DNA from: Cognatishimia sp. 1_MG-2023
GTDB taxonomy: Bacteria > Pseudomonadota > Alphaproteobacteria > Rhodobacterales > Rhodobacteraceae
NCBI RefSeq assembly: GCF_030548175.1
Contig: NZ_JAUORX010000011.1
Location: forward strand, 1-64,000
DNA length: 64,000 nt
Direction of reading: 5' to 3'
Part shown: positions 1-64,000 of the stretch, piece after piece
How positions within the stretch are numbered: the first letter of the stretch is position 1
How the letters are laid out: each line of letters opens with the position of its first letter
Program-made: the position numbers and the translations under genes
The notes under the pieces: model-generated
The model's input: only the letters and a program-made list of their open reading frames with translations
Told to the model about the DNA's origin: nothing
Database searches by the model: none

Positions 1-6
1 CCGACA

Positions 7-711
7 TCACAAAACGCGAATAACGTCTTTGTCGATCCCCAACATATAACCGCGCCGGGCGACGTTCTTTACAAGCAACTCACTGACAATCTGATTGCCC
101 AGACTATCACGCAATCGCTTAATCCGCGTTGCGCCAGCCGCTTCTTCGCAATCTGCTTCCAGCTTGCCTGAAATCATGGCCTCAATCGCTACACCTGACA
201 AAACGTCATCATCCATACGGGCCTCAGCCAGAACTGACATCGTTTCCATCGCCGCATCTGTCAGCTTGAAACCCATGTCATTCAGATAGACCTTCTTTTC
301 ATCGCGACTGATCAGCAATGAATTCACCTGAATGCCGGATCGTTCAATCTGTGCCATGCGGCGGTTCATCGTGATCAGCATCACCAAAAACACCAATGCC
401 GCGATCATCATGCCGGTCGCAAAGATCAGCAGCACAAAAATCACCATCCGGTAACTGGATAAAATCTCAGCAAAGGACGTGCCCGACTGCGCCAAAATCT
501 CCAACAGCTTTAGATCGGCTTGCCGGGTCAGATCATCATTCTCAACGAACAACTGCTCCACACGAGCATTAAACGCATTCGCGTCTGGCAGCGTGAACAA
601 CAACAACGCCCCCGCGCCCAGCAAAATGGCCACGATGGCGATAATCCCAAGCGTGACCACACGGCTGCCAATTTGGCGCGCTTCAATAGCGGAGGTAGAA
701 TTGTCCAGCAT
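7..711 (-). CDS. Membrane-anchored protein with C-terminal winged-helix-like domain
   Basis: A 234-residue protein of unknown function. The sequence shows a hydrophobic segment at about residues 18-41, a soluble stretch, a second hydrophobic segment at about 86-116, then a roughly 110-residue soluble C-terminus. The end of that domain (TRIKRLRDSLG, then RRGYML) resembles the recognition helix and wing of OmpR/PhoB-type DNA-binding domains. This suggests a membrane-tethered transcription regulator in which the DNA-binding part follows the membrane segments, the reverse of ToxR/CadC; that function is inference. I chose the ATG at 711 because AGGAAA lies just before it; an upstream in-frame start would put 16 extra residues inside the preceding gene. 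It overlaps the preceding small secreted-protein gene by 29 bp, so the two are probably co-transcribed. Confidence 0.75.
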   Translation of the reverse strand: MLDNSTSAIEARQIGSRVVTLGIIAIVAILLGAGALLLFTLPDANAFNARVEQLFVENDDLTRQADLKLLEILAQSGTSFAEILSSYRMVIFVLLIFATGMMIAALVFLVMLITMNRRMAQIERSGIQVNSLLISRDEKKVYLNDMGFKLTDAAMETMSVLAEARMDDDVLSGVAIEAMISGKLEADCEEAAGATRIKRLRDSLGNQIVSELLVKNVARRGYMLGIDKDVIRVL

Positions 712-973
712 CAGCTTTCCTTTGGTCGAGACCAGATGAATCAAAGACTGACAGAACATTCAGCAAAACCCAACCACCTGACCGTAGTCGCGGCGTCAAT
801 TCGCCTTGGGCATTGGATTTGCTGCATTCGCCCTGAACCTGCGCAACACCGTAGTGCAAGCGTAAGGGGTCATTCTGTTTGGCTTTGTAATCTGCATAGC
901 AATCTTGCGCCATGGCCGCTGTAGCAAACGACAACGCAAGTGCGGAAAGCGATATGATGAGTGCGTTTTTCAT
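683..973 (-). CDS. Small secreted protein, unknown function
   Basis: A 96-residue protein with a clear signal peptide (MKNALIISLSALALS..., cleavage probably after AMA near residue 22). The mature part is about 74 residues with two cysteines (C25 and C50), which could form a periplasmic disulfide, and a C-terminal section with the motif GWVLLNVLSVF. I recognise this as a type of short exported protein common in Rhodobacteraceae but know no function for it. It is transcribed divergently from the secreted-protein gene at 1155 and overlaps the downstream membrane/winged-helix gene by 29 bp, so it may belong to the same regulatory unit. Confidence 0.75.
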   Translation of the reverse strand: MKNALIISLSALALSFATAAMAQDCYADYKAKQNDPLRLHYGVAQVQGECSKSNAQGELTPRLRSGGWVLLNVLSVFDSSGLDQRKADAGQFYLRY

Positions 974-999
974 AAGGCCACTCTGATGTGATCGACTTA

Positions 1000-1051
1000 G
1001 ATATTCAATAACAACAGGGCTTTCCGGCGTTGATATTCGATAACAATGGGC
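1000..1051. repeat. Pair of direct repeats in a divergent promoter region
   Basis: Two near-identical 20-21 bp direct repeats start at 1000 and 1032 (core GATATTC-R-ATAACAA-Y-RGGC). They lie 32 bp apart, about three helical turns, between divergently transcribed genes at 973 (minus) and 1155 (plus). The second copy also begins a short inverted repeat (ATAAC...GTTAT). Same-face spacing between divergent promoters is what one expects of a regulator-binding site; the regulator is unknown. Confidence 0.5.
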
Positions 1052-1154
1052 CGTTATTGCCTGACTTTCGGGGCTGGGGGCAAGCTGATCTCATCAACTC
1101 GCTCTTCACTGCGAACCCACAGAATCGCTTGCACCCGAAAGAAAGGCATACCCC

Positions 1155-1619
1155 ATGTCCCGTAAATTCATCGCATCCATCTTGATCGCGGCAGTCACCG
1201 TTACTGGGCTGTCCCTCTCGGCAGCGCCAGCCAAAGCTGGCAATGACGATTTGGCTAAATTGCTCTTTGGCGCTACCGCGCTGGTGATCATTGGCAAGGC
1301 GGTCTCTGATCGCAATCGTCATTCAACAGCACCTGCTGAAACCACTCGCCACGATGATTATCGTCGAGAAGAGGAACGTCGTAAGCGCCGCGAAGCGCGC
1401 CGTAACTTTAGACAACTACCTGCCTCATGTTTGCGTCAGCACCGCACGCGCGACGGTCGTGTCCGCATGATGAGCACGTATTGCTTAGAACGTAACTACA
1501 ACCACGTCAGCCGTTTGCCGCATGATTGCAAAATTCGTGTCCGCACAAGCGATGGTCCGCGTCGTGGTTACCAGATGCGCTGCTTGCGCGACCGTGGGTT
1601 CAAACTGGCATCTAACTAA
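1155..1619 (+). CDS. Basic exported protein with four cysteines, unknown function
   Basis: A 154-residue protein. It begins with a signal peptide (about residues 1-28, ending AKA-G), followed by a second hydrophobic stretch at about 33-52, so it may stay anchored in the inner membrane. Then comes a very basic region (RREEERRKRREARR) and a C-terminal half with four cysteines in similar contexts (SCLRQ, YCLER, DCKIR, RCLRD), suggesting two disulfides in the periplasm. Sequences of this kind occur in Rhodobacteraceae as conserved hypothetical proteins; I know no function. The start has GAAAGAAAGG upstream, and a strong terminator follows at 1663. Confidence 0.75.
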   Translation: MSRKFIASILIAAVTVTGLSLSAAPAKAGNDDLAKLLFGATALVIIGKAVSDRNRHSTAPAETTRHDDYRREEERRKRREARRNFRQLPASCLRQHRTRDGRVRMMSTYCLERNYNHVSRLPHDCKIRVRTSDGPRRGYQMRCLRDRGFKLASN

Positions 1620-1662
1620 CAGTTGAGCACAGGGGCAGCACCCGCATCCCCAAGCTGCCCTG

Positions 1663-1697
1663 AAAAACCGGCGCCAGGCAACTGGCGCCGGTTTTTT
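1663..1697 (+). terminator. Rho-independent terminator after the 1155-1619 gene
   Basis: Perfect 10-bp stem (CCGGCGCCAG / CTGGCGCCGG, 1668-1677 and 1682-1691) with a GCAA tetraloop, followed by six T. It separates the secreted-protein gene from rnhB and shows that rnhB starts downstream of it. Confidence 0.9.
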
Positions 1698-1733
1698 CTT
1701 GCGACCCAGTCAAATCTGCGCTTTCACCATCGG

Positions 1734-2366
1734 ATGACCCAGCCTGATTACACACTCGAAGAATCGGCGCTCCTACGCGGGGCAACCTTAATCTGTGGCG
1801 TTGACGAAGTCGGGCGTGGGCCATTGGCAGGCCCGGTCATGGCGGCCGCTGTGATCTTGGATCCAAACAACATCCCAGCGGGCCTGAACGATTCTAAAAA
1901 GCTCACTGCCAAACGGCGTGAGCTGCTCTACGATCAGATACTTGCTGCCGCCATAGTGGGGGTCGGCGAGGCATCGGTGCAGGAAATTGACGAGATCAAC
2001 ATCTTACAGGCCAGCCACCTTGCTATGGTGCGCGCCGTTCAAAACCTGTCCCAGCAGCCAGATTACGCTCTGATTGACGGGAACCTTCTGCCCAAAGATC
2101 TAAGTGTGCCAGCCGAAGCTGTGATTAAGGGTGACGCAAAAAGTGTTTCTATTTCAGCGGCTTCGATTGTGGCAAAAACAAGGCGCGATCGCCTCATGTT
2201 GTCATTGGCGCAACAGTTCCCGGGATATGGGTGGGAAAAAAACCAAGGCTACCCAACGCAGCAACATCGCGATTCTATCCACAAGCTGGGGATAACCCCA
2301 CACCATAGACGTTCGTTTAAGCCAATACACAACATCTTGTATCAAGCTAAAAACCTAACATCTTGA
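1734..2366 (+). CDS. rnhB: Ribonuclease HII
   Basis: A 210-residue enzyme that cleaves the RNA strand of RNA-DNA hybrids and single ribonucleotides embedded in DNA. The type 2 RNase H signature DEVGRGPLAGPV begins at residue 24, with the catalytic Asp-Glu pair; DSKKL and LIDGN motifs follow, and AASIVAKTRRD lies in the C-terminal half. Length matches the family. I chose the ATG at 1734 because any earlier in-frame start would lie upstream of or within the terminator at 1663-1697. Its neighbour on the same strand is ccrM, an association I recall from other alphaproteobacteria. Confidence 0.93.
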   Translation: MTQPDYTLEESALLRGATLICGVDEVGRGPLAGPVMAAAVILDPNNIPAGLNDSKKLTAKRRELLYDQILAAAIVGVGEASVQEIDEINILQASHLAMVRAVQNLSQQPDYALIDGNLLPKDLSVPAEAVIKGDAKSVSISAASIVAKTRRDRLMLSLAQQFPGYGWEKNQGYPTQQHRDSIHKLGITPHHRRSFKPIHNILYQAKNLTS

Positions 2367-2415
2367 TTCAAAAAGGAATTGACCTCGATTCCAGTTTAGT
2401 CGATCCTGTGGATAA
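2365..2415 (+). promoter_or_regulatory. ccrM upstream region: two GANTC sites and a DnaA box
   Basis: Between rnhB and ccrM there are two GATTC sites at 2365-2369 and 2387-2391, the sequence CcrM itself methylates, and a perfect DnaA box (TGTGGATAA, the reverse of TTATCCACA) at 2407-2415. In Caulobacter the ccrM promoter is controlled through its own methylation state and by CtrA/GcrA, so the arrangement fits cell-cycle control. I did not find a clear CtrA site (TTAA-N7-TTAA). The regulatory role is inference. Confidence 0.5.
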
Positions 2416-2441
2416 CCATAGAGCACACAAGTGCCGGTTAA

Positions 2442-3596
<1,155 letters not shown>

Positions 3597-3699
3597 GTAC
3601 TCAGTTTCACAAGAATACCTTGGGTCTGCCATTCGTCGCAGACCTAATACCGAGGTACCGCCGGTGCCTGTGGACTGACTACACATGGCACCTTGACTT

Positions 3700-3726
3700 G
3701 CCCCGCCTTTGGCGGGGCTTTTTTTT
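3700..3726 (+). terminator. Rho-independent terminator after ccrM
   Basis: Stem GCCCCGCC / GGCGGGGC with a TTT loop (3700-3718) followed by eight T. An imperfect hairpin built on GGTGCC/GGCACC (about 3663-3692) precedes it. Confidence 0.9.
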
Positions 3727-3734
3727 GGCATGGG

Positions 3735-3807
3735 TGGGGGCGCTGCCCCCGTCTTTGAAACAGGTTTCAAAGACTCCCCCGAGGTATTTTAGGTCAAGAA
3801 AAAACTA
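3735..3807 (+). repeat. Dispersed hairpin/GTATTT repeat, copy A
   Basis: GGGGG-CGCTG-CCCCC hairpin (3736-3750), then a perfect 11-bp inverted repeat (GTCTTTGAAAC / GTTTCAAAGAC, 3751-3772), then CCCCCGAGGTATTTTAGG and a run ending AAAAACTAG. This is the first of five related intergenic elements in the window. Read on the minus strand, its edge supplies the TAG stop codon of alkB. Confidence 0.7.
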
Positions 3808-4938
3808 GCGGGGTTTTGGATTGAGCGCCTTGTTATAGGGGTGCCAGTCTTCGATCTCTGGATAGTAGGTTTTCCGCCAAGCCCGCACACGCGGGTTCAT
3901 AAAGCGGCGCCAAATTGGCGGTACCATCGCCGCCATGGTCATGACTGGATAGCCATATGGTAACTGTGGCGCTTCGCTTTCGTCATAGTTTTGCAGCAGC
4001 GGAAAACGGCGGTCGGGTTTGTAGTGGTGATCCGAGTGGCGCTGTAGATTGATCAGTAACCAATTGGTCGCCTTATGTGCTGCATTCCAGCTGTGATGCG
4101 GTTTGACGTGTTCGTATTTACCGTCACCCAAATGCGCGCGGGTCAGGCCATAATGTTCGACATAGTTCACAAGCTCCAACTGCCAAATCGCAACACCAGC
4201 TTGCAGCAGAAACAATCCAACGCCAGCCCAGCTACCAATCAGGGCGGCCAAAAGCAGCATGAAACCCTGCAGGAGCCAATACCGAAAGAATGGGTTCTTG
4301 CGGTCTGTCCACAGCCGGTCTTTGCGCGCGAGTAGAGACTGTTCCGCCCGAAACGCGCTTAATAGAGACTGTTTTAGAACCCGTGGAAAGAACCGATGGA
4401 ACCCTTCGTTATAGCGCGCTGTCACCGGATCGCGCGGCGTGCCGACATAACGATGATGCACCAACAGATGTTCGCTGCGGAAATGCGAATAAAGCACCAT
4501 TGCGAGTAGAATATCGCCAAACCACCGTTCCAGATTATTGCGTTGATGCATCAGTTCATGGCTGAAGTTGATACCAACCGTGCCGGTAATCACGCCAACG
4601 CCAAAGAACAAAACAATCCGTTCGGTACGCCCCAAATGCTCTGCGTCTAGCACATAAGCCATCAGCCCAAACAATGTGACAAACTGCAAGGCAGGCCAAA
4701 CCAGCGTGACCAGTCGATACCAAAACAGCGCATCATCTGGCGTTTGTGGATCGTTATTCGCCAGGTTCAGCCCGGCTGCCGCATCCAAAATGGAAAACAA
4801 ATACCAAGCGACCAATGGTGCGCTGATCACCCACCATCCGCCTTGGATTGCACTGAACCAAATCAGTGGCACCAATAGCAATGGCAACCAATAGGGCAGG
4901 GCGTTTCTAAGATTGGCCACTTGTGTGGTCTCTGACAT
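3805..4938 (-). CDS. alkB: Alkane 1-monooxygenase (AlkB family, integral-membrane di-iron)
   Basis: A 377-residue inner-membrane enzyme expected to hydroxylate the terminal carbon of n-alkanes with electrons from rubredoxin. The family's histidine boxes are present: HELMH (127-131), EHLLVHH (156-162) and LQRHSDHH (298-305), plus the AlkB-specific NYVEHYGL (258-265), which separates it from fatty-acid desaturases. Several hydrophobic segments flank the boxes. I chose the ATG at 4938 (MSETTQVANL...), which has GGAG upstream; a longer frame reaching 5007 would overlap mutY. No rubredoxin, rubredoxin reductase or alkane regulator gene lies nearby, so electron transfer partners must be encoded elsewhere. 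The substrate range cannot be read from sequence. Confidence 0.9.
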   Translation of the reverse strand: MSETTQVANLRNALPYWLPLLLVPLIWFSAIQGGWWVISAPLVAWYLFSILDAAAGLNLANNDPQTPDDALFWYRLVTLVWPALQFVTLFGLMAYVLDAEHLGRTERIVLFFGVGVITGTVGINFSHELMHQRNNLERWFGDILLAMVLYSHFRSEHLLVHHRYVGTPRDPVTARYNEGFHRFFPRVLKQSLLSAFRAEQSLLARKDRLWTDRKNPFFRYWLLQGFMLLLAALIGSWAGVGLFLLQAGVAIWQLELVNYVEHYGLTRAHLGDGKYEHVKPHHSWNAAHKATNWLLINLQRHSDHHYKPDRRFPLLQNYDESEAPQLPYGYPVMTMAAMVPPIWRRFMNPRVRAWRKTYYPEIEDWHPYNKALNPKPR

Positions 4939-5003
4939 GGCGAGGCTCCGATTTGCTCGATCGCGCGCGTTTGCCCGCATAATGGGCGGCACAGCGCAAA
5001 GGA

Positions 5004-6065
5004 TCAATCCGCGTCGCTGCCTTTCGTAAGGTCAAAGGCTTTTCGCATCACAGTCGGCAGGTCAGAAGGCCGGAAATCATCGACCTCTTTGAACTCACCC
5101 ACCTTGGGCGCGCGATCCATTGGCACCAATGCGGTCATGACTTTCAGACGCAAATGAAAATGGGTGAACGTATGGCGGGCCTCTGTGTTCAGCGTTTTCC
5201 ACTCGGCTTTAATGGGCATGTCATGATGGGGGGGATCATCCTCTACCCATTCCGAACCAGGCCAACCCAGCATGCCACCCAGCAGACCCTTGTCAGGGCG
5301 TGTTTCCAACAAAAACGCCCCATCCACGCGCCGCGCGATATAGGCCGTACCGTATCGAATCGGCTTTGGCTTCTTCGGTGTTTTTTTCGGCAATTCCGCA
5401 GCCGTGCCTGCCAGTCGCGCTTTGCATGGCGCACGCCACGGGCAAATCCCACAGGCTGGATTTTTCGGGGTGCATATCGTAGCACCCAAATCCATCACCG
5501 CCTGCGCATAGTCGCCGGGCCGTTCGCTAGGCGTCAACGCTGCAGCGCGTTCTGTCAGCTCTGGCTTTGCCGTGGGTAGTGGCGTGTGAATGTCAAACAG
5601 CCGTGACATCACACGCTCGACGTTCCCATCCACCACAACGGACGCTTGATCATAGGCAATCGCGCTAACCGCACCCGCCGTATAGGGGCCAACACCCGGT
5701 AATTTCAGCAATTCATCATAGGTGCCGGGAAATTCACCGTCGCATTCATCCACAACATACCGCGCGCATTTCAATAGGTTACGCGCGCGTGCGTAATAGC
5801 CAAGACCGGCCCATGCGCCCATCACATCTGCATCTTCAGCTGCGGCTAGATCGCTCACAGTTGGCCAGCGCTTTGTAAACCTCAGGAAATAATCTTTTAC
5901 CGCCGCAACCGTTGTTTGCTGCAACATGATCTCTGACATCCAAATGCGGTAAGGGTCCGGCATGACACCAGCGGCTCGATCCGCGGGCCCAATGCGCCAT
6001 GGCATCTTGCGCGCATGCACATCATACCATTCCAGCAAATCAAAGGCTTTCGGCTGGTCACGCAA
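5004..6065 (-). CDS. mutY: A/G-specific adenine DNA glycosylase MutY
   Basis: A 353-residue base-excision repair enzyme that removes adenine mispaired with 8-oxoguanine. The sequence shows the catalytic Glu (E45 in SEIMLQQT), a helix-hairpin-helix LPGVGPYTAGAV (from residue 122), the catalytic Asp in VVDGNVERV (D146) and four iron-sulfur cysteines with C-X6-C-X2-C-X5-C spacing (198, 205, 208, 214). The C-terminal ~120 residues form the NUDIX-like domain that recognises 8-oxoG. It is divergent from the DciA-like gene, with an 87-bp promoter region between them; alkB follows 65 bp downstream. Confidence 0.95.
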   Translation of the reverse strand: MRDQPKAFDLLEWYDVHARKMPWRIGPADRAAGVMPDPYRIWMSEIMLQQTTVAAVKDYFLRFTKRWPTVSDLAAAEDADVMGAWAGLGYYARARNLLKCARYVVDECDGEFPGTYDELLKLPGVGPYTAGAVSAIAYDQASVVVDGNVERVMSRLFDIHTPLPTAKPELTERAAALTPSERPGDYAQAVMDLGATICTPKNPACGICPWRAPCKARLAGTAAELPKKTPKKPKPIRYGTAYIARRVDGAFLLETRPDKGLLGGMLGWPGSEWVEDDPPHHDMPIKAEWKTLNTEARHTFTHFHLRLKVMTALVPMDRAPKVGEFKEVDDFRPSDLPTVMRKAFDLTKGSDAD

Positions 6066-6152
6066 GTGTTATATCCTTTAAGCTAATCTGGCACTGGTCA
6101 CGGCGCTGTCTCACTCTAAGATAACGTCGAACGAAAGGATGCAAGGCCCCTC

Positions 6153-6653
6153 ATGCGCAGACCGTCCTATAAAGGCTTTCAACGCACGTCCACCCTGTTG
6201 CGCGACAAGATTCGCAAGGCAGGCGAGACGCGTGGCTTTGCCGTGACGCGCGTGTTGACCCATTGGGCAGAAATCGTTGGCCAAGAAACTGCGGCCATCT
6301 GCAAGCCCGTTGATGTGAAATATGGCCGCCAAGGCTTTGGCGCGACATTGACGATCCTGACCACGGGTGCGCAGGCCCCCATGCTTGAAATGCAAAAAGA
6401 ACGACTGCGGGAAAAAGTGAACGCGGCCTATGGCTATAATGCCATTACCAAGATGCGGATCACTCAAACCGCCCCGACCGGATTTGCCGAGGGACAGGCG
6501 CAATTTGCCCCAGCGCCCAAGGCAGCCAAACCGCCACCTGATCCAAAAGTTCAAAAAGAAGCGCACACCATGGCAGCCCCTGTCCAAGATGACGGACTTC
6601 GCCAAGCGCTGGAACAGCTGGCCAATAACGTTTTATCCAAATCTAAGAACTGA
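6153..6653 (+). CDS. DUF721 / DciA-like protein
   Basis: A 166-residue protein whose N-terminal ~95 residues match the DUF721 type (VTRVLTHWAEIVGQETAAICKPV..., then LEMQKERLREKVNAAYGY). In bacteria without DnaC or DnaI, DUF721 proteins (DciA) load or stimulate the replicative helicase DnaB. The region 105-145 is low-complexity and rich in Ala, Pro and Lys, followed by a short C-terminal helix. It sits 14 bp upstream of a DsbA-like gene and divergent from mutY, an arrangement I recall from other Rhodobacteraceae. The helicase-loader role is inferred from the family. Confidence 0.8.
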   Translation: MRRPSYKGFQRTSTLLRDKIRKAGETRGFAVTRVLTHWAEIVGQETAAICKPVDVKYGRQGFGATLTILTTGAQAPMLEMQKERLREKVNAAYGYNAITKMRITQTAPTGFAEGQAQFAPAPKAAKPPPDPKVQKEAHTMAAPVQDDGLRQALEQLANNVLSKSKN

Positions 6654-6667
6654 GGAAGGTTTCAGAA

Positions 6668-7327
6668 ATGAACCGTATTATTCCAATTATCATCGCGATT
6701 GTGATCGGTGTCGCCGGCGGCGCATATTACCTGTCACAAAGCGGTGGCAATTCCGCGACGGCGCAAACCACAATCGACACGCCACAGGCCAGCGATGTTG
6801 ATACATCCGGTATTCAAGACATGATCCTTGGCGATGCAGACGCGCCGATCACAGTCATTGAATATGCTTCGTTCACCTGCCCACATTGCGCTAGCTTTCA
6901 CGCGACCACCTATCCAAAGCTAAAGGCTGATTACATCGACACCGGCAAAGTTAAATTCGTCTTCCGCGAAGTTTACTTTGATCGCTTCGGCCTTTGGGCA
7001 TCTTTGATCGCACGTTGCGGTGGCCAAGAGCGTTTCTTTGGCATCACCGACCTTCTGTTCAAAGGCCAATCTGATTGGTCCCGCGCAGGTGATCCAGTCG
7101 CGATTGCTGATTCCATCCGTAAGGTTGGTCGTTTGGCTGGCCTCGGTGACGAGCAGCTACAGTCCTGCTTGCAAAACGAAGACGAAGCAAAGGCGTTGGT
7201 GGCTTGGTACCAAAACAATGCAGCCAAAGATAACGTAACCGGCACGCCGTCTTTCGTAATCAACGGCGAAAAATTCAGCAACATGAGCTACGCTGACTTC
7301 AAGAAAACACTCGACGGCATGCTTTAA
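6668..7327 (+). CDS. DsbA-family thiol:disulfide oxidoreductase
   Basis: A 219-residue periplasmic protein. Residues 5-22 form an N-terminal signal or membrane anchor. The thioredoxin-fold domain begins near residue 55 with active site CPHC (71-74), and the cis-proline loop reads TGTPSF at about 190. A further pair of cysteines (RCGG and QSCLQ) lies in the helical insert. Proteins of this group (Thioredoxin_4, DsbA/BdbD) introduce disulfides into exported proteins. Translation is probably coupled to the DciA-like gene 14 bp upstream (AGGAAGG before the ATG). A bidirectional terminator follows. Confidence 0.9.
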   Translation: MNRIIPIIIAIVIGVAGGAYYLSQSGGNSATAQTTIDTPQASDVDTSGIQDMILGDADAPITVIEYASFTCPHCASFHATTYPKLKADYIDTGKVKFVFREVYFDRFGLWASLIARCGGQERFFGITDLLFKGQSDWSRAGDPVAIADSIRKVGRLAGLGDEQLQSCLQNEDEAKALVAWYQNNAAKDNVTGTPSFVINGEKFSNMSYADFKKTLDGML

Positions 7328-7347
7328 GCAAACCTCGATTTCCAAGG

Positions 7348-7377
7348 AAAACGCCCGCCCTAACCGGTGGGCGTTTT
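7348..7377. terminator. Bidirectional terminator between dsbA-like gene and lpxK
   Basis: Inverted repeat AAAACGCCC / GGGCGTTTT (7348-7356, 7369-7377) between two convergent genes. T-rich flanks on both strands let it serve both directions. Confidence 0.8.
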
Positions 7378-7386
7378 GCGTTTTAG

Positions 7387-8382
7387 CTATGCCCCTAACA
7401 ACCGATCCAAGACCGCATCAACCGCAGTCCAATCCTCGATCTCTAGTCGCACGGGCAGGGTTAGAACGCGCTGCCGATAGGTCTTGGGCAGGCGCACAGC
7501 GTCTTTCTCTGTTGTGACCAACTGGGCGCCAAGTCGCTGCGCATCCGCATCCAATCGCGCCAATAAGCTTTTGCTAAGGGGTTGGTGATCATCCAGCGCA
7601 TGAGTTTGCAGCAATGTCGCGCCAAGCTCACGCAATGTGTTGAAAAACTTCTCTGGATACCCGATCCCGGCAAAGGCCAAAAACGGCGTGTCTTCCCAAT
7701 CCATACCGGTCTGCAAAGGCGACACATGGCCAGTTACATGCGGTAAACCGATCACAGGTCCCCAAACCTCCGAAAACCGCTTTTGCGCAGGGTTAGAGCC
7801 TATTGAAAGCACCAAATCAGCCCGCGCAAGCCCCGCCTCAACGGGTTCCCGCAGTGGTCCAGCTGGGATGCAACGACCATTCCCAAACCCACGCTGTGCG
7901 TCCACCACAATGATCGAGGCATCTTTGACCAACGACGGATTCTGAAACCCATCATCCATCAAGATAATCTTTGCCCCCGCATCCTGCGCAGCCTTCGCAC
8001 CAGCCGCACGATCCTTAGAAACCCACGTCGGCGCAAAGGCCGCCAGCAACAGTGGCTCGTCGCCTACCTCATCCGCTGAATGCGTACGCTCGTTAACCTG
8101 CACAGGTCCGTCTAGTGATCCGCCATACCCACGCGATACAACATGCGCTGTCACACCGCGCGCTTGAAGCCGTTGAAGTACCGCAATTGCAGTCGGCGTT
8201 TTTCCCGTACCACCAGCATTCAAATTGCCAATGCACAGCACAGGCACATCCGCTTTAAATCCATCTCCCTTGGCCACACGTCGCGCCGTCGCGCCGGCGT
8301 AAATTGCACCCAAAGGCGCCAACAATCGCGCCTTCCAACTTGGCCGATCCGCAGGGGTGTTCCAATAATCCGGCGCGCGCAT
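7387..8382 (-). CDS. lpxK: Tetraacyldisaccharide 4'-kinase LpxK
   Basis: A 331-residue inner-membrane-associated kinase that phosphorylates the 4' position of the lipid A precursor, the last step before Kdo addition. The ATP-binding motif NLNAGGTGKTPTA lies at about residues 51-63, and LxxDDGFQNPSL at about 153 is a family signature. Start choice: the ATG at 8382 overlaps the stop of waaA by one base (TGATG), so the two are translationally coupled; an upstream in-frame start would sit inside waaA. Length is normal. Confidence 0.94.
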   Translation of the reverse strand: MRAPDYWNTPADRPSWKARLLAPLGAIYAGATARRVAKGDGFKADVPVLCIGNLNAGGTGKTPTAIAVLQRLQARGVTAHVVSRGYGGSLDGPVQVNERTHSADEVGDEPLLLAAFAPTWVSKDRAAGAKAAQDAGAKIILMDDGFQNPSLVKDASIIVVDAQRGFGNGRCIPAGPLREPVEAGLARADLVLSIGSNPAQKRFSEVWGPVIGLPHVTGHVSPLQTGMDWEDTPFLAFAGIGYPEKFFNTLRELGATLLQTHALDDHQPLSKSLLARLDADAQRLGAQLVTTEKDAVRLPKTYRQRVLTLPVRLEIEDWTAVDAVLDRLLGA

Positions 8383-9599
8383 CACTTGGCGTCCTTCTGG
8401 TCTAGGGTCTCGTTGATCTGTTCTAGGATATGATCCGTGACCATGGCACCTTCGGAAACAGTTTCCCATCCAGCATGAACCATTTTCGCAACCTTATCCG
8501 GCGCCATCAGGCTGGCCAGGGCCGCAGATAAAGACTCCACATCCTTCACAATCCGCGCCGCACCCGCCCGTGCTAGCCGCGAATACGCCTGAAGATGCTG
8601 CCGAACTCCCGGCCCATATAAGACTGCAGACCCCAAAGCCGCAGGTTCAAACGGGTTCCGCCCGCCATGCCCGCTGACCAACGAACTGCCCAGTAGTGTG
8701 ATTGGCGCCACGCGGTAAAACAAACCCAACTCTTCGGCGTTTTCTGCCAACAGGATTTGCGTCCGCTCCTCTGGCATCTCGGCATCATCCCAATGGCTGA
8801 CGCGCCATTTCTGTGCCTCGCATTCCGTACGAATGGCTGCGGCCTGTTCAGGTCGATCAGGCACAATCATCAACAGCAACCGTGGCGACAGCCTCATTGT
8901 CGCCCGCTGAGCCGTTAATACGATATTCAATTCTTCTGGCTGAATGCGCGCGGCCAACCAAACAGGCCGCGCCGTTAAGCTATCACTCAGGTCATCCAGA
9001 TCACTTTCCGAGCAATTCAGCGCTGGGCTATCTTCCAATAGTGGCCCGCTGTCTTCAACCTGCGCCTCCATGCCCAACATCCGCCGCAAGCGAAACCCAC
9101 TCGCCGAGTCGTGCGCGTAAATCTTGGTAAAAAGCTGCAACGTTGGCTTCAGCGAATCCGGCAGCCACCGCCAATTGCGATGCTCAAGATCGAGCTCATC
9201 AGCGTCGATCAAAAACGAAGGGATACCGCGCTCATGTGCACCACTGATCAACGCAGGCCGCACTGCAGGGCCTTTCCATAACAGCACATCAGGTTCCCAG
9301 TGATGAAAGAAACGGCTGACATCCGCGGGGTTCTCGCTTGGCAATTCGACAAATTGCACACAGTCAGGCACCCCCAAGGGGCGCTCTTTTACGGCTGACA
9401 CTGTCAGAATGACATGCCCGTCGTCACGTTGTGTCGCCAGCTTTCTACCCAGCTGCACCATAGCAATGGCATCACTCGCCACAGCGCAATGCACCCAGAT
9501 CAATGTTCCATCCGGGCGCAGCCGATCCGGTTGTTGCCAATGCGACGACTCGCGCCGTGCAAAGGCCAGATAGGCGGTCAGGGAAAGCGATGGAGCCAT
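8382..9599 (-). CDS. waaA: 3-deoxy-D-manno-octulosonic acid (Kdo) transferase-like protein
   Basis: A 405-residue GT30-type glycosyltransferase predicted to attach Kdo to lipid A precursor at the inner membrane. The C-terminal donor-site region is recognisable: LLGSSLVSGHGGRNPFEPAA followed by LGSAVLYGP. The N-terminal part keeps WVHCAVASDAIA where canonical WaaA has the WxHxxSVGE motif, so the usual Gly-Glu (the proposed catalytic base) is Ser-Asp here. The first residues are only weakly hydrophobic. Coupling to lpxK and its place in the lipid A cluster support the assignment. Whether the altered motif changes activity is unknown. Confidence 0.85.
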   Translation of the reverse strand: MAPSLSLTAYLAFARRESSHWQQPDRLRPDGTLIWVHCAVASDAIAMVQLGRKLATQRDDGHVILTVSAVKERPLGVPDCVQFVELPSENPADVSRFFHHWEPDVLLWKGPAVRPALISGAHERGIPSFLIDADELDLEHRNWRWLPDSLKPTLQLFTKIYAHDSASGFRLRRMLGMEAQVEDSGPLLEDSPALNCSESDLDDLSDSLTARPVWLAARIQPEELNIVLTAQRATMRLSPRLLLMIVPDRPEQAAAIRTECEAQKWRVSHWDDAEMPEERTQILLAENAEELGLFYRVAPITLLGSSLVSGHGGRNPFEPAALGSAVLYGPGVRQHLQAYSRLARAGAARIVKDVESLSAALASLMAPDKVAKMVHAGWETVSEGAMVTDHILEQINETLDQKDAK

Positions 9600-9759
9600 A
9601 AAGTGTGCGCGCTTTGATCCGGGCCGACAATCGGCGTTAAAGGTCTTGGCAAATTAGGCGCATCGCCCCCTAGCGACAAGGGACATAACGCCCCTTTGGT
9701 TGACCTCCTTTGCCGGATCGGGCAACCATTTCGCTAAAGTCTGCCTTGAAAGCCACTTG

Positions 9760-10497
9760 ATGAAACCTTTTCTGATTTTACAACTGCGCCCGGAAGCCGA
9801 GGCAAGTGACAATGAATTCCAAGCGATATTAAGCAAATCCGGTCTGACCGAGGCGGAAACCCATCGCTTGCAGTTGAACAAAGACGATATTCCAGCGGAA
9901 CTCTCTCTGGACGATTATGCCGGTGTGATCGTCGGTGGTGGCCCCGGCTGCGTCAGCGATGCCCCAGAGGATAAATCCGAAGTCGAAGCCAAGATCGAAA
10001 CCGAAATTCTTAGCCTTCTTCCAGAAATCACAAAACGTGATTTTCCGTTTATGGGCTGCTGCTATGGCATCGGCGTTTTGGGGCACCACCTTGGCCGCGT
10101 GGTAAACAAAGATAACTACGGCGAAGCTGCAGGCACCGCTGATTGCCGACTGACAGAGGCCGGCAAATCAGACCCTGTTCTTGCGGGAATGCCCGACCAA
10201 TTCGACGCCTTTGTTGGCCACAAAGAAGCCATGCAACGCCTACCCGAAGGCTGCACGCATCTGGTCGAATCCCCCACCTGCCCATTCCAAATGATCCGCT
10301 TTGGTCAGAACGTTTATGCGACTCAATTCCACCCCGAAGCAGACGCAGCCGGGTTTGAAGTGCGCATCGGGGTCTACAAAAACAAAGGGTATTTTCCACC
10401 AGAAGAAGCGGACGCTTTAATCGCTATGTGCCATGCAGCGGATGTGCACGCACCAGAAAAGATTTTGCGCAATTTCGTGGACGTTTACCGCGGTTGA
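9760..10497 (+). CDS. Class I glutamine amidotransferase-like protein
   Basis: A 245-residue stand-alone GATase domain related to the glutaminase part of GMP synthase. The nucleophile elbow reads FMGCCYGIGVLG (about residues 104-115) and the catalytic His-Glu is in QFHPEAD (about 190). The substrate is unknown; relatives hydrolyse glutamine or gamma-glutamyl bonds. I chose the ATG at 9760 (MKPFLILQLRPE); a TTG at 9700 is possible but adds a non-conserved leader. It is plus-strand between two minus-strand genes (waaA and cysQ) whose neighbours are normally contiguous in this family as I recall, so it looks like an insertion. Repeat copy B follows its stop. Confidence 0.85.
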   Translation: MKPFLILQLRPEAEASDNEFQAILSKSGLTEAETHRLQLNKDDIPAELSLDDYAGVIVGGGPGCVSDAPEDKSEVEAKIETEILSLLPEITKRDFPFMGCCYGIGVLGHHLGRVVNKDNYGEAAGTADCRLTEAGKSDPVLAGMPDQFDAFVGHKEAMQRLPEGCTHLVESPTCPFQMIRFGQNVYATQFHPEADAAGFEVRIGVYKNKGYFPPEEADALIAMCHAADVHAPEKILRNFVDVYRG

Positions 10498-10510
10498 TCC
10501 CGCGCGGATG

Positions 10511-10561
10511 CGGGGCTTTGCCCCTCAAACTCCCCAAAGTATTTAGACCAAGAAAAAACTA
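10511..10561 (+). repeat. Dispersed hairpin/GTATTT repeat, copy B
   Basis: GGGGC-TTT-GCCCC hairpin (10512-10524), then CCCCAAAGTATTTAGACC and an A-rich end (AAGAAAAAACTA). As in copy A, its edge provides the TAG stop codon of the converging minus-strand gene (cysQ). Confidence 0.7.
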
Positions 10562-11332
10562 ATAGACCAGCGCGTCCGAGATGCTTTGGTGCAGGGTGGC
10601 ATTGGCGCCAATCATGCCTGCCAAGCGGGGGTCTTTGTTGTTAAAGACTAAGGGCGCGCCATGACGGTCTGATGTGATCGCGCCAGCTTCTTGAAGGATC
10701 AAATCACCTGCTGCCACGTCCCATTCCCAAGTGGGTCTGAAGGTGAACATCGCGTCAAACTTTCCTTCGGCCACCAATGACAAGCGGTATGCAAGCGAGG
10801 GGCGGTGATTGCGTTTCACATCCGGAAGCGCGTGCCAGTTTTTCGCATCCATCGCTGGTTTAGTTGCCAGTATATCTGCGCCGGTCAGATCTGGTCGGCG
10901 CCCAACAGCGATTACATCCCCGTTCAAATGCGCCCCTTGCCCAAGCTCGGCTGTATAAAGTTTGTCTCGCAATGGCAGGTAAACAACGGCCGCCGTCACT
11001 TTACCCTTTTCAGCAATCGCCAGTGAATGTGCCCAGGTTGAATCGCCCGCAATGAAACTGCGAGTGCCATCAATGGGGTCGATGATAAACACGCGCTCGT
11101 CGTTCAGGCGTGCATCATCCTGCGGCGATTCTTCGGACAGCCATCCATAGTCAGGCCGCGCCGCGCGCAGCTCTGCGTCAAGCATCCGGTTCACCGCCAG
11201 ATCAGCCTCGGTCACGGGGCCTGCGCCATCCGCCTTGTCCCAGACCTCTGGGTTTTTACCAGCAAAGCCACAGGCAATTCGGCCCGCTTCTTGGGCGGCG
11301 TCAATCAGTAGGGAAAGGTCACTGCCCGGCAA
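10559..11332 (-). CDS. cysQ: 3'(2'),5'-bisphosphate nucleotidase / inositol monophosphatase family (CysQ-like)
   Basis: A 257-residue metal-dependent phosphatase. Both family signatures are present: DPIDGTRSF (metal site, about residues 84-92) and WEWDVAAGDLILQEAG (about 202-217), plus EES in the 60s as a third metal ligand. CysQ-type members hydrolyse PAP from sulfate assimilation; inositol-phosphate activity cannot be excluded. The start is a TTG at 11332 with AGGAA upstream, lying inside the last codons of pmbA (14-bp overlap), so it depends on pmbA translation. No in-frame ATG fits. Confidence 0.88.
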   Translation of the reverse strand: MPGSDLSLLIDAAQEAGRIACGFAGKNPEVWDKADGAGPVTEADLAVNRMLDAELRAARPDYGWLSEESPQDDARLNDERVFIIDPIDGTRSFIAGDSTWAHSLAIAEKGKVTAAVVYLPLRDKLYTAELGQGAHLNGDVIAVGRRPDLTGADILATKPAMDAKNWHALPDVKRNHRPSLAYRLSLVAEGKFDAMFTFRPTWEWDVAAGDLILQEAGAITSDRHGAPLVFNNKDPRLAGMIGANATLHQSISDALVY

Positions 11333-12665
11333 GGGTCATTCCTTCGACCAACAGCGACGGCACGACGCGGGTCAGATGGGCACGCGCGTCGTTGGCTGGC
11401 ACAATGCTGCGCAACATGTCACGCAGGTTGCCCGCAATTGTACATTCATTCACCGCATGGGTGATCTCGCCATTTTCGACCCAAAGACCAGCCGCACCGC
11501 GCGAATAGTCGCCGTTGTTCGGGTTGATGGTGGACCCAATCATAGAGGTCACAATCAGGCCAGTGCCCATATCGCGGATCAGATCAGCGCGGCTTTTGTC
11601 GCCCTGCGTCAGCGCGATGTTCCATGTACTTGGTGACGGCGGGCCACCCACACCACGTGCCGCGTTACCAGTGCTTTCAAGGCCCAGTTTGCGCGCATTG
11701 GCTAAATCCAGCGTCCAACTGGTCAGCACGCCGTTATCAACAATCGCCCGCTTTTGCGTTGGCAAACCTTCGGCATCAAACGGACGCGAGCCAGAGGCGC
11801 GCGCGCGATGTGGGTCTTCGATGATCGACAGATCGGTTGGCAAAACTTCTTGTTCCAAAGCATCCAGCAACCACGATGAGCCACGTGCAATCGCTGCCCC
11901 ATTGATCGCACCCAAAAGGTGCCCAATCAAAGAGCTGGAAATCCGTTCATCAAACAATACCGGAAAGGCGCCGGTTGGTGGCTGTTTCGCATCGCGACGC
12001 GCCAAGGCGCGTTCCGCAGCGCTGCGACCAATGTCTTTTGCATCGCGTAGGTCCGCTTGGAAAATGCGGCTATCGCCGTCGTAATCCCGCTCCATATCAG
12101 CGCCGGTGCCCGCAATCGCGACACAGGATAGCCCGCGATCCGTACGGGCATAACCGCCAGAAAATCCGTTGCTAGCTGCCAAATGCACCTGCGTGGCACC
12201 ATAGCCCGCAGAGGTTGCTTGAACCTGCGAAATCCCGTCTACAGCCAGTGCACTTGCCTCAGCTTCTGCTGCATCGGCTTGTAACTCTTCGGGGGCAGGT
12301 TCCGCAGAAGGATCACACAGCTCTAGCGCATCAATGTCCCAAGATTGCACCAGCTGATCCGCGCGTGCCAAACCGATATGGGGGTCTTCGGGTGCTTCTT
12401 TTGCCATGGCAACAGCACGTTCAGCCATCATCGCAATCGTCGCATCGCTGATATCAGACGCAGACACATTCGCCTGTCGTTGGCCTATGAAAACCCGCAG
12501 GCCAATATCGGTTCCTTCGGAGCGTTCCGCATGTTCCAGCGCGCCGCCGCGTACATCAATTGAAACCGAGGTGCCCTGCACCGCCATCGCATCGGCGCCA
12601 TCGGCCCCGGCTTTTTGCGCTGCGTCCAGCAATTGCTGGGTCAGCTCTTGCAAAGTTTTGCTCAT
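11319..12665 (-). CDS. pmbA: TldD/PmbA family metalloprotease, PmbA-like
   Basis: A 448-residue protein of the TldE/PmbA branch. With TldD it forms a heterodimeric protease that processes small peptides and modified leader peptides; PmbA is the partner lacking the zinc-binding HExxxH, which I do not find here either. Recognisable features are the N-terminal SVSIDVRGGALEHAERSE, the central FPVLFDERISSSLIGHLLG, GNAARGVGGPPSPS, and the C-terminal NNGDYSRGAAGLWVENGEI. Length is typical. It is the first gene of a two-gene unit with cysQ. No tldD is in the window. Confidence 0.92.
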   Translation of the reverse strand: MSKTLQELTQQLLDAAQKAGADGADAMAVQGTSVSIDVRGGALEHAERSEGTDIGLRVFIGQRQANVSASDISDATIAMMAERAVAMAKEAPEDPHIGLARADQLVQSWDIDALELCDPSAEPAPEELQADAAEAEASALAVDGISQVQATSAGYGATQVHLAASNGFSGGYARTDRGLSCVAIAGTGADMERDYDGDSRIFQADLRDAKDIGRSAAERALARRDAKQPPTGAFPVLFDERISSSLIGHLLGAINGAAIARGSSWLLDALEQEVLPTDLSIIEDPHRARASGSRPFDAEGLPTQKRAIVDNGVLTSWTLDLANARKLGLESTGNAARGVGGPPSPSTWNIALTQGDKSRADLIRDMGTGLIVTSMIGSTINPNNGDYSRGAAGLWVENGEITHAVNECTIAGNLRDMLRSIVPANDARAHLTRVVPSLLVEGMTLAGQ

Positions 12666-12730
12666 CCTGCCTCCGCGGAGTTGTTCTCTTCAGGTAGACC
12701 GGGATGCCCCGCAAGGCAAGCCTATCCCCA

Positions 12731-12766
12731 ATAAAATAGGCCGCCCAGAGTGTGTCTGGGCGGCCT
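12731..12766 (-). terminator. Terminator of the DUF2125 gene
   Basis: Perfect 12-bp stem (AGGCCGCCCAGA / TCTGGGCGGCCT, 12738-12749 and 12755-12766) with a 5-nt loop. On the minus strand it is followed by TATTTTATT. Confidence 0.88.
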
Positions 12767-12785
12767 GCATTTCACGCATTTTGCG

Positions 12786-14294
12786 TTATTTGATGCGCTG
12801 ACCGTTTGCCAGAACGTGACCGTCTTCGTTCACTTCGATGGTCGAGTTCAGCTCGTCCTCGGCTGGACCAGGGGTCGTGAACAGACCCATCATCATCCGC
12901 GCGCCCATCGCGTCTTGTTCTTGAACGATGCCCATTTGGATCAGCTTATCCAGCAGGCCATTGCCGCCCAACAGACGAAAGTTCGCCTCGCCCAATGGGC
13001 GCGGCATGCCATCAAAGCTTTGGGTGTCGGTATTGTCGAAGGTGAAATCACCTTTACCAGTCAGCTCCGCGCCACCAATTTCAATCACCAGATCGCTTAG
13101 GGTTAATGCTGTCAACTCACCCGGAAACTCGTCAGAATCTTCGATGGTTGGGTCCATCAGGTCCATCAACAGACGGGTTTTGCCTTCTAGGTCAAAGCTT
13201 AGCGTCGCTGGATCACGAGGCAAAACTGCCGTTGGATCAAAGATGCTCCACAACAAATCAGGCACAGCCAAACCGCCCAGCGTCAGGCCAAAGGCAAAGT
13301 CCTGCTCTTCATCTGCAGCCATCAATGGCATCAACAGTTCATAACCCGCTTCGGCCATTTCGAAAGAAACCGGGAACGGAATATCGCTACCTGCAACGTT
13401 TACAGTGATGTCAGAACCGCCACCTGCATATGCAAAACCAGCCTCGTCCATCGCCATTTCCAGCTCGCCAGAACCAGCAGAGGTTTCGACGTTAAAGGCA
13501 TCGCCATCCGCAGTGCCTTTTAGCTGCATCTGCGAACCACCTTGGGAAAACGTACCAGTGAAGCCAAAGCCCGCTTTGAACAGCGCGGTTGGATCTTCAA
13601 CGTCATAGTCTGATGGAACGACGGCCTCGCCCTCAAAGCTTAGGTTATCAACCGAACCCGTCGCGACAACATCTGCGCTTTCTGCTTCGTCAACGACACG
13701 CAGCTCATATGTGACCTGATCAGCGCTAAACTTTTGCGCCACATCGCGCATATCGCCAACTTTCATCGTCGACTGACCAATCACGTTGTTGATGACCATT
13801 TCAAATGTCAGCTCGTCTGGCGCGTCGCCATCCACAACAAATTCGGTCAAAGCCATTTTTAGGCTTGCAGCAGTATAGCTATAGGCCAGATCGTCAGGGT
13901 CACCCGAAACGATGGTCGACATGCCGGTCATGTCCAACGCGACAGTTGCGTTCAGCGCTTCGCCTTCCGCAGGGTCGACATCAATTTTCAGCGTCGATGT
14001 GGATGGCATACCAACAGCAACAGAGCCATCACCTTGATCGGTAAAACTCATTTCCGGCATGGACATGACAAAGGTGCCTTCGTCTTCCGGCAAGTCCCAA
14101 ACCATGGACAAGTTCGTAATGGTTAATGTGTCACCAGAACGGCTTTCATCACCCGTCACCACATAACCAAAATCGGTCATATAGGTCCGCCAGTCATTCC
14201 AGACGTCTTGGCCAGTAACATCTGCCATCGCGGCAGAAGATGTAAATGCGCAGGCCAACGCTGTGGCCCCAGTTAATTGAGTCCAACGAGACAT
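12786..14294 (-). CDS. DUF2125 domain-containing exported protein
   Basis: A 502-residue protein with a signal peptide (MSRWTQLTGATALACAFTSS..., cleavage near residue 24 after AMA). The mature part is acidic and rich in beta-type alternation, with the pattern of DUF2125 proteins found in Rhodobacteraceae and Rhizobiales (start VTGQDVWNDWRTYMTDFGY). Function is unknown; a periplasmic or envelope role is likely from the signal peptide alone. The ATG at 14294 has GGGAAGGG upstream; a start at 14354 would add residues before the signal peptide. It is divergent from the SDR gene and ends at a strong terminator. Confidence 0.85.
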   Translation of the reverse strand: MSRWTQLTGATALACAFTSSAAMADVTGQDVWNDWRTYMTDFGYVVTGDESRSGDTLTITNLSMVWDLPEDEGTFVMSMPEMSFTDQGDGSVAVGMPSTSTLKIDVDPAEGEALNATVALDMTGMSTIVSGDPDDLAYSYTAASLKMALTEFVVDGDAPDELTFEMVINNVIGQSTMKVGDMRDVAQKFSADQVTYELRVVDEAESADVVATGSVDNLSFEGEAVVPSDYDVEDPTALFKAGFGFTGTFSQGGSQMQLKGTADGDAFNVETSAGSGELEMAMDEAGFAYAGGGSDITVNVAGSDIPFPVSFEMAEAGYELLMPLMAADEEQDFAFGLTLGGLAVPDLLWSIFDPTAVLPRDPATLSFDLEGKTRLLMDLMDPTIEDSDEFPGELTALTLSDLVIEIGGAELTGKGDFTFDNTDTQSFDGMPRPLGEANFRLLGGNGLLDKLIQMGIVQEQDAMGARMMMGLFTTPGPAEDELNSTIEVNEDGHVLANGQRIK

Positions 14295-14424
14295 AACGAA
14301 CCCTTCCCAAATAAAATTCCCTAATAACTTCGGGTCTTGCATGCCGATGGTCAAGGGGCAAGGGCTGGACCAGAAGCCTCTGGATGGCTACCAATTGGAT
14401 CAAATCGCAAATGAGGGCCCGCGA

Positions 14425-15177
14425 ATGTCTAATATGCAAGGAAAGACCGTTCTAATCACCGGCGCTAGCCGCGGCATCGGTGCCAGTGCCGCGCGGGTTT
14501 TCGCCGATGCAGGTGCAAATGTTGCTTTGGTCGCGCGCAGCGAAGACGCCATCGCCGACCTGACCGCTGAACTTGGCAAAAACGCCATCGCGATTCCATG
14601 CGATGTGAGTCGCTATTGGGAGGTCGAAAAGGCAGTGCAAGCTTGCGTTGAGACCTTTGGCGGTATCGACGTGCTGGTGAACAACGCGGGCGTAATTGAA
14701 CCTGTCTCGCATTTGTCAGACGCTGACCCAGAGGCATGGGGCCACGTGATCGACATTAATTTAAAGGGCGTATTCAACGGGATGCGCGCCGCCATGCCAG
14801 TGATGATCGATAATGGCGGTGGCACGCTTTTGACCATCGGCTCAGGTGCTGCCCATGGTCCGGTCGAAGGATGGAGCCATTATTGCAGCTCCAAAGCCGC
14901 CGCATTGATGCTGACCCGGATGGCAGACAAAGAAGCCGCCGACAAAGGCATCCGTGCCATCAGCCTGTCCCCCGGAACCGTCGCCACGCAAATGCAACGC
15001 GAAATCAAAGCCAGCGGCGTGAACCCCGTCAGCCAGTTGGATTGGGAGGTGCACATCCCACCAGAATGGCCTGCGAAAACCCTGCTGTGGATGTGTGGTG
15101 CTGACGCGGATGAATTCCTTGGCAGTGAAATATCACTCCGCGATGAAACAATCCGAAAGAAAGTGGGCCTGATTTGA
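14425..15177 (+). CDS. Short-chain dehydrogenase/reductase (SDR)
   Basis: A 250-residue NAD(P)-dependent oxidoreductase of the classical SDR type. The cofactor motif TGASRGIG begins near residue 13, NNAG near 85, and the catalytic residues are in SGAAHGPVEGWSHYCSSKAA (Ser, Tyr-X3-Lys). The substrate is not predictable. I chose the ATG at 14425 (MSNMQGKTVLITG) with GAGG upstream. The gene is coupled by a 4-bp TTGA overlap to an enoyl-CoA hydratase-like gene, suggesting the pair acts on a shared acyl or hydroxyacyl substrate (inference). Confidence 0.9.
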   Translation: MSNMQGKTVLITGASRGIGASAARVFADAGANVALVARSEDAIADLTAELGKNAIAIPCDVSRYWEVEKAVQACVETFGGIDVLVNNAGVIEPVSHLSDADPEAWGHVIDINLKGVFNGMRAAMPVMIDNGGGTLLTIGSGAAHGPVEGWSHYCSSKAAALMLTRMADKEAADKGIRAISLSPGTVATQMQREIKASGVNPVSQLDWEVHIPPEWPAKTLLWMCGADADEFLGSEISLRDETIRKKVGLI

Positions 15178-15785
15178 TCCAACTAAGCAAAGAGCCAACA
15201 GGCCTCTGGATCGTTACCATCAATCGCCCGGAAAAGGCCAACTCCCTGACCGAGGCCATGCTGACCGAGCTGGCCGACATCATGGAAACGGCCCAAGACG
15301 CTCGTGCTGTGATCATCACAGGCAACGGTAAAGTCTTTTCCGCAGGCGCTGATCTGGACGAGGCCCGCGCGGGCCTCGCAACCAGCCCAGTGTGGGAGCG
15401 CCTTTCCGGCGCGGTCGCTGCTTTACCCGGCTTGACCATCGCAGCACTGAACGGCACCTTGGCCGGGGGCGCAAACGGCATGGCACTGGCCTGCGACATC
15501 CGCATTGCAGTGCCAACCGCCAAGTTCTTTTATCCTGTTATGAAGCTTGGGTTTCTCCCGCAACCTTCAGACCCCAAACGCATGGCTGCACTGATCGGAC
15601 CCGCCCGCACCAAACTGGTGCTGATGGGGGGCCAAAAGCTGACGGCAGAAGAGGCATTTAACTTTGGCCTAATCGACCGCATCGTTGATCCTGCGGAGTT
15701 GATGGAAACCGCAAGAGTGCTTGTCGCAGATACGCTAGGGGCCAAACCAGAGATCGTGACCGGTATTAAAGCGCTTTGTACCTAA
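15174..15785 (+). CDS. Enoyl-CoA hydratase/isomerase family protein
   Basis: A 203-residue crotonase-fold protein, shorter than the usual ~260 residues because the C-terminal helical part is reduced. The oxyanion-hole regions are visible: FSAGADLDE (about residue 56) and NGTLAGGANGMALACD (about 93). The glutamates that catalyse hydration in classical enoyl-CoA hydratase are not obvious (VMKLGFLPQPSDPKR in that region), so activity may differ. The start is TTG at 15174, overlapping the SDR stop (TTGA), so translation is coupled. Confidence 0.85.
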   Translation: MIQLSKEPTGLWIVTINRPEKANSLTEAMLTELADIMETAQDARAVIITGNGKVFSAGADLDEARAGLATSPVWERLSGAVAALPGLTIAALNGTLAGGANGMALACDIRIAVPTAKFFYPVMKLGFLPQPSDPKRMAALIGPARTKLVLMGGQKLTAEEAFNFGLIDRIVDPAELMETARVLVADTLGAKPEIVTGIKALCT

Positions 15786-15790
15786 AGAAT

Positions 15791-15835
15791 GGGGGCTTTG
15801 CCCCCAAACCCCCAAGGTATTTGGATCAAGAAAAA
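15791..15835 (+). repeat. Dispersed hairpin/GTATTT repeat, copy C
   Basis: GGGGGC-TTT-GCCCCC hairpin (15791-15805), then CCCCCAAGGTATTTGGATC and AAGAAAAA. It lies 3' of the enoyl-CoA hydratase-like gene and upstream of mscS. Confidence 0.7.
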
Positions 15836-15940
15836 TGGCATGCTAGGGCTGAGGCAACCTTGCGGAAATTCCCATCGTTTTTCTTGAGCTTTCTGTCATG
15901 AACAGGCAATAGATTAAGGCGCAGCGCACAGGGGCAGGGC

Positions 15941-17263
15941 ATGGAACAACAACCAGAAATCATTCAACAGGCACTGGGCTTTGCCCAACAAGGCTGGGAC
16001 ATTGCAGAAGGCTGGCTACTTAGTCCTGCTGCCTGGTCCCAATTTGCCATATTGGTTGTCGCGTTTTTGATTGCCTTATGGGTTACGCGTAAACTGCGAC
16101 CCATCCTGACTAAGCTGCTGACGCCAGCCGAAGACCAAAACGGCTATCTGGCACAAGCTCGCCGCTTTGTGTTGCAGTTCGTACCACTTTTGTTGCCGCT
16201 GATTGCCTACGGGCTGACCGGCGTTGGTGAAAACGTCACGCGCAGTGTGTTTGGCTCTGGCGCTGTGATCGCCTTTGGCAATCGGTTGATCCTGTTCTTG
16301 GCCGTCCGAATTCTGGTCAAAGAAGTCATCCAAGACAGTTTCCTTAAGGTTCTTGGCAAATACATCCTAATCCCTGTCGCCGCACTGCATGCGCTGGGCC
16401 TTTTGGCGCTTGTCACGGCCAAGCTTGACGCAACTGTTGTGCCCTTGGGCAACCTTAGCTTTTCACTGCTGTTCCTCGTGCGCTTTGCCATCGTAGGCGG
16501 CGCGATCTTCTGGTTGGGGCGCTGGTCAAACGCCCAATCGACAGCCTTAATCCAAAGCCAAAAAGAAATGCGCCCAGCCATGCGAGAGCTGGCCACCAAA
16601 GCTGCTGAAATCGCGATATTTGGCATCGCCTTTTTGCTGTTGATGAACATCATGGGCATCTCGCTGACCTCGCTTGCGGTCTTGGGTGGTGCAATTGGTG
16701 TCGGCCTTGGTTTTGGTCTGCAAAAGATCGCCTCGAACTTTATTTCGGGCGTTATCCTGTTGCTCGAAGGGCAGGCAACCGTTGGCGATTATGTCGAACT
16801 GGATGGCGGCGAAGCAGGCACCATCGTGAAAATGACCGCCCGTGCCGCCATCCTTGAAACCTTTGATGGCCGCTGGATCGTGGTCCCGAATGAGGATTTC
16901 ATCACCACTCGCGTCGTGAATTATTCTGACAGCGGATCGGCCAACCGCTACGAAGCCCCGTTTTCAGTGAGCTATGACACCGACATCAACAAAATCCCCG
17001 CAATCATCGAAGCCGCTGTCGCCAAGTTGGACTTCGTGCTAGAGGACCCAGACGGCCCCGATTGCGAATTGCGCGGCTTCGGCGATTCCGGCGTCGATTT
17101 CGCAGTGGAATTCTGGGTCAACGGGATCGACGACGGTAAGAACAAATTCACGCCCAAGGTGCTGTTCGCCATTTGGAACGCGCTCAAAGACAACAACATT
17201 GAAATCCCCTATCCGCATCGCATGGTCGAGCTGAAGGGCGAATTGGTAACGCGTTCAGAATGA
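15941..17263 (+). CDS. MscS-family mechanosensitive ion channel
   Basis: A 440-residue membrane protein. About six hydrophobic segments fill residues 30-275. The pore-lining TM3 is typical (LGGAIGVGLGFGLQKIASNFISG, with the Gly/Ala zipper), followed by the beta domain (VGDYVELDGGEAGTIVKM) and the alpha/beta C-terminus. Such channels open on membrane tension during osmotic downshock. It has AGGGGCAGGG upstream of the ATG and overlaps the following flavoprotein gene by 4 bp (ATGA). Confidence 0.92.
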   Translation: MEQQPEIIQQALGFAQQGWDIAEGWLLSPAAWSQFAILVVAFLIALWVTRKLRPILTKLLTPAEDQNGYLAQARRFVLQFVPLLLPLIAYGLTGVGENVTRSVFGSGAVIAFGNRLILFLAVRILVKEVIQDSFLKVLGKYILIPVAALHALGLLALVTAKLDATVVPLGNLSFSLLFLVRFAIVGGAIFWLGRWSNAQSTALIQSQKEMRPAMRELATKAAEIAIFGIAFLLLMNIMGISLTSLAVLGGAIGVGLGFGLQKIASNFISGVILLLEGQATVGDYVELDGGEAGTIVKMTARAAILETFDGRWIVVPNEDFITTRVVNYSDSGSANRYEAPFSVSYDTDINKIPAIIEAAVAKLDFVLEDPDGPDCELRGFGDSGVDFAVEFWVNGIDDGKNKFTPKVLFAIWNALKDNNIEIPYPHRMVELKGELVTRSE

Positions 17264-18417
17264 AAACAGCACTTATTATCGGCGGCGGTCCCGCAGGGCT
17301 GATGGCAGCAGATGTCTTGTCAGCAGCAGGGCGCAAAGTTGTCGTCGCCGATGCCAAACCAACGGTTGCCCGCAAATTCTTGATGGCGGGGAAGTCTGGC
17401 TTGAACCTAACCAAGGACGAGGCCCCTGAACCCTTTTTGGCGGCCTACACCGAAGCGCGTCCAGCCATAGAGCCGATGCTTGCAGCCTTTGGCCCAGCCG
17501 AGGTCACAGCATGGGCGCAAAGCCACGGCCAAGAGACCTTTACCGGCTCTACCGGTCGCGTGTTTCCTAAATCCATGAAGGCCTCACCGCTATTGCGCAG
17601 TTGGTTGGCCCGCCTTGCAACCCAAGGCGTCGACATCAAAACACGTCACCATTGGGTCGGCACAAAAGACGGCTATGTCTTTGATACACCCGACGGTCAA
17701 GTCACCCTAACAGCAGACTGCTGCGTCCTTGCTTGCGGTGGCGCAAGCTGGGCGCGTTTGGGATCAGATGGCGCGTGGGTCGATCACGTCGACGCCCCGG
17801 TCACGCCGTTCCAGCCTGCGAACATGGGTTTTCTCGTGGATTGGTCACCGCATATGGCCAAACATTTCGGCCAACCCGTCAAAGGCGTTGCCCTGCACGC
17901 TGGTTCAGAAAAAGGCCGTGGCGAGTTCATCATTTCCGCGCAAGGCATCGAAGGCGGCGGCATCTATGCGCTGTCCCGCGCCATGCGCGAAGGCGCCACG
18001 CTTTCCGTGGACCTACTTCCTGATCTAGATGTGGACACCATTCGCAAACGGCTTGCGAAACCACGCGGGAAAATGAGCCAATCGAATTTCCTACGCAAAG
18101 CGCTGAAACTCGATCCCGCGAAACAGGCGCTGCTGATGGAATTTGGTCGCCCGCTTCCGGACGACCTTGCACCTTTGCTCAAATCCCTTCCGATCCCACA
18201 CAATGGCCCGCGCCCATTGGACCAGGCGATCTCGACCGCTGGCGGCTTGCAGTTTGATGCGCTGACCGACGGTCTGATGATCAAATCCCACCCCGGTATT
18301 TTTGCCGCTGGTGAAATGCTGGATTGGGAGGCCCCAACCGGCGGCTACCTGATCACTGCATGCCTTGCGACAGGTCGATGGGCCGGGCAACACGCAGCAA
18401 AATATCTCGCGTCCTGA
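17260..18417 (+). CDS. HI0933/YhiN-type NAD(P)/FAD-dependent oxidoreductase
   Basis: A 385-residue flavoprotein. The FAD-binding dinucleotide motif IIGGGPAGLMAADVL is at the N-terminus, KFLMAGKSGLNLTKDE (about residues 43-58) is characteristic of the YhiN/HI0933 group, and the C-terminal GGLQFD...GIFAAGEMLDWEAPTGGYLITACLATG region closes the FAD site. I recall this as the TIGR03862 flavoprotein family; no reaction is established to my knowledge. It overlaps mscS by 4 bp and is probably coupled to it. Confidence 0.88.
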   Translation: MKTALIIGGGPAGLMAADVLSAAGRKVVVADAKPTVARKFLMAGKSGLNLTKDEAPEPFLAAYTEARPAIEPMLAAFGPAEVTAWAQSHGQETFTGSTGRVFPKSMKASPLLRSWLARLATQGVDIKTRHHWVGTKDGYVFDTPDGQVTLTADCCVLACGGASWARLGSDGAWVDHVDAPVTPFQPANMGFLVDWSPHMAKHFGQPVKGVALHAGSEKGRGEFIISAQGIEGGGIYALSRAMREGATLSVDLLPDLDVDTIRKRLAKPRGKMSQSNFLRKALKLDPAKQALLMEFGRPLPDDLAPLLKSLPIPHNGPRPLDQAISTAGGLQFDALTDGLMIKSHPGIFAAGEMLDWEAPTGGYLITACLATGRWAGQHAAKYLAS

Positions 18418-18478
18418 CAGAGATTGTCAGTGGGGCATGCTACGTGATCCCCAGTGATTTAGTTTGAAAGGATGATTT

Positions 18479-18907
18479 ATGTCTGCGACCGGAGGGTGCC
18501 TTTGCGGCGCCGTGACCTACACCGTTTCCGATAAGCCGACCAAGACCGGTGCCTGCCACTGCGAGATGTGCCGCAGGTGGTCTGGCGGTGTTTATATGGC
18601 CATCCACTACAAAGAGGACGAGGTCACGATCAAAGGTGGCGAGCATATCAGCCGCTACAAAAGCTCTGACTGGGCAGAGCGGTGTTTCTGCAATATCTGC
18701 GGCAGCAATCTGTTTTACCACGTGACATTGGATGGGCCGTATAAGGGCAATCATCACATTGGGTTTGGCACGCTGGATGACCCCAAAGGTATCCCGCTGA
18801 CCAGCGAAATTTACGTTGATAAACGACCGGACGGATATGCGTTTGCAGGTGAGTTAGAGACGATGACAGAGGCAGAAGTCATCGCGCTATTCGGATCGCC
18901 GGAATAG
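18479..18907 (+). CDS. GFA (glutathione-dependent formaldehyde-activating-like) zinc protein
   Basis: A 142-residue protein with the GFA fold. Zinc ligands are visible as GGCLCGAVTY near the N-terminus, ACHCEMCRRWSGG (about residues 31-43) and FCNICGSNLFYH (about 72-83). The founding member was reported to accelerate glutathione-formaldehyde adduct formation, but most family members are uncharacterised. AAAGGATG precedes the start. Confidence 0.88.
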   Translation: MSATGGCLCGAVTYTVSDKPTKTGACHCEMCRRWSGGVYMAIHYKEDEVTIKGGEHISRYKSSDWAERCFCNICGSNLFYHVTLDGPYKGNHHIGFGTLDDPKGIPLTSEIYVDKRPDGYAFAGELETMTEAEVIALFGSPE

Positions 18908-18928
18908 ACGCAGTCGTCGGATTTTTTT

Positions 18929-18973
18929 GAGTATTTTTGGAAAGATGAAGAGGGGGCCAAGCGCCCCTTTTTT
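18929..18973 (+). repeat. Dispersed GTATTT repeat, copy D, with terminator
   Basis: GAGTATTTTTGGAAAGATGAAG (in two halves: GAGTATTTTTGG, 18929-18940, and AAAGATGAAG) lacks the upstream hairpin of the other copies but is followed by an imperfect hairpin AGGGGGC / GCGCCCCT and six T (18951-18973). It separates the GFA gene from converging holA and its T run overlaps the holA stop codon. Confidence 0.65.
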
Positions 18974-19997
18974 AACGTCGGGCGAGCATTGCCAAACGAA
19001 GAAGCGCGCGTTCGACCAAAGCCATCGCAGGCGCGTTTTGCCCGGCACTCCGCAATTGCAGATCGGTGTCTGTCAGGATTGTAAGCGCTTGTTCTAGCTT
19101 TGCCGCACCCCAACCCTGTGCTTGGCGCAACATCCGGTCACGGCGCGGGCCAAAGATTGGCGGGCGCATGCGTGAAATACCTTGGGCCGCCCCACCGGGA
19201 TCAGAGGCCGCCGTGTAAAGCGCCCGAAAATGGCGTGTCGCACCGATGCATAGCCCGACAGGCTGCGTGCCTTGGGCCTGTAATTTCACCATAATGGGAC
19301 CAATCTGGCCTGCATGCCCTTCGGCCACAATGTTCAACACATCGTCCAACGCCGCCTCGGTCGAGGTTGGCGCGCAGGCAATCACATCCTCAGATGTCGT
19401 GGGCGACGCATCCCCATGTTTGTATAGCGATAGCTTTTCGATGGTTTGGCGAAAGTCACCGGGGTCGAGTTCTTTGGACAGGTTGGTCAGGTCAGTCATC
19501 GCCTCGCGGTCAACCTGTGTCAGACCTGCTTTGTTCAGCTCGGCCTCAATCTCTTCACGGCTGGGCGGGTCATTGTAAATCGCAGCGGCATAGGCGCTGT
19601 CATGCCCTTCAAAGGCTTTGCGAATCTTAGATGAGGCTTTCAACTGCCCCGCAGAGACGACCAATTGGGCATCCCCCGGCGCCCAATCTTGCAAGGCTGC
19701 CAAAATCGCAGGCGCCGCTGTGTCATTAGCATCCTCGACAAAAGCCACCCGCGGACCGGGGAAGAACGACACCGCCTTTAGCGCGTCAATCAACTGTGCA
19801 GGATCTTTGCGCAGGCTGGCCCCGGGAATACGGGTCAGGCGCATTTCCTCTTCGCCTTGCGGTCCGATCAAGGCCGCAATCACTTCTTGCCGCTTCAACG
19901 CAATCCGCATCGCATCCGGCCCATAGATCAAGATCCCTGTGCGGGCCGGATCGGGCTTGGCGAAATAGCGGTTGGCGTCGCGCGGCGATAGCTTCAT
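18972..19997 (-). CDS. holA: DNA polymerase III delta subunit (HolA)
   Basis: A 341-residue clamp-loader subunit that opens the beta clamp during replication. The N-terminus has the delta-type LIYGPDAMRIALKRQEVI, followed by the region AVSFFPGPRVAFVEDAND and the C-terminal helical domain ending ALVERALLRLAML. It is the third gene of leuS-lptE-holA; its ATG overlaps the lptE stop (ATGA, 19994-19997). The order matches other alphaproteobacteria. Confidence 0.92.
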   Translation of the reverse strand: MKLSPRDANRYFAKPDPARTGILIYGPDAMRIALKRQEVIAALIGPQGEEEMRLTRIPGASLRKDPAQLIDALKAVSFFPGPRVAFVEDANDTAAPAILAALQDWAPGDAQLVVSAGQLKASSKIRKAFEGHDSAYAAAIYNDPPSREEIEAELNKAGLTQVDREAMTDLTNLSKELDPGDFRQTIEKLSLYKHGDASPTTSEDVIACAPTSTEAALDDVLNIVAEGHAGQIGPIMVKLQAQGTQPVGLCIGATRHFRALYTAASDPGGAAQGISRMRPPIFGPRRDRMLRQAQGWGAAKLEQALTILTDTDLQLRSAGQNAPAMALVERALLRLAMLARR

Positions 19998-20491
19998 GCG
20001 GGCAAAGTGTCCGCTTTGGCGACAAGGCGTAGGGTGATTTGATCGGCAAGAATGGTCATCAACCGCTCCCGCGCATCACGTTCCGCCGCCAATTGCGCAA
20101 CGGTTGAACCGGTTGTGGAATAACCGGTAAAGCTATCGACCTTACCGCTGATCAACACTTCTTTGCTGTCCAGATCACGCAACGCATAGGTCGCCTCGCC
20201 AATCACTTCGATCCGCGTGGTGCGGTTGTCACGGGTCAGCGCGACACCTTCTTCGCGTGTTTCCAAAGCAACGGACAAGCCATAGCGCGCCTGATCTGCA
20301 CGGCCCAAGCGGTGCTCTAACTGACGAGTCAGCACAAAACCATCGCTGGTGTTCGGTTCATCCACCAAAACTGTGCCCCGCAATTGGCGCGCGGCGCTGT
20401 CTGGCCCGTACACCGGGGTAAAGCCGCAGCCCGCCATCACCAGCGGGCCAGCAGCCAAAGTTAAAAACGTACGACGGTTAAATGACGACAT
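19994..20491 (-). CDS. lptE: LPS-assembly lipoprotein LptE
   Basis: A 165-residue outer-membrane lipoprotein that plugs the LptD barrel and delivers lipopolysaccharide to the cell surface. The signal peptide ends in the lipobox VMAGC (Cys22), followed by GFTPVYG, a hallmark of alphaproteobacterial LptE. It starts inside the end of leuS (14-bp overlap) and overlaps holA by 4 bp, so all three are co-translated. Confidence 0.9.
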
Positions 20492-23042
20492 TTACAATCC
20501 GACCAGGGACAACAATCAATTTTTTGGGTTGGGCCCCATCCAACGCCTTGGTCACAGCATCATGCGCCAGAACGATTTTTTCAATCTCTTCCTTTGGCAA
20601 ATCTGCAGCAACATTGATTTCCCCACGGCGTTTGCCGTTGATTTGGATCGGCAAGGTCACTGACGCTTCAACCAACATGGCCTCGTCGGCCACAGGCCAA
20701 GGCGCGTCCACAATCAGACCCTCGCCACCCAGCAATTGCCAGATGTCTTCGGCCAAGTGTGGCGTCATAGGGGACATCAATTGCGCCAGAACCTTCGCCG
20801 CCTCGCGCTTGGTGTCCGCACCCGCCTTGGACTTCGCCAAGGTGTTGGTGAAACCGTACAGCTTTGCGATGGAGGCGTTAAAGCCAAAGCTTTCCACACC
20901 CAAAGTCACATCGCGGATCGCTTTGTGCGTTTCGCGCAGCAGGTCTTCGTCGCCTTTGCCCTCACCGGTCGCCGCCGCAGCCTCTGCCGCAATGCGGTAA
21001 ACGCGGGTTAGGTGCTTATACGCTGCCTCGGCACCGGATGCTGTCCATTCCACATCCCGCTCTGGAGGGGAATCAGACAACACGAACCAACGCGCCGTAT
21101 CCGCGCCATAGGCCGAAATAATCGCCAGCGGATCAACAACGTTGTTCTTAGACTTCGACATTTTCGCCGACGGGATCACTTTGATCTTTTCGCCGGTTTC
21201 TTTGACGACAGTCTCGCCATCGCGCTCTTCGACTTCGTTCGGATAGTGGTAAACCGCCCGGCCATTGTCATCCGTCCGCTCTGCGTTCTTGTAAATCGCA
21301 TGTGTCACCATGCCCTGTGTGAACAGCGCATCAAACGGCTCTTTGGATTTGTCCGGCAAATGCCCCGTGATGTTCATCGCCCGCGCAAAGAAGCGCGAAT
21401 ACAGCAGGTGCAAGATCGCGTGTTCAATCCCGCCGATATACTGATCGACGTTCATCCAGTATTCAGCATCCGCCATATCGGTTGGCGTGTCAGCACGCGG
21501 CGCCGTAAAGCGCGCGAAATACCATGACGAATCCACAAAGGTATCCATCGTGTCAGTTTCACGCTGCGCAGGCTTGCCACAAGACGGGCAAGAACAATCA
21601 CGCCACGTTGGATGACGGTCCAGCGGATTGCCCGGAACAGAAAAATCAATCGGCTTGCCGCCCTCATCATAAGGCAACTCAACCGGCAGGTTCTCTTTCT
21701 TTTCAGGTACCACGCCGCAGTCATCACAATGCACAACCGGAATCGGGCAACCCCAATACCGCTGACGGGAAAGCCCCCAGTCACGCAGACGATACTTGGT
21801 CACGCCTTCGCCCCAGCCAGCAGCTTCAGCCGCATCAACCGATGCATTCACCGCGTCTTCGCCAGTGGTCTCGCCATCAACGCCAAAGCCTTTGACGTAA
21901 CGCACCATGTCCGTTTTGCCCGGAACATATGCACCTTTGACGGCATCGCCGTTCACCGGTTCAAACACCGGGACAATCGGCAGCTCGTACTTTGTTGCGA
22001 ATTCGAAATCACGATCATCATGCGCCGGGCAGGCGAAAATCGCACCCGTGCCGTAATCCATCAGGATAAAGTTCGCGATCCAAACCGGCAGTTCCCAATC
22101 GGGGTTCAGCGGATGCTTGACCTTGATGCCTGTGTCAAAGCCCAGCTTCTCAGCGGTTTCAATCGCTTCTTCTGTCGTGCCACCCTTGCGGCATTCAGCC
22201 ACAAAGGCCGCCACATCAGGGTTTTCCGCTTCCAACTGCTTCGCAATCGGGTGATCCGGTGAAATACCGACGAAAGACGCGCCATGCAGCGTATCCGGGC
22301 GAGTGGTATAAACCTCAATCGCCTCTTCGCCATCCACACGCTCGAAACCAAACTGCAAACCACGTGACTTGCCGATCCAGTTTTCCTGCATCAGGCGCAC
22401 TTTCGCAGGCCAGTTTTCCAGATCATCCAAAGACGCCAACAGCTCTTCGGACATATCCGAGATTTTAAAGAACCACTGCGTCAGCTCACGACGTTCCACC
22501 AACGCACCAGAGCGCCAGCCACGTCCGCCTTCGACCTGCTCGTTCGCCAGAACGGTCATATCAACCGGGTCCCAGTTCACGACCGCGTTCTTGCGGTACA
22601 CCAGACCCTTGTCCAGCATATCCAAGAACAGCGCCTGCTGCTGGCCGTAATATTCCACATCACATGTCGCAAACATGCGCGACCAATCCAACGACAAGCC
22701 CAATGGCTTCATTTGCTCGACCATCGTGTCGATGTTGGAATAGGTCCAATCCTTCGGGTGACCGCCCGACGCCATCGCCGCGTTTTCCGCAGGCATGCCG
22801 AATGCATCAAACCCCATTGGGTGCAAAACGTTGTGGCCCGTAGACATCTTATAACGGGCAATCACGTCACCCATTGTATAGTTGCGCACGTGGCCCATGT
22901 GCAGCTTGCCCGACGGATACGGGAACATTTCCAACACGTAATACTTTGGCTTGTTCGGGTCTCGAACAGCCTTGAACGTATCAGCCTTATCCCAGGCCTC
23001 TTGCCACTTCGCTTCGATTTCCGCGGGGGTATAGCGCGTCAT
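20478..23042 (-). CDS. leuS: Leucyl-tRNA synthetase
   Basis: An 854-residue class I aminoacyl-tRNA synthetase that charges tRNA-Leu. The HIGH-type motif is HMGH (48-51), the KMSKS loop AKMSKSKNN lies near residue 626, and a long CP1 editing insert occupies about residues 220-415. Cysteine pairs CDDC and CPSC lie in the middle of the protein and may bind zinc. I chose the ATG at 23042 ([14 protein letters not shown]), with AAAGGG upstream; a TTG at 23060 would add six residues. It leads the leuS-lptE-holA unit. Confidence 0.96.
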
Positions 23043-23207
23043 GCGGGAAATCCCTTTCAATTCTATATCTCACCCATCCAAGGGCACAGTCGCAGAGGTG
23101 ATAGGCCGCACAGGCCCCGTGGTCCAGTGCTGCTTGAAAAAAATGCGGTTTCCTGCGGGATTCAGACCAGTCTATAACCAAAGCAATCCATTTTCAGGCA
23201 GGCCTAA

Positions 23208-24461
23208 ATGAATATTCTTTTCATTCACCAAAACTTTCCGGGGCAATATAAAAACCTCGCCCCCGCTTTGGCGGCACAGGGGCACAAATGCGTTGCCCTG
23301 ACATTACGTGTCAAAGAGCCGACCAATTGGCGCGGCGTTCGTGTCTTGCCCTACGCCATTAAACGCGACCAACAAAGCGCTCATCCATGGCTGCGTGACC
23401 TCGACACCAAGGTGATCCGGGGCGAAGCCTGCATGATGGCCGCTCGTGACCTAAAGGCACGCGGCTTTTCCCCTGACGTGATTGTGGCCCACCCCGGTTG
23501 GGGTGAGGCTATGTTCCTACGCGATGTTTGGCCCGAGGCGCGGATCGGCCTCTATTACGAACTCTTTTATGAAGAAGAGGCCGGGGATGTCGGCTTTGAT
23601 CCCGAGTTCCCAAAATCCGGTGGCCAAAACGACGCCATGCGTCTGCGCATGAAAAACCTTAACAACGCGCTGCACTTCCCACTTGGCGATATGGGCCTTA
23701 GCCCCACGCAATATCAGGCCAGCACCTTCCCGCAGAAATACCAAGACCGCATCAGCGTCATTCACGACGGCATCGACACCGCCCAAGCCGCGCCGAATCC
23801 CAAGGCCTCGCTCAAAGTTGGCGACGATACCCTGACGCGCGACGACGAAGTCATCACCTTCGTAAACCGCAACCTAGAACCCTATCGCGGCTACCACATC
23901 TTTATGCGCGCCCTGCCGCGCCTCCTAAAAACCCGCCCCAATGCCCGCGTCCTAATTGTCGGCGGCGATGGCCAATCCTACGGCCCCGCCCCAACCAACG
24001 GCAAAACGTGGAAGCAAACCTACATCGACGAGGTGCGCGGCCAAATCTCGACCCCCAACTGGGATCGCGTGCATTTCTTGGGTAAGATTCCCTACGACCA
24101 ATTCCTGTCCCTGCTGCAAATCTCTCGCGCACACGTCTACCTGACCTACCCCTTCGTTCTCAGCTGGTCCCTGCTAGAGGCCATGAGCTGCGGCGCCAGC
24201 ATCATCGCCAGCGACACCGCCCCCGTCCGCGAAGTCATCACCCACAACCAAACCGGCCGCCTCGTGGATTTCTTCGACAAAGACGCGCTTGTCGATCAAG
24301 TTAACGATGTCCTTAACGACGCCGACGCCCGCCATTCCATGGGCCAAAACGCCCGCGAATTGATCAAATCTGATTATGATTTGAAAACGGTCTGTCTGCC
24401 CAAGCAACTGGATTGGGTGAATCGGCTGTACAACGCCAAGGCTGGCGGGACAGAGATTTAG
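23208..24461 (+). CDS. Family 4 glycosyltransferase
   Basis: A 417-residue GT-B fold enzyme. The N-terminus MNILFIHQNFPGQYKNLAPALA and the middle FVNRNLEPYRGYHIFMRALPRLL are typical of a GT4 subgroup. The donor site carries SLLEAMSCGASIIASDTAPVREV in two parts, with the E-X7-E spacing. It probably transfers a sugar from a nucleotide sugar in cell-surface polysaccharide synthesis; substrate unknown. It lies on the plus strand between leuS and the DUF3576 gene, both minus. Its third codon positions are markedly C-rich toward the 3' half, unlike the porin nearby, which may reflect separate origin (inference). Confidence 0.88.
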   Translation: MNILFIHQNFPGQYKNLAPALAAQGHKCVALTLRVKEPTNWRGVRVLPYAIKRDQQSAHPWLRDLDTKVIRGEACMMAARDLKARGFSPDVIVAHPGWGEAMFLRDVWPEARIGLYYELFYEEEAGDVGFDPEFPKSGGQNDAMRLRMKNLNNALHFPLGDMGLSPTQYQASTFPQKYQDRISVIHDGIDTAQAAPNPKASLKVGDDTLTRDDEVITFVNRNLEPYRGYHIFMRALPRLLKTRPNARVLIVGGDGQSYGPAPTNGKTWKQTYIDEVRGQISTPNWDRVHFLGKIPYDQFLSLLQISRAHVYLTYPFVLSWSLLEAMSCGASIIASDTAPVREVITHNQTGRLVDFFDKDALVDQVNDVLNDADARHSMGQNARELIKSDYDLKTVCLPKQLDWVNRLYNAKAGGTEI

Positions 24462-24614
24462 GTCCGCGATCGGATCAAAGATGGGTTTTACGGTGGTCCC
24501 GTCTGGAACAAGGACACGGAACCCATCGTTATGCCCATGATTGCATATTGCGAAGCGGAATTAACCGAAACGACCCCGGGGTTTGAAACATTTCACGGGC
24601 AAAGCTCACTTTAA
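24462..24614 (+). pseudogene. Possible gene remnant, in frame with the preceding glycosyltransferase stop
   Basis: Directly after the TAG of the glycosyltransferase, the same frame stays open for 50 codons to TAA. It lacks its own ATG near the beginning but reads as plausible protein (for example GFYGGPVWNKDTEPIVMP and TTPGFETFHG). I cannot name a family. It may be the 3' end of a deleted gene, or chance: an open frame of this length is not rare at this base composition. Confidence 0.3.
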
Positions 24615-24638
24615 TTACTCATTATTTAGGTAAGTTAT

Positions 24639-25178
24639 TTGAAACAGTTATTTGCACTCATCACATCCCTCGCGCTCTTGGCGCTCCCATTTCAAACAAC
24701 GGCACAAGAAAGCGGCCCGTTCATCAACCTGCTAAAATGCCTCAACGATACGCCCTATTCAAAAAACGCGGAGTATCGAAGCGATGCCATGGCGACCTGC
24801 GTTCAGCCCATTCTCGAACAATGTCTCAAGCTTGATTACAAAACAGTCACCCCAGAAATCGCACGCGCGGGATATTCATGCCTGTCTAACATGTCTTCTG
24901 AATTGCAAAGTCAGATGCACAATGACCTGCACGCCAAGTTCCCAGACAAAAAATCGATGGCCCACCAGTTGCGCAAATTGCCCATGGATCACGGCCTGGC
25001 AACAGCAGAGCTAGGGTGCGAATACGTCCGGACCTTTGCAAACCTCCGATTCAAACCTTGGCTAAATGACGTGGCGCCAGAGGATTCCTATCCCTCAGAT
25101 GTCGCAAAAGCGCATTGCTTGCTGCAAGAGCACGCAGAGCTTTATTGGTACATTTTCGTGCATGATCACATGGAATAA
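24639..25178 (+). CDS. Secreted protein of unknown function, Cys-rich
   Basis: A 179-residue protein with a signal peptide (MKQLFALITSLALLALP..., cleavage near residue 22 after TTA). The mature part contains six cysteines in alpha-helical contexts (LLKCLND, ATCVQP, EQCLKL, YSCLSN, LGCEYV, AHCLLQ), so periplasmic disulfides are likely. I do not recognise the family. The start is TTG at 24639 with a weak TAGGTAAG upstream; no ATG lies before the signal peptide. It sits in the same inserted plus-strand segment as the glycosyltransferase. Confidence 0.65.
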   Translation: MKQLFALITSLALLALPFQTTAQESGPFINLLKCLNDTPYSKNAEYRSDAMATCVQPILEQCLKLDYKTVTPEIARAGYSCLSNMSSELQSQMHNDLHAKFPDKKSMAHQLRKLPMDHGLATAELGCEYVRTFANLRFKPWLNDVAPEDSYPSDVAKAHCLLQEHAELYWYIFVHDHME

Positions 25179-25374
25179 CGGTCTAAACACTCCCGGTCTT
25201 CTCAATCACCAACACCCGAGCCATTATTAACGTGCCACTTATACGGCGCATCCGTCCAGGACCGAGTCGCTCGCCTGGAAAACAACGGAACCAATTTCAT
25301 GTACCACGCAGCAACCTAATCCAAAGCTGCATCTCACACGTCGTACTGCGCCATATGCCCAAGCCCTAAGAATC

Positions 25375-25397
25375 AAAAAGGGCCCCGCAAAGGGCCC
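25375..25397 (-). terminator. Terminator of the DUF3576 gene
   Basis: Self-complementary GGGCCC arms (25380-25386 and 25392-25397) with a GCAAA loop. On the minus strand it is followed by five T. The preceding 25179-25374 shows nothing I can assign. Confidence 0.75.
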
Positions 25398-25422
25398 ATC
25401 AATCTCAGCAATGTATCAGGCC

Positions 25423-25929
25423 TTAGAAGCGCCCGTCACGAATCCGCAGCTGACGCGCCCGTGCCAGAATGGCGTCCTCGACCGCTCGCACCGTGCTACC
25501 AGACACCGCCCGACCACCACGCGTTTGCAACGCAACGTGCAAAGACCGCGCATCCAAAGATGGATCACGCACCAAAACAGTTGCACGATAAGACTGCCCA
25601 CCATTCGGCGGTGTACCAAATCCGGTCACAATCACGCCAGAGAAAGGATCAACAGATTCGACTGGCAAGAAATCCAAAATCTCCAAAGACGCCGCCCAAA
25701 TGTACTTATTCACCTTAACGGTGACGTCACTGTTATCTTTCTTAAAGATATCCCAAATCGTCGTTTCCCGTTCCTGAACAGGAACCGCCCGGTTGGTGGC
25801 ATCAGCGCTCGAGGTATTTGTGCCGTAACTATCCGCATCGCCACCACCGCGACGCAAACTACCACATGAAACCAGCGCGCTCAGCGCAACCGTGGCAATC
25901 GCCAGTTTAGCAAAGGATGTGAATGTCAT
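25423..25929 (-). CDS. DUF3576 domain lipoprotein
   Basis: A 168-residue predicted lipoprotein: the signal peptide ends in the lipobox LVSC (about residue 22), followed by a Gly/Asp/Ser-rich linker and a domain containing TIWDIFKK, YIWAASLEILDFLPVES and GVIVTGFGTPP, which I recognise as DUF3576. Function unknown; the mature protein should sit in the outer or inner membrane facing the periplasm. I recall it next to leuS in many alphaproteobacteria; here the two are separated by about 2.4 kb of plus-strand genes. An earlier TTG at 25941 is possible. Confidence 0.85.
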   Translation of the reverse strand: MTFTSFAKLAIATVALSALVSCGSLRRGGGDADSYGTNTSSADATNRAVPVQERETTIWDIFKKDNSDVTVKVNKYIWAASLEILDFLPVESVDPFSGVIVTGFGTPPNGGQSYRATVLVRDPSLDARSLHVALQTRGGRAVSGSTVRAVEDAILARARQLRIRDGRF

Positions 25930-26222
25930 GGTCCTGCCCAATCTGCTCAGTTCTGTAACGTCCTATCCAAGCAAAAGGCCTAGAGCAAGGATTTTCCCTA
26001 TTCTGTATATATGGGCGTACGGGGGGCGCAACCGCATGACTATGCCGAGAGTGGGGCATTGGTGCACCGCAAGTGTGACAAACATGCATCAACTTAATCG
26101 CACATTCAGGGGGCCATGTTTCCGAAGCTTGCAATGTGACCCCGAAAAGAGAGAAACACTCATTCATACCCACTCCGGATTCTCCGGCTGGGGCAGAAAT
26201 TTGGAAATCCGAGGGAAACACA

Positions 26223-27038
26223 ATGAAAAATGTTCTTCTTGCTTCTACCGCGCTGGTTCTGACCGCCGGTATCGCATCCGCAGACATCGCCGTAACTGGT
26301 GAAGCGAACATGGGTCTGAAGTACAACGGTACTACAACTACTGTTCACAACGAAATCGACTTCAACATTGTTGGCACAGGCGAAACTGACGGCGGCGTTG
26401 CATTCGGTGCATCTGTTGACCTAGACGCGTCTTCTGACAACTCTGCAAACAATGCTGCTGGCGCAACTAGCGACATTGCTGATCCAGAAGTATTCGTATC
26501 TTACAACGGTCTGAAATTGACTGTTGGTGACATCGGTGAAGCAAACGACCGTGGTGGTGTTGCTGATCTAGGTTACGACGGTATCGGTGTCGATAACGTT
26601 GCAGAAATCAACGCTTACGGTTCCCACGATGTTCGTGTAGACTATGCATTTGGTGATATCGCTGTTGCAGCATCTGTTGACTCTTCCAACAATGACTGGG
26701 CAATCGGCGCATCTGCTTCTTTCGACGCATTCTCCGTTGACCTTGGTTACGGTGAAACTGCTGGTGCAGAGCAAGTAAACCTGACTTTGGGTTACTCTGC
26801 TGGCGCATTTGGTGCGAAAGTATTCTACGCAGACAACGCGACTGCTGACTCTCTGGGCCTAGAAGGTTCTTACACAACTGGTGACGTTACTGTTACTGCA
26901 GTATACGCTGAGTCCGGCGCATCTGAAGGTTACGGCATCGGTGTTGCATACGACCTCGGCGGCGCGACTCTTGCGGGTGGCATTGGCGAAGTTAACAACA
27001 CAACTGTTGCTGACCTAGGTATCTCCTTCTCCTTCTAA
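26223..27038 (+). CDS. Outer-membrane porin (Rhodobacter type)
   Basis: A 271-residue general porin. It has a signal peptide (MKNVLLASTALVLTAGIASA), alternating amphipathic strands throughout (for example VTGEANMGLKYNG), a loop-3-like acidic segment, and the C-terminal aromatic SFSF that the BAM machinery recognises. Abundant expression is suggested by biased codon use (GTT, GCA, GAC, GGT) unlike neighbouring genes, GAGGGAAA as ribosome-binding site, a leader in the 281-bp upstream region with a CCGGATTCTCCGG hairpin, and a strong terminator. I chose the ATG at 26223 because the signal peptide starts there. Confidence 0.9.
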   Translation: MKNVLLASTALVLTAGIASADIAVTGEANMGLKYNGTTTTVHNEIDFNIVGTGETDGGVAFGASVDLDASSDNSANNAAGATSDIADPEVFVSYNGLKLTVGDIGEANDRGGVADLGYDGIGVDNVAEINAYGSHDVRVDYAFGDIAVAASVDSSNNDWAIGASASFDAFSVDLGYGETAGAEQVNLTLGYSAGAFGAKVFYADNATADSLGLEGSYTTGDVTVTAVYAESGASEGYGIGVAYDLGGATLAGGIGEVNNTTVADLGISFSF

Positions 27039-27064
27039 TTCTTAGAAGCAGAAGTACCTAATTT

Positions 27065-27092
27065 AGGGCAGGTCCTCGGACCTGCCCTTTTC
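27065..27092 (+). terminator. Porin terminator
   Basis: Inverted repeat AGGGCAGGTCC / GGACCTGCCCT (27065-27088) followed by a T-rich tail. Confidence 0.88.
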
Positions 27093-27147
27093 TTTTGCCC
27101 GCTTTTGGTGTTCTGTGCCCGCCAAAGGCAAATTAGAGGCAATCCAG

Positions 27148-27801
27148 ATGTCGCTATCTGAAATTCAGGCACGTATTCACAAAGCAGAAACCAACGCTGG
27201 CCGTGACCAAGGCAGCACTCAGCTGATCGCTGTGTCCAAGGTGCAGCCCAACGAGCGCGTGCAAGAGGTTCTTGAGCAAGGCCACACTCTGTTTGGTGAA
27301 AACAAAGTCCAGGAAGTTGCAGGCAAATGGCCTGCCTTCCGTGAGACGTTCCCGGACACACAGGTTCATCTGCTCGGCCCGTTGCAAACCAACAAAGCCC
27401 GCCAAGCGATGGAGTTGTTTCAAGCCATCCATTCCCTAGACCGTCCAAAGCTCGCCAATACAATTGCCCGCCTCGCCCAAGAGTTGGGTCATTGCCCCGA
27501 TCTTTTCATTCAGGTGAACACCGGTGAAGAAGAGCAAAAGGCCGGCGTCCTTCCGGCAGAGGCAGATAGCTTCATCGCTGAATGCCGTGCGCTTGATCTG
27601 CCCATCGTTGGCCTGATGTGCATTCCGCCTGCCGATGAAGAGGCCAGTCTTCATTTCTCACTCTTACGCAAAATCGCCGCGCGGAATGATGTCGCTGGAT
27701 TGTCGATGGGGATGAGTGGTGATTTCGAAAAAGCTGTCGCCCTAGGTGCTACCCATGTTCGGGTTGGCTCTGCCATTTTTGGCGCACGCGATTACGGCTA
27801 A
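27148..27801 (+). CDS. YggS/PLPBP family pyridoxal-phosphate homeostasis protein
   Basis: A 217-residue TIM-barrel protein that binds pyridoxal 5'-phosphate without known catalytic activity and buffers vitamin B6. The PLP lysine is K31 in LIAVSKVQ; GENKVQEV, HLLGPLQTNK, and GLSMGMSGDFEKAVALGATHVRVGSAIFG (in its parts) are the family signatures. I chose the ATG at 27148, which has AGAGGC upstream; a start at 27115 would add 11 unconserved residues right after the porin terminator. Confidence 0.93.
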   Translation: MSLSEIQARIHKAETNAGRDQGSTQLIAVSKVQPNERVQEVLEQGHTLFGENKVQEVAGKWPAFRETFPDTQVHLLGPLQTNKARQAMELFQAIHSLDRPKLANTIARLAQELGHCPDLFIQVNTGEEEQKAGVLPAEADSFIAECRALDLPIVGLMCIPPADEEASLHFSLLRKIAARNDVAGLSMGMSGDFEKAVALGATHVRVGSAIFGARDYG

Positions 27802-27803
27802 AT

Positions 27804-27849
27804 CGAATCGTACGTTTGGTGGCTTGAAACGTACGAATTTCCACATTTA
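27804..27849 (+). repeat. 46-bp palindromic element, copy 1
   Basis: Starts 3 bp after the yggS-like gene. It consists of CGAATCGTACGTTT, an 8-bp variable centre (GGTGGCTT), then GAAACGTACGAA and TTTCCACATTTA. The core is a perfect inverted repeat TCGTACGTTT / AAACGTACGA. A second copy in opposite orientation lies at 62942-62987; outside the centre the 38 flanking bases are identical. It lacks a T tract, so it does not look like an ordinary terminator between these convergent genes. Confidence 0.75.
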
Positions 27850-27877
27850 TAAGCGGTAAACCAACCGGCCGTTGCGT

Positions 27878-28372
27878 CTAAAAGCTTGGCACAATTACGC
27901 GTGTTCCGATGGAAATACGCTCTGCAATCCAACGCAGATGATCACGCCGGAACGCGATGCAGCCCTCTGTCGGATAACCCTTACGCCGGTATTGATGCAG
28001 AAAAATGGCTGACCCTTTGCCAGCAGTCGCATTTGGCCAATTCCAATCTGTAATGAAAACAAGATCATACAGCGGATCGGCTCGACGGAGGCACTCGTGA
28101 CTAGGCCCATAAGGCGCGCGTACTAGATTGTTGTACTGCGGATCATCGCTGGCATCGGACCATAGATCATTGATCCCGATAGGGCGCGCCCAAGGCTGTG
28201 GCGCGGTCATGCGATCTGGGCGATAAAACATGCCAACAATTCGATGCGTTCCAACCGGAGTCGCACCGTCACCTTCTTGTTTTAAAACAGAAATTCCGCC
28301 CTTCCCAATGGTGCACGGAAACCGGCGACCGGCAAACCGTACCCCCGTTGGAGTCAAAATCAGATCGTTCAC
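27878..28372 (-). CDS. L,D-transpeptidase (YkuD domain) family protein
   Basis: A 164-residue protein made almost entirely of a YkuD domain. The active-site region is [18 protein letters not shown], with the family His and the nucleophilic Cys in TEGC. Such enzymes form 3-3 peptidoglycan cross-links or attach lipoproteins. No signal peptide is visible, so either export is non-classical or the protein acts differently; this is common in alphaproteobacterial short YkuD proteins as I recall. The start is GTG at 28372, overlapping the ribA-like stop (GTGA), so it is translationally coupled. Confidence 0.85.
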
Positions 28373-29460
28373 AGCAAATGCCCTGACTTCGAAGCTTTCG
28401 TCGCAAGATAGGCTTCGTTATGACGATTCTTGCCAACCTTAAGCTCCACACGCTCTGCGACCGAAACCCCGGTGTCTTCCATCATTTTGATTTTCTTCGG
28501 GTTGTTCGTCAGAAGGCGAACAGAAGAAAATCCAAGCTTTTTCAGGATATTAGCCCCAATTCGAAAGTCGCGTTCGTCATCTTCGAACCCTAGGCGATGG
28601 TTGGCTTCAACGGTATCAAACCCCTGATCCTGCAACGAATAGGCCCGCATTTTATTGGCAAGTCCAATCCCGCGCCCCTCTTGATTGAGGTATAGCAAAA
28701 CCCCTTCGCCTTCATCACCCATCTGCGCCAATGCGCCATTCAACTGCGGACCGCAATCGCATTTCAACGAACCCAAAACATCACCGGTAAAACAGGCTGA
28801 ATGCAGTCGCGCCAAAACGGGCTTGTCCCGAGAAGGTCGTCCAATTTCAATGGCATAGTGCTCTTCGTTGCCATCCTCGGGGCGGAAAATATGTAACCTT
28901 CCAGCCTCGGCCGCAGTCATTGGTAGCCGTGCGTGAATCACCGAATTCATCGGGCTAGAAGCAAGAAAATGCGGCTCTGCCACGCTCTTGGGGATCACCG
29001 TCAAACCGTAATTCATCGCAAATTCACCGGCGTTTTCAAGCAAAGTGATCACAACAGCTGGCAAAAGCTGCGCCGATTTCACGATGTCCAATGCCAAACG
29101 GTGTAATGAAACATCTCCACCGCGGAATGTTTTGAAAGGCCCCTTGAACGGCATTTTTAGATCATCTGCCGGGTCAGCAACACATCTGACCCAATCTGTT
29201 GTTGCATCCTTTGGTAGAATGATCCGCGCCAAATCTTGATCATAAGCGCGGGCTTTTAACGTCTCTGCACGCCGTGCCGTGACGACAAGACCAACCGGCT
29301 GCCCAAGCATCTGAACATCCATAAGTCGCTCGTTTTCAAGCGTTTCTGCGGATAAAACCAAAAAGGCTTTTCCGGCGTCTGTCAGCACAATTGGAACGCC
29401 CATGCGCAAATCTGCGCGGGCGCGGGCCAGTCGTTCAATGATATTCGGAGCGAAACTCAT
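28369..29460 (-). CDS. ribA: GTP cyclohydrolase II family protein with long N-terminal domain
   Basis: A 363-residue protein. The C-terminal half (about 165-363) is a GTP cyclohydrolase II: zinc site [15 protein letters not shown] (about 240), [13 protein letters not shown], and [11 protein letters not shown]. It converts GTP to the first riboflavin precursor. The N-terminal ~160 residues resemble a degenerate DHBP-synthase-like domain ([20 protein letters not shown]) without its acidic catalytic residues, so only the cyclohydrolase step is likely. I chose the ATG at 29460 with AAGAGGCC upstream. It is divergent from the CenR-like regulator. Confidence 0.88.
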
Positions 29461-29621
29461 GCAGGCCTCTTGTTGGTTTGGCCCGTCAGATGTAGCGATT
29501 TTTGAAAGATTGTGAAACATTTCCACACGCATTTACACGACGGCGTGAAATTATTGCAGCATACCTTGAGAAACTGCCCAAGAGCGCGCAACTCTTTGGA
29601 AACACAATACGGAGACCCTCA

Positions 29622-30308
29622 ATGGGACAGCTCAAGAAAATTCTACTCGTCGACGATGATGACGATCTGCGCGAAGCTCTGTCAGAGCAATTGGTGATGA
29701 CCGAAGATTTTGATGTCTTTGAGGCCGCAAACGGCACCGAAGCTATGGGTCGTGTCAAGGAGGGTCTATATGACCTCGTAATCCTTGATGTAGGATTGCC
29801 AGACACTGACGGCCGCGAGCTTTGCCGCCTGATGCGCAAGCAGGGTGTTAAGAGCCCTATCTTGATGCTGACAGGCCATGACACAGACGCTGATACCATT
29901 CTTGGTTTGGATGCCGGCGCGAATGACTACGTGTCTAAGCCATTTAAATTCCCGGTTCTTTTGGCGCGCATTCGCGCACAATTGCGTCAGCACGAACAAA
30001 GCGAAGACGCTGTATTCACCCTAGGGCCGTATACGTTCAAACCCGCAATGAAGGTTCTTGTAACCGAGGATGATCGCAAAATCCGTCTGACGGAAAAAGA
30101 AACCAACATTCTAAAGTTCCTCTACCGCAGCACAGATGGTGTCGTGGCACGTGATGTTTTGTTGCACGAAGTCTGGGGCTACAACGCGGGCGTAACCACC
30201 CACACGTTGGAAACACACATCTACCGATTGCGTCAAAAAATCGAGCCTGATCCAAGCAATGCTCGTCTTTTGGTTACGGAATCTGGCGGATATCGTTTGG
30301 TTGCCTAA
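29622..30308 (+). CDS. cenR: OmpR-family response regulator, CenR-like
   Basis: A 228-residue response regulator. The receiver domain (1-~120) has the acidic cluster VDDDDD near the N-terminus, phospho-acceptor Asp in VILDVGLPD (about residue 54), LMLTGHD and SKPFKFP. The C-terminal winged helix ends LETHIYRLRQKIEPDPSN...GGYRLVA. The overall sequence, especially DADTILGLDAGANDY and WGYNAGVTTHTLETH, matches what I remember of CenR, an essential envelope and cell-division regulator in Caulobacter and Rhodobacter. No kinase gene is adjacent. ACGGAGA precedes the chosen ATG at 29622. Confidence 0.8.
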   Translation: MGQLKKILLVDDDDDLREALSEQLVMTEDFDVFEAANGTEAMGRVKEGLYDLVILDVGLPDTDGRELCRLMRKQGVKSPILMLTGHDTDADTILGLDAGANDYVSKPFKFPVLLARIRAQLRQHEQSEDAVFTLGPYTFKPAMKVLVTEDDRKIRLTEKETNILKFLYRSTDGVVARDVLLHEVWGYNAGVTTHTLETHIYRLRQKIEPDPSNARLLVTESGGYRLVA

Positions 30309-30369
30309 CAACTCATGGGTGAGTTCCCCCTGCAACAGGTGCATTTGAAACTTTTTTGGATCAGTTGAC

Positions 30370-30398
30370 TTGGCAGGGCTCACCATGACACCCATGTA
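30370..30398 (+). promoter_or_regulatory. Possible heat-shock-sigma-type promoter before a candidate small RNA
   Basis: C-TTGGCA (30370-30375), 14-bp spacer, ACCCATGTA (30390-30398). The layout resembles RpoH-type promoters (CTTGAAA - 13-15 bp - CCCCATNT) and is the same as that before cnoX at 31428. Inference from pattern only. Confidence 0.4.
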
Positions 30399-30401
30399 GG
30401 T

Positions 30402-30486
30402 AAGACAAGAGTTCCCGCGCATATCCGGGTTATGGTATGTACCTCCCTGTTGGACTGGTCCGGACAAACGTCCGGACCTTTTTTTT
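30402..30486 (+). ncRNA. Candidate small RNA of about 85 nt
   Basis: Between cenR and xth lies 257 bp that encode no convincing protein. A promoter-like element ends at 30398 and a strong intrinsic terminator ends at 30486. The predicted transcript has small hairpins (CCCG/CGGG; GGTA/TACC), an unpaired-looking ACCTCCCTG stretch that could pair with Shine-Dalgarno sequences, and the terminator stem. It could also be part of the cenR 3' untranslated region. Both ends are inferred. Confidence 0.35.
30457..30486 (+). terminator. Strong intrinsic terminator downstream of cenR
   Basis: Perfect 9-bp stem GGTCCGGAC / GTCCGGACC with an AAAC loop and eight T. Confidence 0.92.
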
Positions 30487-30565
30487 ATGCGTAATTTCGA
30501 TTGAGGTGGCATGTTGGCCGGCCTTTGATTAGGTTGGCACAAATCGTGAACTTTCGGAGCGCGCC

Positions 30566-31354
30566 ATGTCTTTTACACTTGCCACTTGGAATATTAACTC
30601 TGTGCGTCTGCGCGAACCAATTGTTTTAAAACTGTTGGAAGAAGAAGCGCCTGATGTCCTTTGTTTGCAGGAATGTAAAAGCCCGGTTGAGTTGATCCCA
30701 ACCGAAGGCTTTGAGGCCCTTGGATACCGCTATATGGTTGCACGTGGCCAAAAGGGCTACAACGGTGTGGCGATCCTGTCGAAAATCCCAATGGTTGAAT
30801 CCAGCGCACAGGATTTTGCGAACCTAGGCCATGCTCGCCATATCGCGGGGACCTTGGAAAACGGTGTGACCGTCCACAATTTTTATGTGCCTGCGGGTGG
30901 CGATGTTCCTGATCGTGAGAAGAACGAAAAATTCGGTCAGAAGTTGGATTACCTAACAGACATGCGCGATTGGTTCCGTGCGGAGAAACCACAGAAATCA
31001 ATTCTAGTAGGCGATTTGAACATCGCACCGCGTGAAGATGACGTGTGGGACCACAAAAAGCTTTTGAAAATTGTGAGTCATACGCCCATCGAAGTGGAGC
31101 ATCTTGCAGAAACGCAAGAGGCTGGTGATTGGGTCGATGTGACGCGCAAAGATATACCAGACGGAAAGCTGTACAGCTGGTGGAGCTACCGCGCCAAAGA
31201 TTGGGACGCAGCCGACAAAGGACGCCGTCTGGATCACGTTTGGGCGACATCTGATATTGCATCCTCTGGCCACTCCAGTCGCGTTCTGCGGGATGTGCGA
31301 GGCTGGGAAAAACCTAGCGACCATGCTCCCGTATTTGCAACGTTTGATATCTAG
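30566..31354 (+). CDS. xth: Exodeoxyribonuclease III
   Basis: A 262-residue AP endonuclease and 3'-5' exonuclease of base-excision repair. Catalytic blocks are all present: ATWNINSVR (N-terminus), CLQECK (Glu about 37), GDLNIAP (about 149), YSWWSYR, RRLDHVW and KPSDHAPV (His near the C-terminus). Length is typical. GGAG precedes the ATG. Repeat copy E begins at its stop codon. Confidence 0.95.
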   Translation: MSFTLATWNINSVRLREPIVLKLLEEEAPDVLCLQECKSPVELIPTEGFEALGYRYMVARGQKGYNGVAILSKIPMVESSAQDFANLGHARHIAGTLENGVTVHNFYVPAGGDVPDREKNEKFGQKLDYLTDMRDWFRAEKPQKSILVGDLNIAPREDDVWDHKKLLKIVSHTPIEVEHLAETQEAGDWVDVTRKDIPDGKLYSWWSYRAKDWDAADKGRRLDHVWATSDIASSGHSSRVLRDVRGWEKPSDHAPVFATFDI

Positions 31355-31411
31355 GGGCTCTGCCCCTCGGCCCTTGGCCTCACCCCGGAGTATTTTTGCA
31401 AAGGTGAAAAG
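31354..31411 (+). repeat. Dispersed hairpin/GTATTT repeat, copy E
   Basis: GGGGC-TCT-GCCCC hairpin (31354-31366), then CCCCGGAGTATTTTTGC and AAAGGTGAAAAG. It lies directly after xth and is the last of five related elements; none is seen between here and 64 kb. Confidence 0.7.
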
Positions 31412-31427
31412 CGTGACTGGCTTGACC

Positions 31428-31457
31428 TTGGCATGCACGATGGAAAGGGCCATATAG
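31428..31457 (+). promoter_or_regulatory. Possible heat-shock-sigma-type promoter of cnoX
   Basis: C-TTGGCA (31428-31433), 14-bp spacer, GGCCATATAG (31448-31457), about 30 bp before the ATG. A sigma-70 reading from TTGACC (31423) would need a 22-bp spacer, so the RpoH-like reading fits better. Inference. Confidence 0.4.
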
Positions 31458-31486
31458 AGGCCAAGTAGATATTTAGGGAATGAACC

Positions 31487-32401
31487 ATGCTTGAATTGGG
31501 ACAAGGCGCCGAAGCGCCAGCGACTGATCTTATCAAAGATGTGTCCGAAGCGACGTTCATGCAGGACGTTGTCGACGCCTCGATGCAGGCACCTGTCATC
31601 GTAGATTTCTGGGCGCCATGGTGCGGCCCATGTAAAACGCTAGGCCCTGCGCTAGAAGCAGCTGTGACCAAGGCCAAGGGCGCTGTCACAATGGCTAAGG
31701 TCAATGTGGATGAGAACCAGGCGATTGCGGGTCAGTTGCGCGTGCAATCTATTCCGACCGTGTTTGCGTTTTATCAGGGCCAGCCAATTGATGGGTTTCA
31801 AGGTGCAGTCCCGCCGAGTGAAATCGAAGATTTTGTAAAGCGCGTTGCTGAAAAAGCAGGTGTTGAAGCAGACGGCGGTTTGGGTGAAGCGCTTGAAACC
31901 GCAGAAGAGATGCTGACACAGGGTGCCGCAGAAGATGCGGCGCAGGTTTTTGCAGCAATCCTTGAAGAAGATCCAATGAGCGCATTGGCCTTTTCTGGTT
32001 TGGCGCGGTCCCATATTGCACTGGGTGATTTGGATCAGGCGGAAGCCATTCTGAACGGTGTACCTGCAGAGATCTCCGAAGCGTCAGAGATTGAATCCGT
32101 GCGGGCGCAAATTGATTTGGCGAAACAAGCTGAAAGCGCAGGACCGGTCACAGAATTGCGCGCAGTTGTCGATGGCAATCCAGATGATCATCAAGCGCGG
32201 TTTGACCTAGCTTTAGCTTTGGTTGCTGCTGATGATCAGGAAGCAGCGGTTAATGAATTGCTTGAACTGTTCCGTCGTGATCGCGAGTGGAATGACGGTG
32301 CTGCTAAGGCGCAATTGTTCACAATTTTCGACGCGTTGACGCCGCAAGATCCGGTGGTTTTGAACGGTCGTCGTCGTTTGAGCTCAATGATATTTGCCTA
32401 A
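31487..32401 (+). CDS. cnoX: Thioredoxin-TPR chaperone (CnoX/YbbN-like)
   Basis: A 304-residue cytosolic protein: a thioredoxin domain (about 20-115) with active site WCGPC (45-49 region) and cis-Pro SIPT, followed by tetratricopeptide-like helices to the C-terminus (AAQVFAAILEEDPMSALAFSGLARSH, in parts). CnoX-type proteins hold oxidation-damaged clients for GroEL; the CGPC site suggests redox activity is retained. It is the first gene of a unit with the LON-like and Trm112-like genes and may be under a stress promoter. Confidence 0.88.
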   Translation: MLELGQGAEAPATDLIKDVSEATFMQDVVDASMQAPVIVDFWAPWCGPCKTLGPALEAAVTKAKGAVTMAKVNVDENQAIAGQLRVQSIPTVFAFYQGQPIDGFQGAVPPSEIEDFVKRVAEKAGVEADGGLGEALETAEEMLTQGAAEDAAQVFAAILEEDPMSALAFSGLARSHIALGDLDQAEAILNGVPAEISEASEIESVRAQIDLAKQAESAGPVTELRAVVDGNPDDHQARFDLALALVAADDQEAAVNELLELFRRDREWNDGAAKAQLFTIFDALTPQDPVVLNGRRRLSSMIFA

Positions 32402-32428
32402 AGCTGAATAAGCGCTAGAGTTTAGGGC

Positions 32429-33073
32429 ATGTTTAAAGCCGCTGATCTGCCAGACTTGCTGCCGGTATTTCCCTTGCCAGGTGCTTTGTTGCTGCCGCGC
32501 GCACGGTTGCCGCTGCACATCTTTGAGCCGCGCTACCTCGCGCTGTTCGAAGATGCACTGAAATCGCGTGAACGGATGATCGGTATGGTGCAGCCCGTGC
32601 CAAATTCGGTAGGCGCTGATCCTCAATTGCATCAGGTCGGATGCGCAGGGCGCGTGACACAATTCGCTGAAACAGAAGATGGCCGCTACATGGTCACGTT
32701 GACCGGGGTGTCCCGGTTTGCGATTGAACAAGAGGTCCAGGGATTTCAACCTTATCGTCGGTGTCGGCCCGAGTGGCCGCCGTTTCATTGCGATCTAGGC
32801 GCGTTTGAACATGATCCGGAATTTGATCGTAAAACGTTCCTAATTCTGTTGGAGCGTTTCTTTGACGCGCAGTCTTTGTCGACCGATTGGGAATCATTGA
32901 AAGATGCGGATGATGAGTTGTTGATCAACTCTTTATCCATGCTGTTGGACTTTCAAGTCGAAGATAAACAGGCGCTTCTTGAAGCGCCGACGCTTACGAA
33001 ACGCCGTGAAATACTGGCGACATTAATGGAATATTCGCTGTTGGGCGGAGATGCAGAGGATCGGATGCAATGA
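32429..33073 (+). CDS. Stand-alone LON N-terminal (substrate-binding) domain protein
   Basis: A 214-residue protein consisting of the LON substrate-binding domain only; there is no ATPase or protease part. Family features are [26 protein letters not shown] (in parts, residues 10-36), GCAGRVTQF and [11 protein letters not shown]. Function is not established; the domain binds unfolded proteins in Lon protease. Its position after cnoX hints at protein quality control. It overlaps the Trm112-like gene by 4 bp (ATGA). Confidence 0.9.
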
Positions 33074-33252
33074 ACACGAAGCCGAAATTTGACCGCAAAA
33101 TGCTTGAGTCATTGATTTGCCCGCAATCTCAGGGCCCGTTGGAATATGATGCGGACAAGCAAGAATTGATCTCGCGTGGTGCACATCTTGCGTTCCCAAT
33201 CCGCAATGGCATTCCGATCATGTTGATAGATGAAGCCCGCGAGTTGGCTTAA
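33070..33252 (+). CDS. Trm112 family protein
   Basis: A 60-residue protein with the Trm112/YcaR pattern: [17 protein letters not shown], then [13 protein letters not shown]. In other organisms Trm112 activates methyltransferases that modify tRNA, rRNA and release factors; bacterial partners are poorly known. The usual zinc cysteines are reduced to one (CPQS). It is coupled to the LON-like gene by ATGA and ends 3 bp from the converging UbiH-type gene. Confidence 0.9.
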
Positions 33253-33255
33253 GCC

Positions 33256-34470
33256 TTAGCGCATCAAGTTAGGTAGATCACCGGTTAGACCGGCTGCTTC
33301 GCGCATGAACCTGCGGCGCAGTCCCGGCACCTGATTGACCAATCCAAGCCCTAGATCACGGCCTATCCGCAGCAACGGATTGTCGTTGGAAAAGAGCTTA
33401 TTCGTGAGGTCTGTTGTGGCCACTAAGGATTGCGTGTCAAAGCGGCGCCATTGCTCATAGCGTTCTAGGACTAGGATAGAGGCGATGTCTTCGCCGCGTT
33501 GTTTTGCCTCGGTCAGGACTTGAACCAATGCACCAACATCGCGCAGGCCGGCGTTTAGACCTTGGCCCGCAATGGGGTGTAAACCGTGTGCCGCATCGCC
33601 AACGAGCGCCACGCGCTCTGAAACAAAACGATCTGCGACTGTTAGGCCAAGCGGATAAGTGAACCGCGCGCCAGCAAGTGAAATTTCCCCAAGGAAGTCG
33701 CCAAATCGTGGGCGAAGGACGGCTAGGTAATCTTTGTCGCTCAGCGCATGAATGGCTTTGGCGTTATCGTCTGTTTCAGTCCAAACGATAGAGCTGCGAT
33801 TGCCCGGCAGTGGCAAAATCGCCAATGGACCGGGGGGCATAAAGAACTGATGCGCAATACCGTTGTGCGGTAAGGCGTGCTCAATCGCGCAGACAAGTGC
33901 GGTTTGGCCGTATTCCCAACCCGTACGACGAATGCCTGCGCGTTTACCAACGCCCGTTTTGCGTCCATCACAACCAACCAAGAGCTTTGCAGTAATTGTG
34001 CGTCCTGATGCCAGTGTTGCGATTACTCCTGCTGGTGTGATCTCTTGATCGACAACGCTATCTTCGTTGATCTGGGTGATGTTCGGCTCTGACTGCACGG
34101 CTTTTAAGAAGGCGCGGTACAGAAAACGATCCTCGACCATAAAACCCATGGGGCCTTCTTCGAGTTCGGTGTGATCAAAGTGCAAAAAGAACGGCGATGG
34201 ACCTTCGCCAGCGCGGCCATCGGTGACTTTGATGTCCAGCATCGGTTGGCTGTCTTTGGCGACATCTGCCCAAACGCCGATGGCATTCAGCAACCGTTTT
34301 GATGCAAGCGCTAACGCATATCCGCGCCCGTCAAAATTGCTGTCGGCACGCGCGCGCTCTGATCGATTGTCTACCATCGTTACGCGAAAGCCCGCTTGGG
34401 CTAAGCCAAGAGCCAGGGCAGGGCCGTTTAGGCCACCACCGGCAATCAAAATATCGCAATCATAGTCCAT
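33256..34470 (-). CDS. UbiH/UbiF/VisC-family FAD-dependent monooxygenase
   Basis: A 404-residue flavoprotein hydroxylase, most likely acting in ubiquinone ring hydroxylation. FAD motifs: LIAGGGLNGPALALGLA at the N-terminus, VGCDGRKTGVGKRAGI (about 155-170) and VALVGDAAHGLHPIAGQGLN (about 280). Which ring position it hydroxylates (UbiH, UbiF, UbiI or UbiL type) cannot be decided by eye. I chose the ATG at 34470 (MDYDCDILIAGGG) with GAGAAG upstream; a start at 34506 is possible. It is divergent from the amidase gene. Confidence 0.9.
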   Translation of the reverse strand: MDYDCDILIAGGGLNGPALALGLAQAGFRVTMVDNRSERARADSNFDGRGYALALASKRLLNAIGVWADVAKDSQPMLDIKVTDGRAGEGPSPFFLHFDHTELEEGPMGFMVEDRFLYRAFLKAVQSEPNITQINEDSVVDQEITPAGVIATLASGRTITAKLLVGCDGRKTGVGKRAGIRRTGWEYGQTALVCAIEHALPHNGIAHQFFMPPGPLAILPLPGNRSSIVWTETDDNAKAIHALSDKDYLAVLRPRFGDFLGEISLAGARFTYPLGLTVADRFVSERVALVGDAAHGLHPIAGQGLNAGLRDVGALVQVLTEAKQRGEDIASILVLERYEQWRRFDTQSLVATTDLTNKLFSNDNPLLRIGRDLGLGLVNQVPGLRRRFMREAAGLTGDLPNLMR

Positions 34471-34554
34471 ACTTCTCAATATGCTGCATGCTTCGGGATT
34501 GTCCATGCGCCGTAGGGCCGCTACCGTTCACAAAAGACATTTTCGGAGCGAGCG

Positions 34555-35883
34555 ATGTTTGATTGGCTAAAAATGAGTGCCGCGAAATTAGGGCAGGGGA
34601 TCGGAGAAGGTGCAATTGATCCCGTTGCGCTGACCCAAGCGTTTTTAGGAGCAATTGATAGTCACGAGCATCGCGATAAGATTTATTCGCAGGTGACCCA
34701 TGATCGCGCTATGGCCGAAGCAGAAGCCGCTGCCGAACGCGCGCGTGCTGGGCAGCGATTGTCCGCTTTAGACGGGGTGCCCATCAGCTGGAAAGACCTA
34801 TTTGATAGTGCGGGCACGGTAACAGAGGCCGGCTCTGCTTTGCTAAAAGGCCGTGTTCCAAACAAGGACGCGAAAGTGCTTGAGAACGCAACAAAGCTAG
34901 GTTTGGTGTGCTTGGGAAAAACCCACATGTCCGAGCTCGCGTTTTCAGGTCTCGGATTTAATCCCGTTACAGCGACGCCGCCTTGTGTGAACGATGCTGG
35001 GGCGGTTCCCGGTGGTTCTTCGTCTGGGGCAGCGTCCTCGGTCGCGTTTGATTTGGCCGCTGTCGGAATTGGGTCGGATACAGGCGGATCGGTGCGTATT
35101 CCGGCGGCCTGGAATGACTTGGTTGGGTTGAAAACGACTTGGGGCCGTATTCAAAGTGATGGTGTTGTACCGCTATGTCCACGATTTGATACTGTCGGAC
35201 CAATCTGTCGAACCGTCGAAGATGCGGCGCTGAGTTTGGCAGTTCTTGAAGGTGGGGCTGTTCCTGATCTGCAAGGTGCATCGCTTAGGGGCATGCAGTT
35301 TGCGATTTTGGAAACGTCCGCGATGGAAAGCGTGCGTGATGAGCCGCTAAAGGCGTTTGAAACAGCAGTGCAGCGGATAAAAGACGCGGGCGGGCACGTC
35401 ACTAAAATCACAGCGCCAGAAGTTGCGCGGGCCATGTCGATGAGTGCGGTTCTGTTTACCTCCGAAGCTTATGGCGTTTGGCAGGAAGAAATTGAATCAA
35501 ATCCGGATGTGATGTTCGCGGAAATTCTTGCGCGATTTAGGTCGGGGGCACAGTTTTCTGGCCCGCAGTACGTCGCCGCTTGGCGCGAACTGAAAGCATT
35601 GCGAGAGCGTTGGAATCAGCGTGTCGCAGGGTTTGACGCCGTTATTTGCCCGACAGCTCCGATCTTGCCGCCGAATTTAGCGCGGTTGCAGCATGACAAG
35701 GAATATTACGTCGAAGAAAACCTATTGGCTTTGCGCAATACGAGGATCGGAAATTTGATGGGGCTTTGTGGCATTACATTGCCTACGGGCGTTCCAAGCT
35801 GTGGATTGATGCTGTTTGGACAACCATTCCAAGAGGAACGTCTTCTTCGTATTGCTGCTGCCGCTGAGCGGGTTTTGACCTAA
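34555..35883 (+). CDS. Amidase (amidase-signature family)
   Basis: A 442-residue amide hydrolase. The Ser-cisSer-Lys triad is visible: Lys in SWKDLF (about residue 80), the Gly/Ser-rich loop PGGSSSGAASS (about 150) and GIGSDTGGSVRIPAA (about 163-177) with the nucleophile Ser. The substrate is unknown; relatives act on small amides, and GatA-type function is unlikely without gatB/gatC nearby. GGAGCGAGCG precedes the ATG. It leads toward the aminotransferase-ftsK-lolA set. Confidence 0.9.
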   Translation: MFDWLKMSAAKLGQGIGEGAIDPVALTQAFLGAIDSHEHRDKIYSQVTHDRAMAEAEAAAERARAGQRLSALDGVPISWKDLFDSAGTVTEAGSALLKGRVPNKDAKVLENATKLGLVCLGKTHMSELAFSGLGFNPVTATPPCVNDAGAVPGGSSSGAASSVAFDLAAVGIGSDTGGSVRIPAAWNDLVGLKTTWGRIQSDGVVPLCPRFDTVGPICRTVEDAALSLAVLEGGAVPDLQGASLRGMQFAILETSAMESVRDEPLKAFETAVQRIKDAGGHVTKITAPEVARAMSMSAVLFTSEAYGVWQEEIESNPDVMFAEILARFRSGAQFSGPQYVAAWRELKALRERWNQRVAGFDAVICPTAPILPPNLARLQHDKEYYVEENLLALRNTRIGNLMGLCGITLPTGVPSCGLMLFGQPFQEERLLRIAAAAERVLT

Positions 35884-35957
35884 TCGACTTGGCGTAAATG
35901 CCACAACCTTCGGGAAACTCCGGGTTTTTCTGGACGCCGCTGGTTCATTTGGTTAAT

Positions 35958-35966
35958 TTATCCACA
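35958..35966 (+). promoter_or_regulatory. Perfect DnaA box upstream of the aminotransferase-ftsK unit
   Basis: TTATCCACA, a consensus DnaA box, 42 bp before the ATG at 36008. A single box can occur by chance about once in two windows of this size, so a role in DnaA-dependent expression is only a suggestion. Confidence 0.35.
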
Positions 35967-36007
35967 AACGGGGCGCAAATGATCCCGACAAACTGAGGCA
36001 GTATTGG

Positions 36008-37186
36008 ATGTTCCCCGAGCGGTTTTCGAACCTTCCGGCTTATGCGTTTCCGCGCCTGCGGAGCCTTCTCGACTCTCACGAGCCGGGTGGTGATGTCGTT
36101 CACATGACGATCGGTGAACCGAAACACGAGTTTCCTCAGTGGGTTAGCCAAATTATCGCAGATAATGCGGCAGGTTTTAATCGTTACCCCCCGAATGACG
36201 GTACGCCCGAACTACAGCAAGCGATTGCGAGTTGGATTGATCGTCGGTTTGGTGCAAAGGTCGATGCTGCGACGCAGGTCATGGCTTTGAATGGTACTCG
36301 TGAGGGCCTGTACAATGCGGCCATGGCGCTGTGCCCAGAGACGAAGAATGGCCAGAAACCAATCGTTTTGACGCCTAATCCATTCTACCAAGTCTATATG
36401 ATCGCGGCGATTTCTGTGGCGGCAGAGCCGTATTTCTGCCCAGCGACTGCGGAAAACGGTTTTATGCCGGATTATTCCCTATTGCCCGAAGATGTGCTGA
36501 AACGCGTGGCCGTGGCTTATGTGTGCTCGCCGTCGAACCCACAAGGCGCCATAGCGAGCCGGGCTTACCTGGAAAAATTGATTTCATTAGCCGAGACGTA
36601 TGATTTCAAGATTTTTGCGGACGAGTGTTATTCAGAAATTTACCGTGACGCGAAACCAGATGGTGCTTTGCGTGTTGCGCAAGACATGGGCGCAGACCCA
36701 GAGCGCGTTCTGATTTTCCATTCGTTGAGCAAGCGTAGCAACTTGCCAGGCTTGCGGTCCGGCTTTGTGGCTGGCGGTCCAGAAAGCCTAAAACGGATCA
36801 AGCAACTACGTGCTTACTCTGGTGCTCCGCTTCCTTTACCGTTGCAACGCGCTTCGGAAAAGGTGTGGGATGATGAGGCCCATGTTGAAGAAAACCGTCG
36901 GCTCTATGCCGAAAAATTTGATGTAGCGGATCAGGTCTTTGCTGACCTTCCTGGCTACCAAAGCCCACAGGCGGGCTTTTTCTTATGGCTCCCTGTAGAA
37001 AACGGGGAAACTGCGGCTTTGAAACTTTGGAAAGAGACGGGCGTTCGTGTATTGCCCGGGGCTTACCTGAGCAAAGACGTCAACGGGGAGAACCCCGGGA
37101 AACCATATATTCGGGTCGCACTTGTGGCTCCAAAAAACGACGTAACAGCAGCGCTGAAGACAATTCGCGCCTGCCTGTTCGCATAA
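36008..37186 (+). CDS. Class I/II aminotransferase, DapC-like
   Basis: A 392-residue PLP enzyme. The PLP lysine is in [17 protein letters not shown] (about 240-256), with [10 protein letters not shown] (about 175-184) and [10 protein letters not shown] upstream. The best match I can recall is N-succinyldiaminopimelate aminotransferase (DapC), which would place it in lysine and peptidoglycan precursor synthesis; other substrates are possible. It ends 16 bp before ftsK and is probably co-transcribed with it. Confidence 0.85.
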
Positions 37187-37202
37187 GTATCGAGGGTTAA
37201 AG

Positions 37203-40082
37203 ATGGCATATCAGGCACGTGGACGAGATCCGCTTCTGGACAGCAACACACAGGCCGCCTTGGAAAAGCGCGGCAAAGAGTTGATTGGCATTGCCTTGAT
37301 CTTGGTCGGGTTGATGGCCTCGGCGATGATTGCTTCTTATACCCCGGATGACCCAAATTGGATGTCAGCTACGGATGCGCCAGTGCAAAACTGGATGGGC
37401 CGTTTTGGCGCATCTGTTTCTGCACCGTTGTTTATGATTATTGGCTGGAGCAGCTGGGGCGTTGCGCTGGTCGCATTGGCGTGGGGCCTGCGGTTTGCTT
37501 TACATCGTGGCGAAGAGCGCGCCATGAGCCGCGCCATTTTCGCACCTATCGTTTTGGCGCTTGGCGCAGTCTATGCCGCCACATTGGTCCCAAATGACAG
37601 CTGGACCCACAGCTTTGGGCTGGGTGGCTTGTTTGGCGACACCATTTTAGGCGCAGTTTTGACGATCCTACCAGTTGGCGCTGTCCTTGGCCTCAAGCTG
37701 ATGTCGTTCCTGATGGGATTGGGCGTTCTGGCGTTGATCTTATTTGTCATGGGTTTCACGAAACCAGAATTGTCTTTCGTTGGCCGGTTCCTGATGGTTG
37801 GCGTGATCATGACCTACGCCAATTTGATGACTTTGCTTGGACGCGGCGCGTCCGGCGCAGTTTCTGCGGCGCAAACCGTTCAAGCCCGCCGCAACGAACG
37901 CCGTACACAGGCGGCATCCGTGGCGGATCAATGGGCAGATGACCCAGTTGTCGAGGATGTGCCAGCATATCAGCAAGCCTATGCGCAGCCGGAGCCTGTT
38001 TTAGAAGAGGCACCTAAGCCAAGCCTATTGGCGCGTGTTCCTAACCTGATCAAGCGTTCAGAGCCTATGCCGGAGCCAGAGTTGGTTGAACCAATGCTGG
38101 AATCCGAAGTGCGTGATATGCCGGGTGACGATCGTATCAAAGCTAAGATTGCAGACGTGATTAAAAGCCGTGTGCGTAGCAATAAACCTGTTTATGCGCC
38201 TGACCTTGCACCAGTCACCAAAGGATTGGGTCGCGGTCCAGAGCCTTTGGTTTTGCAGCCGCATGCAGATACCCAGTTGCCTCCGGAACCACCGTTGACA
38301 GCGAGCATGGCGCAGCCTGCGGCACCGGTTGCTGTTGAGGCGCCTTATGTTGAACAGCCTTACGCAGAAGAGCCAGAGATGATGGCACCATATGTTGAGG
38401 CTGAAGAAGAAATTATCGAAGCACCGGTTGTTCCTATTCAGCGCAGAGCGCAGCAAATCCCTACGCCTGAGCCACGCAAGGTTGTGCAGCACCCACCACG
38501 CAAAGCGGTGCAGCCATCCGCACGCGCAAAGGCCGAAGCGCAGCCACAGTTGGCTTTCGAAGAGCGCTCTAGCAGCTTTGAATTGCCACCTCTGAGCCTT
38601 TTGAACAGCGCAGAAAATATCGAACGCTATGTTCTGAGCGATGAAGCACTCGAAGAAAATGCGCGGATGCTCGAAGCTGTGCTAGATGACTACGGTGTAA
38701 AAGGTGAAATCGTTTCGGTTCGCCCCGGCCCAGTTGTTACCATGTACGAGCTGGAGCCTGCGCCAGGCTTGAAAGCAAGCCGTGTTATTGGTCTGTCAGA
38801 CGATATTGCGCGTTCTATGTCTGCATTGTCAGCACGTGTTTCTACGGTTCCGGGCCGCTCGGTCATTGGTATTGAACTGCCTAACGAGAAACGTGAAATG
38901 GTGGCATTCCGCGAAATCCTGTCATCGCGCGAATATGACACTGGCAACGGAAAATTACCGCTGGCATTGGGAAAAGACATCGGTGGCGATCCAGTTGTCG
39001 CGAACTTGGCCAAGATGCCTCACCTGTTGATTGCGGGTACCACGGGTTCCGGTAAATCGGTTGCGATCAACACAATGATCTTGTCGTTGTTGTATAAGCT
39101 GACACCAGAGGAATGCCGGTTGATCATGATCGACCCTAAAATGCTGGAACTTTCCGTTTATGACGGTATCCCACACCTCCTGTCCCCTGTTGTGACCGAC
39201 CCCAAAAAGGCGGTTGTGGCTTTGAAATGGACCGTTGGCGAGATGGAAGATCGCTATCGTAAGATGTCCAAAATGGGCGTGCGGAACATTGATGGCTACA
39301 ACAGTCGTGTCGAAGATGCGCTGAAAAAGAACGAGACCTTTAGCCGGACTGTTCAAACTGGATTTGATGACGAGACTGGCGAACCGGTCTTTGAAACAGA
39401 GGAGATCGTACCAGAGAAAATGCCATACATCGTCGTCGTTGTAGACGAGATGGCCGATCTGATGATGGTGGCAGGTAAAGAAATCGAAGCCTGCATTCAG
39501 CGTCTTGCACAGATGGCGCGTGCGTCTGGTATTCACTTGATCATGGCGACACAGCGTCCGTCCGTTGACGTTATCACCGGTACGATCAAGGCGAACTTCC
39601 CAACTCGGATTTCGTTCCAAGTGACCTCGAAAATTGATAGCCGCACCATTCTTGGTGAGATGGGGGCTGAGCAGCTTCTTGGCATGGGTGACATGTTGTA
39701 CATGGCGGGTGGTTCTAAAATCACGCGTTGCCATGGTCCGTTTGTCAGCGACGAAGAAGTCGAAGAAATCGTGAACCATCTTAAGAGCTTTGGCGAACCT
39801 GAATACATCGGCGGCGTTGTCGAAGGACCGAAGGACGATAAGGCGGATAATATTGATGCTGTTCTTGGCCTTGGTGGCAACACAAATGGCGAAGACGCAT
39901 TGTATGATCAGGCCGTCGCCATCGTGATCAAAGATCGAAAATGTTCGACCTCTTATATTCAGCGGAAGCTTTCCATCGGGTACAATAAAGCCGCGAAATT
40001 GGTGGAGCAGATGGAAGATGAGGGTGTCGTGTCTTCTGCGAACCATGTTGGTAAGCGTGAAATTCTAATTCCAGAACAATAA
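37203..40082 (+). CDS. ftsK: DNA translocase FtsK
   Basis: A 959-residue septum-located ATPase that pumps chromosome ends apart and triggers XerCD recombination at dif. The N-terminus has four or five membrane segments (about 25-195), then a Pro/Glu/Ala-rich linker (about 225-460, for example [12 protein letters not shown]-type repeats). The motor contains Walker A GTTGSGKS (about 612-619) and Walker [11 protein letters not shown] (about 743-752), followed by [12 protein letters not shown]. The gamma DNA-reading domain is at the C-terminus (about 890-957). A terminator follows. Confidence 0.96.
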
Positions 40083-40115
40083 TCTGAGCGGTTTTAGGCC
40101 GAAACACGAAATTCT

Positions 40116-40146
40116 AAAAAGGGGCGGGCTGTATCCGCCCTTTTTT
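40116..40146 (+). terminator. Terminator after ftsK
   Basis: A-rich lead, GGGCGG / CCGCCC stem (40122-40127, 40135-40140) and six T. Confidence 0.85.
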
Positions 40147-40163
40147 GTACCTAAGTTAAAGAT

Positions 40164-40778
40164 ATGAAACACATGCGATTTCTAATGGTTCCTGCCCTTT
40201 GGGTAGCGATGACCGCCCCAGCGTTTGCTGAAAAGCTCTCGTTGGATGCAATTTCGGCGTATCTCAATGATCTTGGTTCTGCCGAGGCGAGCTTTACGCA
40301 GATTAACGATGACAATTCCATCTCAACTGGCAAGCTCTTGATTAAGCGGCCAGGCCGAGCGCGATTTGAATATGACCCGCCCGAAGCAGCGCTGGTGATG
40401 GCTGGTAGTGGCCAGGTCGCCATCTTTGATAAGAAATCGAATGAGCCGCCAGAATCCTACCCGTTACGGCGTACACCGCTTTGGGTGATCTTAGAGCGGA
40501 ACGTGAATTTAAAGCAGCGCGATATGGTTGTTGGGCACAGCTACGATGGCACCGCGACAACCGTTACAGCCCAAGATCCCAAGAACCCAGAATATGGCTC
40601 AATTCAAATGCATTTCACGGGCAATCCGGTACAGTTGCGACAATGGGTGATCAACGATGGGAATGGTGGAACAACAACAGTTGTTCTTGGAGAATTGAAG
40701 CGAGATGTGAAACTTGCGAACTCTTTGTTCAACATCGAGCGGCTCAAAGTTCTCAGAGCTCCAAATGATGACAACTAA
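40164..40778 (+). CDS. lolA: Outer-membrane lipoprotein carrier protein LolA
   Basis: A 204-residue periplasmic chaperone that carries lipoproteins from the LolCDE transporter to the outer membrane. The signal peptide ends near residue 22 (APAFA). The mature part shows LolA features: GSAEASFTQIN, GKLLIKRPGRARFEYDPP and the C-terminal LKRDVKLANSLFNIE. Position after ftsK matches other alphaproteobacteria. The fourth codon (MRFLM) is an alternative start. Confidence 0.92.
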   Translation: MKHMRFLMVPALWVAMTAPAFAEKLSLDAISAYLNDLGSAEASFTQINDDNSISTGKLLIKRPGRARFEYDPPEAALVMAGSGQVAIFDKKSNEPPESYPLRRTPLWVILERNVNLKQRDMVVGHSYDGTATTVTAQDPKNPEYGSIQMHFTGNPVQLRQWVINDGNGGTTTVVLGELKRDVKLANSLFNIERLKVLRAPNDDN

Positions 40779-40804
40779 TAAAGGGGCCAATCAGGCCCCT
40801 TTAT
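40779..40804. terminator. Bidirectional terminator between lolA and the transglycosylase gene
   Basis: AAAGGGGCC / GGCCCCTTT (40780-40788, 40794-40802) with an AATCA loop between convergent genes. Confidence 0.85.
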
Positions 40805-40814
40805 CATTGGCTTA

Positions 40815-41402
40815 TCACCGAAAACGGCGGCAGCTTGCGAGTTGCCTTTGATAGCGAGAGGCGCGTGACGCGACCTCGCCAGACACTCTGACCAACCAGG
40901 CTTTGTTTTTATATGTGCCGCGGGAATAACCTGTGTGACCTTCGTGGTAGGCCAAATACTGATTACGTGCGTCGTGCAGGGAGATGCCATTCCGATCGCG
41001 CGTTTGATTCATGTACCATCCCATAAAATCAGTGGCGTCAAAAATATCATCGCGATCCGCGCTCCAACGACCGGTTGCTTTTTGATAGCCCTTCCATGTC
41101 GCGTCCAACGCTTGAGCATAGCCATAGGCGCTGCTTTGGCGGCCCATTGGCAAGACACCCAATACATATTTGTGCGGTGTGCGAGCATTGGCGATGAATT
41201 TGCTCTCTTGGTAAATTGTCGCCATTTGAACGTGGGCAGGAACGCCCCAGCGACGTTCAGTTGCCTTAAATGCACGGGCGAACTTTGGACGCTGGCTGAG
41301 AATGGAGCACGCGTCATCTAAATTTCTAGGCGCCGAATTATCCCCTCCGCCGCAAGCTGCGACCAAGACTAGAAGGATTAGGGCGCGAAAGTGTCTGCTC
41401 AT
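40815..41402 (-). CDS. SLT-domain lytic transglycosylase-like lipoprotein
   Basis: A 195-residue predicted lipoprotein: signal peptide with lipobox VAAC (Cys17). The domain that follows has IYQESKF (catalytic Glu about 66), SSAYGYAQALDATWKGYQ and a C-terminal NQYLAYHEGHTGYSRG segment, matching the SLT (lysozyme-like) fold. It should cleave peptidoglycan glycan strands from the membrane side of the periplasm. Convergent with lolA. The 225 bp upstream to hspQ contain no feature I can name. Confidence 0.85.
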   Translation of the reverse strand: MSRHFRALILLVLVAACGGGDNSAPRNLDDACSILSQRPKFARAFKATERRWGVPAHVQMATIYQESKFIANARTPHKYVLGVLPMGRQSSAYGYAQALDATWKGYQKATGRWSADRDDIFDATDFMGWYMNQTRDRNGISLHDARNQYLAYHEGHTGYSRGTYKNKAWLVRVSGEVASRASRYQRQLASCRRFR

Positions 41403-41627
41403 TGGCCTCTCGCTTTTTGTTTGAATTCTTTTTTTAAATTATACCCTGATCTGTGAAAATTTGAAATCACAATCCAGAGGTGAGGGGTTTACACAGCAAG
41501 CTTTTGCTAAGGCGATTGATTTTCACTGTTACAGTCAAGTTCACAGACTGTTTCCCAGAATGTGGCCCCAAAAAATGGACAAATAACCCTTGAACGCAGT
41601 ACGCTCCAACGGTAGGGGCTGCAATCT

Positions 41628-41954
41628 ATGAACACGACGCGCGCAAAATATTACCTTGGCCAAGTGGTCCGCCACCGCAAGCATCCGTTTCGTGGTGTTG
41701 TCTTTGATGTGGACCCGGAATTCTCAAATACCGAAGAATGGTATGATGCGATTCCCGAGGAAAGCCGCCCGGTTAAGGACCAGCCATTTTATCATCTTTT
41801 GGCTGAGAATGACCAAAGCTACTATGTGGCCTACGTCTCCGAACAAAACCTGATCGCTGACTACTCAGGCGAGCCTGTCGATCATCCAGACATCAGTGAC
41901 CTGTTTGGCCCGTTCGAAGACGGCAGCTATCCTCTGCACTTCAATATGAATTGA
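41628..41954 (+). CDS. hspQ: Heat-shock protein HspQ
   Basis: A 108-residue protein of the HspQ/YccV family. Diagnostic pieces are YYLGQVVRHRKHPFRGVVFDVDPEF and QPFYHLLAEN, then AYVSEQNLI (given here in parts). In enterobacteria HspQ is a Lon specificity enhancer and substrate. It faces the gamma-glutamyltransferase gene, ending 10 bp from it. I did not find a convincing heat-shock promoter upstream; CTTGAAC at about 41591 lacks a matching -10. Confidence 0.93.
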   Translation: MNTTRAKYYLGQVVRHRKHPFRGVVFDVDPEFSNTEEWYDAIPEESRPVKDQPFYHLLAENDQSYYVAYVSEQNLIADYSGEPVDHPDISDLFGPFEDGSYPLHFNMN

Positions 41955-41964
41955 TGCGCGGGGC

Positions 41965-43545
41965 TTAGTAGCCCAACGCACATCCATCTTTGCGCGGATC
42001 AGACGCGCCTTCGAACACGCCACTTTCATGCATCAGAACTGCCTGCGCGCCACCAATCGGTGTTTCGGGCATGGTGATTTTGTGGCCAAGGTCCGCGAGC
42101 TGTTGAACAACGTCAGGCGTATATCCTTTTTCGACAGCAAGCATGCCCTTTTCCGCGAAAGAACGCGGTGCATCTATTGCGGTTTGCGGGTCCATTCCGA
42201 AATCCAGCAAGTTGGTGATCAGACGCGCGTGTCCCGTTGATTGATACTGACCGCCCATTACGCCAAAGGGCATGATGGGTTTGCCCTTTTGCGCCAGAAT
42301 GCCTGGAATGATGGTGTGCATTGGCCGCTTGCCACCGGCGAGTTCATTGGGATGCCCTGCATCGAGCGTAAAGCCAGCACCGCGGTTCTGGAAAAGAATA
42401 CCGTATTTATCTGTAGCGATCCCGGACCCGAATGTGTGGAAAATCGAATAGATCAAAGAAACCGACATGCCGTCGCGATCAACAACGGTGATGTAAACGG
42501 TGTCTTTGTGGACTGATTCCGAAAGGCTGGTTGCCGACGGCATCGCGCGCTTTGGATCAATCAGCGCCGCTAGGTTGCGCGCCGTATCCATTGAAAGCAT
42601 GTAGTTTTGTCGAGACATATGATCAGGATCGGCCATAAATCGGTTGCGCGTATCATAGGCCAATTTCGTAGCCTCGGCTTCTATATGCGCCCGCTCTGCT
42701 CCGAACGGATCCATTTCTGCGATGTCAAACTGGGCCAGAATGTTGAGCAATAAAATTGCCGTTGCACCTTGGCCGTTGGGCGGATGCTCGAACAATTCGT
42801 GATCATGGTATTCGCCGTGGATCGGCCGCGTTTCGTCGGCCCGCGCATTCGCAAAATCATCTGCCGTGTGAAGACCGCCCAGTGCATTCAATGTGCTAAG
42901 CATGTCTTCCATAACGTCGCCAGCATAGAACCCGTCGCGACCAAGTCTCGCGACCTTGCGTAACACTTCGGCTTGACCAGGCGCGCGGAATAGCTCTCCG
43001 GTAACGAAAGGCTTATCGCCCTTTAAATAGTAATTGCGCGCGGCGGCGCCTTGCAATGCATCAGCACCAGATTGCCAATCAAACGCAACGCGTGGTGCGA
43101 CGGGAATGCCGTCTTCTGCATAGCGAATGGCTGGTTCAAGCAGCGCGTCCAAACCTAACCGGCCCCAGCGGTCAGACAATTGGCAAAAGGCATCTATCGC
43201 AGCAGGAATCGTAACGGCAGCTGGGCTGTTCAATGGCACGGTACTGTGACCCTGTGCACGCAACGCATTTGCTGTCGCAGCAGCGGGTGCTTTCCCCGAA
43301 CCGTTCATTGCATGAATGTCGTCTGTTCCTGCTGGCGAAAAGAGAACAAAACAGTCACCGCCAATTCCTGTCATTTGTGGCTCACAAATGCCAAGAACAA
43401 GGGCACCAGCGATCGCGGCATCCATTGCTGTGCCGCCACGCTTTAATAGATCAATCGCAACTTGTGCGGCCAATGGGTGAGAGGTTGCACACATGCCATT
43501 TTGCGCGAACACAGCTGATCGACCGGGTTTGTGAAAGTCTCGCAT
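41965..43545 (-). CDS. ggt: Gamma-glutamyltransferase family protein
   Basis: A 526-residue Ntn-hydrolase precursor. The autocleavage site is KDTVYITVVDRDG, where the Thr of the conserved T-x-x-x motif becomes the nucleophile of the small subunit. GNGSG-like (MNGSGKAPAA) and FGSGIATDKYGILFQNRG are further family features. No signal peptide is present, so this is a cytoplasmic member, possibly acting on gamma-glutamyl or oxamate-type substrates rather than glutathione in the periplasm. I chose the ATG at 43545 with GGGGGG upstream. Confidence 0.88.
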   Translation of the reverse strand: MRDFHKPGRSAVFAQNGMCATSHPLAAQVAIDLLKRGGTAMDAAIAGALVLGICEPQMTGIGGDCFVLFSPAGTDDIHAMNGSGKAPAAATANALRAQGHSTVPLNSPAAVTIPAAIDAFCQLSDRWGRLGLDALLEPAIRYAEDGIPVAPRVAFDWQSGADALQGAAARNYYLKGDKPFVTGELFRAPGQAEVLRKVARLGRDGFYAGDVMEDMLSTLNALGGLHTADDFANARADETRPIHGEYHDHELFEHPPNGQGATAILLLNILAQFDIAEMDPFGAERAHIEAEATKLAYDTRNRFMADPDHMSRQNYMLSMDTARNLAALIDPKRAMPSATSLSESVHKDTVYITVVDRDGMSVSLIYSIFHTFGSGIATDKYGILFQNRGAGFTLDAGHPNELAGGKRPMHTIIPGILAQKGKPIMPFGVMGGQYQSTGHARLITNLLDFGMDPQTAIDAPRSFAEKGMLAVEKGYTPDVVQQLADLGHKITMPETPIGGAQAVLMHESGVFEGASDPRKDGCALGY

Positions 43546-43608
43546 AGTGCCCCCCAATTAATGCGATTTGAGAAAACCTATGCGTGAATTGATGATTTGC
43601 CAAATACT

Positions 43609-44070
43609 CTATGAGGGTTTGATCCTAGAAATCGTAAATCTTACGTGATTTATCGAGCCATTTCTTTGATACCGCAGATCATTTGCAAGCGTATGAACGA
43701 GCGACCAACCCCAACCACCCTCTGGTAAGCTGCATCTAGGACCATGGGTTTCTGGTGGAATACCCTCTGGTAAGCGTCCCAAGGGCATTTCTAAACCGTT
43801 GTCTTTGATGTGAAACGACAACTCATTTTTTTTGATTTCACAGCTTAACTCAAACCAACCGGAGCCTTCAATCAGTGCGTGCTCTACAATGTTATTGAGC
43901 ACTTCGGTCACGACTATTTCGATTGATGACAGTGTGACATCATCCACGGCTCTCTGCTTGAGGGTAGCGCGAACGTGCTCCATCGCATCGCGGACGCTAA
44001 ACAACGTAGCGTCATTTTTAGAGCGGTAAAACACTCGTTCCTCCAACGGTGCTCCGGCGCGATTGCGCAT
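43609..44070 (-). CDS. RsbW-type anti-sigma factor / HATPase serine kinase
   Basis: A 153-residue GHKL-ATPase. The N box is VTEVLNNIVEHAL (about 54-66), the G1 box HIKDNGLEMP and the G2 region GGWGWSLVHTLANDL. Such proteins bind a sigma factor or another target and phosphorylate an anti-anti-sigma partner. The STAS protein gene lies 26 bp upstream on the same strand, so the pair forms a partner-switch module. No PP2C phosphatase or sigma factor is in the window. Confidence 0.88.
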   Translation of the reverse strand: MRNRAGAPLEERVFYRSKNDATLFSVRDAMEHVRATLKQRAVDDVTLSSIEIVVTEVLNNIVEHALIEGSGWFELSCEIKKNELSFHIKDNGLEMPLGRLPEGIPPETHGPRCSLPEGGWGWSLVHTLANDLRYQRNGSINHVRFTISRIKPS

Positions 44071-44096
44071 TTTACACCCCCCGGGCTGTTGAGCGC

Positions 44097-44426
44097 TTAA
44101 GCATCAATGGCCTCATCCAGCGATGCGTGAATTGTAAAGATCGTGTCCATGCGCGTCAGGTGGAATACTTTTTCGACGGCACCTGTAAGGCCGGATAACT
44201 CAAAGGATCGTTCGGAGTCCAACTGCTTCATTGATCCCACAATTGCCCCTAAGCCACTGGAATCGACAAACTTTACGTTGATCATATTAAGGACGACGCG
44301 CGGTGATGGCAGTTCTGTCGCTTGGCGAATGGCCTCCTTGAATTGCAAAGCAACCGCGGCGTCTATCCGTTCGTCCAGTACGGTGACGACAAGGGTTTCC
44401 CCAAGAATTTCTTTGGATAACTGCAT
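44097..44426 (-). CDS. STAS-domain anti-anti-sigma factor
   Basis: A 109-residue STAS protein (SpoIIAA/RsbV type). The phosphorylatable serine is in VKFVDSSGLGAIVG (about residues 51-64). When unphosphorylated it should sequester the RsbW-type kinase encoded just downstream. It is transcribed divergently from the thiolase gene, with 181 bp between them. Confidence 0.9.
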   Translation of the reverse strand: MQLSKEILGETLVVTVLDERIDAAVALQFKEAIRQATELPSPRVVLNMINVKFVDSSGLGAIVGSMKQLDSERSFELSGLTGAVEKVFHLTRMDTIFTIHASLDEAIDA

Positions 44427-44607
44427 ATGAGCGCCTCTGGTTTCGGGTTGAGCCGCTACGCTAAACTGAGAATCTTACTATTCTCTAACCTTGATCCGTA
44501 GAAATACGGTCATCTTTCAAACTTGTTTCACGGTGTGTACATCTTGGAGCATCAATGATCGGTTTTGGATTTAAAACCGATGCAAGAAAAACAAAGGGAA
44601 GAGTACT

Positions 44608-45780
44608 ATGAAATCCGTTGTAATTGCTGGTGCAGCTCGGACGCCAATGGGCGGATTCCAAGGAGACTTTGACGGTATCGAAGCCGTCACTCTTGGCGGT
44701 GTCGCAATTCGTGCTGCTTTAAAAGACGCTGGAACTGAAACGGCTGATGAAGTGTTGATGGGCTGTGTTCTACCAGCCGGCCAAGGGCAGGCACCCGCGC
44801 GGCAAGCCGGTTTTGCTGGAGGGCTTGGCGAAGAGGTCCCAGCCACCACGCTGAATAAAATGTGTGGCTCGGGCATGAAAGCAGCCATGATGAGCTTTGA
44901 TCAAATCGCGCTGGGTCATGCTGATGTATTGATCGCTGGTGGCATGGAAAGCATGAGCAACGCGCCATATCTGTTGCCCAAGATGCGTGGCGGAGCACGC
45001 ATTGGTCATCAGCAAGTTGTCGATCATATGTTCCTTGATGGCCTCGAAGATGCCTATGACAAGGGTCGTCTGATGGGTACTTTTGCCGAAGATTGTGCAG
45101 AGGCATTTCAATTTACCCGCGAGGCGCAGGATGAGTACGCGCTGAAATCACTGTCTAATGCATTAGAGGCCGAAGCGACTGGCGCATTTGACGGTGAAAT
45201 TTTCCCAGTGACGGTAAATACGCGCAAAGGTGAACTGACCTTTTCAAAAGACGAACAGCCTTCAAAAGCGCGCCCTGAAAAAATCCCGCAGCTTAAACCC
45301 GCATTCCGCAAGGATGGCACAGTAACGGCCGCAAACTCATCCTCGATTTCAGATGGCGCAGCTGCGCTTGTCGTTGCAAGCGAAGATGCAGCAAAAGAGC
45401 GTGGATTGAAAATTCGCGCCCGGATTATGGGGCATGCTTCACATGCACATGCGCCTTCATTGTTTCCTACAGCGCCGGTTCCAGCGGCCCAAAAACTTTT
45501 GAAGTCTTTGGGATGGTCAACGGAAGATGTTGATTTATGGGAAGTGAACGAAGCCTTTGCCGTTGTTCCAATGGCGTTCATGCATGAAATGGGTCTTTCG
45601 CGTGACAAAGTGAATGTGAACGGTGGGGCCTGTGCGCTAGGTCACCCAATCGGGGCGTCAGGCGCTCGGATCATTGTGACGCTGTTGAATGCACTAGAGA
45701 AACGTGGCCTAAAACGTGGTGTGGCCGCGATTTGCATCGGTGGTGGCGAAGGCACGGCAATAGCGATAGAATTGGCCTAA
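44608..45780 (+). CDS. Acetyl-CoA C-acyltransferase (thiolase)
   Basis: A 390-residue thiolase of the degradative/biosynthetic type II superfamily. Catalytic residues: Cys86 in NKMCGSGMKA, His346 in GGACALGHPIGASGAR, Cys376 in CIGGGEG. It either condenses two acetyl-CoA or cleaves 3-ketoacyl-CoA. No phaB or other beta-oxidation gene is next to it, so the direction is not decided by context. AGGGAAGAG precedes the ATG. Confidence 0.93.
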   Translation: MKSVVIAGAARTPMGGFQGDFDGIEAVTLGGVAIRAALKDAGTETADEVLMGCVLPAGQGQAPARQAGFAGGLGEEVPATTLNKMCGSGMKAAMMSFDQIALGHADVLIAGGMESMSNAPYLLPKMRGGARIGHQQVVDHMFLDGLEDAYDKGRLMGTFAEDCAEAFQFTREAQDEYALKSLSNALEAEATGAFDGEIFPVTVNTRKGELTFSKDEQPSKARPEKIPQLKPAFRKDGTVTAANSSSISDGAAALVVASEDAAKERGLKIRARIMGHASHAHAPSLFPTAPVPAAQKLLKSLGWSTEDVDLWEVNEAFAVVPMAFMHEMGLSRDKVNVNGGACALGHPIGASGARIIVTLLNALEKRGLKRGVAAICIGGGEGTAIAIELA

Positions 45781-45843
45781 GCGGATGGAATTGACCTTCG
45801 GGGCGATTGGCGACAATAAGCAATTGTCCTGAAGGAGAAGTCC

Positions 45844-46311
45844 ATGCGCGTTAACTACTCTGATCTGTCGAACACTGTTCTAGCTCTGACATCTGGTGAA
45901 ACGGATGTGATTTCTTTGATGGCGACGATAGCGTGCGAAGTGCATCACTCTGATGATCGCTTTGACTGGACGGGGTTTTATCGCGTTGTTGCGCCTGCGT
46001 TGCTTAAAATTGGCCCGTATCAGGGTGGGCATGGCTGCCTTGTTATCCCTTTTACTCGCGGAGTTTGTGGCGCTGCGGCACGCACGCGTGAGGTGCAATT
46101 GGTTGCTGACGTTGATGCGTTCGAGGGTCACATCGCTTGCTCCACAACAACAAAGTCCGAAGTCGTCATTCCAGTCGTGAATGGCAATGGGGATCTGTTG
46201 GGCGTCTTTGATATTGATAGCAATCAGCCCAAAGCGTTTACTCAAGAAGATGCAGATAAATTGTCAGCGATTCTGGCTGATGCATTTCGAGACGCTTCGG
46301 CTGTGTTTTAA
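45844..46311 (+). CDS. msrC: Free methionine-(R)-sulfoxide reductase (GAF domain)
   Basis: A 155-residue GAF-domain enzyme that reduces free Met-R-sulfoxide. All three catalytic-site cysteines of the fRMsr family are in place: GCLVIPFTRGVCGAAAR gives two, and GHIACSTTTKSEVVIPV the third. GAAGGAGAAG precedes the ATG, and a sigma-70-like promoter TTGACC-N17-CAATAA lies upstream. It is a stand-alone antioxidant gene. Confidence 0.92.
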   Translation: MRVNYSDLSNTVLALTSGETDVISLMATIACEVHHSDDRFDWTGFYRVVAPALLKIGPYQGGHGCLVIPFTRGVCGAAARTREVQLVADVDAFEGHIACSTTTKSEVVIPVVNGNGDLLGVFDIDSNQPKAFTQEDADKLSAILADAFRDASAVF

Positions 46312-46386
46312 TTCCGACCACTGTTTTTCGGCAAATGTCGTGATTGCGCCAATCTCTGATTGATTTGCGCAGCTGTGCCTTGGCGT

Positions 46387-46450
46387 GTGAAAAAATGCTT
46401 TGAAATTTCACTGACTCAGTTCAGTATGAAATAAATTAGCATTTTTTCAC
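46387..46450. promoter_or_regulatory. Long palindrome overlapping a possible promoter of the XRE-cupin regulator
   Basis: Perfect 13-bp outer arms GTGAAAAAATGCT (46387-46399) and AGCATTTTTTCAC (46438-46450), with inner arms ATTTCA-CTGA / TCAG-TA-TGAAAT around the centre. A TTGAAA -35 (46400) and a TATGAA -10-like element fall inside. The element ends 10 bp before the regulator ATG. It looks like an operator for autoregulation, or a leader hairpin. Confidence 0.6.
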
Positions 46451-46460
46451 GGAGAGCGAG

Positions 46461-47033
46461 ATGCTTCATACATCACCATCGCAGCCGAAAACGCTTGGGG
46501 CCGATCTGCGAGCACTACGCAAAGCGCGCGGGCTAACTCTTGCAGACACCGCGGCGCTGCTGGAGCGCTCGGTTGGGTGGCTTAGCCAAGTAGAACGTGA
46601 CAAGTCCGAACCGTCGATCTCTGACCTTCGCAATATCGCGCAATGTTTGGGTGTACCTCTTTCGATGCTGTTTGGTCACGATAGTGTGCCCGCAATTGAG
46701 CAAGGCTACATCGTTCGGTCAGCCACCCGTCGTCCCATGGGGTCAAATGATGAAGGGTTGATAGAAGAGCTTCTGTCCCCTGACCTAACCGACGACTTTG
46801 AGATGGTTCATTCAACGTTTCAGCCACATTCGCGTCTGCGCAATCTGATCTCACGGCCAACGCAAGAGGTGGGTTACCTGATGTCAGGATCTTTGGATCT
46901 AACGATAGGCAATCGGACTTTCACCGCGACCAAAGGCGATAGTTTTCGAATTAGAGGAGAGTCCTACCGTTGGGCCAATCCTTATGACGAACCGGCTGTC
47001 GCAATCTGGGTGATTGCTCCGCCGGTGTACTAA
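46461..47033 (+). CDS. XRE-family transcription regulator with C-terminal cupin domain
   Basis: A 190-residue regulator. The helix-turn-helix is at about 12-66 (LGADLRALRKARGLTLADTA, SVGWLSQVERDKSEPS). The C-terminal cupin (about 100-185: GYLMSGSLDLTIGNRTFTATKGDSFRI in parts) is a likely small-ligand sensor. This architecture often controls amine and amino-acid catabolic genes. It lies directly upstream of the first FAD/GcvT dehydrogenase and probably controls it. Confidence 0.9.
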   Translation: MLHTSPSQPKTLGADLRALRKARGLTLADTAALLERSVGWLSQVERDKSEPSISDLRNIAQCLGVPLSMLFGHDSVPAIEQGYIVRSATRRPMGSNDEGLIEELLSPDLTDDFEMVHSTFQPHSRLRNLISRPTQEVGYLMSGSLDLTIGNRTFTATKGDSFRIRGESYRWANPYDEPAVAIWVIAPPVY

Positions 47034-47126
47034 CTCGCTGATCCCCGGAAACGCATAATCGTTGAGGTAAGCGCGACGATTTCAAACTGACGACAGTCTC
47101 GATCTATTCAAAATAGGGTACCGAAA

Positions 47127-49571
47127 ATGGCAAACTTTCCGACAACTGCGCGCGTGGTCATCATTGGTGGCGGTGCTATCGGTGTTTCGACGTTGTACCA
47201 TCTCGCCAAATCCGGCTGGACCGATTGCGTGCTGCTTGAAAAGAACGAACTCACGGCCGGATCAACCTGGCACGCCGCAGGGAACTGCCCGAACTTTTCA
47301 GCATCTTGGGCCGTGATGAATATGCAGCGGTATTCGTTGGAGATGTATCGCACCTTAGCGGATGATGTCGATTATCCAATGAACTACCACGTGACCGGCG
47401 CATTGCGATTGGGCCATACCAAAGAGCGTATGCAAGAGTTTGAGCGCGTGGCATCAATGGCACGGCACCAAGGGCTTGAGATGGATATGCTCAGTCCAAC
47501 AGAGGCCCTAGAATACTATCCCTTTATGGAGACGCACGACCTACAGGGCGTACTTTGGGATCCGTTAGACGGTGACATTGACCCAGCTCAGTTGACCCAA
47601 GCGATGGCCAAAGGCGCGCGTTCGCTCGGAGCAAACATTCAACGCTTCTGTCCTGCGACTGGTGTCAGCCGTGAAGACGACGAATGGATCGTTCACACAG
47701 ATAAGGGTGATATAAGATGTGAGTTCGTGGTGAACTGCGGCGGGTATTACGCCAAGCGGATTGGTGAATGGTTTAAACCATTCGGCGGGCGCGATGTTCC
47801 AATGACTGTGATGTCTCATCAGTATTTTTTGACAGAAGAAATTCCGGAAATTGAAGAGTGGACAAAGGAGTCTGGACGAAAGCTACCGATGATCCGCGAC
47901 GTTGATAGCTCATACTACCTGCGCCAAGATAAACACGGGTTAAACCTTGGCCCCTACGAACGAAATTGTAAGGCGCACTGGATAACGTCTCAAGATCCGA
48001 TGCCCGAAGACTTTTCGTTCCAACTGTTCCCAGACGATCTTGATCGACTGGAATGGTACATCGAAGACGCGATGGAACGGGTTCCGGTGCTGGGAACACA
48101 AGGCGTTGGGCGCGTGATCAATGGGCCAATCCCTTATGCACCTGACGGTCTGCCTTTGATGGGTCCAATGCCCGGTGTGAAAAACGCATTCGAAGCGCAT
48201 AGCTTTACTTTTGGCATCGTTCAGGCTGGTGGCGCAGGAAAAGTGATGGCGGAATGGATCACCGAAGGTGAAACCGAATGGGACATGTGGGCAGTGGACA
48301 GTCGCCGCTACACCGAACATGCGGATTTCGATTTTAGTTTGAACAAGGCATTGGAAACCTACGGCCATGAATACGCGATGCATTTCCCACATCACGAATG
48401 GCCAGCGGCGCGGGATAAAAAGCTCTCGGAAAATCACGAACGCCTCTTGGCAGATGGCGCTCAGATGGGGGCATACAACGGATGGGAACGCGCGAATTGG
48501 TTCGCCAAGCCCGGGGACGATGTAACTGAAGTTGCGACAGAAACCTGGGATCGAAACGGCCCATGGGCCATTCGGGTGAAAGAAGAAGTTGAAGCCGTAC
48601 GTGACGGCGTCGGTGTGATCGACATGTGCGGTTTTTCTCGGTTTGAATTGTCTGGCGCTGGCGCGGCTGAATGGTTGCGTTCGCAAGTCGCAGGAGCGTT
48701 GCCGAAATCCGGCCGTATGAACCTCGTGTATTTTACCGATACCAAAGGTCGGATCGTGACCGAGATGTCCTGTATCCGCCATGGCGAAGATCAGTTTGTA
48801 TTGATGACAGCTGCTGTTGCGCAATGGCACGACTATGAACTTCTATGGCGCAGCTTGCCTGATGGCCTCTCTCTAGTGGACCGTTCCAAAGATCAAACGA
48901 CGATGCTGGTTACCGGCCCAAAGTCGCGCGAGCTGTTTGCGGCCATCTCGGATGCCGATTTATCTATGGGTTGGTTAACGCATCAGCACACGCAAATCGC
49001 AGGATGCGAATGTGCCTTGGCGCGGGTGTCGTTCGCCGGGGAACTTGGTTGGGAAGTGCATTGCGATACACATCATGCGAAAGCGATCTATGAGGCAATA
49101 CGCAACGCTGGCGCGACGCCATTCGGTATGTACGCGCTAGATTCCATGCGGATTGAAAAAGGGTATCGCACATGGAAAGGCGACTTATCGTCGGATTATA
49201 CCATGCTGCAAGCAGGTCTAGGTCGGTTCGTGAAGTTGGAAAAACCGCAGGAGTTTTCTGGCAAAGTAGCATTGATAAATGAGACAAAAACAGGCTCTAA
49301 TAAGGCCTTTGTTACACTTATCGTAGAGGCCGGTGATTCAGACGCGCCCTATATGTCGTCAATCTGGAAGGATGGCGAAATTGTTGGGGAAACCACTTCT
49401 GGCAACTTTGGATACCGCGTGAACAAATCTATCGCGCTGGCAATTGTGCGTGCTGACTTGGCGATCGAAGGCACCAAGCTAGACGTTGAGATTTTTGGTC
49501 AAAAGTTTCCGGCTATTGTGCAAAAGGATGGTCCGCTCTGGGATCCAGATAACAGCCGCATCCGCGCATGA
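47127..49571 (+). CDS. Dimethylglycine/sarcosine dehydrogenase-like FAD-GcvT protein 1
   Basis: An 814-residue two-part flavoenzyme. The N-terminal DAO-type FAD domain starts VVIIGGGAIGVSTLYHLAKSGW; the His in TAGSTWHAAG (H49) matches the residue that binds FAD covalently in dimethylglycine dehydrogenase. The C-terminal half (about 430-810) is a GcvT-like folate domain with SFAGELGWEVH and LDSMRIEKGYRTWKGDLS. Such enzymes demethylate N-methyl amines and pass the methyl carbon to tetrahydrofolate. The exact substrate (dimethylglycine, sarcosine or other) is open. It overlaps the GlxA-type regulator gene by 4 bp. Confidence 0.88.
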   Translation: MANFPTTARVVIIGGGAIGVSTLYHLAKSGWTDCVLLEKNELTAGSTWHAAGNCPNFSASWAVMNMQRYSLEMYRTLADDVDYPMNYHVTGALRLGHTKERMQEFERVASMARHQGLEMDMLSPTEALEYYPFMETHDLQGVLWDPLDGDIDPAQLTQAMAKGARSLGANIQRFCPATGVSREDDEWIVHTDKGDIRCEFVVNCGGYYAKRIGEWFKPFGGRDVPMTVMSHQYFLTEEIPEIEEWTKESGRKLPMIRDVDSSYYLRQDKHGLNLGPYERNCKAHWITSQDPMPEDFSFQLFPDDLDRLEWYIEDAMERVPVLGTQGVGRVINGPIPYAPDGLPLMGPMPGVKNAFEAHSFTFGIVQAGGAGKVMAEWITEGETEWDMWAVDSRRYTEHADFDFSLNKALETYGHEYAMHFPHHEWPAARDKKLSENHERLLADGAQMGAYNGWERANWFAKPGDDVTEVATETWDRNGPWAIRVKEEVEAVRDGVGVIDMCGFSRFELSGAGAAEWLRSQVAGALPKSGRMNLVYFTDTKGRIVTEMSCIRHGEDQFVLMTAAVAQWHDYELLWRSLPDGLSLVDRSKDQTTMLVTGPKSRELFAAISDADLSMGWLTHQHTQIAGCECALARVSFAGELGWEVHCDTHHAKAIYEAIRNAGATPFGMYALDSMRIEKGYRTWKGDLSSDYTMLQAGLGRFVKLEKPQEFSGKVALINETKTGSNKAFVTLIVEAGDSDAPYMSSIWKDGEIVGETTSGNFGYRVNKSIALAIVRADLAIEGTKLDVEIFGQKFPAIVQKDGPLWDPDNSRIRA

Positions 49572-50527
49572 CAGCGCCGCGTGACATCATACGTTTCGAC
49601 ATCATTATCGCCGACGGCTTTGTACTAACAGAGCTGGCGGCAGTGACAGACACCTTGCGTCTTGCCAATCGCGTCAGCGCGGTGCCACCATTTTCGTGGG
49701 AATACGTATCTATCAAAGGCGGCCTTAAATCATCGAGTAGCGATGCTTTTGTAACGACCCACCCTATACAGGACCGGCCAGATGCCGATTACATGTTCGC
49801 CTTGGGCAACTCGGATCAGGACTGTCCCGACTTGGCGTTGCAGAGTGTGATTGCAAAATACCTGCACCGCCATGCAAACGTGTATTTATTGGCAGAGGCA
49901 GCAAGCCGTTACATCAAAGACAGCGACTCTGATTTGTTAGTGCGCACCACCCATTGGGAAAACTCAGAGCTTATGAGTGAGCGCGGTAAACACGTCCACA
50001 CGTCGAATTCTATTGCCGCACAAGATGGAAAGCTCGTGACCTGTGCCGGGATGGGTGCAACAGTAGATGTGATGCTGTCAGTGATTGGTGCCCACGTGCC
50101 CCAAGCGACGAAGTTGGCTGTGGCCAATATTCTGTTGCATGACACAATCCGGGACTTTGCAACGTCCCAGCCTTTTTTAGGTGCTAAGGGCGCAGGGACG
50201 GGTGATCAGGAGTTAGATCATTGCATTGAAATCATGCAAGCTAATATTGAAGACCCTCTACCAATTGGCGAGTTGGTGGGTGTTTTAAATGTATCGAACC
50301 GTTCGCTCGAACGGAAGTTTCAGACGATGCTAAACACTACCCCCAACCGATTTTACCGTGAATTGCGACTAACGAAGGCAAACAACTTGCTTTTGAATAC
50401 GACGCTAAGTGTACGCGATGTCGGTTTGGCCTGCGGCTTCAGTAATGGATTTTCCGGCCTGTACAAAAGCTACTATGGGATCACGCCCTTTGCATTGCGC
50501 AAGCAACGACGCGCCGCGCAATCTTGA
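49568..50527 (+). CDS. GlxA-type AraC-family regulator with DJ-1/PfpI-like domain
   Basis: A 319-residue regulator. The N-terminal ~190 residues form a class I amidotransferase-like sensory domain (TCAGMGATVDVMLSVIGAHV lacks a clear catalytic triad); the C-terminal AraC HTH pair occupies about 215-312 (LVGVLNVSNRSLERKFQTML, GLACGFSNGFSGLYKSYYGITPF, in parts). Regulators of this type (GbdR, SouR) control glycine betaine, dimethylglycine and sarcosine use in Pseudomonas. It overlaps the upstream dehydrogenase by ATGA and precedes the second. Confidence 0.9.
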   Translation: MTAPRDIIRFDIIIADGFVLTELAAVTDTLRLANRVSAVPPFSWEYVSIKGGLKSSSSDAFVTTHPIQDRPDADYMFALGNSDQDCPDLALQSVIAKYLHRHANVYLLAEAASRYIKDSDSDLLVRTTHWENSELMSERGKHVHTSNSIAAQDGKLVTCAGMGATVDVMLSVIGAHVPQATKLAVANILLHDTIRDFATSQPFLGAKGAGTGDQELDHCIEIMQANIEDPLPIGELVGVLNVSNRSLERKFQTMLNTTPNRFYRELRLTKANNLLLNTTLSVRDVGLACGFSNGFSGLYKSYYGITPFALRKQRRAAQS

Positions 50528-50615
50528 TGTGATTTCCGTCAGATTTGTCGCATTTCACACATTTTTATTTCGAACCTTGTGACAAGTTACGCGGGTGATC
50601 AAAAGGGGACCAGCT

Positions 50616-53066
50616 ATGAACGACATTCCAACTAAGGCCCGCGTGGTGATTATCGGCGGCGGTGTGATCGGTTGTTCCGTAGCCTATCATCTGGCCAAGA
50701 AAGGTTGGAAAGACATTGTCTTGCTTGAACGTAAACAGCTTACTTCTGGTACAACGTGGCATGCCGCTGGCCTGATCGCTCAACTACGCGCGACCAAAAA
50801 TATGACCAAGCTCGCGAAGTATTCGCAGGAGCTTTATGGTGAATTAGAGTCTGAAACAGGCGTTTCGACAGGGTTTAAGCGCTGTGGCTCCATCACCGTT
50901 GCACTGACAGAAGAACGCAAAGAAGAGATTTACCGTCAAGCTGCAATGGCGCGCGCATTTGGCGTTGAGGTCGAAGAGATTTCGAATGAACGTGTTCAGG
51001 AACTGTATCCCCATCTCAACTTAGATGGCGTGAAGGGGGCGGTGTATTTACGCAAAGACGGTCAAGGTGATCCTGCCAATATCGCTTTAGCCTTGGCAAA
51101 AGGTGCCCGGCTGAACGGTGCTTTGATCAAAGAGCGCATTAAGGTGACCGGGCTACGCAAAGAAGACCGTAAAGTTGTTGGCGTGGACTGGCAATCAGAC
51201 GATGGTTCGCAAACGGGTCACATCGCTTGTGACATGGTGGTGAACTGCGCGGGCATGTGGGGCCAAGAGGTTGGTAAAATGGCGGGCGCAAACGTGCCGC
51301 TTCAAGCCTGCGAACACTTTTACATAGTAACCGAAAACATCGAGGGGCTTACACAACTACCGGTTCTGCGGGTTCCAGATGAATATGCCTATTACAAAGA
51401 AGATGCGGGCAAAATCTTGTTGGGCGCCTTTGAGCCCGTCGCCAAACCTTGGGCGATGGATGGCATTCCAGAAGACTTTGAATTTGACCAGCTCCAAGAG
51501 GATTTCGATCATTTCGAACCTATCCTAGAAATGGCGGTGGATCGTGTTCCACTACTGGCAGAAGCAGGCATTCATACATTTTTCAATGGCCCAGAATCCT
51601 TTACACCTGATGATGCCTACCATCTGGGCCTTGCGCCAGAGTTGGATAATTTTTGGGTCGCGGCAGGTTTTAACTCTATCGGTATTCAATCTGCGGGCGG
51701 TGCGGGGATGGCCTTGGCCGAGTGGATGGATGGCGGCGAAAAGCCATTCGACTTAGGTGATGTCGATATTTCGCGGATGCAACCCTTTCAGGGGAACAAG
51801 CGATACCTTTTCGAGAGGTCGAAGGAAACGCTTGGTCTGTTGTTCAAAGATCATTTCCCGTTCAAGCAAAAAGAAACGGCGCGCGGTGTGCGACGCTCTC
51901 CTCTGCATCACCACCTGTTAGAGCGTGGCGCTGTCATGGGCGAGTTTGCGGGTTGGGAACGCGCCAATTGGATTGCGAAACCGGGGCAGTCTCGCGAATA
52001 CGAATACACTTGGAAACGCCAGAATTGGTTTGAAAATTCTGCCAATGAACATCGGGCCGTGCGTGAAAATGTGGGCCTGTATGACATGAGTTCTTTCGGC
52101 AAAATCCGGGTCGAGGGCCCGGATGCCGAGGCGTTCATGAACTATATCGGCGGCGGGAACTTTTCCGTCGCGAATGGTAAAATCACTTACACGCAGTTTC
52201 TTAATCGCAATGGCGGTATCGAGGCGGATGTAACGGTGACACGGCTGTCTGAAACGACCTACTTGGTCGTCACACCTGCCGCGACATGCCTAGCAGACCA
52301 TACGTGGATGCGTCGCCATGTGGGTGAGTTCCGCGTAGTCATAACTGATGTCACTGCTGGCGAGGCTGTGATGGCTGTCATGGGTCCAAATGCGCGGGCC
52401 TTGTTGCAGAAAGTGTCGCCTAACGACTTCTCAAATGAAGTGAACCCTTTCGGCACAGCCCAAGAGATTGAGATAGGCATGGGCCTCGCCCGTGCGCATC
52501 GGGTCACTTATGTCGGGGAACTGGGTTGGGAGATTTATGCATCTTCTGACATGGCAGGCCACGTCTTTGAAACCTTGTGGGAAGCTGGCCAAGATATGGA
52601 CCTACAGCTGTGCGGCCTGCACATGATGGATAGTCTGCGGATCGAGAAGGGCTATCGCCACTTTGGGCATGACATCACTTGCGAGGATCACGTGATCGAC
52701 GCCGGCTTAGGCTTTGCTGTCAAAACAGATAAGCCAGATTTCATCGGTAAAGAGGCTGTGCTGAAGCGTAAGGAAACCGGTCCGCAAAACCGATTGCTGC
52801 AATTCCGACTGACTGATCCAGAGCCGCTGCTATATCACAACGAACCAATTCTCAGAGACGGCGAAATTGTCGGATTCCTGTCGTCTGGTGCCTATGGGCA
52901 TACACTCGGCGGCGCTATGGGGCTTGGGTATGTGCCCTGTTCTGGGGAAAGCGCCACCGAGGTTTTGGCCTCGACCTATGAGATTGACGTTATGGGGATG
53001 CGGATCAAAGCAGAGGCGTCAATTCGCCCGATGTATGATCCCACGTCGTCTCGGGTCAAAGCCTAA
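50616..53066 (+). CDS. Dimethylglycine/sarcosine dehydrogenase-like FAD-GcvT protein 2
   Basis: An 816-residue paralogue of the 47127 protein with the same architecture: FAD motif VVIIGGGVIGCSVAYHLAKKGW, covalent-FAD-type His in TSGTTWHAAG (H49), and a GcvT domain with TYVGELGWEIYA and MDSLRIEKGYRHFGHDIT. The substrate-facing middle differs clearly from copy 1 (for example LIAQLRATKNMTKL against NCPNFSASWAVMNM), suggesting a different methylated amine. I chose the ATG at 50616 with AAAGGGG upstream. Its last four bases overlap the converging small-protein gene. Confidence 0.88.
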   Translation: MNDIPTKARVVIIGGGVIGCSVAYHLAKKGWKDIVLLERKQLTSGTTWHAAGLIAQLRATKNMTKLAKYSQELYGELESETGVSTGFKRCGSITVALTEERKEEIYRQAAMARAFGVEVEEISNERVQELYPHLNLDGVKGAVYLRKDGQGDPANIALALAKGARLNGALIKERIKVTGLRKEDRKVVGVDWQSDDGSQTGHIACDMVVNCAGMWGQEVGKMAGANVPLQACEHFYIVTENIEGLTQLPVLRVPDEYAYYKEDAGKILLGAFEPVAKPWAMDGIPEDFEFDQLQEDFDHFEPILEMAVDRVPLLAEAGIHTFFNGPESFTPDDAYHLGLAPELDNFWVAAGFNSIGIQSAGGAGMALAEWMDGGEKPFDLGDVDISRMQPFQGNKRYLFERSKETLGLLFKDHFPFKQKETARGVRRSPLHHHLLERGAVMGEFAGWERANWIAKPGQSREYEYTWKRQNWFENSANEHRAVRENVGLYDMSSFGKIRVEGPDAEAFMNYIGGGNFSVANGKITYTQFLNRNGGIEADVTVTRLSETTYLVVTPAATCLADHTWMRRHVGEFRVVITDVTAGEAVMAVMGPNARALLQKVSPNDFSNEVNPFGTAQEIEIGMGLARAHRVTYVGELGWEIYASSDMAGHVFETLWEAGQDMDLQLCGLHMMDSLRIEKGYRHFGHDITCEDHVIDAGLGFAVKTDKPDFIGKEAVLKRKETGPQNRLLQFRLTDPEPLLYHNEPILRDGEIVGFLSSGAYGHTLGGAMGLGYVPCSGESATEVLASTYEIDVMGMRIKAEASIRPMYDPTSSRVKA

Positions 53067-53380
53067 CCACGCATGGGACCTTCGGGGCGGTAACGATCCA
53101 TGACGCTATCTAGCATGTCATTGGTGATGGTCGGGTTTTCGGCCTGAAGGCACGGCAAAAGGACCGCTTTGTTCATTCTCTGGCGCTCGCCACTAGGCGC
53201 GTGATTGCGTGCGGGCTGCACGTCACTAAAGCAAGTGACAAAGACCTGTTCGGGAATGTTCAGGTCCGCCGCAATTTTGTCGGTTGGCCGTTCTCCACGC
53301 TGCAAGGTTTCGGATGTTGCAACAGTCGCCAAAGACAGGCCGCCGAATAGGATGATTGCGGTGTAAGGAATTAACTTCAT
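53063..53380 (-). CDS. Small secreted protein, unknown function
   Basis: A 105-residue protein with a signal peptide (MKLIPYTAIILFGGLSLATVA, cleavage near residue 22). The mature part has two cysteines (FVTCFSDV and LLPCLQAE) and the segment KAVLLPCLQAENPTITNDML followed by DSVMDRYRP, which I recall as a recurring pattern in Rhodobacteraceae hypothetical proteins. Function unknown. It converges on the second dehydrogenase, overlapping by 4 bp, and is divergent from rarD. Confidence 0.75.
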   Translation of the reverse strand: MKLIPYTAIILFGGLSLATVATSETLQRGERPTDKIAADLNIPEQVFVTCFSDVQPARNHAPSGERQRMNKAVLLPCLQAENPTITNDMLDSVMDRYRPEGPMRG

Positions 53381-53522
53381 TTTGCTCGCTCCGTTTGTGT
53401 TTCAAAAGGTAATACGAAGCCATCACAAGTTTCCGTCGCAGCTATCACGAAAAATCATGATTTCGCGTGCTGTTAGTTATGCAAAGTCTCTGACATATAT
53501 GGCTCAACAGGAGGCATATTTG

Positions 53523-54425
53523 ATGGTCCAAACGTCACCAAAATTGGTAGAGTTAGATACACCGCGTGGGTTGATGTTCGCAATCACGGCCTATGTTTCA
53601 TGGGGCTTTCTGCCGCTGTACATGAAGGTGCTATCGCATGTGCCAGCTGCAGAAGTCGTCGCGCATCGGGTGATTTGGTCTATTCCAGTTGCTGGCGCTG
53701 TTTTGATCGTATTGCGCAGAACGCAGGCCCTACAAGAAGCGTTTCGAAATCCACGCATGTTGATGATGGCGTGCCTTACCGCGAGCTTAGTGTCGATCAA
53801 TTCGGGCACTTATGTGTATACCATCGCCAATGATCGCGCAGCGGATGCAGCGTTGGGATATTACATTAACCCGTTATTCTCGATGTTTCTTGGAATAGTC
53901 CTGTTGGGCGAGCGTCCGACACGGGCACAAATGGTGTCAATCGGATTGGCTGCAATCGCAGTTGTCGTGCTGATCGTTGAGTCACCTAGCCCACCTTGGG
54001 TTCCTTTGATTTTGACGGGGAGTTGGGGGTTCTATGCGTATTTCAAGAAATCACTACCAATCGGACCAAACCAAGGTTTCTTACTAGAATTACTCATCCT
54101 CTCCGTACCAGCCGCCGCATATCTGGCTTACCTTTCCGGCACAGGTCAAAACAGCTTTACGAATTCACCATCGAACGCGTGGCTATTGATCGGCTGCGGC
54201 GTGGTCACAGCGATCCCGCTTATGATTTACGCGAACGGAGCCAAACTGATCCGCCTATCAACCGCAGGCATTCTTCAATACATCGCACCAAGTTTGATTT
54301 TTCTCATTGCGATCTTTGTCTTTGACGAAAAGCTTGATCATAGCCGCATGATTGCGTTTCCGATGATTTGGCTGGCCTTGGTCATCTACTCAGTCTCAAT
54401 GTTTCGAGAGATGCGAAAGCGCTAA
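53523..54425 (+). CDS. rarD: RarD/EamA-family transporter
   Basis: A 300-residue membrane protein with about ten hydrophobic segments and two EamA-like halves. RarD features are FAITAYVSWGFLPLYMKVL and AAEVVAHRVIWSIP near the N-terminus, then NRxADAALGYYINPL (NDRAADAALGYYINPLFS) and IPLMIYANGAKLIRLSTAG. The substrate is unknown. I chose the ATG at 53523 because a perfect AGGAGG lies 8 nt upstream; earlier in-frame codons back to 53382 give an unconserved basic leader. Confidence 0.9.
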   Translation: MVQTSPKLVELDTPRGLMFAITAYVSWGFLPLYMKVLSHVPAAEVVAHRVIWSIPVAGAVLIVLRRTQALQEAFRNPRMLMMACLTASLVSINSGTYVYTIANDRAADAALGYYINPLFSMFLGIVLLGERPTRAQMVSIGLAAIAVVVLIVESPSPPWVPLILTGSWGFYAYFKKSLPIGPNQGFLLELLILSVPAAAYLAYLSGTGQNSFTNSPSNAWLLIGCGVVTAIPLMIYANGAKLIRLSTAGILQYIAPSLIFLIAIFVFDEKLDHSRMIAFPMIWLALVIYSVSMFREMRKR

Positions 54426-54462
54426 GCTTGTTCTAATCGGTGCAAATCGCTATGCCCGCCTT

Positions 54463-55116
54463 ATGAGCCAGATCACCCCATACGACCCTCCGCAGGACCC
54501 GCTTGAGATATTGCACGAAGACAGTGACATCATTGTCTTGAACAAGCCCTCTGGCTTGCTCTCTGTGCCTGGACGGGGCGACCATATGGCGGACTGTTTG
54601 CTCAGTCGTGTTCAGGCAGCTTTTCCCGATGCATTATTAGTGCATCGCTTGGACCGTGATACCTCGGGCATCATTGTTTTTGCAATGACGCCTCATGCCC
54701 AACGCAATCTGTCGATGCAGTTTGAAAAGCGGACGACTAAAAAGACCTATGTGGCACGCGTAAATGGAACTGTGGCCGAGAAAACCGGTACAGTCGATTT
54801 TCCACTGATTGTGGATTGGCCAAACCGCCCCCTGCAAAAGGTCTGCCACGAAACCGGCAAGGCGGCCGTTACAGACTGGCGCGTTTTGCGCTATGATGAC
54901 GGCGAGACGCGCGTTCGCCTAACGCCAAAAACGGGCCGCAGCCACCAGCTACGTGTTCACATGCTCGCATTGGGCCATGTGATGCTAGGTGATCCCCTTT
55001 ATGCCACCGGGGAAGCCCTGAACCATCCTCGGTTGATGCTGCACTCAGAAGAGCTGCGCATCAAGCACCCGGAAAGCGGTAAGGGCATCAGCTTTCGGGC
55101 CAAAGCGCCGTTTTGA
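54463..55116 (+). CDS. RluA-family pseudouridine synthase
   Basis: A 217-residue enzyme that isomerises uridine to pseudouridine in rRNA or tRNA. The catalytic Asp is in LVHRLDRDTSGIIV (about residues 60-73); LNKPSGLLSVPGRG and TGRSHQLRVHM are further family motifs. There is no N-terminal S4 domain, as in RluA itself, so 23S rRNA and tRNA U32-type targets are possible. Confidence 0.92.
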   Translation: MSQITPYDPPQDPLEILHEDSDIIVLNKPSGLLSVPGRGDHMADCLLSRVQAAFPDALLVHRLDRDTSGIIVFAMTPHAQRNLSMQFEKRTTKKTYVARVNGTVAEKTGTVDFPLIVDWPNRPLQKVCHETGKAAVTDWRVLRYDDGETRVRLTPKTGRSHQLRVHMLALGHVMLGDPLYATGEALNHPRLMLHSEELRIKHPESGKGISFRAKAPF

Positions 55117-55209
55117 ACAATGCGTTTGCAAAAGCGCACCTTGACCTTACGCGCAATGGCGTCAATCTGTGGCGTATAACGAAGATGGCTTGCCATATTG
55201 GAGGATTAC

Positions 55210-55860
55210 ATGGGTATTCGCATTAACGACGTTGTTCCAGATTTTACCGCAGAGACAGATCAGGGCACAATTTCATTCCACGATTGGATCGGCGACAGCT
55301 GGGCGATTTTGTTCTCACACCCAAAAGATTTTACACCAGTTTGCACCACCGAATTTTCTGCGGTTGCTCAATTGGCAGACGAATGGGCCGCACGTGGCAC
55401 CAAAGTGATTGGTGTCTCTGTAGATGGTGTCGAAGAGCATAAGGGTTGGAAGAAAGATATCGAATCCTATGGCAATGCTCCGGCACAATTTCCAATTATC
55501 GCTGACGGCGGTCTAGAGGTCTCTAAGCTATTCGACATGCTCCCAGCCGAAGCGTACCTGCCTGATGGTCGAACACCAGCGGACAGTGCCACAGTGCGTT
55601 CCGTATTCATTATTGGACCGGACAAGCAACTCAAGCTGTCGATGACTTACCCAATGACAGTAGGCCGGAACTTCGCCGAAATCCTACGCGCGCTGGACGG
55701 CTTGCAAATGTCAGGCAAAGGCGTCGCAACACCAGCCAATTGGGTTCCGGGCGAAGACGTGATCATTCCACCAACCGTCAGCAACGAAGACGCAAAGGCA
55801 AAGTTTGGCGAGTTCGAAACGATCTTTCCTTACCTGCGTAAGACTAAAGCGCCTGAGTGA
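55210..55860 (+). CDS. 1-Cys peroxiredoxin (Prx6 type)
   Basis: A 216-residue peroxiredoxin that reduces hydrogen peroxide and organic peroxides. The peroxidatic Cys45 is in DFTPVCTTEF, and it is the only cysteine in the protein, so an external thiol must resolve the sulfenic acid. The long C-terminal extension (PANWVPGEDVIIPPTVS) fits the Prx6 subgroup. I chose the ATG at 55210 with GGAGG upstream; a TTG at 55198 would add four residues. Confidence 0.92.
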   Translation: MGIRINDVVPDFTAETDQGTISFHDWIGDSWAILFSHPKDFTPVCTTEFSAVAQLADEWAARGTKVIGVSVDGVEEHKGWKKDIESYGNAPAQFPIIADGGLEVSKLFDMLPAEAYLPDGRTPADSATVRSVFIIGPDKQLKLSMTYPMTVGRNFAEILRALDGLQMSGKGVATPANWVPGEDVIIPPTVSNEDAKAKFGEFETIFPYLRKTKAPE

Positions 55861-55874
55861 TATGTCTTTTGAAG

Positions 55875-55900
55875 TGGGAGCAACGTTTTGCTCCCATTTA
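55875..55900 (+). terminator. Probable terminator after the peroxiredoxin gene
   Basis: TGGGAGCAA / TTGCTCCCA (55875-55883, 55888-55896) with a CGTT loop; the T tail (TTTATTT) is modest. Confidence 0.65.
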
Positions 55901-55937
55901 TTTGGGGTTCGTTCTCTTTTGATTTATCTTTGCTATT

Positions 55938-56618
55938 TTAGAACAACTTAAACCGTTTTTTCTTGGGGGTTTGAGACAAAATTTCTACATAGCGGGCGTA
56001 GTCATGTGAGCCTTTGATGACGCCTTTCGAAACTTCGACGAATAGTGAGATAGCCTCGCTGCGACGCGCTTCAAAAAGGTGGAAAAACTCATCATCTCCA
56101 TAAAAGGTTCCCACGCCAAAGATCCCTTGGTCCGCTAATCCCCATTTTGGATGAATCGCGAATTTCGGAAAAACCATTTGCACGGGGATGTTGGATACAA
56201 CCGCCATGTTTGTCAGTATCTGTGCAACATCAACGACTTTGTTTTTGATGAGCTCCGGAGACCCGAATTCGCGGTACATGTTGCTGGAAACTGCCATAAA
56301 CATGGGCCCCGCATAAAGCTTCGACTTGTCGATATGATTTGCAACCTGAGCGAGCCCAGCAAGGGCTCCCTGCTGAGCTTTGGAAGCCATATCGTTATAG
56401 GCCTCAAAAGACAGTGGAAACGCATCAATGTCGGCAATCATCACGACTTCATCAGGCTTTGCTTCTCGCATAACATGGGTAATCCATTCACCGTGATTGC
56501 GACTATCATCTTTCCATTGTTTTAATGGGACGCCGAAATGTTCAAAGACATCTGCCTGAGCTTTGAGCATTTCAGGCGCAATATTAGAGCGATAGTAGCT
56601 ATGTACGACAGGTGTCAT
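55938..56618 (-). CDS. Predicted GT-A-like glycosyltransferase, family not recognised
   Basis: A 226-residue soluble protein. The clearest motif is VVMIADIDAFPLS (Asp63 and Asp65), a D-x-D-type metal and nucleotide-sugar site as in GT-A glycosyltransferases; further features are YAGPMFMAVSSNMYREFG and FAIHPKWGLADQGIFG. I cannot assign a CAZy family. It lies 85 bp downstream of the GT25 gene on the same strand, so the two may modify the same surface glycan. The gene and its flanks look A+T-richer than most of the window. Confidence 0.6.
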   Translation of the reverse strand: MTPVVHSYYRSNIAPEMLKAQADVFEHFGVPLKQWKDDSRNHGEWITHVMREAKPDEVVMIADIDAFPLSFEAYNDMASKAQQGALAGLAQVANHIDKSKLYAGPMFMAVSSNMYREFGSPELIKNKVVDVAQILTNMAVVSNIPVQMVFPKFAIHPKWGLADQGIFGVGTFYGDDEFFHLFEARRSEAISLFVEVSKGVIKGSHDYARYVEILSQTPKKKRFKLF

Positions 56619-56703
56619 TGAAGTACCTTTTGTTAATCAAATCAGATTTAGAATGCAGCTTAGTTGCGTACATTTTGTGCGAAATCTTTGGAAAGCCTGC
56701 ATT

Positions 56704-57417
56704 TCATGATGCCTTGGACAGCTTCGCAATTTGTTGGCGGTATTTGGCGCGTTTCCACACTCGTCCTAGCTCTGAACGTAAAGAGCGCTTGGACTGGATC
56801 GTAGAGCCACCTGTTTCAAGCGCCGCGCTCGCGATATGTGTTGGCCAGACGGCGTGGTTGTCGATGCCAGTTTCCCAGCGCATTTGAAGCCAGGCGTCGA
56901 TTGCGCGGTCGATCTTCTCAGAGCGCGCTAGTAGCTGGGCCGCAGCATCTCGACCAATCACATACATGCCGGTAGACAGCCCTATGATTTCAGGGCGGAA
57001 GATGGTGCCTTTACCCGTAGATTTCAGTAAAGCTGGAACTTCACGGTCTTTCAGAGGAAAGCGAATAAAACTAAACTCATCTGCCGCGCAGAGAACTGCC
57101 TCTAAGGTTTCTTCAAACCCAGGCAGTAGAGCAATATCATCTTCGACAACGACCGAGACAGTTGCGGAGCTTGAGCCGATTTGTTGCCAGACTTTCCTAT
57201 GTGACAGGAAGCATCCTAATTCAGAAGGTGTTACCCCAAACGGGTAACGTGGTTCGTATAAGGCTTCTGTAATAATGGACTGACGTTCGTTTTCAGGCAT
57301 TTCGCGCCCATCTACTGCGTCTAGAACTTTAGCGTTGGGTAGCTTTTCTGCAAGCTTTTGCACGAGGTTTGCGCGCTCTGTGCTTCTCGGGAGGTGAATA
57401 ATATAAGTTTCAATCAT
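56704..57417 (-). CDS. Glycosyltransferase family 25 protein
   Basis: A 237-residue GT25 enzyme, the LPS/oligosaccharide type. Motifs: YIIHLPRSTERA at the N-terminus, VLDAVDGREM (31-40), LGCFLSHRKVWQQI (67-80) and the metal site VVEDDI (90-95). GT25 members add galactose or similar sugars to lipopolysaccharide cores and surface glycans; the acceptor here is unknown. Confidence 0.88.
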   Translation of the reverse strand: MIETYIIHLPRSTERANLVQKLAEKLPNAKVLDAVDGREMPENERQSIITEALYEPRYPFGVTPSELGCFLSHRKVWQQIGSSSATVSVVVEDDIALLPGFEETLEAVLCAADEFSFIRFPLKDREVPALLKSTGKGTIFRPEIIGLSTGMYVIGRDAAAQLLARSEKIDRAIDAWLQMRWETGIDNHAVWPTHIASAALETGGSTIQSKRSLRSELGRVWKRAKYRQQIAKLSKAS

Positions 57418-57504
57418 CGCCGTATCTTCCCCTCCCGATCTTTGAGGCTGCTTGTAACAAACCTAAGTCTCAAAACAATCGTCTAAACTAACCAAGCACA
57501 GGGT

Positions 57505-57538
57505 AAAAAGAGAAGCCCCGAATTTCTCCGGAGCTTCT
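57505..57538 (-). terminator. Terminator of pnp
   Basis: On the minus strand AGAAGCTCCG pairs with CGGGGCTTCT (one G-U), 8-nt loop, followed by CTTTTTA. Confidence 0.82.
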
Positions 57539-57554
57539 GTTCGCAAGAGAGACC

Positions 57555-59693
57555 TTAGTCGTCTGCTTTTTCTTCTGGCTTCATCTCTTCACCAGTTTCC
57601 TGATCGATCATTTTCATCGACAGGCGAACTTTACCGCGATCGTCAAAGCCTAGTAGCTTAACTTTTACTTCCTGACCTTCTTTCAGAACATCAGATGGGT
57701 GGTTCAAGCGGCGGTTTTCGATTTGGGACACGTGGACCAAGCCATCGCGCTTACCAAAGAAGTTCACGAATGCACCGAAGTCGACGATTTTGACGACTTT
57801 ACCAGTGTAGATCGCGCCTTCTTCTGGCTCTGCGACGATGGAGTGGATCATGTCGTAGGCTTTCTTGATCGAGTCACCATTTGGCGATGCAATCTTGATG
57901 ACGCCTTCGTCATTGATGTCCACTTTCGCGCCAGACACTTCAACGATTTCACGAATAACCTTACCGCCAGAACCGATAACTTCACGGATCTTGTCAGTTG
58001 GAATGTTCATGGTCTCGATGCGAGGTGCGTGAACAGAGAAGTCAGATGCGCCGGACAATGCTTTGTTCATCTCTTCCAAGATGTGCAAACGGCCTTCTTT
58101 CGCCTGTGCGAGCGCTTTTTCCATGATCTCAGGAGTGATGCCTGCAACCTTGATGTCCATCTGCAAAGAGGTGATGCCGTTTTCGGTACCAGCCACTTTG
58201 AAGTCCATGTCACCTAGGTGATCTTCGTCACCCAAGATGTCAGTCAGGATTGCATAGTCGCCATCGTCTTCCAGGATCAAGCCCATCGCAACGCCAGCAA
58301 CGGCTGATTTCAATGGTACACCTGCGTCCATCATGGACAAGGAACCACCACAAACGGATGCCATCGAGGATGAACCGTTGGATTCAGTGATCTCTGAAAC
58401 AACACGCACAGTGTAAGGGAAGTCGGTTGCCGCTGGCAAAACTGCCTGAAGCGCACGCCATGCCAGTTTACCGTGACCGATTTCACGACGACCTGGGCCA
58501 CCCACACGACCAACTTCACCAACAGAGTATGGAGGGAAGTTATAGTGCAGCATAAAGTTGCTGCGGAAGTTACCGTGCAATGCATCGATGATTTGCTCGT
58601 CGTCGCCTGTGCCCAAAGTGGTCACAACCAAGCCCTGAGTTTCACCGCGTGTGAACAGCGCAGAGCCGTGTGTACGTGGCAAGAAACCAGTTTCCGCAGA
58701 GATCGCACGAACAGTGTCAGTTGCACGGCCGTCGATACGCTTACCAGTTTTAACAACGTCACCGCGTAGGATGCTTGCTTCTAGCTTTTTCAATGCAGAA
58801 CCTAGGTTCGCATCGTCTAGCTGCTCTTCGGTCAATGCGGCTTTGATCGCTTCACGCGCTGCAGAAACCGCAGTGGTACGCTCTTGCTTGTCTGTCAAAG
58901 CAAAGGCTGCACGCATTTGTGTTTCGCCAGCTGCTTTTACAGCTTCGTACAAGTCAGCGTAATCAGGTGCTACGAAATCAAACGGCTCTTTTGCTGTTTC
59001 TTCGGCCAGATCAATGATCAGATCGATAACAGGCTGGATCGCTTCGTGTGCAAACTTAACTGCACCTAGCATTTCTGCTTCGGTCAGTTCGTATGCTTCG
59101 GATTCAACCATCATGACGGCATCTTTGGTACCAGCTACAACTAGATCAAGGCGTTGATCAGGGTTGTTGCGTAGGTCCTGCATGTCGTCGACTTGTGGGT
59201 TCAGAACGTATTCGCCAGCTTCAAAACCAACACGAGCAGCCGCGATTGGGCCCATGAATGGCGCGCCAGAAATGGTCAGAGCCGCAGATGCTGCGATCAT
59301 CGCAACCATGTCTGGGTCGTTAACCAAGTCGTGCGACAGAACTGTACACATGACGAGAACTTCGTTTTTGAAGCCATCCACGAACAGCGGACGGATCGGA
59401 CGGTCGATCAGGCGTGCTGTCAGTGTTTCTTTTTCTGTTGGGCGCGCTTCGCGCTTAAAGAAGCCGCCTGGTACTTTACCAGCAGCATAGTATTTTTCTT
59501 GGTAGTGAACGGTCAGCGGAAAGAAATCCTGACCTGGTTTTTGTGCCTTTGCAAAGGTCACGTTGGCCATAACACGTGTTTCGCCCAAAGTAGCGATAAC
59601 CGTACCATCAGCCTGACGGGCAACTTTACCCGTTTCCAGTGTCAGCGTCTCTTCGCCCCACTGCATGGATTTTTTAACTTCGTTAAACATCAT
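57555..59693 (-). CDS. pnp: Polyribonucleotide nucleotidyltransferase (PNPase)
   Basis: A 712-residue 3'-5' phosphorolytic exoribonuclease of mRNA decay. Two RNase PH-like cores are present (first [21 protein letters not shown]; second with [14 protein letters not shown] and [22 protein letters not shown], in parts), then a KH domain ([15 protein letters not shown], about 560) and an S1 domain ([21 protein letters not shown], in parts, about 628). The start has two adjacent ATG codons. A hairpin-rich leader precedes it, which may serve autoregulation. aqpZ lies between pnp and rpsO. Confidence 0.97.
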
Positions 59694-59706
59694 CGTATCC
59701 TAAGTA

Positions 59707-59728
59707 GGAGCGCTCCCGGCCCTCCGGG
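59707..59728 (-). promoter_or_regulatory. Hairpins in the pnp leader
   Basis: Immediately before the pnp ribosome-binding site, the self-complementary GGAGCGCTCC (59707-59716) abuts CCCGG-CCCT-CCGGG (59715-59728). The two hairpins compete for two bases. In E. coli a leader stem is the target of RNase III and PNPase autoregulation; a similar role here is inference. Confidence 0.45.
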
Positions 59729-59887
59729 TCTCCCGTTTACATAGCGGCCCCATTGCCGCCGACCCCAATTTATCTTGCTTTGAAGTGCCGGGGTCCAGGC
59801 ACAACGTCTCAGATGCCTCTGGCCATATAGGAAAACGCGCCCTGTGGAAAGAATAGAAATCACTCGCCAGAACGGTCCATTTCAAAC

Positions 59888-59917
59888 AAAAGGCGCCCAA
59901 ACAGGGGCGCCTTTTTC
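59888..59917. terminator. Terminator of aqpZ
   Basis: AAGGCGCCC / GGGCGCCTT (59890-59898, 59905-59913) with T-rich flanks on both strands. Confidence 0.85.
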
Positions 59918-59935
59918 TAACGTATTAACGCTGGA

Positions 59936-60619
59936 TCAATCTGCGTCCAAAAGCTCGCTTCTGAACAAGGCCCCAGCCGCCACGGCGCCTATGATAGGGG
60001 CGACGATAAACAACCAAAGCTGCGACAGTGCTGTTCCGCCCACGAAAAGCGCGGGGCCGAATGAACGCGCTGGGTTTACGGAAACGCCTGTGATGTTGAT
60101 CCCGACTAAATGGATCACGACCAAGGCGATGCCAATTGCTAAGCCTGCAATGGCTGTTGGCGCTTTTTCTCCGGTGGCGCCAAGGATCACGACCATGAAC
60201 AGAAATGTAGCAACCACTTCAAAAATGAATGCTGCACTCATGCTGTATTCACCTAAGTATCCGGCGCCCCAGCCATTTTGGCCCAAGCCATTTTCGGCCA
60301 CAGAATAATCGGCTTTGCCACTGGCGATGATCATTAGAACCAATGCTGCAACTGTTGCACCGGCAACTTGGGCAATGATGTAGCGGATCGCTTCACCCAT
60401 ATTCATGCGGCCTGCGGCAACTGCGCCCAGAGTTACTGCTGGGTTAATGTGGCAGCCAGAAACGGGGCCAATTCCATAGGCCATACCGATCAAGGCAAAG
60501 CCAAAGGCAAAGCTGATGCCTGTTAGGCCAATATCTGCACCCGCGATAACGGCTGCGCCGCAACCAAACAGAACCAGCGTAAACGTCCCAATAAACTCTG
60601 CGATTTCTTTATTCATCAT
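59936..60619 (-). CDS. aqpZ: Aquaporin Z
   Basis: A 227-residue water channel of the MIP family. Both NPA boxes are intact: GCHINPAVT (NPA 59-61) and SVNPARSFGPA (NPA 182-184, with the selectivity-filter Arg after the second). Six hydrophobic segments are visible. GGAGGGACG precedes the two consecutive ATG codons. It lies between rpsO and pnp, which are usually neighbours, so it looks like an insertion into that pair. Confidence 0.93.
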   Translation of the reverse strand: MMNKEIAEFIGTFTLVLFGCGAAVIAGADIGLTGISFAFGFALIGMAYGIGPVSGCHINPAVTLGAVAAGRMNMGEAIRYIIAQVAGATVAALVLMIIASGKADYSVAENGLGQNGWGAGYLGEYSMSAAFIFEVVATFLFMVVILGATGEKAPTAIAGLAIGIALVVIHLVGINITGVSVNPARSFGPALFVGGTALSQLWLFIVAPIIGAVAAGALFRSELLDAD

Positions 60620-60702
60620 CGTCCCTCCACTTATGAGCTTTGAGCTAGGCTAACGAGCCTAAGGGCCTGCGACATAGGGGAATGTCGGGAAGTGGACGTC
60701 AG

Positions 60703-60737
60703 AAATGAAAAACGCCCGCTCAAAGGAGCGGGCGTTT
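60703..60737 (-). terminator. Terminator of rpsO
   Basis: Perfect 12-bp stem AAACGCCCGCTC / GAGCGGGCGTTT (60710-60721, 60726-60737) with an AAAG loop; on the minus strand it runs into T. Confidence 0.9.
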
Positions 60738-60759
60738 CGGCCAGTAAAGTTGGCAATTC

Positions 60760-61029
60760 TTAGCGGCGCAAACCGAGGCGTTGGATCAGATCCTGGTAAC
60801 GCTTTTCTTCTTTGCCCTTCAGGTAGTCCAGCAGCTTACGGCGCTGAGCAACCATTTTCAAAAGACCACGGCGGCCGTGGTTGTCTTTTTTGTGGGATTT
60901 GAAGTGATCGGTCAGAGTCGCGATACGTGAGGAAAGGATGGCAACCTGTACTTCAGGTGAACCAGTGTCACCTTCTTTGGTGCCGAATTCTTTCATTACG
61001 CGTGCTTTTTCTTCTGCAGTAATCGACAT
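60760..61029 (-). CDS. rpsO: 30S ribosomal protein S15
   Basis: An 89-residue ribosomal protein that binds the central domain of 16S rRNA early in assembly. Signatures: [17 protein letters not shown] and [19 protein letters not shown], then LLDYLK. AAGGAGACCCC precedes the ATG at 61029; a longer frame reaching 61113 is not supported. A strong terminator follows, so aqpZ and pnp have separate promoters. Confidence 0.97.
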
Positions 61030-61159
61030 CGGGGTCTCCTTGTTCAAAAGGGTTAGGGGCGCAAGCCGGGATGTCGTCCAGCAGGGTCCACGGAGATATG
61101 CCTGTGATTCCACAGACAGATGGGGCGTATAGGCCTATTTTTTATGGTTGGGAAGCTTT

Positions 61160-62056
61160 TTATGCAGATGAGTTGTCGGGCAGTAGGGAAATGTCCGAAG
61201 GTGTTAGTGTTCCGCCGCCTTGGACCGAGACGATTGTGATGCCGTTTAATTGCACGTGACCGATATTGGGATCGGTTGGGTCTATTCGGATTGCGACTTC
61301 GGCGGAATCGATTTGATTGGGGGGAATCATAAGGACGACGTTGTCTTCGGCAGGGTCGAAATCTTGCCAAGTGGCAGTGGATTCGTTGTCTATCCAAGTG
61401 CCAAATACGCCGGTGTCTGCGCCATCCCCTCCGGTGATTAGGTCATTTTTTCCTGCAATTATAATATCTTGACCGTTTCCACCAGATAGGCTGTCACCTT
61501 GGTCGATGTCGTTGCCATCCGTATCTAATACGCGGCCATCTAAAATATCATTGCCCTCAAAGCCGGATAAAGTGTCTGCGCCCAAGTCGCCGGTCAGGGC
61601 GTCATCGCCATGCCGACCGGCGAGCCAATCGTTACCATCGCCGCCATTTAGCGTGTCATTTCCAGTGCCGCCGTTCAAAGAATCTGAACCTTTTCCGCCA
61701 CTTAACAGATCATCGTTTAAATCACCCTCTAGCAAATCGTTACCGTCGCCGCCGGTCAGGGTGTCGTTATCCGCGCCGCCATTCAGGGTGTCATTTCCCG
61801 CGTCACCGGAAATAGCGTCATCGCCATCGGCGCCGAAGAGTTGGTCGTTGCCCTCGCCGCCAATGATTAAGTCGTTGTTATCATAACCATTTATCTGATC
61901 TTCGCCGTCACTACCGATCAACGAATCGGCCGCAGAACCGCCGGATGTGATACGGCCGTTTTCGGAATTCTCTGACTCATCGCTTTCATCGGTGCCTAAA
62001 CCGACGAAAGCGGTGCCGACTGCCATGATGCCTAGAAGGCTTGCGAAGATCCACAT
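61160..62056 (-). CDS. RTX calcium-binding repeat protein with N-terminal membrane segment
   Basis: A 298-residue acidic protein. Residues 1-20 are hydrophobic (MWIFASLLGIMAVGTAFVGL), then an Asp/Glu/Ser-rich linker. From about 40 to 215 there are many nonapeptide repeats GGxGxDxLx (for example GGEGNDQLF, GGDGNDLLE, GGTGNDTLN) that form calcium-bound parallel beta-rolls. The last ~75 residues form a different domain (WQDFDPAEDNVVLMIPPNQ). RTX proteins are normally secreted by type I systems; the N-terminal hydrophobic segment here suggests membrane anchoring instead. No transporter gene is nearby. Confidence 0.85.
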   Translation of the reverse strand: MWIFASLLGIMAVGTAFVGLGTDESDESENSENGRITSGGSAADSLIGSDGEDQINGYDNNDLIIGGEGNDQLFGADGDDAISGDAGNDTLNGGADNDTLTGGDGNDLLEGDLNDDLLSGGKGSDSLNGGTGNDTLNGGDGNDWLAGRHGDDALTGDLGADTLSGFEGNDILDGRVLDTDGNDIDQGDSLSGGNGQDIIIAGKNDLITGGDGADTGVFGTWIDNESTATWQDFDPAEDNVVLMIPPNQIDSAEVAIRIDPTDPNIGHVQLNGITIVSVQGGGTLTPSDISLLPDNSSA

Positions 62057-62140
62057 GTCCTGCTCCGATCACAAAAACACTATGATCAAAGCACGCAAAA
62101 AACATCACGTAAACAGTAACTTAGCTTCGTGGTTAACGGG

Positions 62141-62407
62141 CTATTGGATCAGCTCAATTTGCTTTGCTATCTGTGCGGCCCAGTCGCCAATTATGGGGAT
62201 GAATTCAAATTGGCTGACCCACCAAGCTAAAATTGAAACTAAAATTGTTGCACCAACAACGGAACCAAGGCCGAAGGCGAGGCCGCGGATGAATTGGAAA
62301 AGGATTAACCGAAAGTAAGAATTCTGAACACGGATGAAGCGATGGGCGTTCAAGCGTTCGACTTCTTTTGTCAGGCGCTCGAGCGCGGCTTGATCGTTGT
62401 TGTTCAT
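62141..62407 (-). CDS. DUF5665 membrane protein
   Basis: An 88-residue protein: an N-terminal helix (LERLTKEVERLNAHRFIRVQNS), one long hydrophobic segment (GLAFGLGSVVGATILVSILAW in parts, about 43-63) and the tail EFIPIIGDWAAQIAK. This pattern is what I know as DUF5665; function unknown. Its ATG follows directly on the stop of the DUF1643 gene with no gap, so translation is coupled. Confidence 0.85.
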   Translation of the reverse strand: MNNNDQAALERLTKEVERLNAHRFIRVQNSYFRLILFQFIRGLAFGLGSVVGATILVSILAWWVSQFEFIPIIGDWAAQIAKQIELIQ

Positions 62408-62938
62408 TTAATCACCTGAATTCAATGTGTTATCCATCCACCGGATCGGCTTTTGTGCGTAGGCGACGTAAAGCGGATGACGGGGGTGGCCGTGTTTCGT
62501 AAGGCCAAAATGGTAAATTTCTTGGCTGGTTTCAAACAGGAACTTTTGCACCATCGGCCCTTGGTTCAAATGGGTTCCGTGGGTGCCCCAAGCGGCGATG
62601 ACGTGGTCGGCCCAATCGCAGGTTTCTTGTAAAACCTGTTTGTTTTCAGGGCCTTCTGGATTTTTGTGGCGACGCATTGCGTGGGGGTCGGTCTCTCGCA
62701 AGGCAAAGATATTGACCGCACGAAACCCGCCATACCCCAAGGCACGGGCGCGGCGTTCGCAGCGTTCGATGGTGGGGTCATTCTGAATTTCTGTTGCTTT
62801 CGAGGGGTTTAGCATCACAAACGCAACTCGAGGTGCCTTGGAATCCCAGACGCGGGTCAGCGCATAGCGATAAACTTCGTCAGAAGAATAGAGCGCTTCG
62901 GAGGCGGCATCGCCTTTTTGGAACTGTCGCTTAATCAT
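62408..62938 (-). CDS. DUF1643 domain protein
   Basis: A 176-residue cytosolic protein. Family features are VAFVMLNPSKATEIQNDPTI, GFRAVNIFALRETDP and VIAAWGTHG (about 110-120); DUF1643 proteins have no established function that I know of. No clear Shine-Dalgarno precedes the ATG; instead the 46-bp palindromic element lies 4-49 bp upstream, so that element may be part of its promoter or leader. Confidence 0.85.
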   Translation of the reverse strand: MIKRQFQKGDAASEALYSSDEVYRYALTRVWDSKAPRVAFVMLNPSKATEIQNDPTIERCERRARALGYGGFRAVNIFALRETDPHAMRRHKNPEGPENKQVLQETCDWADHVIAAWGTHGTHLNQGPMVQKFLFETSQEIYHFGLTKHGHPRHPLYVAYAQKPIRWMDNTLNSGD

Positions 62939-62941
62939 TGG

Positions 62942-62987
62942 TAAATGTGGAAATTCGTACGTTTCGGAGCCTGAAACGTACGATTCG
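62942..62987 (-). repeat. 46-bp palindromic element, copy 2
   Basis: Inverted relative to copy 1 at 27804-27849, with 38 flanking bases identical and an unrelated-looking 8-bp centre. The core inverted repeat is TCGTACGTTTC / GAAACGTACGA. It lies in the leader or promoter of the DUF1643 gene. A degenerate piece (GTACGAAACGT) follows at about 63004. The rest of 62988-63165 shows nothing else I can assign. Confidence 0.75.
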
Positions 62988-63165
62988 TATTCGACTTTGA
63001 ACAGTACGAAACGTGTTCACACAGATTCCCGAAAAGTTAACGAACATCGGCAAGGATTTGCTAGTCGGTTTTTGCAACCAGACAGTCCGAGATTCAATCG
63101 GTGACTTTATTTTGAATGCGCAGTAAACTCTCAAAAAACGCCACAAGAGCGTAGAGGCAGAGTTA

Positions 63166-64000
63166 ATGTTCAACCGGAACGGACCAGGGTCGCCATATAC
63201 GCGTGCCATGCATCGGGTGCATGCACGTTTTAGTGCGTTGGCGCGGCCTGCGACATGTTTTACCTCCATGCCGGAGCCCCGCACCATTGGCGTTTTCGCC
63301 AAGGGGCGGCAGTTGCTGGCTGGGAACTTTCTTTTTGCGGGGCATTTGATTGTCGCGCCGGATACCTCGATTTGGGATCTGGATGCGCCCGATCTGGAAT
63401 TCGAGCAAGACCTGCATGGGTTTGCTTGGCTGGACGATATGGCGGCAGTTGGCGATGCGGCGACTCGGAAGCGGGCGCAGACCTGGGTGTGGCGTTGGAT
63501 TGAACGCTATGGTCGCGGACGTGGGCCGGGGTGGACGCCGGATTTGGCGGGGCGTCGATTGATCCGTTGGATCAACCACGCGATTTTTCTGCTGCACACG
63601 CAAGACAAGGAACAGTCTGACGCGTTTTATCGGTCGTTGGGCCAGCAGGTGATTTTCCTGAGCCGTCGTTGGAAAACGGCGGGGGCGGGATTGCCGCGGT
63701 TTGAGGCGCTGACAGGATTGATCTACGCCGGTTTGGCACTGGAGGGCATGGCGGAGCATGTTGATCCGGCGCTGAAGGCGCTGGAGAAAGAATGCAAAAC
63801 GCAGATTGATGCGCAGGGCGGAATGCCGACGCGTAATCCCGAAGAGCTGCTAGAGATATTCACGCTGCTGACGTGGGCGAATGCCGCGTTGGAAGACGCG
63901 GGTCGTGCGCCGAGTGCTGCGCATTTGGATGCGATCCGCCGTGTGGCGCCAACCTTGCGGACGCTTCGTCATGCGGATGGTGGCTTGGCGCGGTTCCATG
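63166..64000 (+). CDS. Heparinase II/III family protein (partial, runs off the window)
   Basis: The first 278 codons are present; the gene continues past 64000. The reading frame opens with MFNRNGPGSPYTRAMH and contains GRQLLAGNFLFAGHLI, LHGFAWLDDMAAVGD, GWTPDLAGRRLIRWINHAIF, LPRFEALTGLIYAGLALEG and MPTRNPEELLEIFTLLTWA. This is the helical N-terminal domain of the heparinase II/III-family proteins that I recall in nearly all Rhodobacteraceae; the beta-sheet catalytic-like domain would follow. Substrate and role are not established. GAGGCAG precedes the ATG. Confidence 0.85.
   Translation, partial: MFNRNGPGSPYTRAMHRVHARFSALARPATCFTSMPEPRTIGVFAKGRQLLAGNFLFAGHLIVAPDTSIWDLDAPDLEFEQDLHGFAWLDDMAAVGDAATRKRAQTWVWRWIERYGRGRGPGWTPDLAGRRLIRWINHAIFLLHTQDKEQSDAFYRSLGQQVIFLSRRWKTAGAGLPRFEALTGLIYAGLALEGMAEHVDPALKALEKECKTQIDAQGGMPTRNPEELLEIFTLLTWANAALEDAGRAPSAAHLDAIRRVAPTLRTLRHADGGLARFH

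Follow-up and report, generated by a model that had tools for sequence, protein, structure and literature searches.

The 64,000-nt window of contig NZ_JAUORX010000011.1 from Cognatishimia sp. 1_MG-2023 contains a 228-aa ORF on the forward strand (29622..30308) for the OmpR-type response regulator CenR, which is separated from xth by a gap of 257 bp (30309-30565). The best NCBIfam matches of the cenR ORF were all OmpR-type response regulators, each below its cut-off, and the nearest named relative among the best 80 of 591 matches was a Cognatishimia activa protein with 96% identity. A sequence-only reading had named the gene cenR and had proposed that the gap encodes no convincing protein and instead a base-pairing RNA of about 85 nt with a C-rich anti-Shine-Dalgarno stretch. 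The ORFs of at least 25 aa were indeed either short or antisense over cenR, and at 30412-30483 (+) the gap scored 70 bits for the Rfam family SorX (RF02784; cut-off 46.6; window-wide E = 4.3e-15), which was the sole Rfam match above cut-off across the whole window. The model was matched over its full length (positions 1-73 of 73), with the 5' hairpin, the C-rich stretch and the intrinsic terminator all present, and the RNA lies 3' of the orthologue of RSP_0847. Because RSP_0847 is identified as CenR of Rhodobacter sphaeroides in passages of PMC9275681, the arrangement in the window is the same as in R. sphaeroides, and this synteny backs the name given to the gene. The gap RNA is the already described stress sRNA SorX and not a new one; the sequence-only reading had identified the type of RNA without recognizing it as SorX, and a previously unannotated feature can now be named.

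SorX occupies 30412..30486 (+), comprising the Rfam match and the remaining T run. This corresponds to about 74 nt, or to about 81-85 nt if transcription started from a promoter-like element upstream, and either value fits the size estimated before. The terminator at the sRNA end (30457..30486, +) is as strong as had been claimed, with a 9-pair stem (30457-30478) followed by eight T that probably form an Hfq tail. Between the 5' hairpin and the terminator lies the near-invariant C-rich anti-Shine-Dalgarno stretch ACCUCCCUGUUGGAC (30441..30455, +), the likely seed, which begins with ACCTCCCTG at 30441-30449 and from which the 14-mer CCTCCCTGTTGGAC (30442-30455) occurs only once in the window. 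The assumption that this stretch is exposed held in part: in a fold without pseudoknot, the unpaired probabilities of its 15 letters ranged from 0.05 to 0.97.

In R. sphaeroides, SorX represses potA at the level of translation, binds Hfq, is induced by singlet oxygen or peroxides and contributes to the defence against singlet oxygen and organic hydroperoxides, as described in passages of PMC6238624, PMC9438474 and PMC8625941. We regard it as very likely that the window RNA is the SorX of this organism, with a 5' domain that is probably pseudoknotted, a C-rich stretch and a terminator, and with pairing to ribosome-binding sites as in R. sphaeroides. By analogy, it most likely works in the same way: the C-rich stretch would pair with the ribosome-binding sites of target mRNAs, which is potA in R. 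sphaeroides, and block their translation under stress, while the U tail of the terminator would hold Hfq. The targets in Cognatishimia are predictions. The best potA-like gene of the window genome is truncated by the start of a contig, and no potA orthologue was found among the same-genus matches listed, which reached only about 52% identity or less. The first duplex scan was performed with the whole RNA and hence with the terminator mixed in. In the seed-only scan, the gene of a sugar-importer-like transporter ATPase scored on a par with the best among 48 control starts and was not counted as a target.

A scan with the CenR protein yielded 80 named loci (best 80 of 591), which together with the window gave 81 loci. 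CCTCCCTGTTGGAC, with up to two substitutions, was found within 600 nt of the cenR stop codon in 67 of these, and it was lacking at the other 14, which might suggest, along with the strength of the terminator, that the gap merely holds the cenR terminator and an unstable 3' UTR without any regulatory RNA. The near-invariance of the 14-mer, the covarying 5' domain and the existence of a regulatory orthologue (passages of PMC9438474) make this reading highly improbable, and conservation was not limited to the terminator, the outcome that the sequence-only reading had named as evidence against an sRNA. The Rfam SorX model matched in 30 of 40 relatives and exceeded the cut-off in 19 of them. The exact 14-mer was present somewhere in 274 of 295 genomes of the bacterial family (one per genus), which is not a count of SorX alone because many genomes hold two copies.

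Several observations were made around these loci. In many genera, exactly two copies of CCTCCCTGTTGGAC were detected, consistent with one SorX and one SorY-like partner that share their seed. In Amylibacter and others, which are near the window on the cenR tree (L113, L114, L118), the SorX motif just after cenR is gone and a CTCCC-like remnant precedes the terminator, as if SorX had decayed. Downstream of cenR in Shimia litoralis (L066), the otherwise near-invariant motif is altered to TCCTCCCCGTAGGAC. Four loci from other families of the class (L031, L032, L034, L035; around 1400-1575) contain a longer RNA-like region with several hairpins, which ends in GA(C/T)(A/G)TGAA-CCTCCCTGT-terminator or similar. 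They scored below the SorX cut-off and matched no other Rfam family up to an E value of 0.05 except, weakly, SorY; possibly they belong to a wider sRNA family with the same motif.

The comparative alignment that had been suggested as a check for covariation uncovered an additional stem in the 5' domain. In alignment A1, from which four of 68 prepared sequences were left out for odd ends or lengths (L063, L091, L122, L127), the loop of the 5' hairpin opens with four nucleotides that can pair with the four just ahead of the hairpin. In the window, this stem, S1, consists of CCCG (30414..30417, +) and CGGG (30426..30429, +), the latter within the loop of the hairpin stem S2, which is formed by GCATATC (30419..30425, +) and GGTATGT (30434..30440, +); a single C (L1, 30418, +) lies between the 5' strands of S1 and S2, and TTAT (L3, 30430-30433, +) completes the loop. 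All four Watson-Crick pairs of S1 were present in 75 of 93 distinct sequences, compared to a mean of 48.1 and a maximum of 59 in dealt shuffles (0 of 2000 as high), and the stem covaries, with CCCG:CGGG in 57 sequences, CCCC:GGGG in 14, ACCG:CGGT in two and TCCC:GGGA and CCAG:CTGG in one each. Slid registers gave only 16, 2 and 0 full stems. Among the sequences in which the loop does not start with CGGG, 18 of 29 formed the full S1, which was reached by none of 2000 shuffles. These numbers were obtained with a revised rule for parsing S2 (no loop-closing G-T, at least 1 nt between S2 and CTCCC, arms up to 8, loop of at least 6), by which six of 105 sequences had no S2 and were dropped. The rule was revised after the first result had been seen, because the first rule often drew S1 letters into S2 via closing G-T pairs; with it, 60 of 93 sequences had a full S1 (maximum of the dealt shuffles 52, 0 of 2000 as high), and 10 of 29 when the loop did not start with CGGG, which 52 of 2000 shuffles also attained. 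The full stem was not formed in 18 of the 93 sequences, three of which are from the genus of the window and have three of the four pairs. On the cenR tree, the S1 pair types of the 41 named fully paired rows require four changes.

The loop comprises 8 nt in 80 of the 93 sequences, which leaves a constant 4 nt after S1; S1 adjoins S2 without gap, and the spacer is 1-2 nt in 60 of the 75 fully paired sequences. This spacing matches the geometry rule of H-type pseudoknots, and on the basis of these alignments, the SorX 5' domain is most likely such a pseudoknot, which would protect the 5' end and keep the seed free. Pair counts cannot separate a pseudoknot from a switch in which S1 and S2 form as alternative hairpins, and the energies of the two window hairpins, each alone, are close (about -4.8 and -5.5 kcal/mol with ViennaRNA, which does not score pseudoknots). 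In view of the loop length, the gapless junction and the short spacer, we nevertheless consider such a switch unlikely. The Rfam SorX model does not contain the S1 pairing, and the proposed pseudoknot is absent from RF02784. A literature search found no paper on a SorX pseudoknot, and none on SorX by title among those on pseudoknots in sRNAs of R. sphaeroides.

Upstream of SorX, an FNR box with the pattern TTGAY-N4-RTCAA was found in 28 of 59 loci (window plus the best 80 of 591; best score at least 9/10 and at least 60 nt upstream, which left out eight of the 67 SorX loci with short gaps), whereas dinucleotide shuffles predict 0.33. In 18 of the 28 loci, the box centre lies 71-73 nt before CCTCCC, corresponding to -41.5 to -43.5 relative to the Rfam 5' end, and in the remaining 10 it is spread from 46 to 86 nt before CCTCCC. 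With one genome per genus, 35 of 295 genera carried the exact box 40-70 nt upstream of the motif, while a scrambled palindrome and the reversed pattern were found in none. With +1 set at 35 nt after the box without any fitting, T occupies -12 in 30 of these 35 genera, and A occupies -11 in 26 and +1 in 20 of them; a TANNNT-like hexamer was present at the expected -10 offset in just six of the 28 named FNR loci (best 80 of 591 basis). Because spacing, -10 element and start agree, we predict for many other genera of the family a second route to SorX, a class II FNR-type promoter with its start at the SorX 5' end, on which FnrL or a different Crp/Fnr protein could act. On the cenR tree, the box requires 15 changes, compared to 23.1 with shuffled labels (0 of 500 as low), and therefore it was gained or lost many times. 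For R. sphaeroides, Imam et al. (2014; passages of PMC4263372) described an FnrL ChIP-seq site within the putative promoter of RSs2461 and stated that they could not establish its effect; RSs2461 is the former name of SorX according to passages of PMC5036791. In the literature listings and passages covered by our search, no description of an FNR promoter for SorX was found.

The SorX upstream region of the window contains no FNR box, neither at the class II position nor elsewhere. The genus of the window lacks the box and keeps TTGAC (30365..30369, +), a possible -35 element, together with TG 16 nt further on, in nine of nine genomes. TG (30386-30387) and the likewise genus-invariant A at 30390 may form an extended -10 element (30386..30390, +). 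Across eight distinct same-genus sequences, from which the near-copies L014 and L048 were left out, 16 of 106 gap columns are invariant, and TTGAC is the longest invariant run (permutation p = 0.004); its position is within 1 nt of that of the left half of the FNR box in Ruegeria. TTGAC/TG may be an extended -10 promoter or a remnant of the box. The promoter-like element CTTGGCA-N14-ACCCATGT proposed by the sequence-only reading, which we take to be RpoH-like, is present exactly as described (30369..30397, +), is the sole exact match in the window and overlaps TTGAC; it is kept in only four of nine same-genus genomes (window, L018, L019, L023), and a sigma-70 promoter scan listed nothing at this element. 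As the TTGAC/TG and the RpoH-like readings both place the start near 30401-30405, the predicted transcript would have the above-mentioned length of about 81-85 nt.

Published SorX is a processed, 3' UTR-derived RNA in R. sphaeroides (passages of PMC6238624), whose transcription starts at an RpoHI/II promoter ahead of RSP_0847 (passages of PMC3320616) and which RNase E releases from a 116-nt precursor. Processing from the cenR 3' region, which the sequence-only reading had named as an alternative to a separate gene, is the published origin, and in the window SorX probably arises from cleavage of the cenR 3' UTR, perhaps with an additional start just upstream of 30412. That SorX in the window and in its relatives is nothing but the processed 3' end of the cenR mRNA, with the upstream boxes not being its promoters, would agree with this origin, with the lack of an FNR box in the window and with the eight of 67 SorX loci in which the gap is too short for a separate promoter by the 60-nt rule (best 80 of 591 basis). 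It leaves unexplained the FNR boxes of 35 genera, which are spaced from the SorX 5' end as in class II promoters and have the -10 element in register, the TTGAC and TG kept by the genus in an otherwise variable gap and the FnrL ChIP-seq site at RSs2461 (passages of PMC4263372), and we consider it possible, if rather doubtful. Tentatively, as a proposal that is plausible without yet being probable, we suggest that SorX is, in much of the family, a gene in its own right that responds to oxygen through a class II FNR promoter; this promoter would lie within the cenR 3' region and start transcription at the known processed 5' end. The first part of the SorX RNA would be an H-type pseudoknot, shielding the 5' end and presenting the seed, and the genus of the window would have swapped the lost box for a TTGAC/TG or RpoH-like promoter and thereby oxygen for stress control.

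Compared to SorX of R. sphaeroides (RF02784), the window RNA shares the location 3' of cenR/RSP_0847, the 5' hairpin, the C-rich stretch and the terminator, whereas many relatives, excluding the window, differ by the FNR-type promoter directly upstream. SorY (RF02651) has UACCUCCCUGUUGGACU and the terminator in common with the window RNA and was rejected as its identity with 35.7 bits against a cut-off of 111; in R. sphaeroides, it has its own promoter and targets takP (passages of PMC6238624). Two more loci of the window genome contain a CCTCCCTGTT motif directly before a terminator, the second as CCTCCCTGTTAGAC. L002 (G000:C16:82999-83085, -) is flanked by a LysR-type and a purL-like gene and scored 48.9 bits for SorX and 56.3 bits for SorY; it may be the SorY counterpart. 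L003 (G000:C1:21947-22024, -) scored 43.7 and 37.2 bits, respectively. CcsR and the cuckoo RNAs carry a CCUCCUCCC motif between hairpins, whereas the window carries CCUCCCUGUU instead. FnrS of enterobacteria, an sRNA gene directly controlled by FNR (passages of PMC8139620), is a model for the SorX versions with FNR box, although FnrS and RSs2461 show no sequence similarity (passages of PMC4263372) and the window copy lacks the box.

Measured against the passages of the published SorX accounts, our analysis suggests two additions, the FNR-type promoter in relatives and the pseudoknotted 5' domain. If formed, the pseudoknot would stand out as an unusual 5' module among base-pairing sRNAs. If SorX has an FNR promoter of its own, oxygen sensing would be linked to a stress sRNA, and the so far unassigned FnrL ChIP-seq site at RSs2461 would be explained. 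Whether an sRNA that serves as a standard example of 3' UTR origin also possesses, in many species, an FNR-driven promoter of its own starting at the same 5' end can now be tested.
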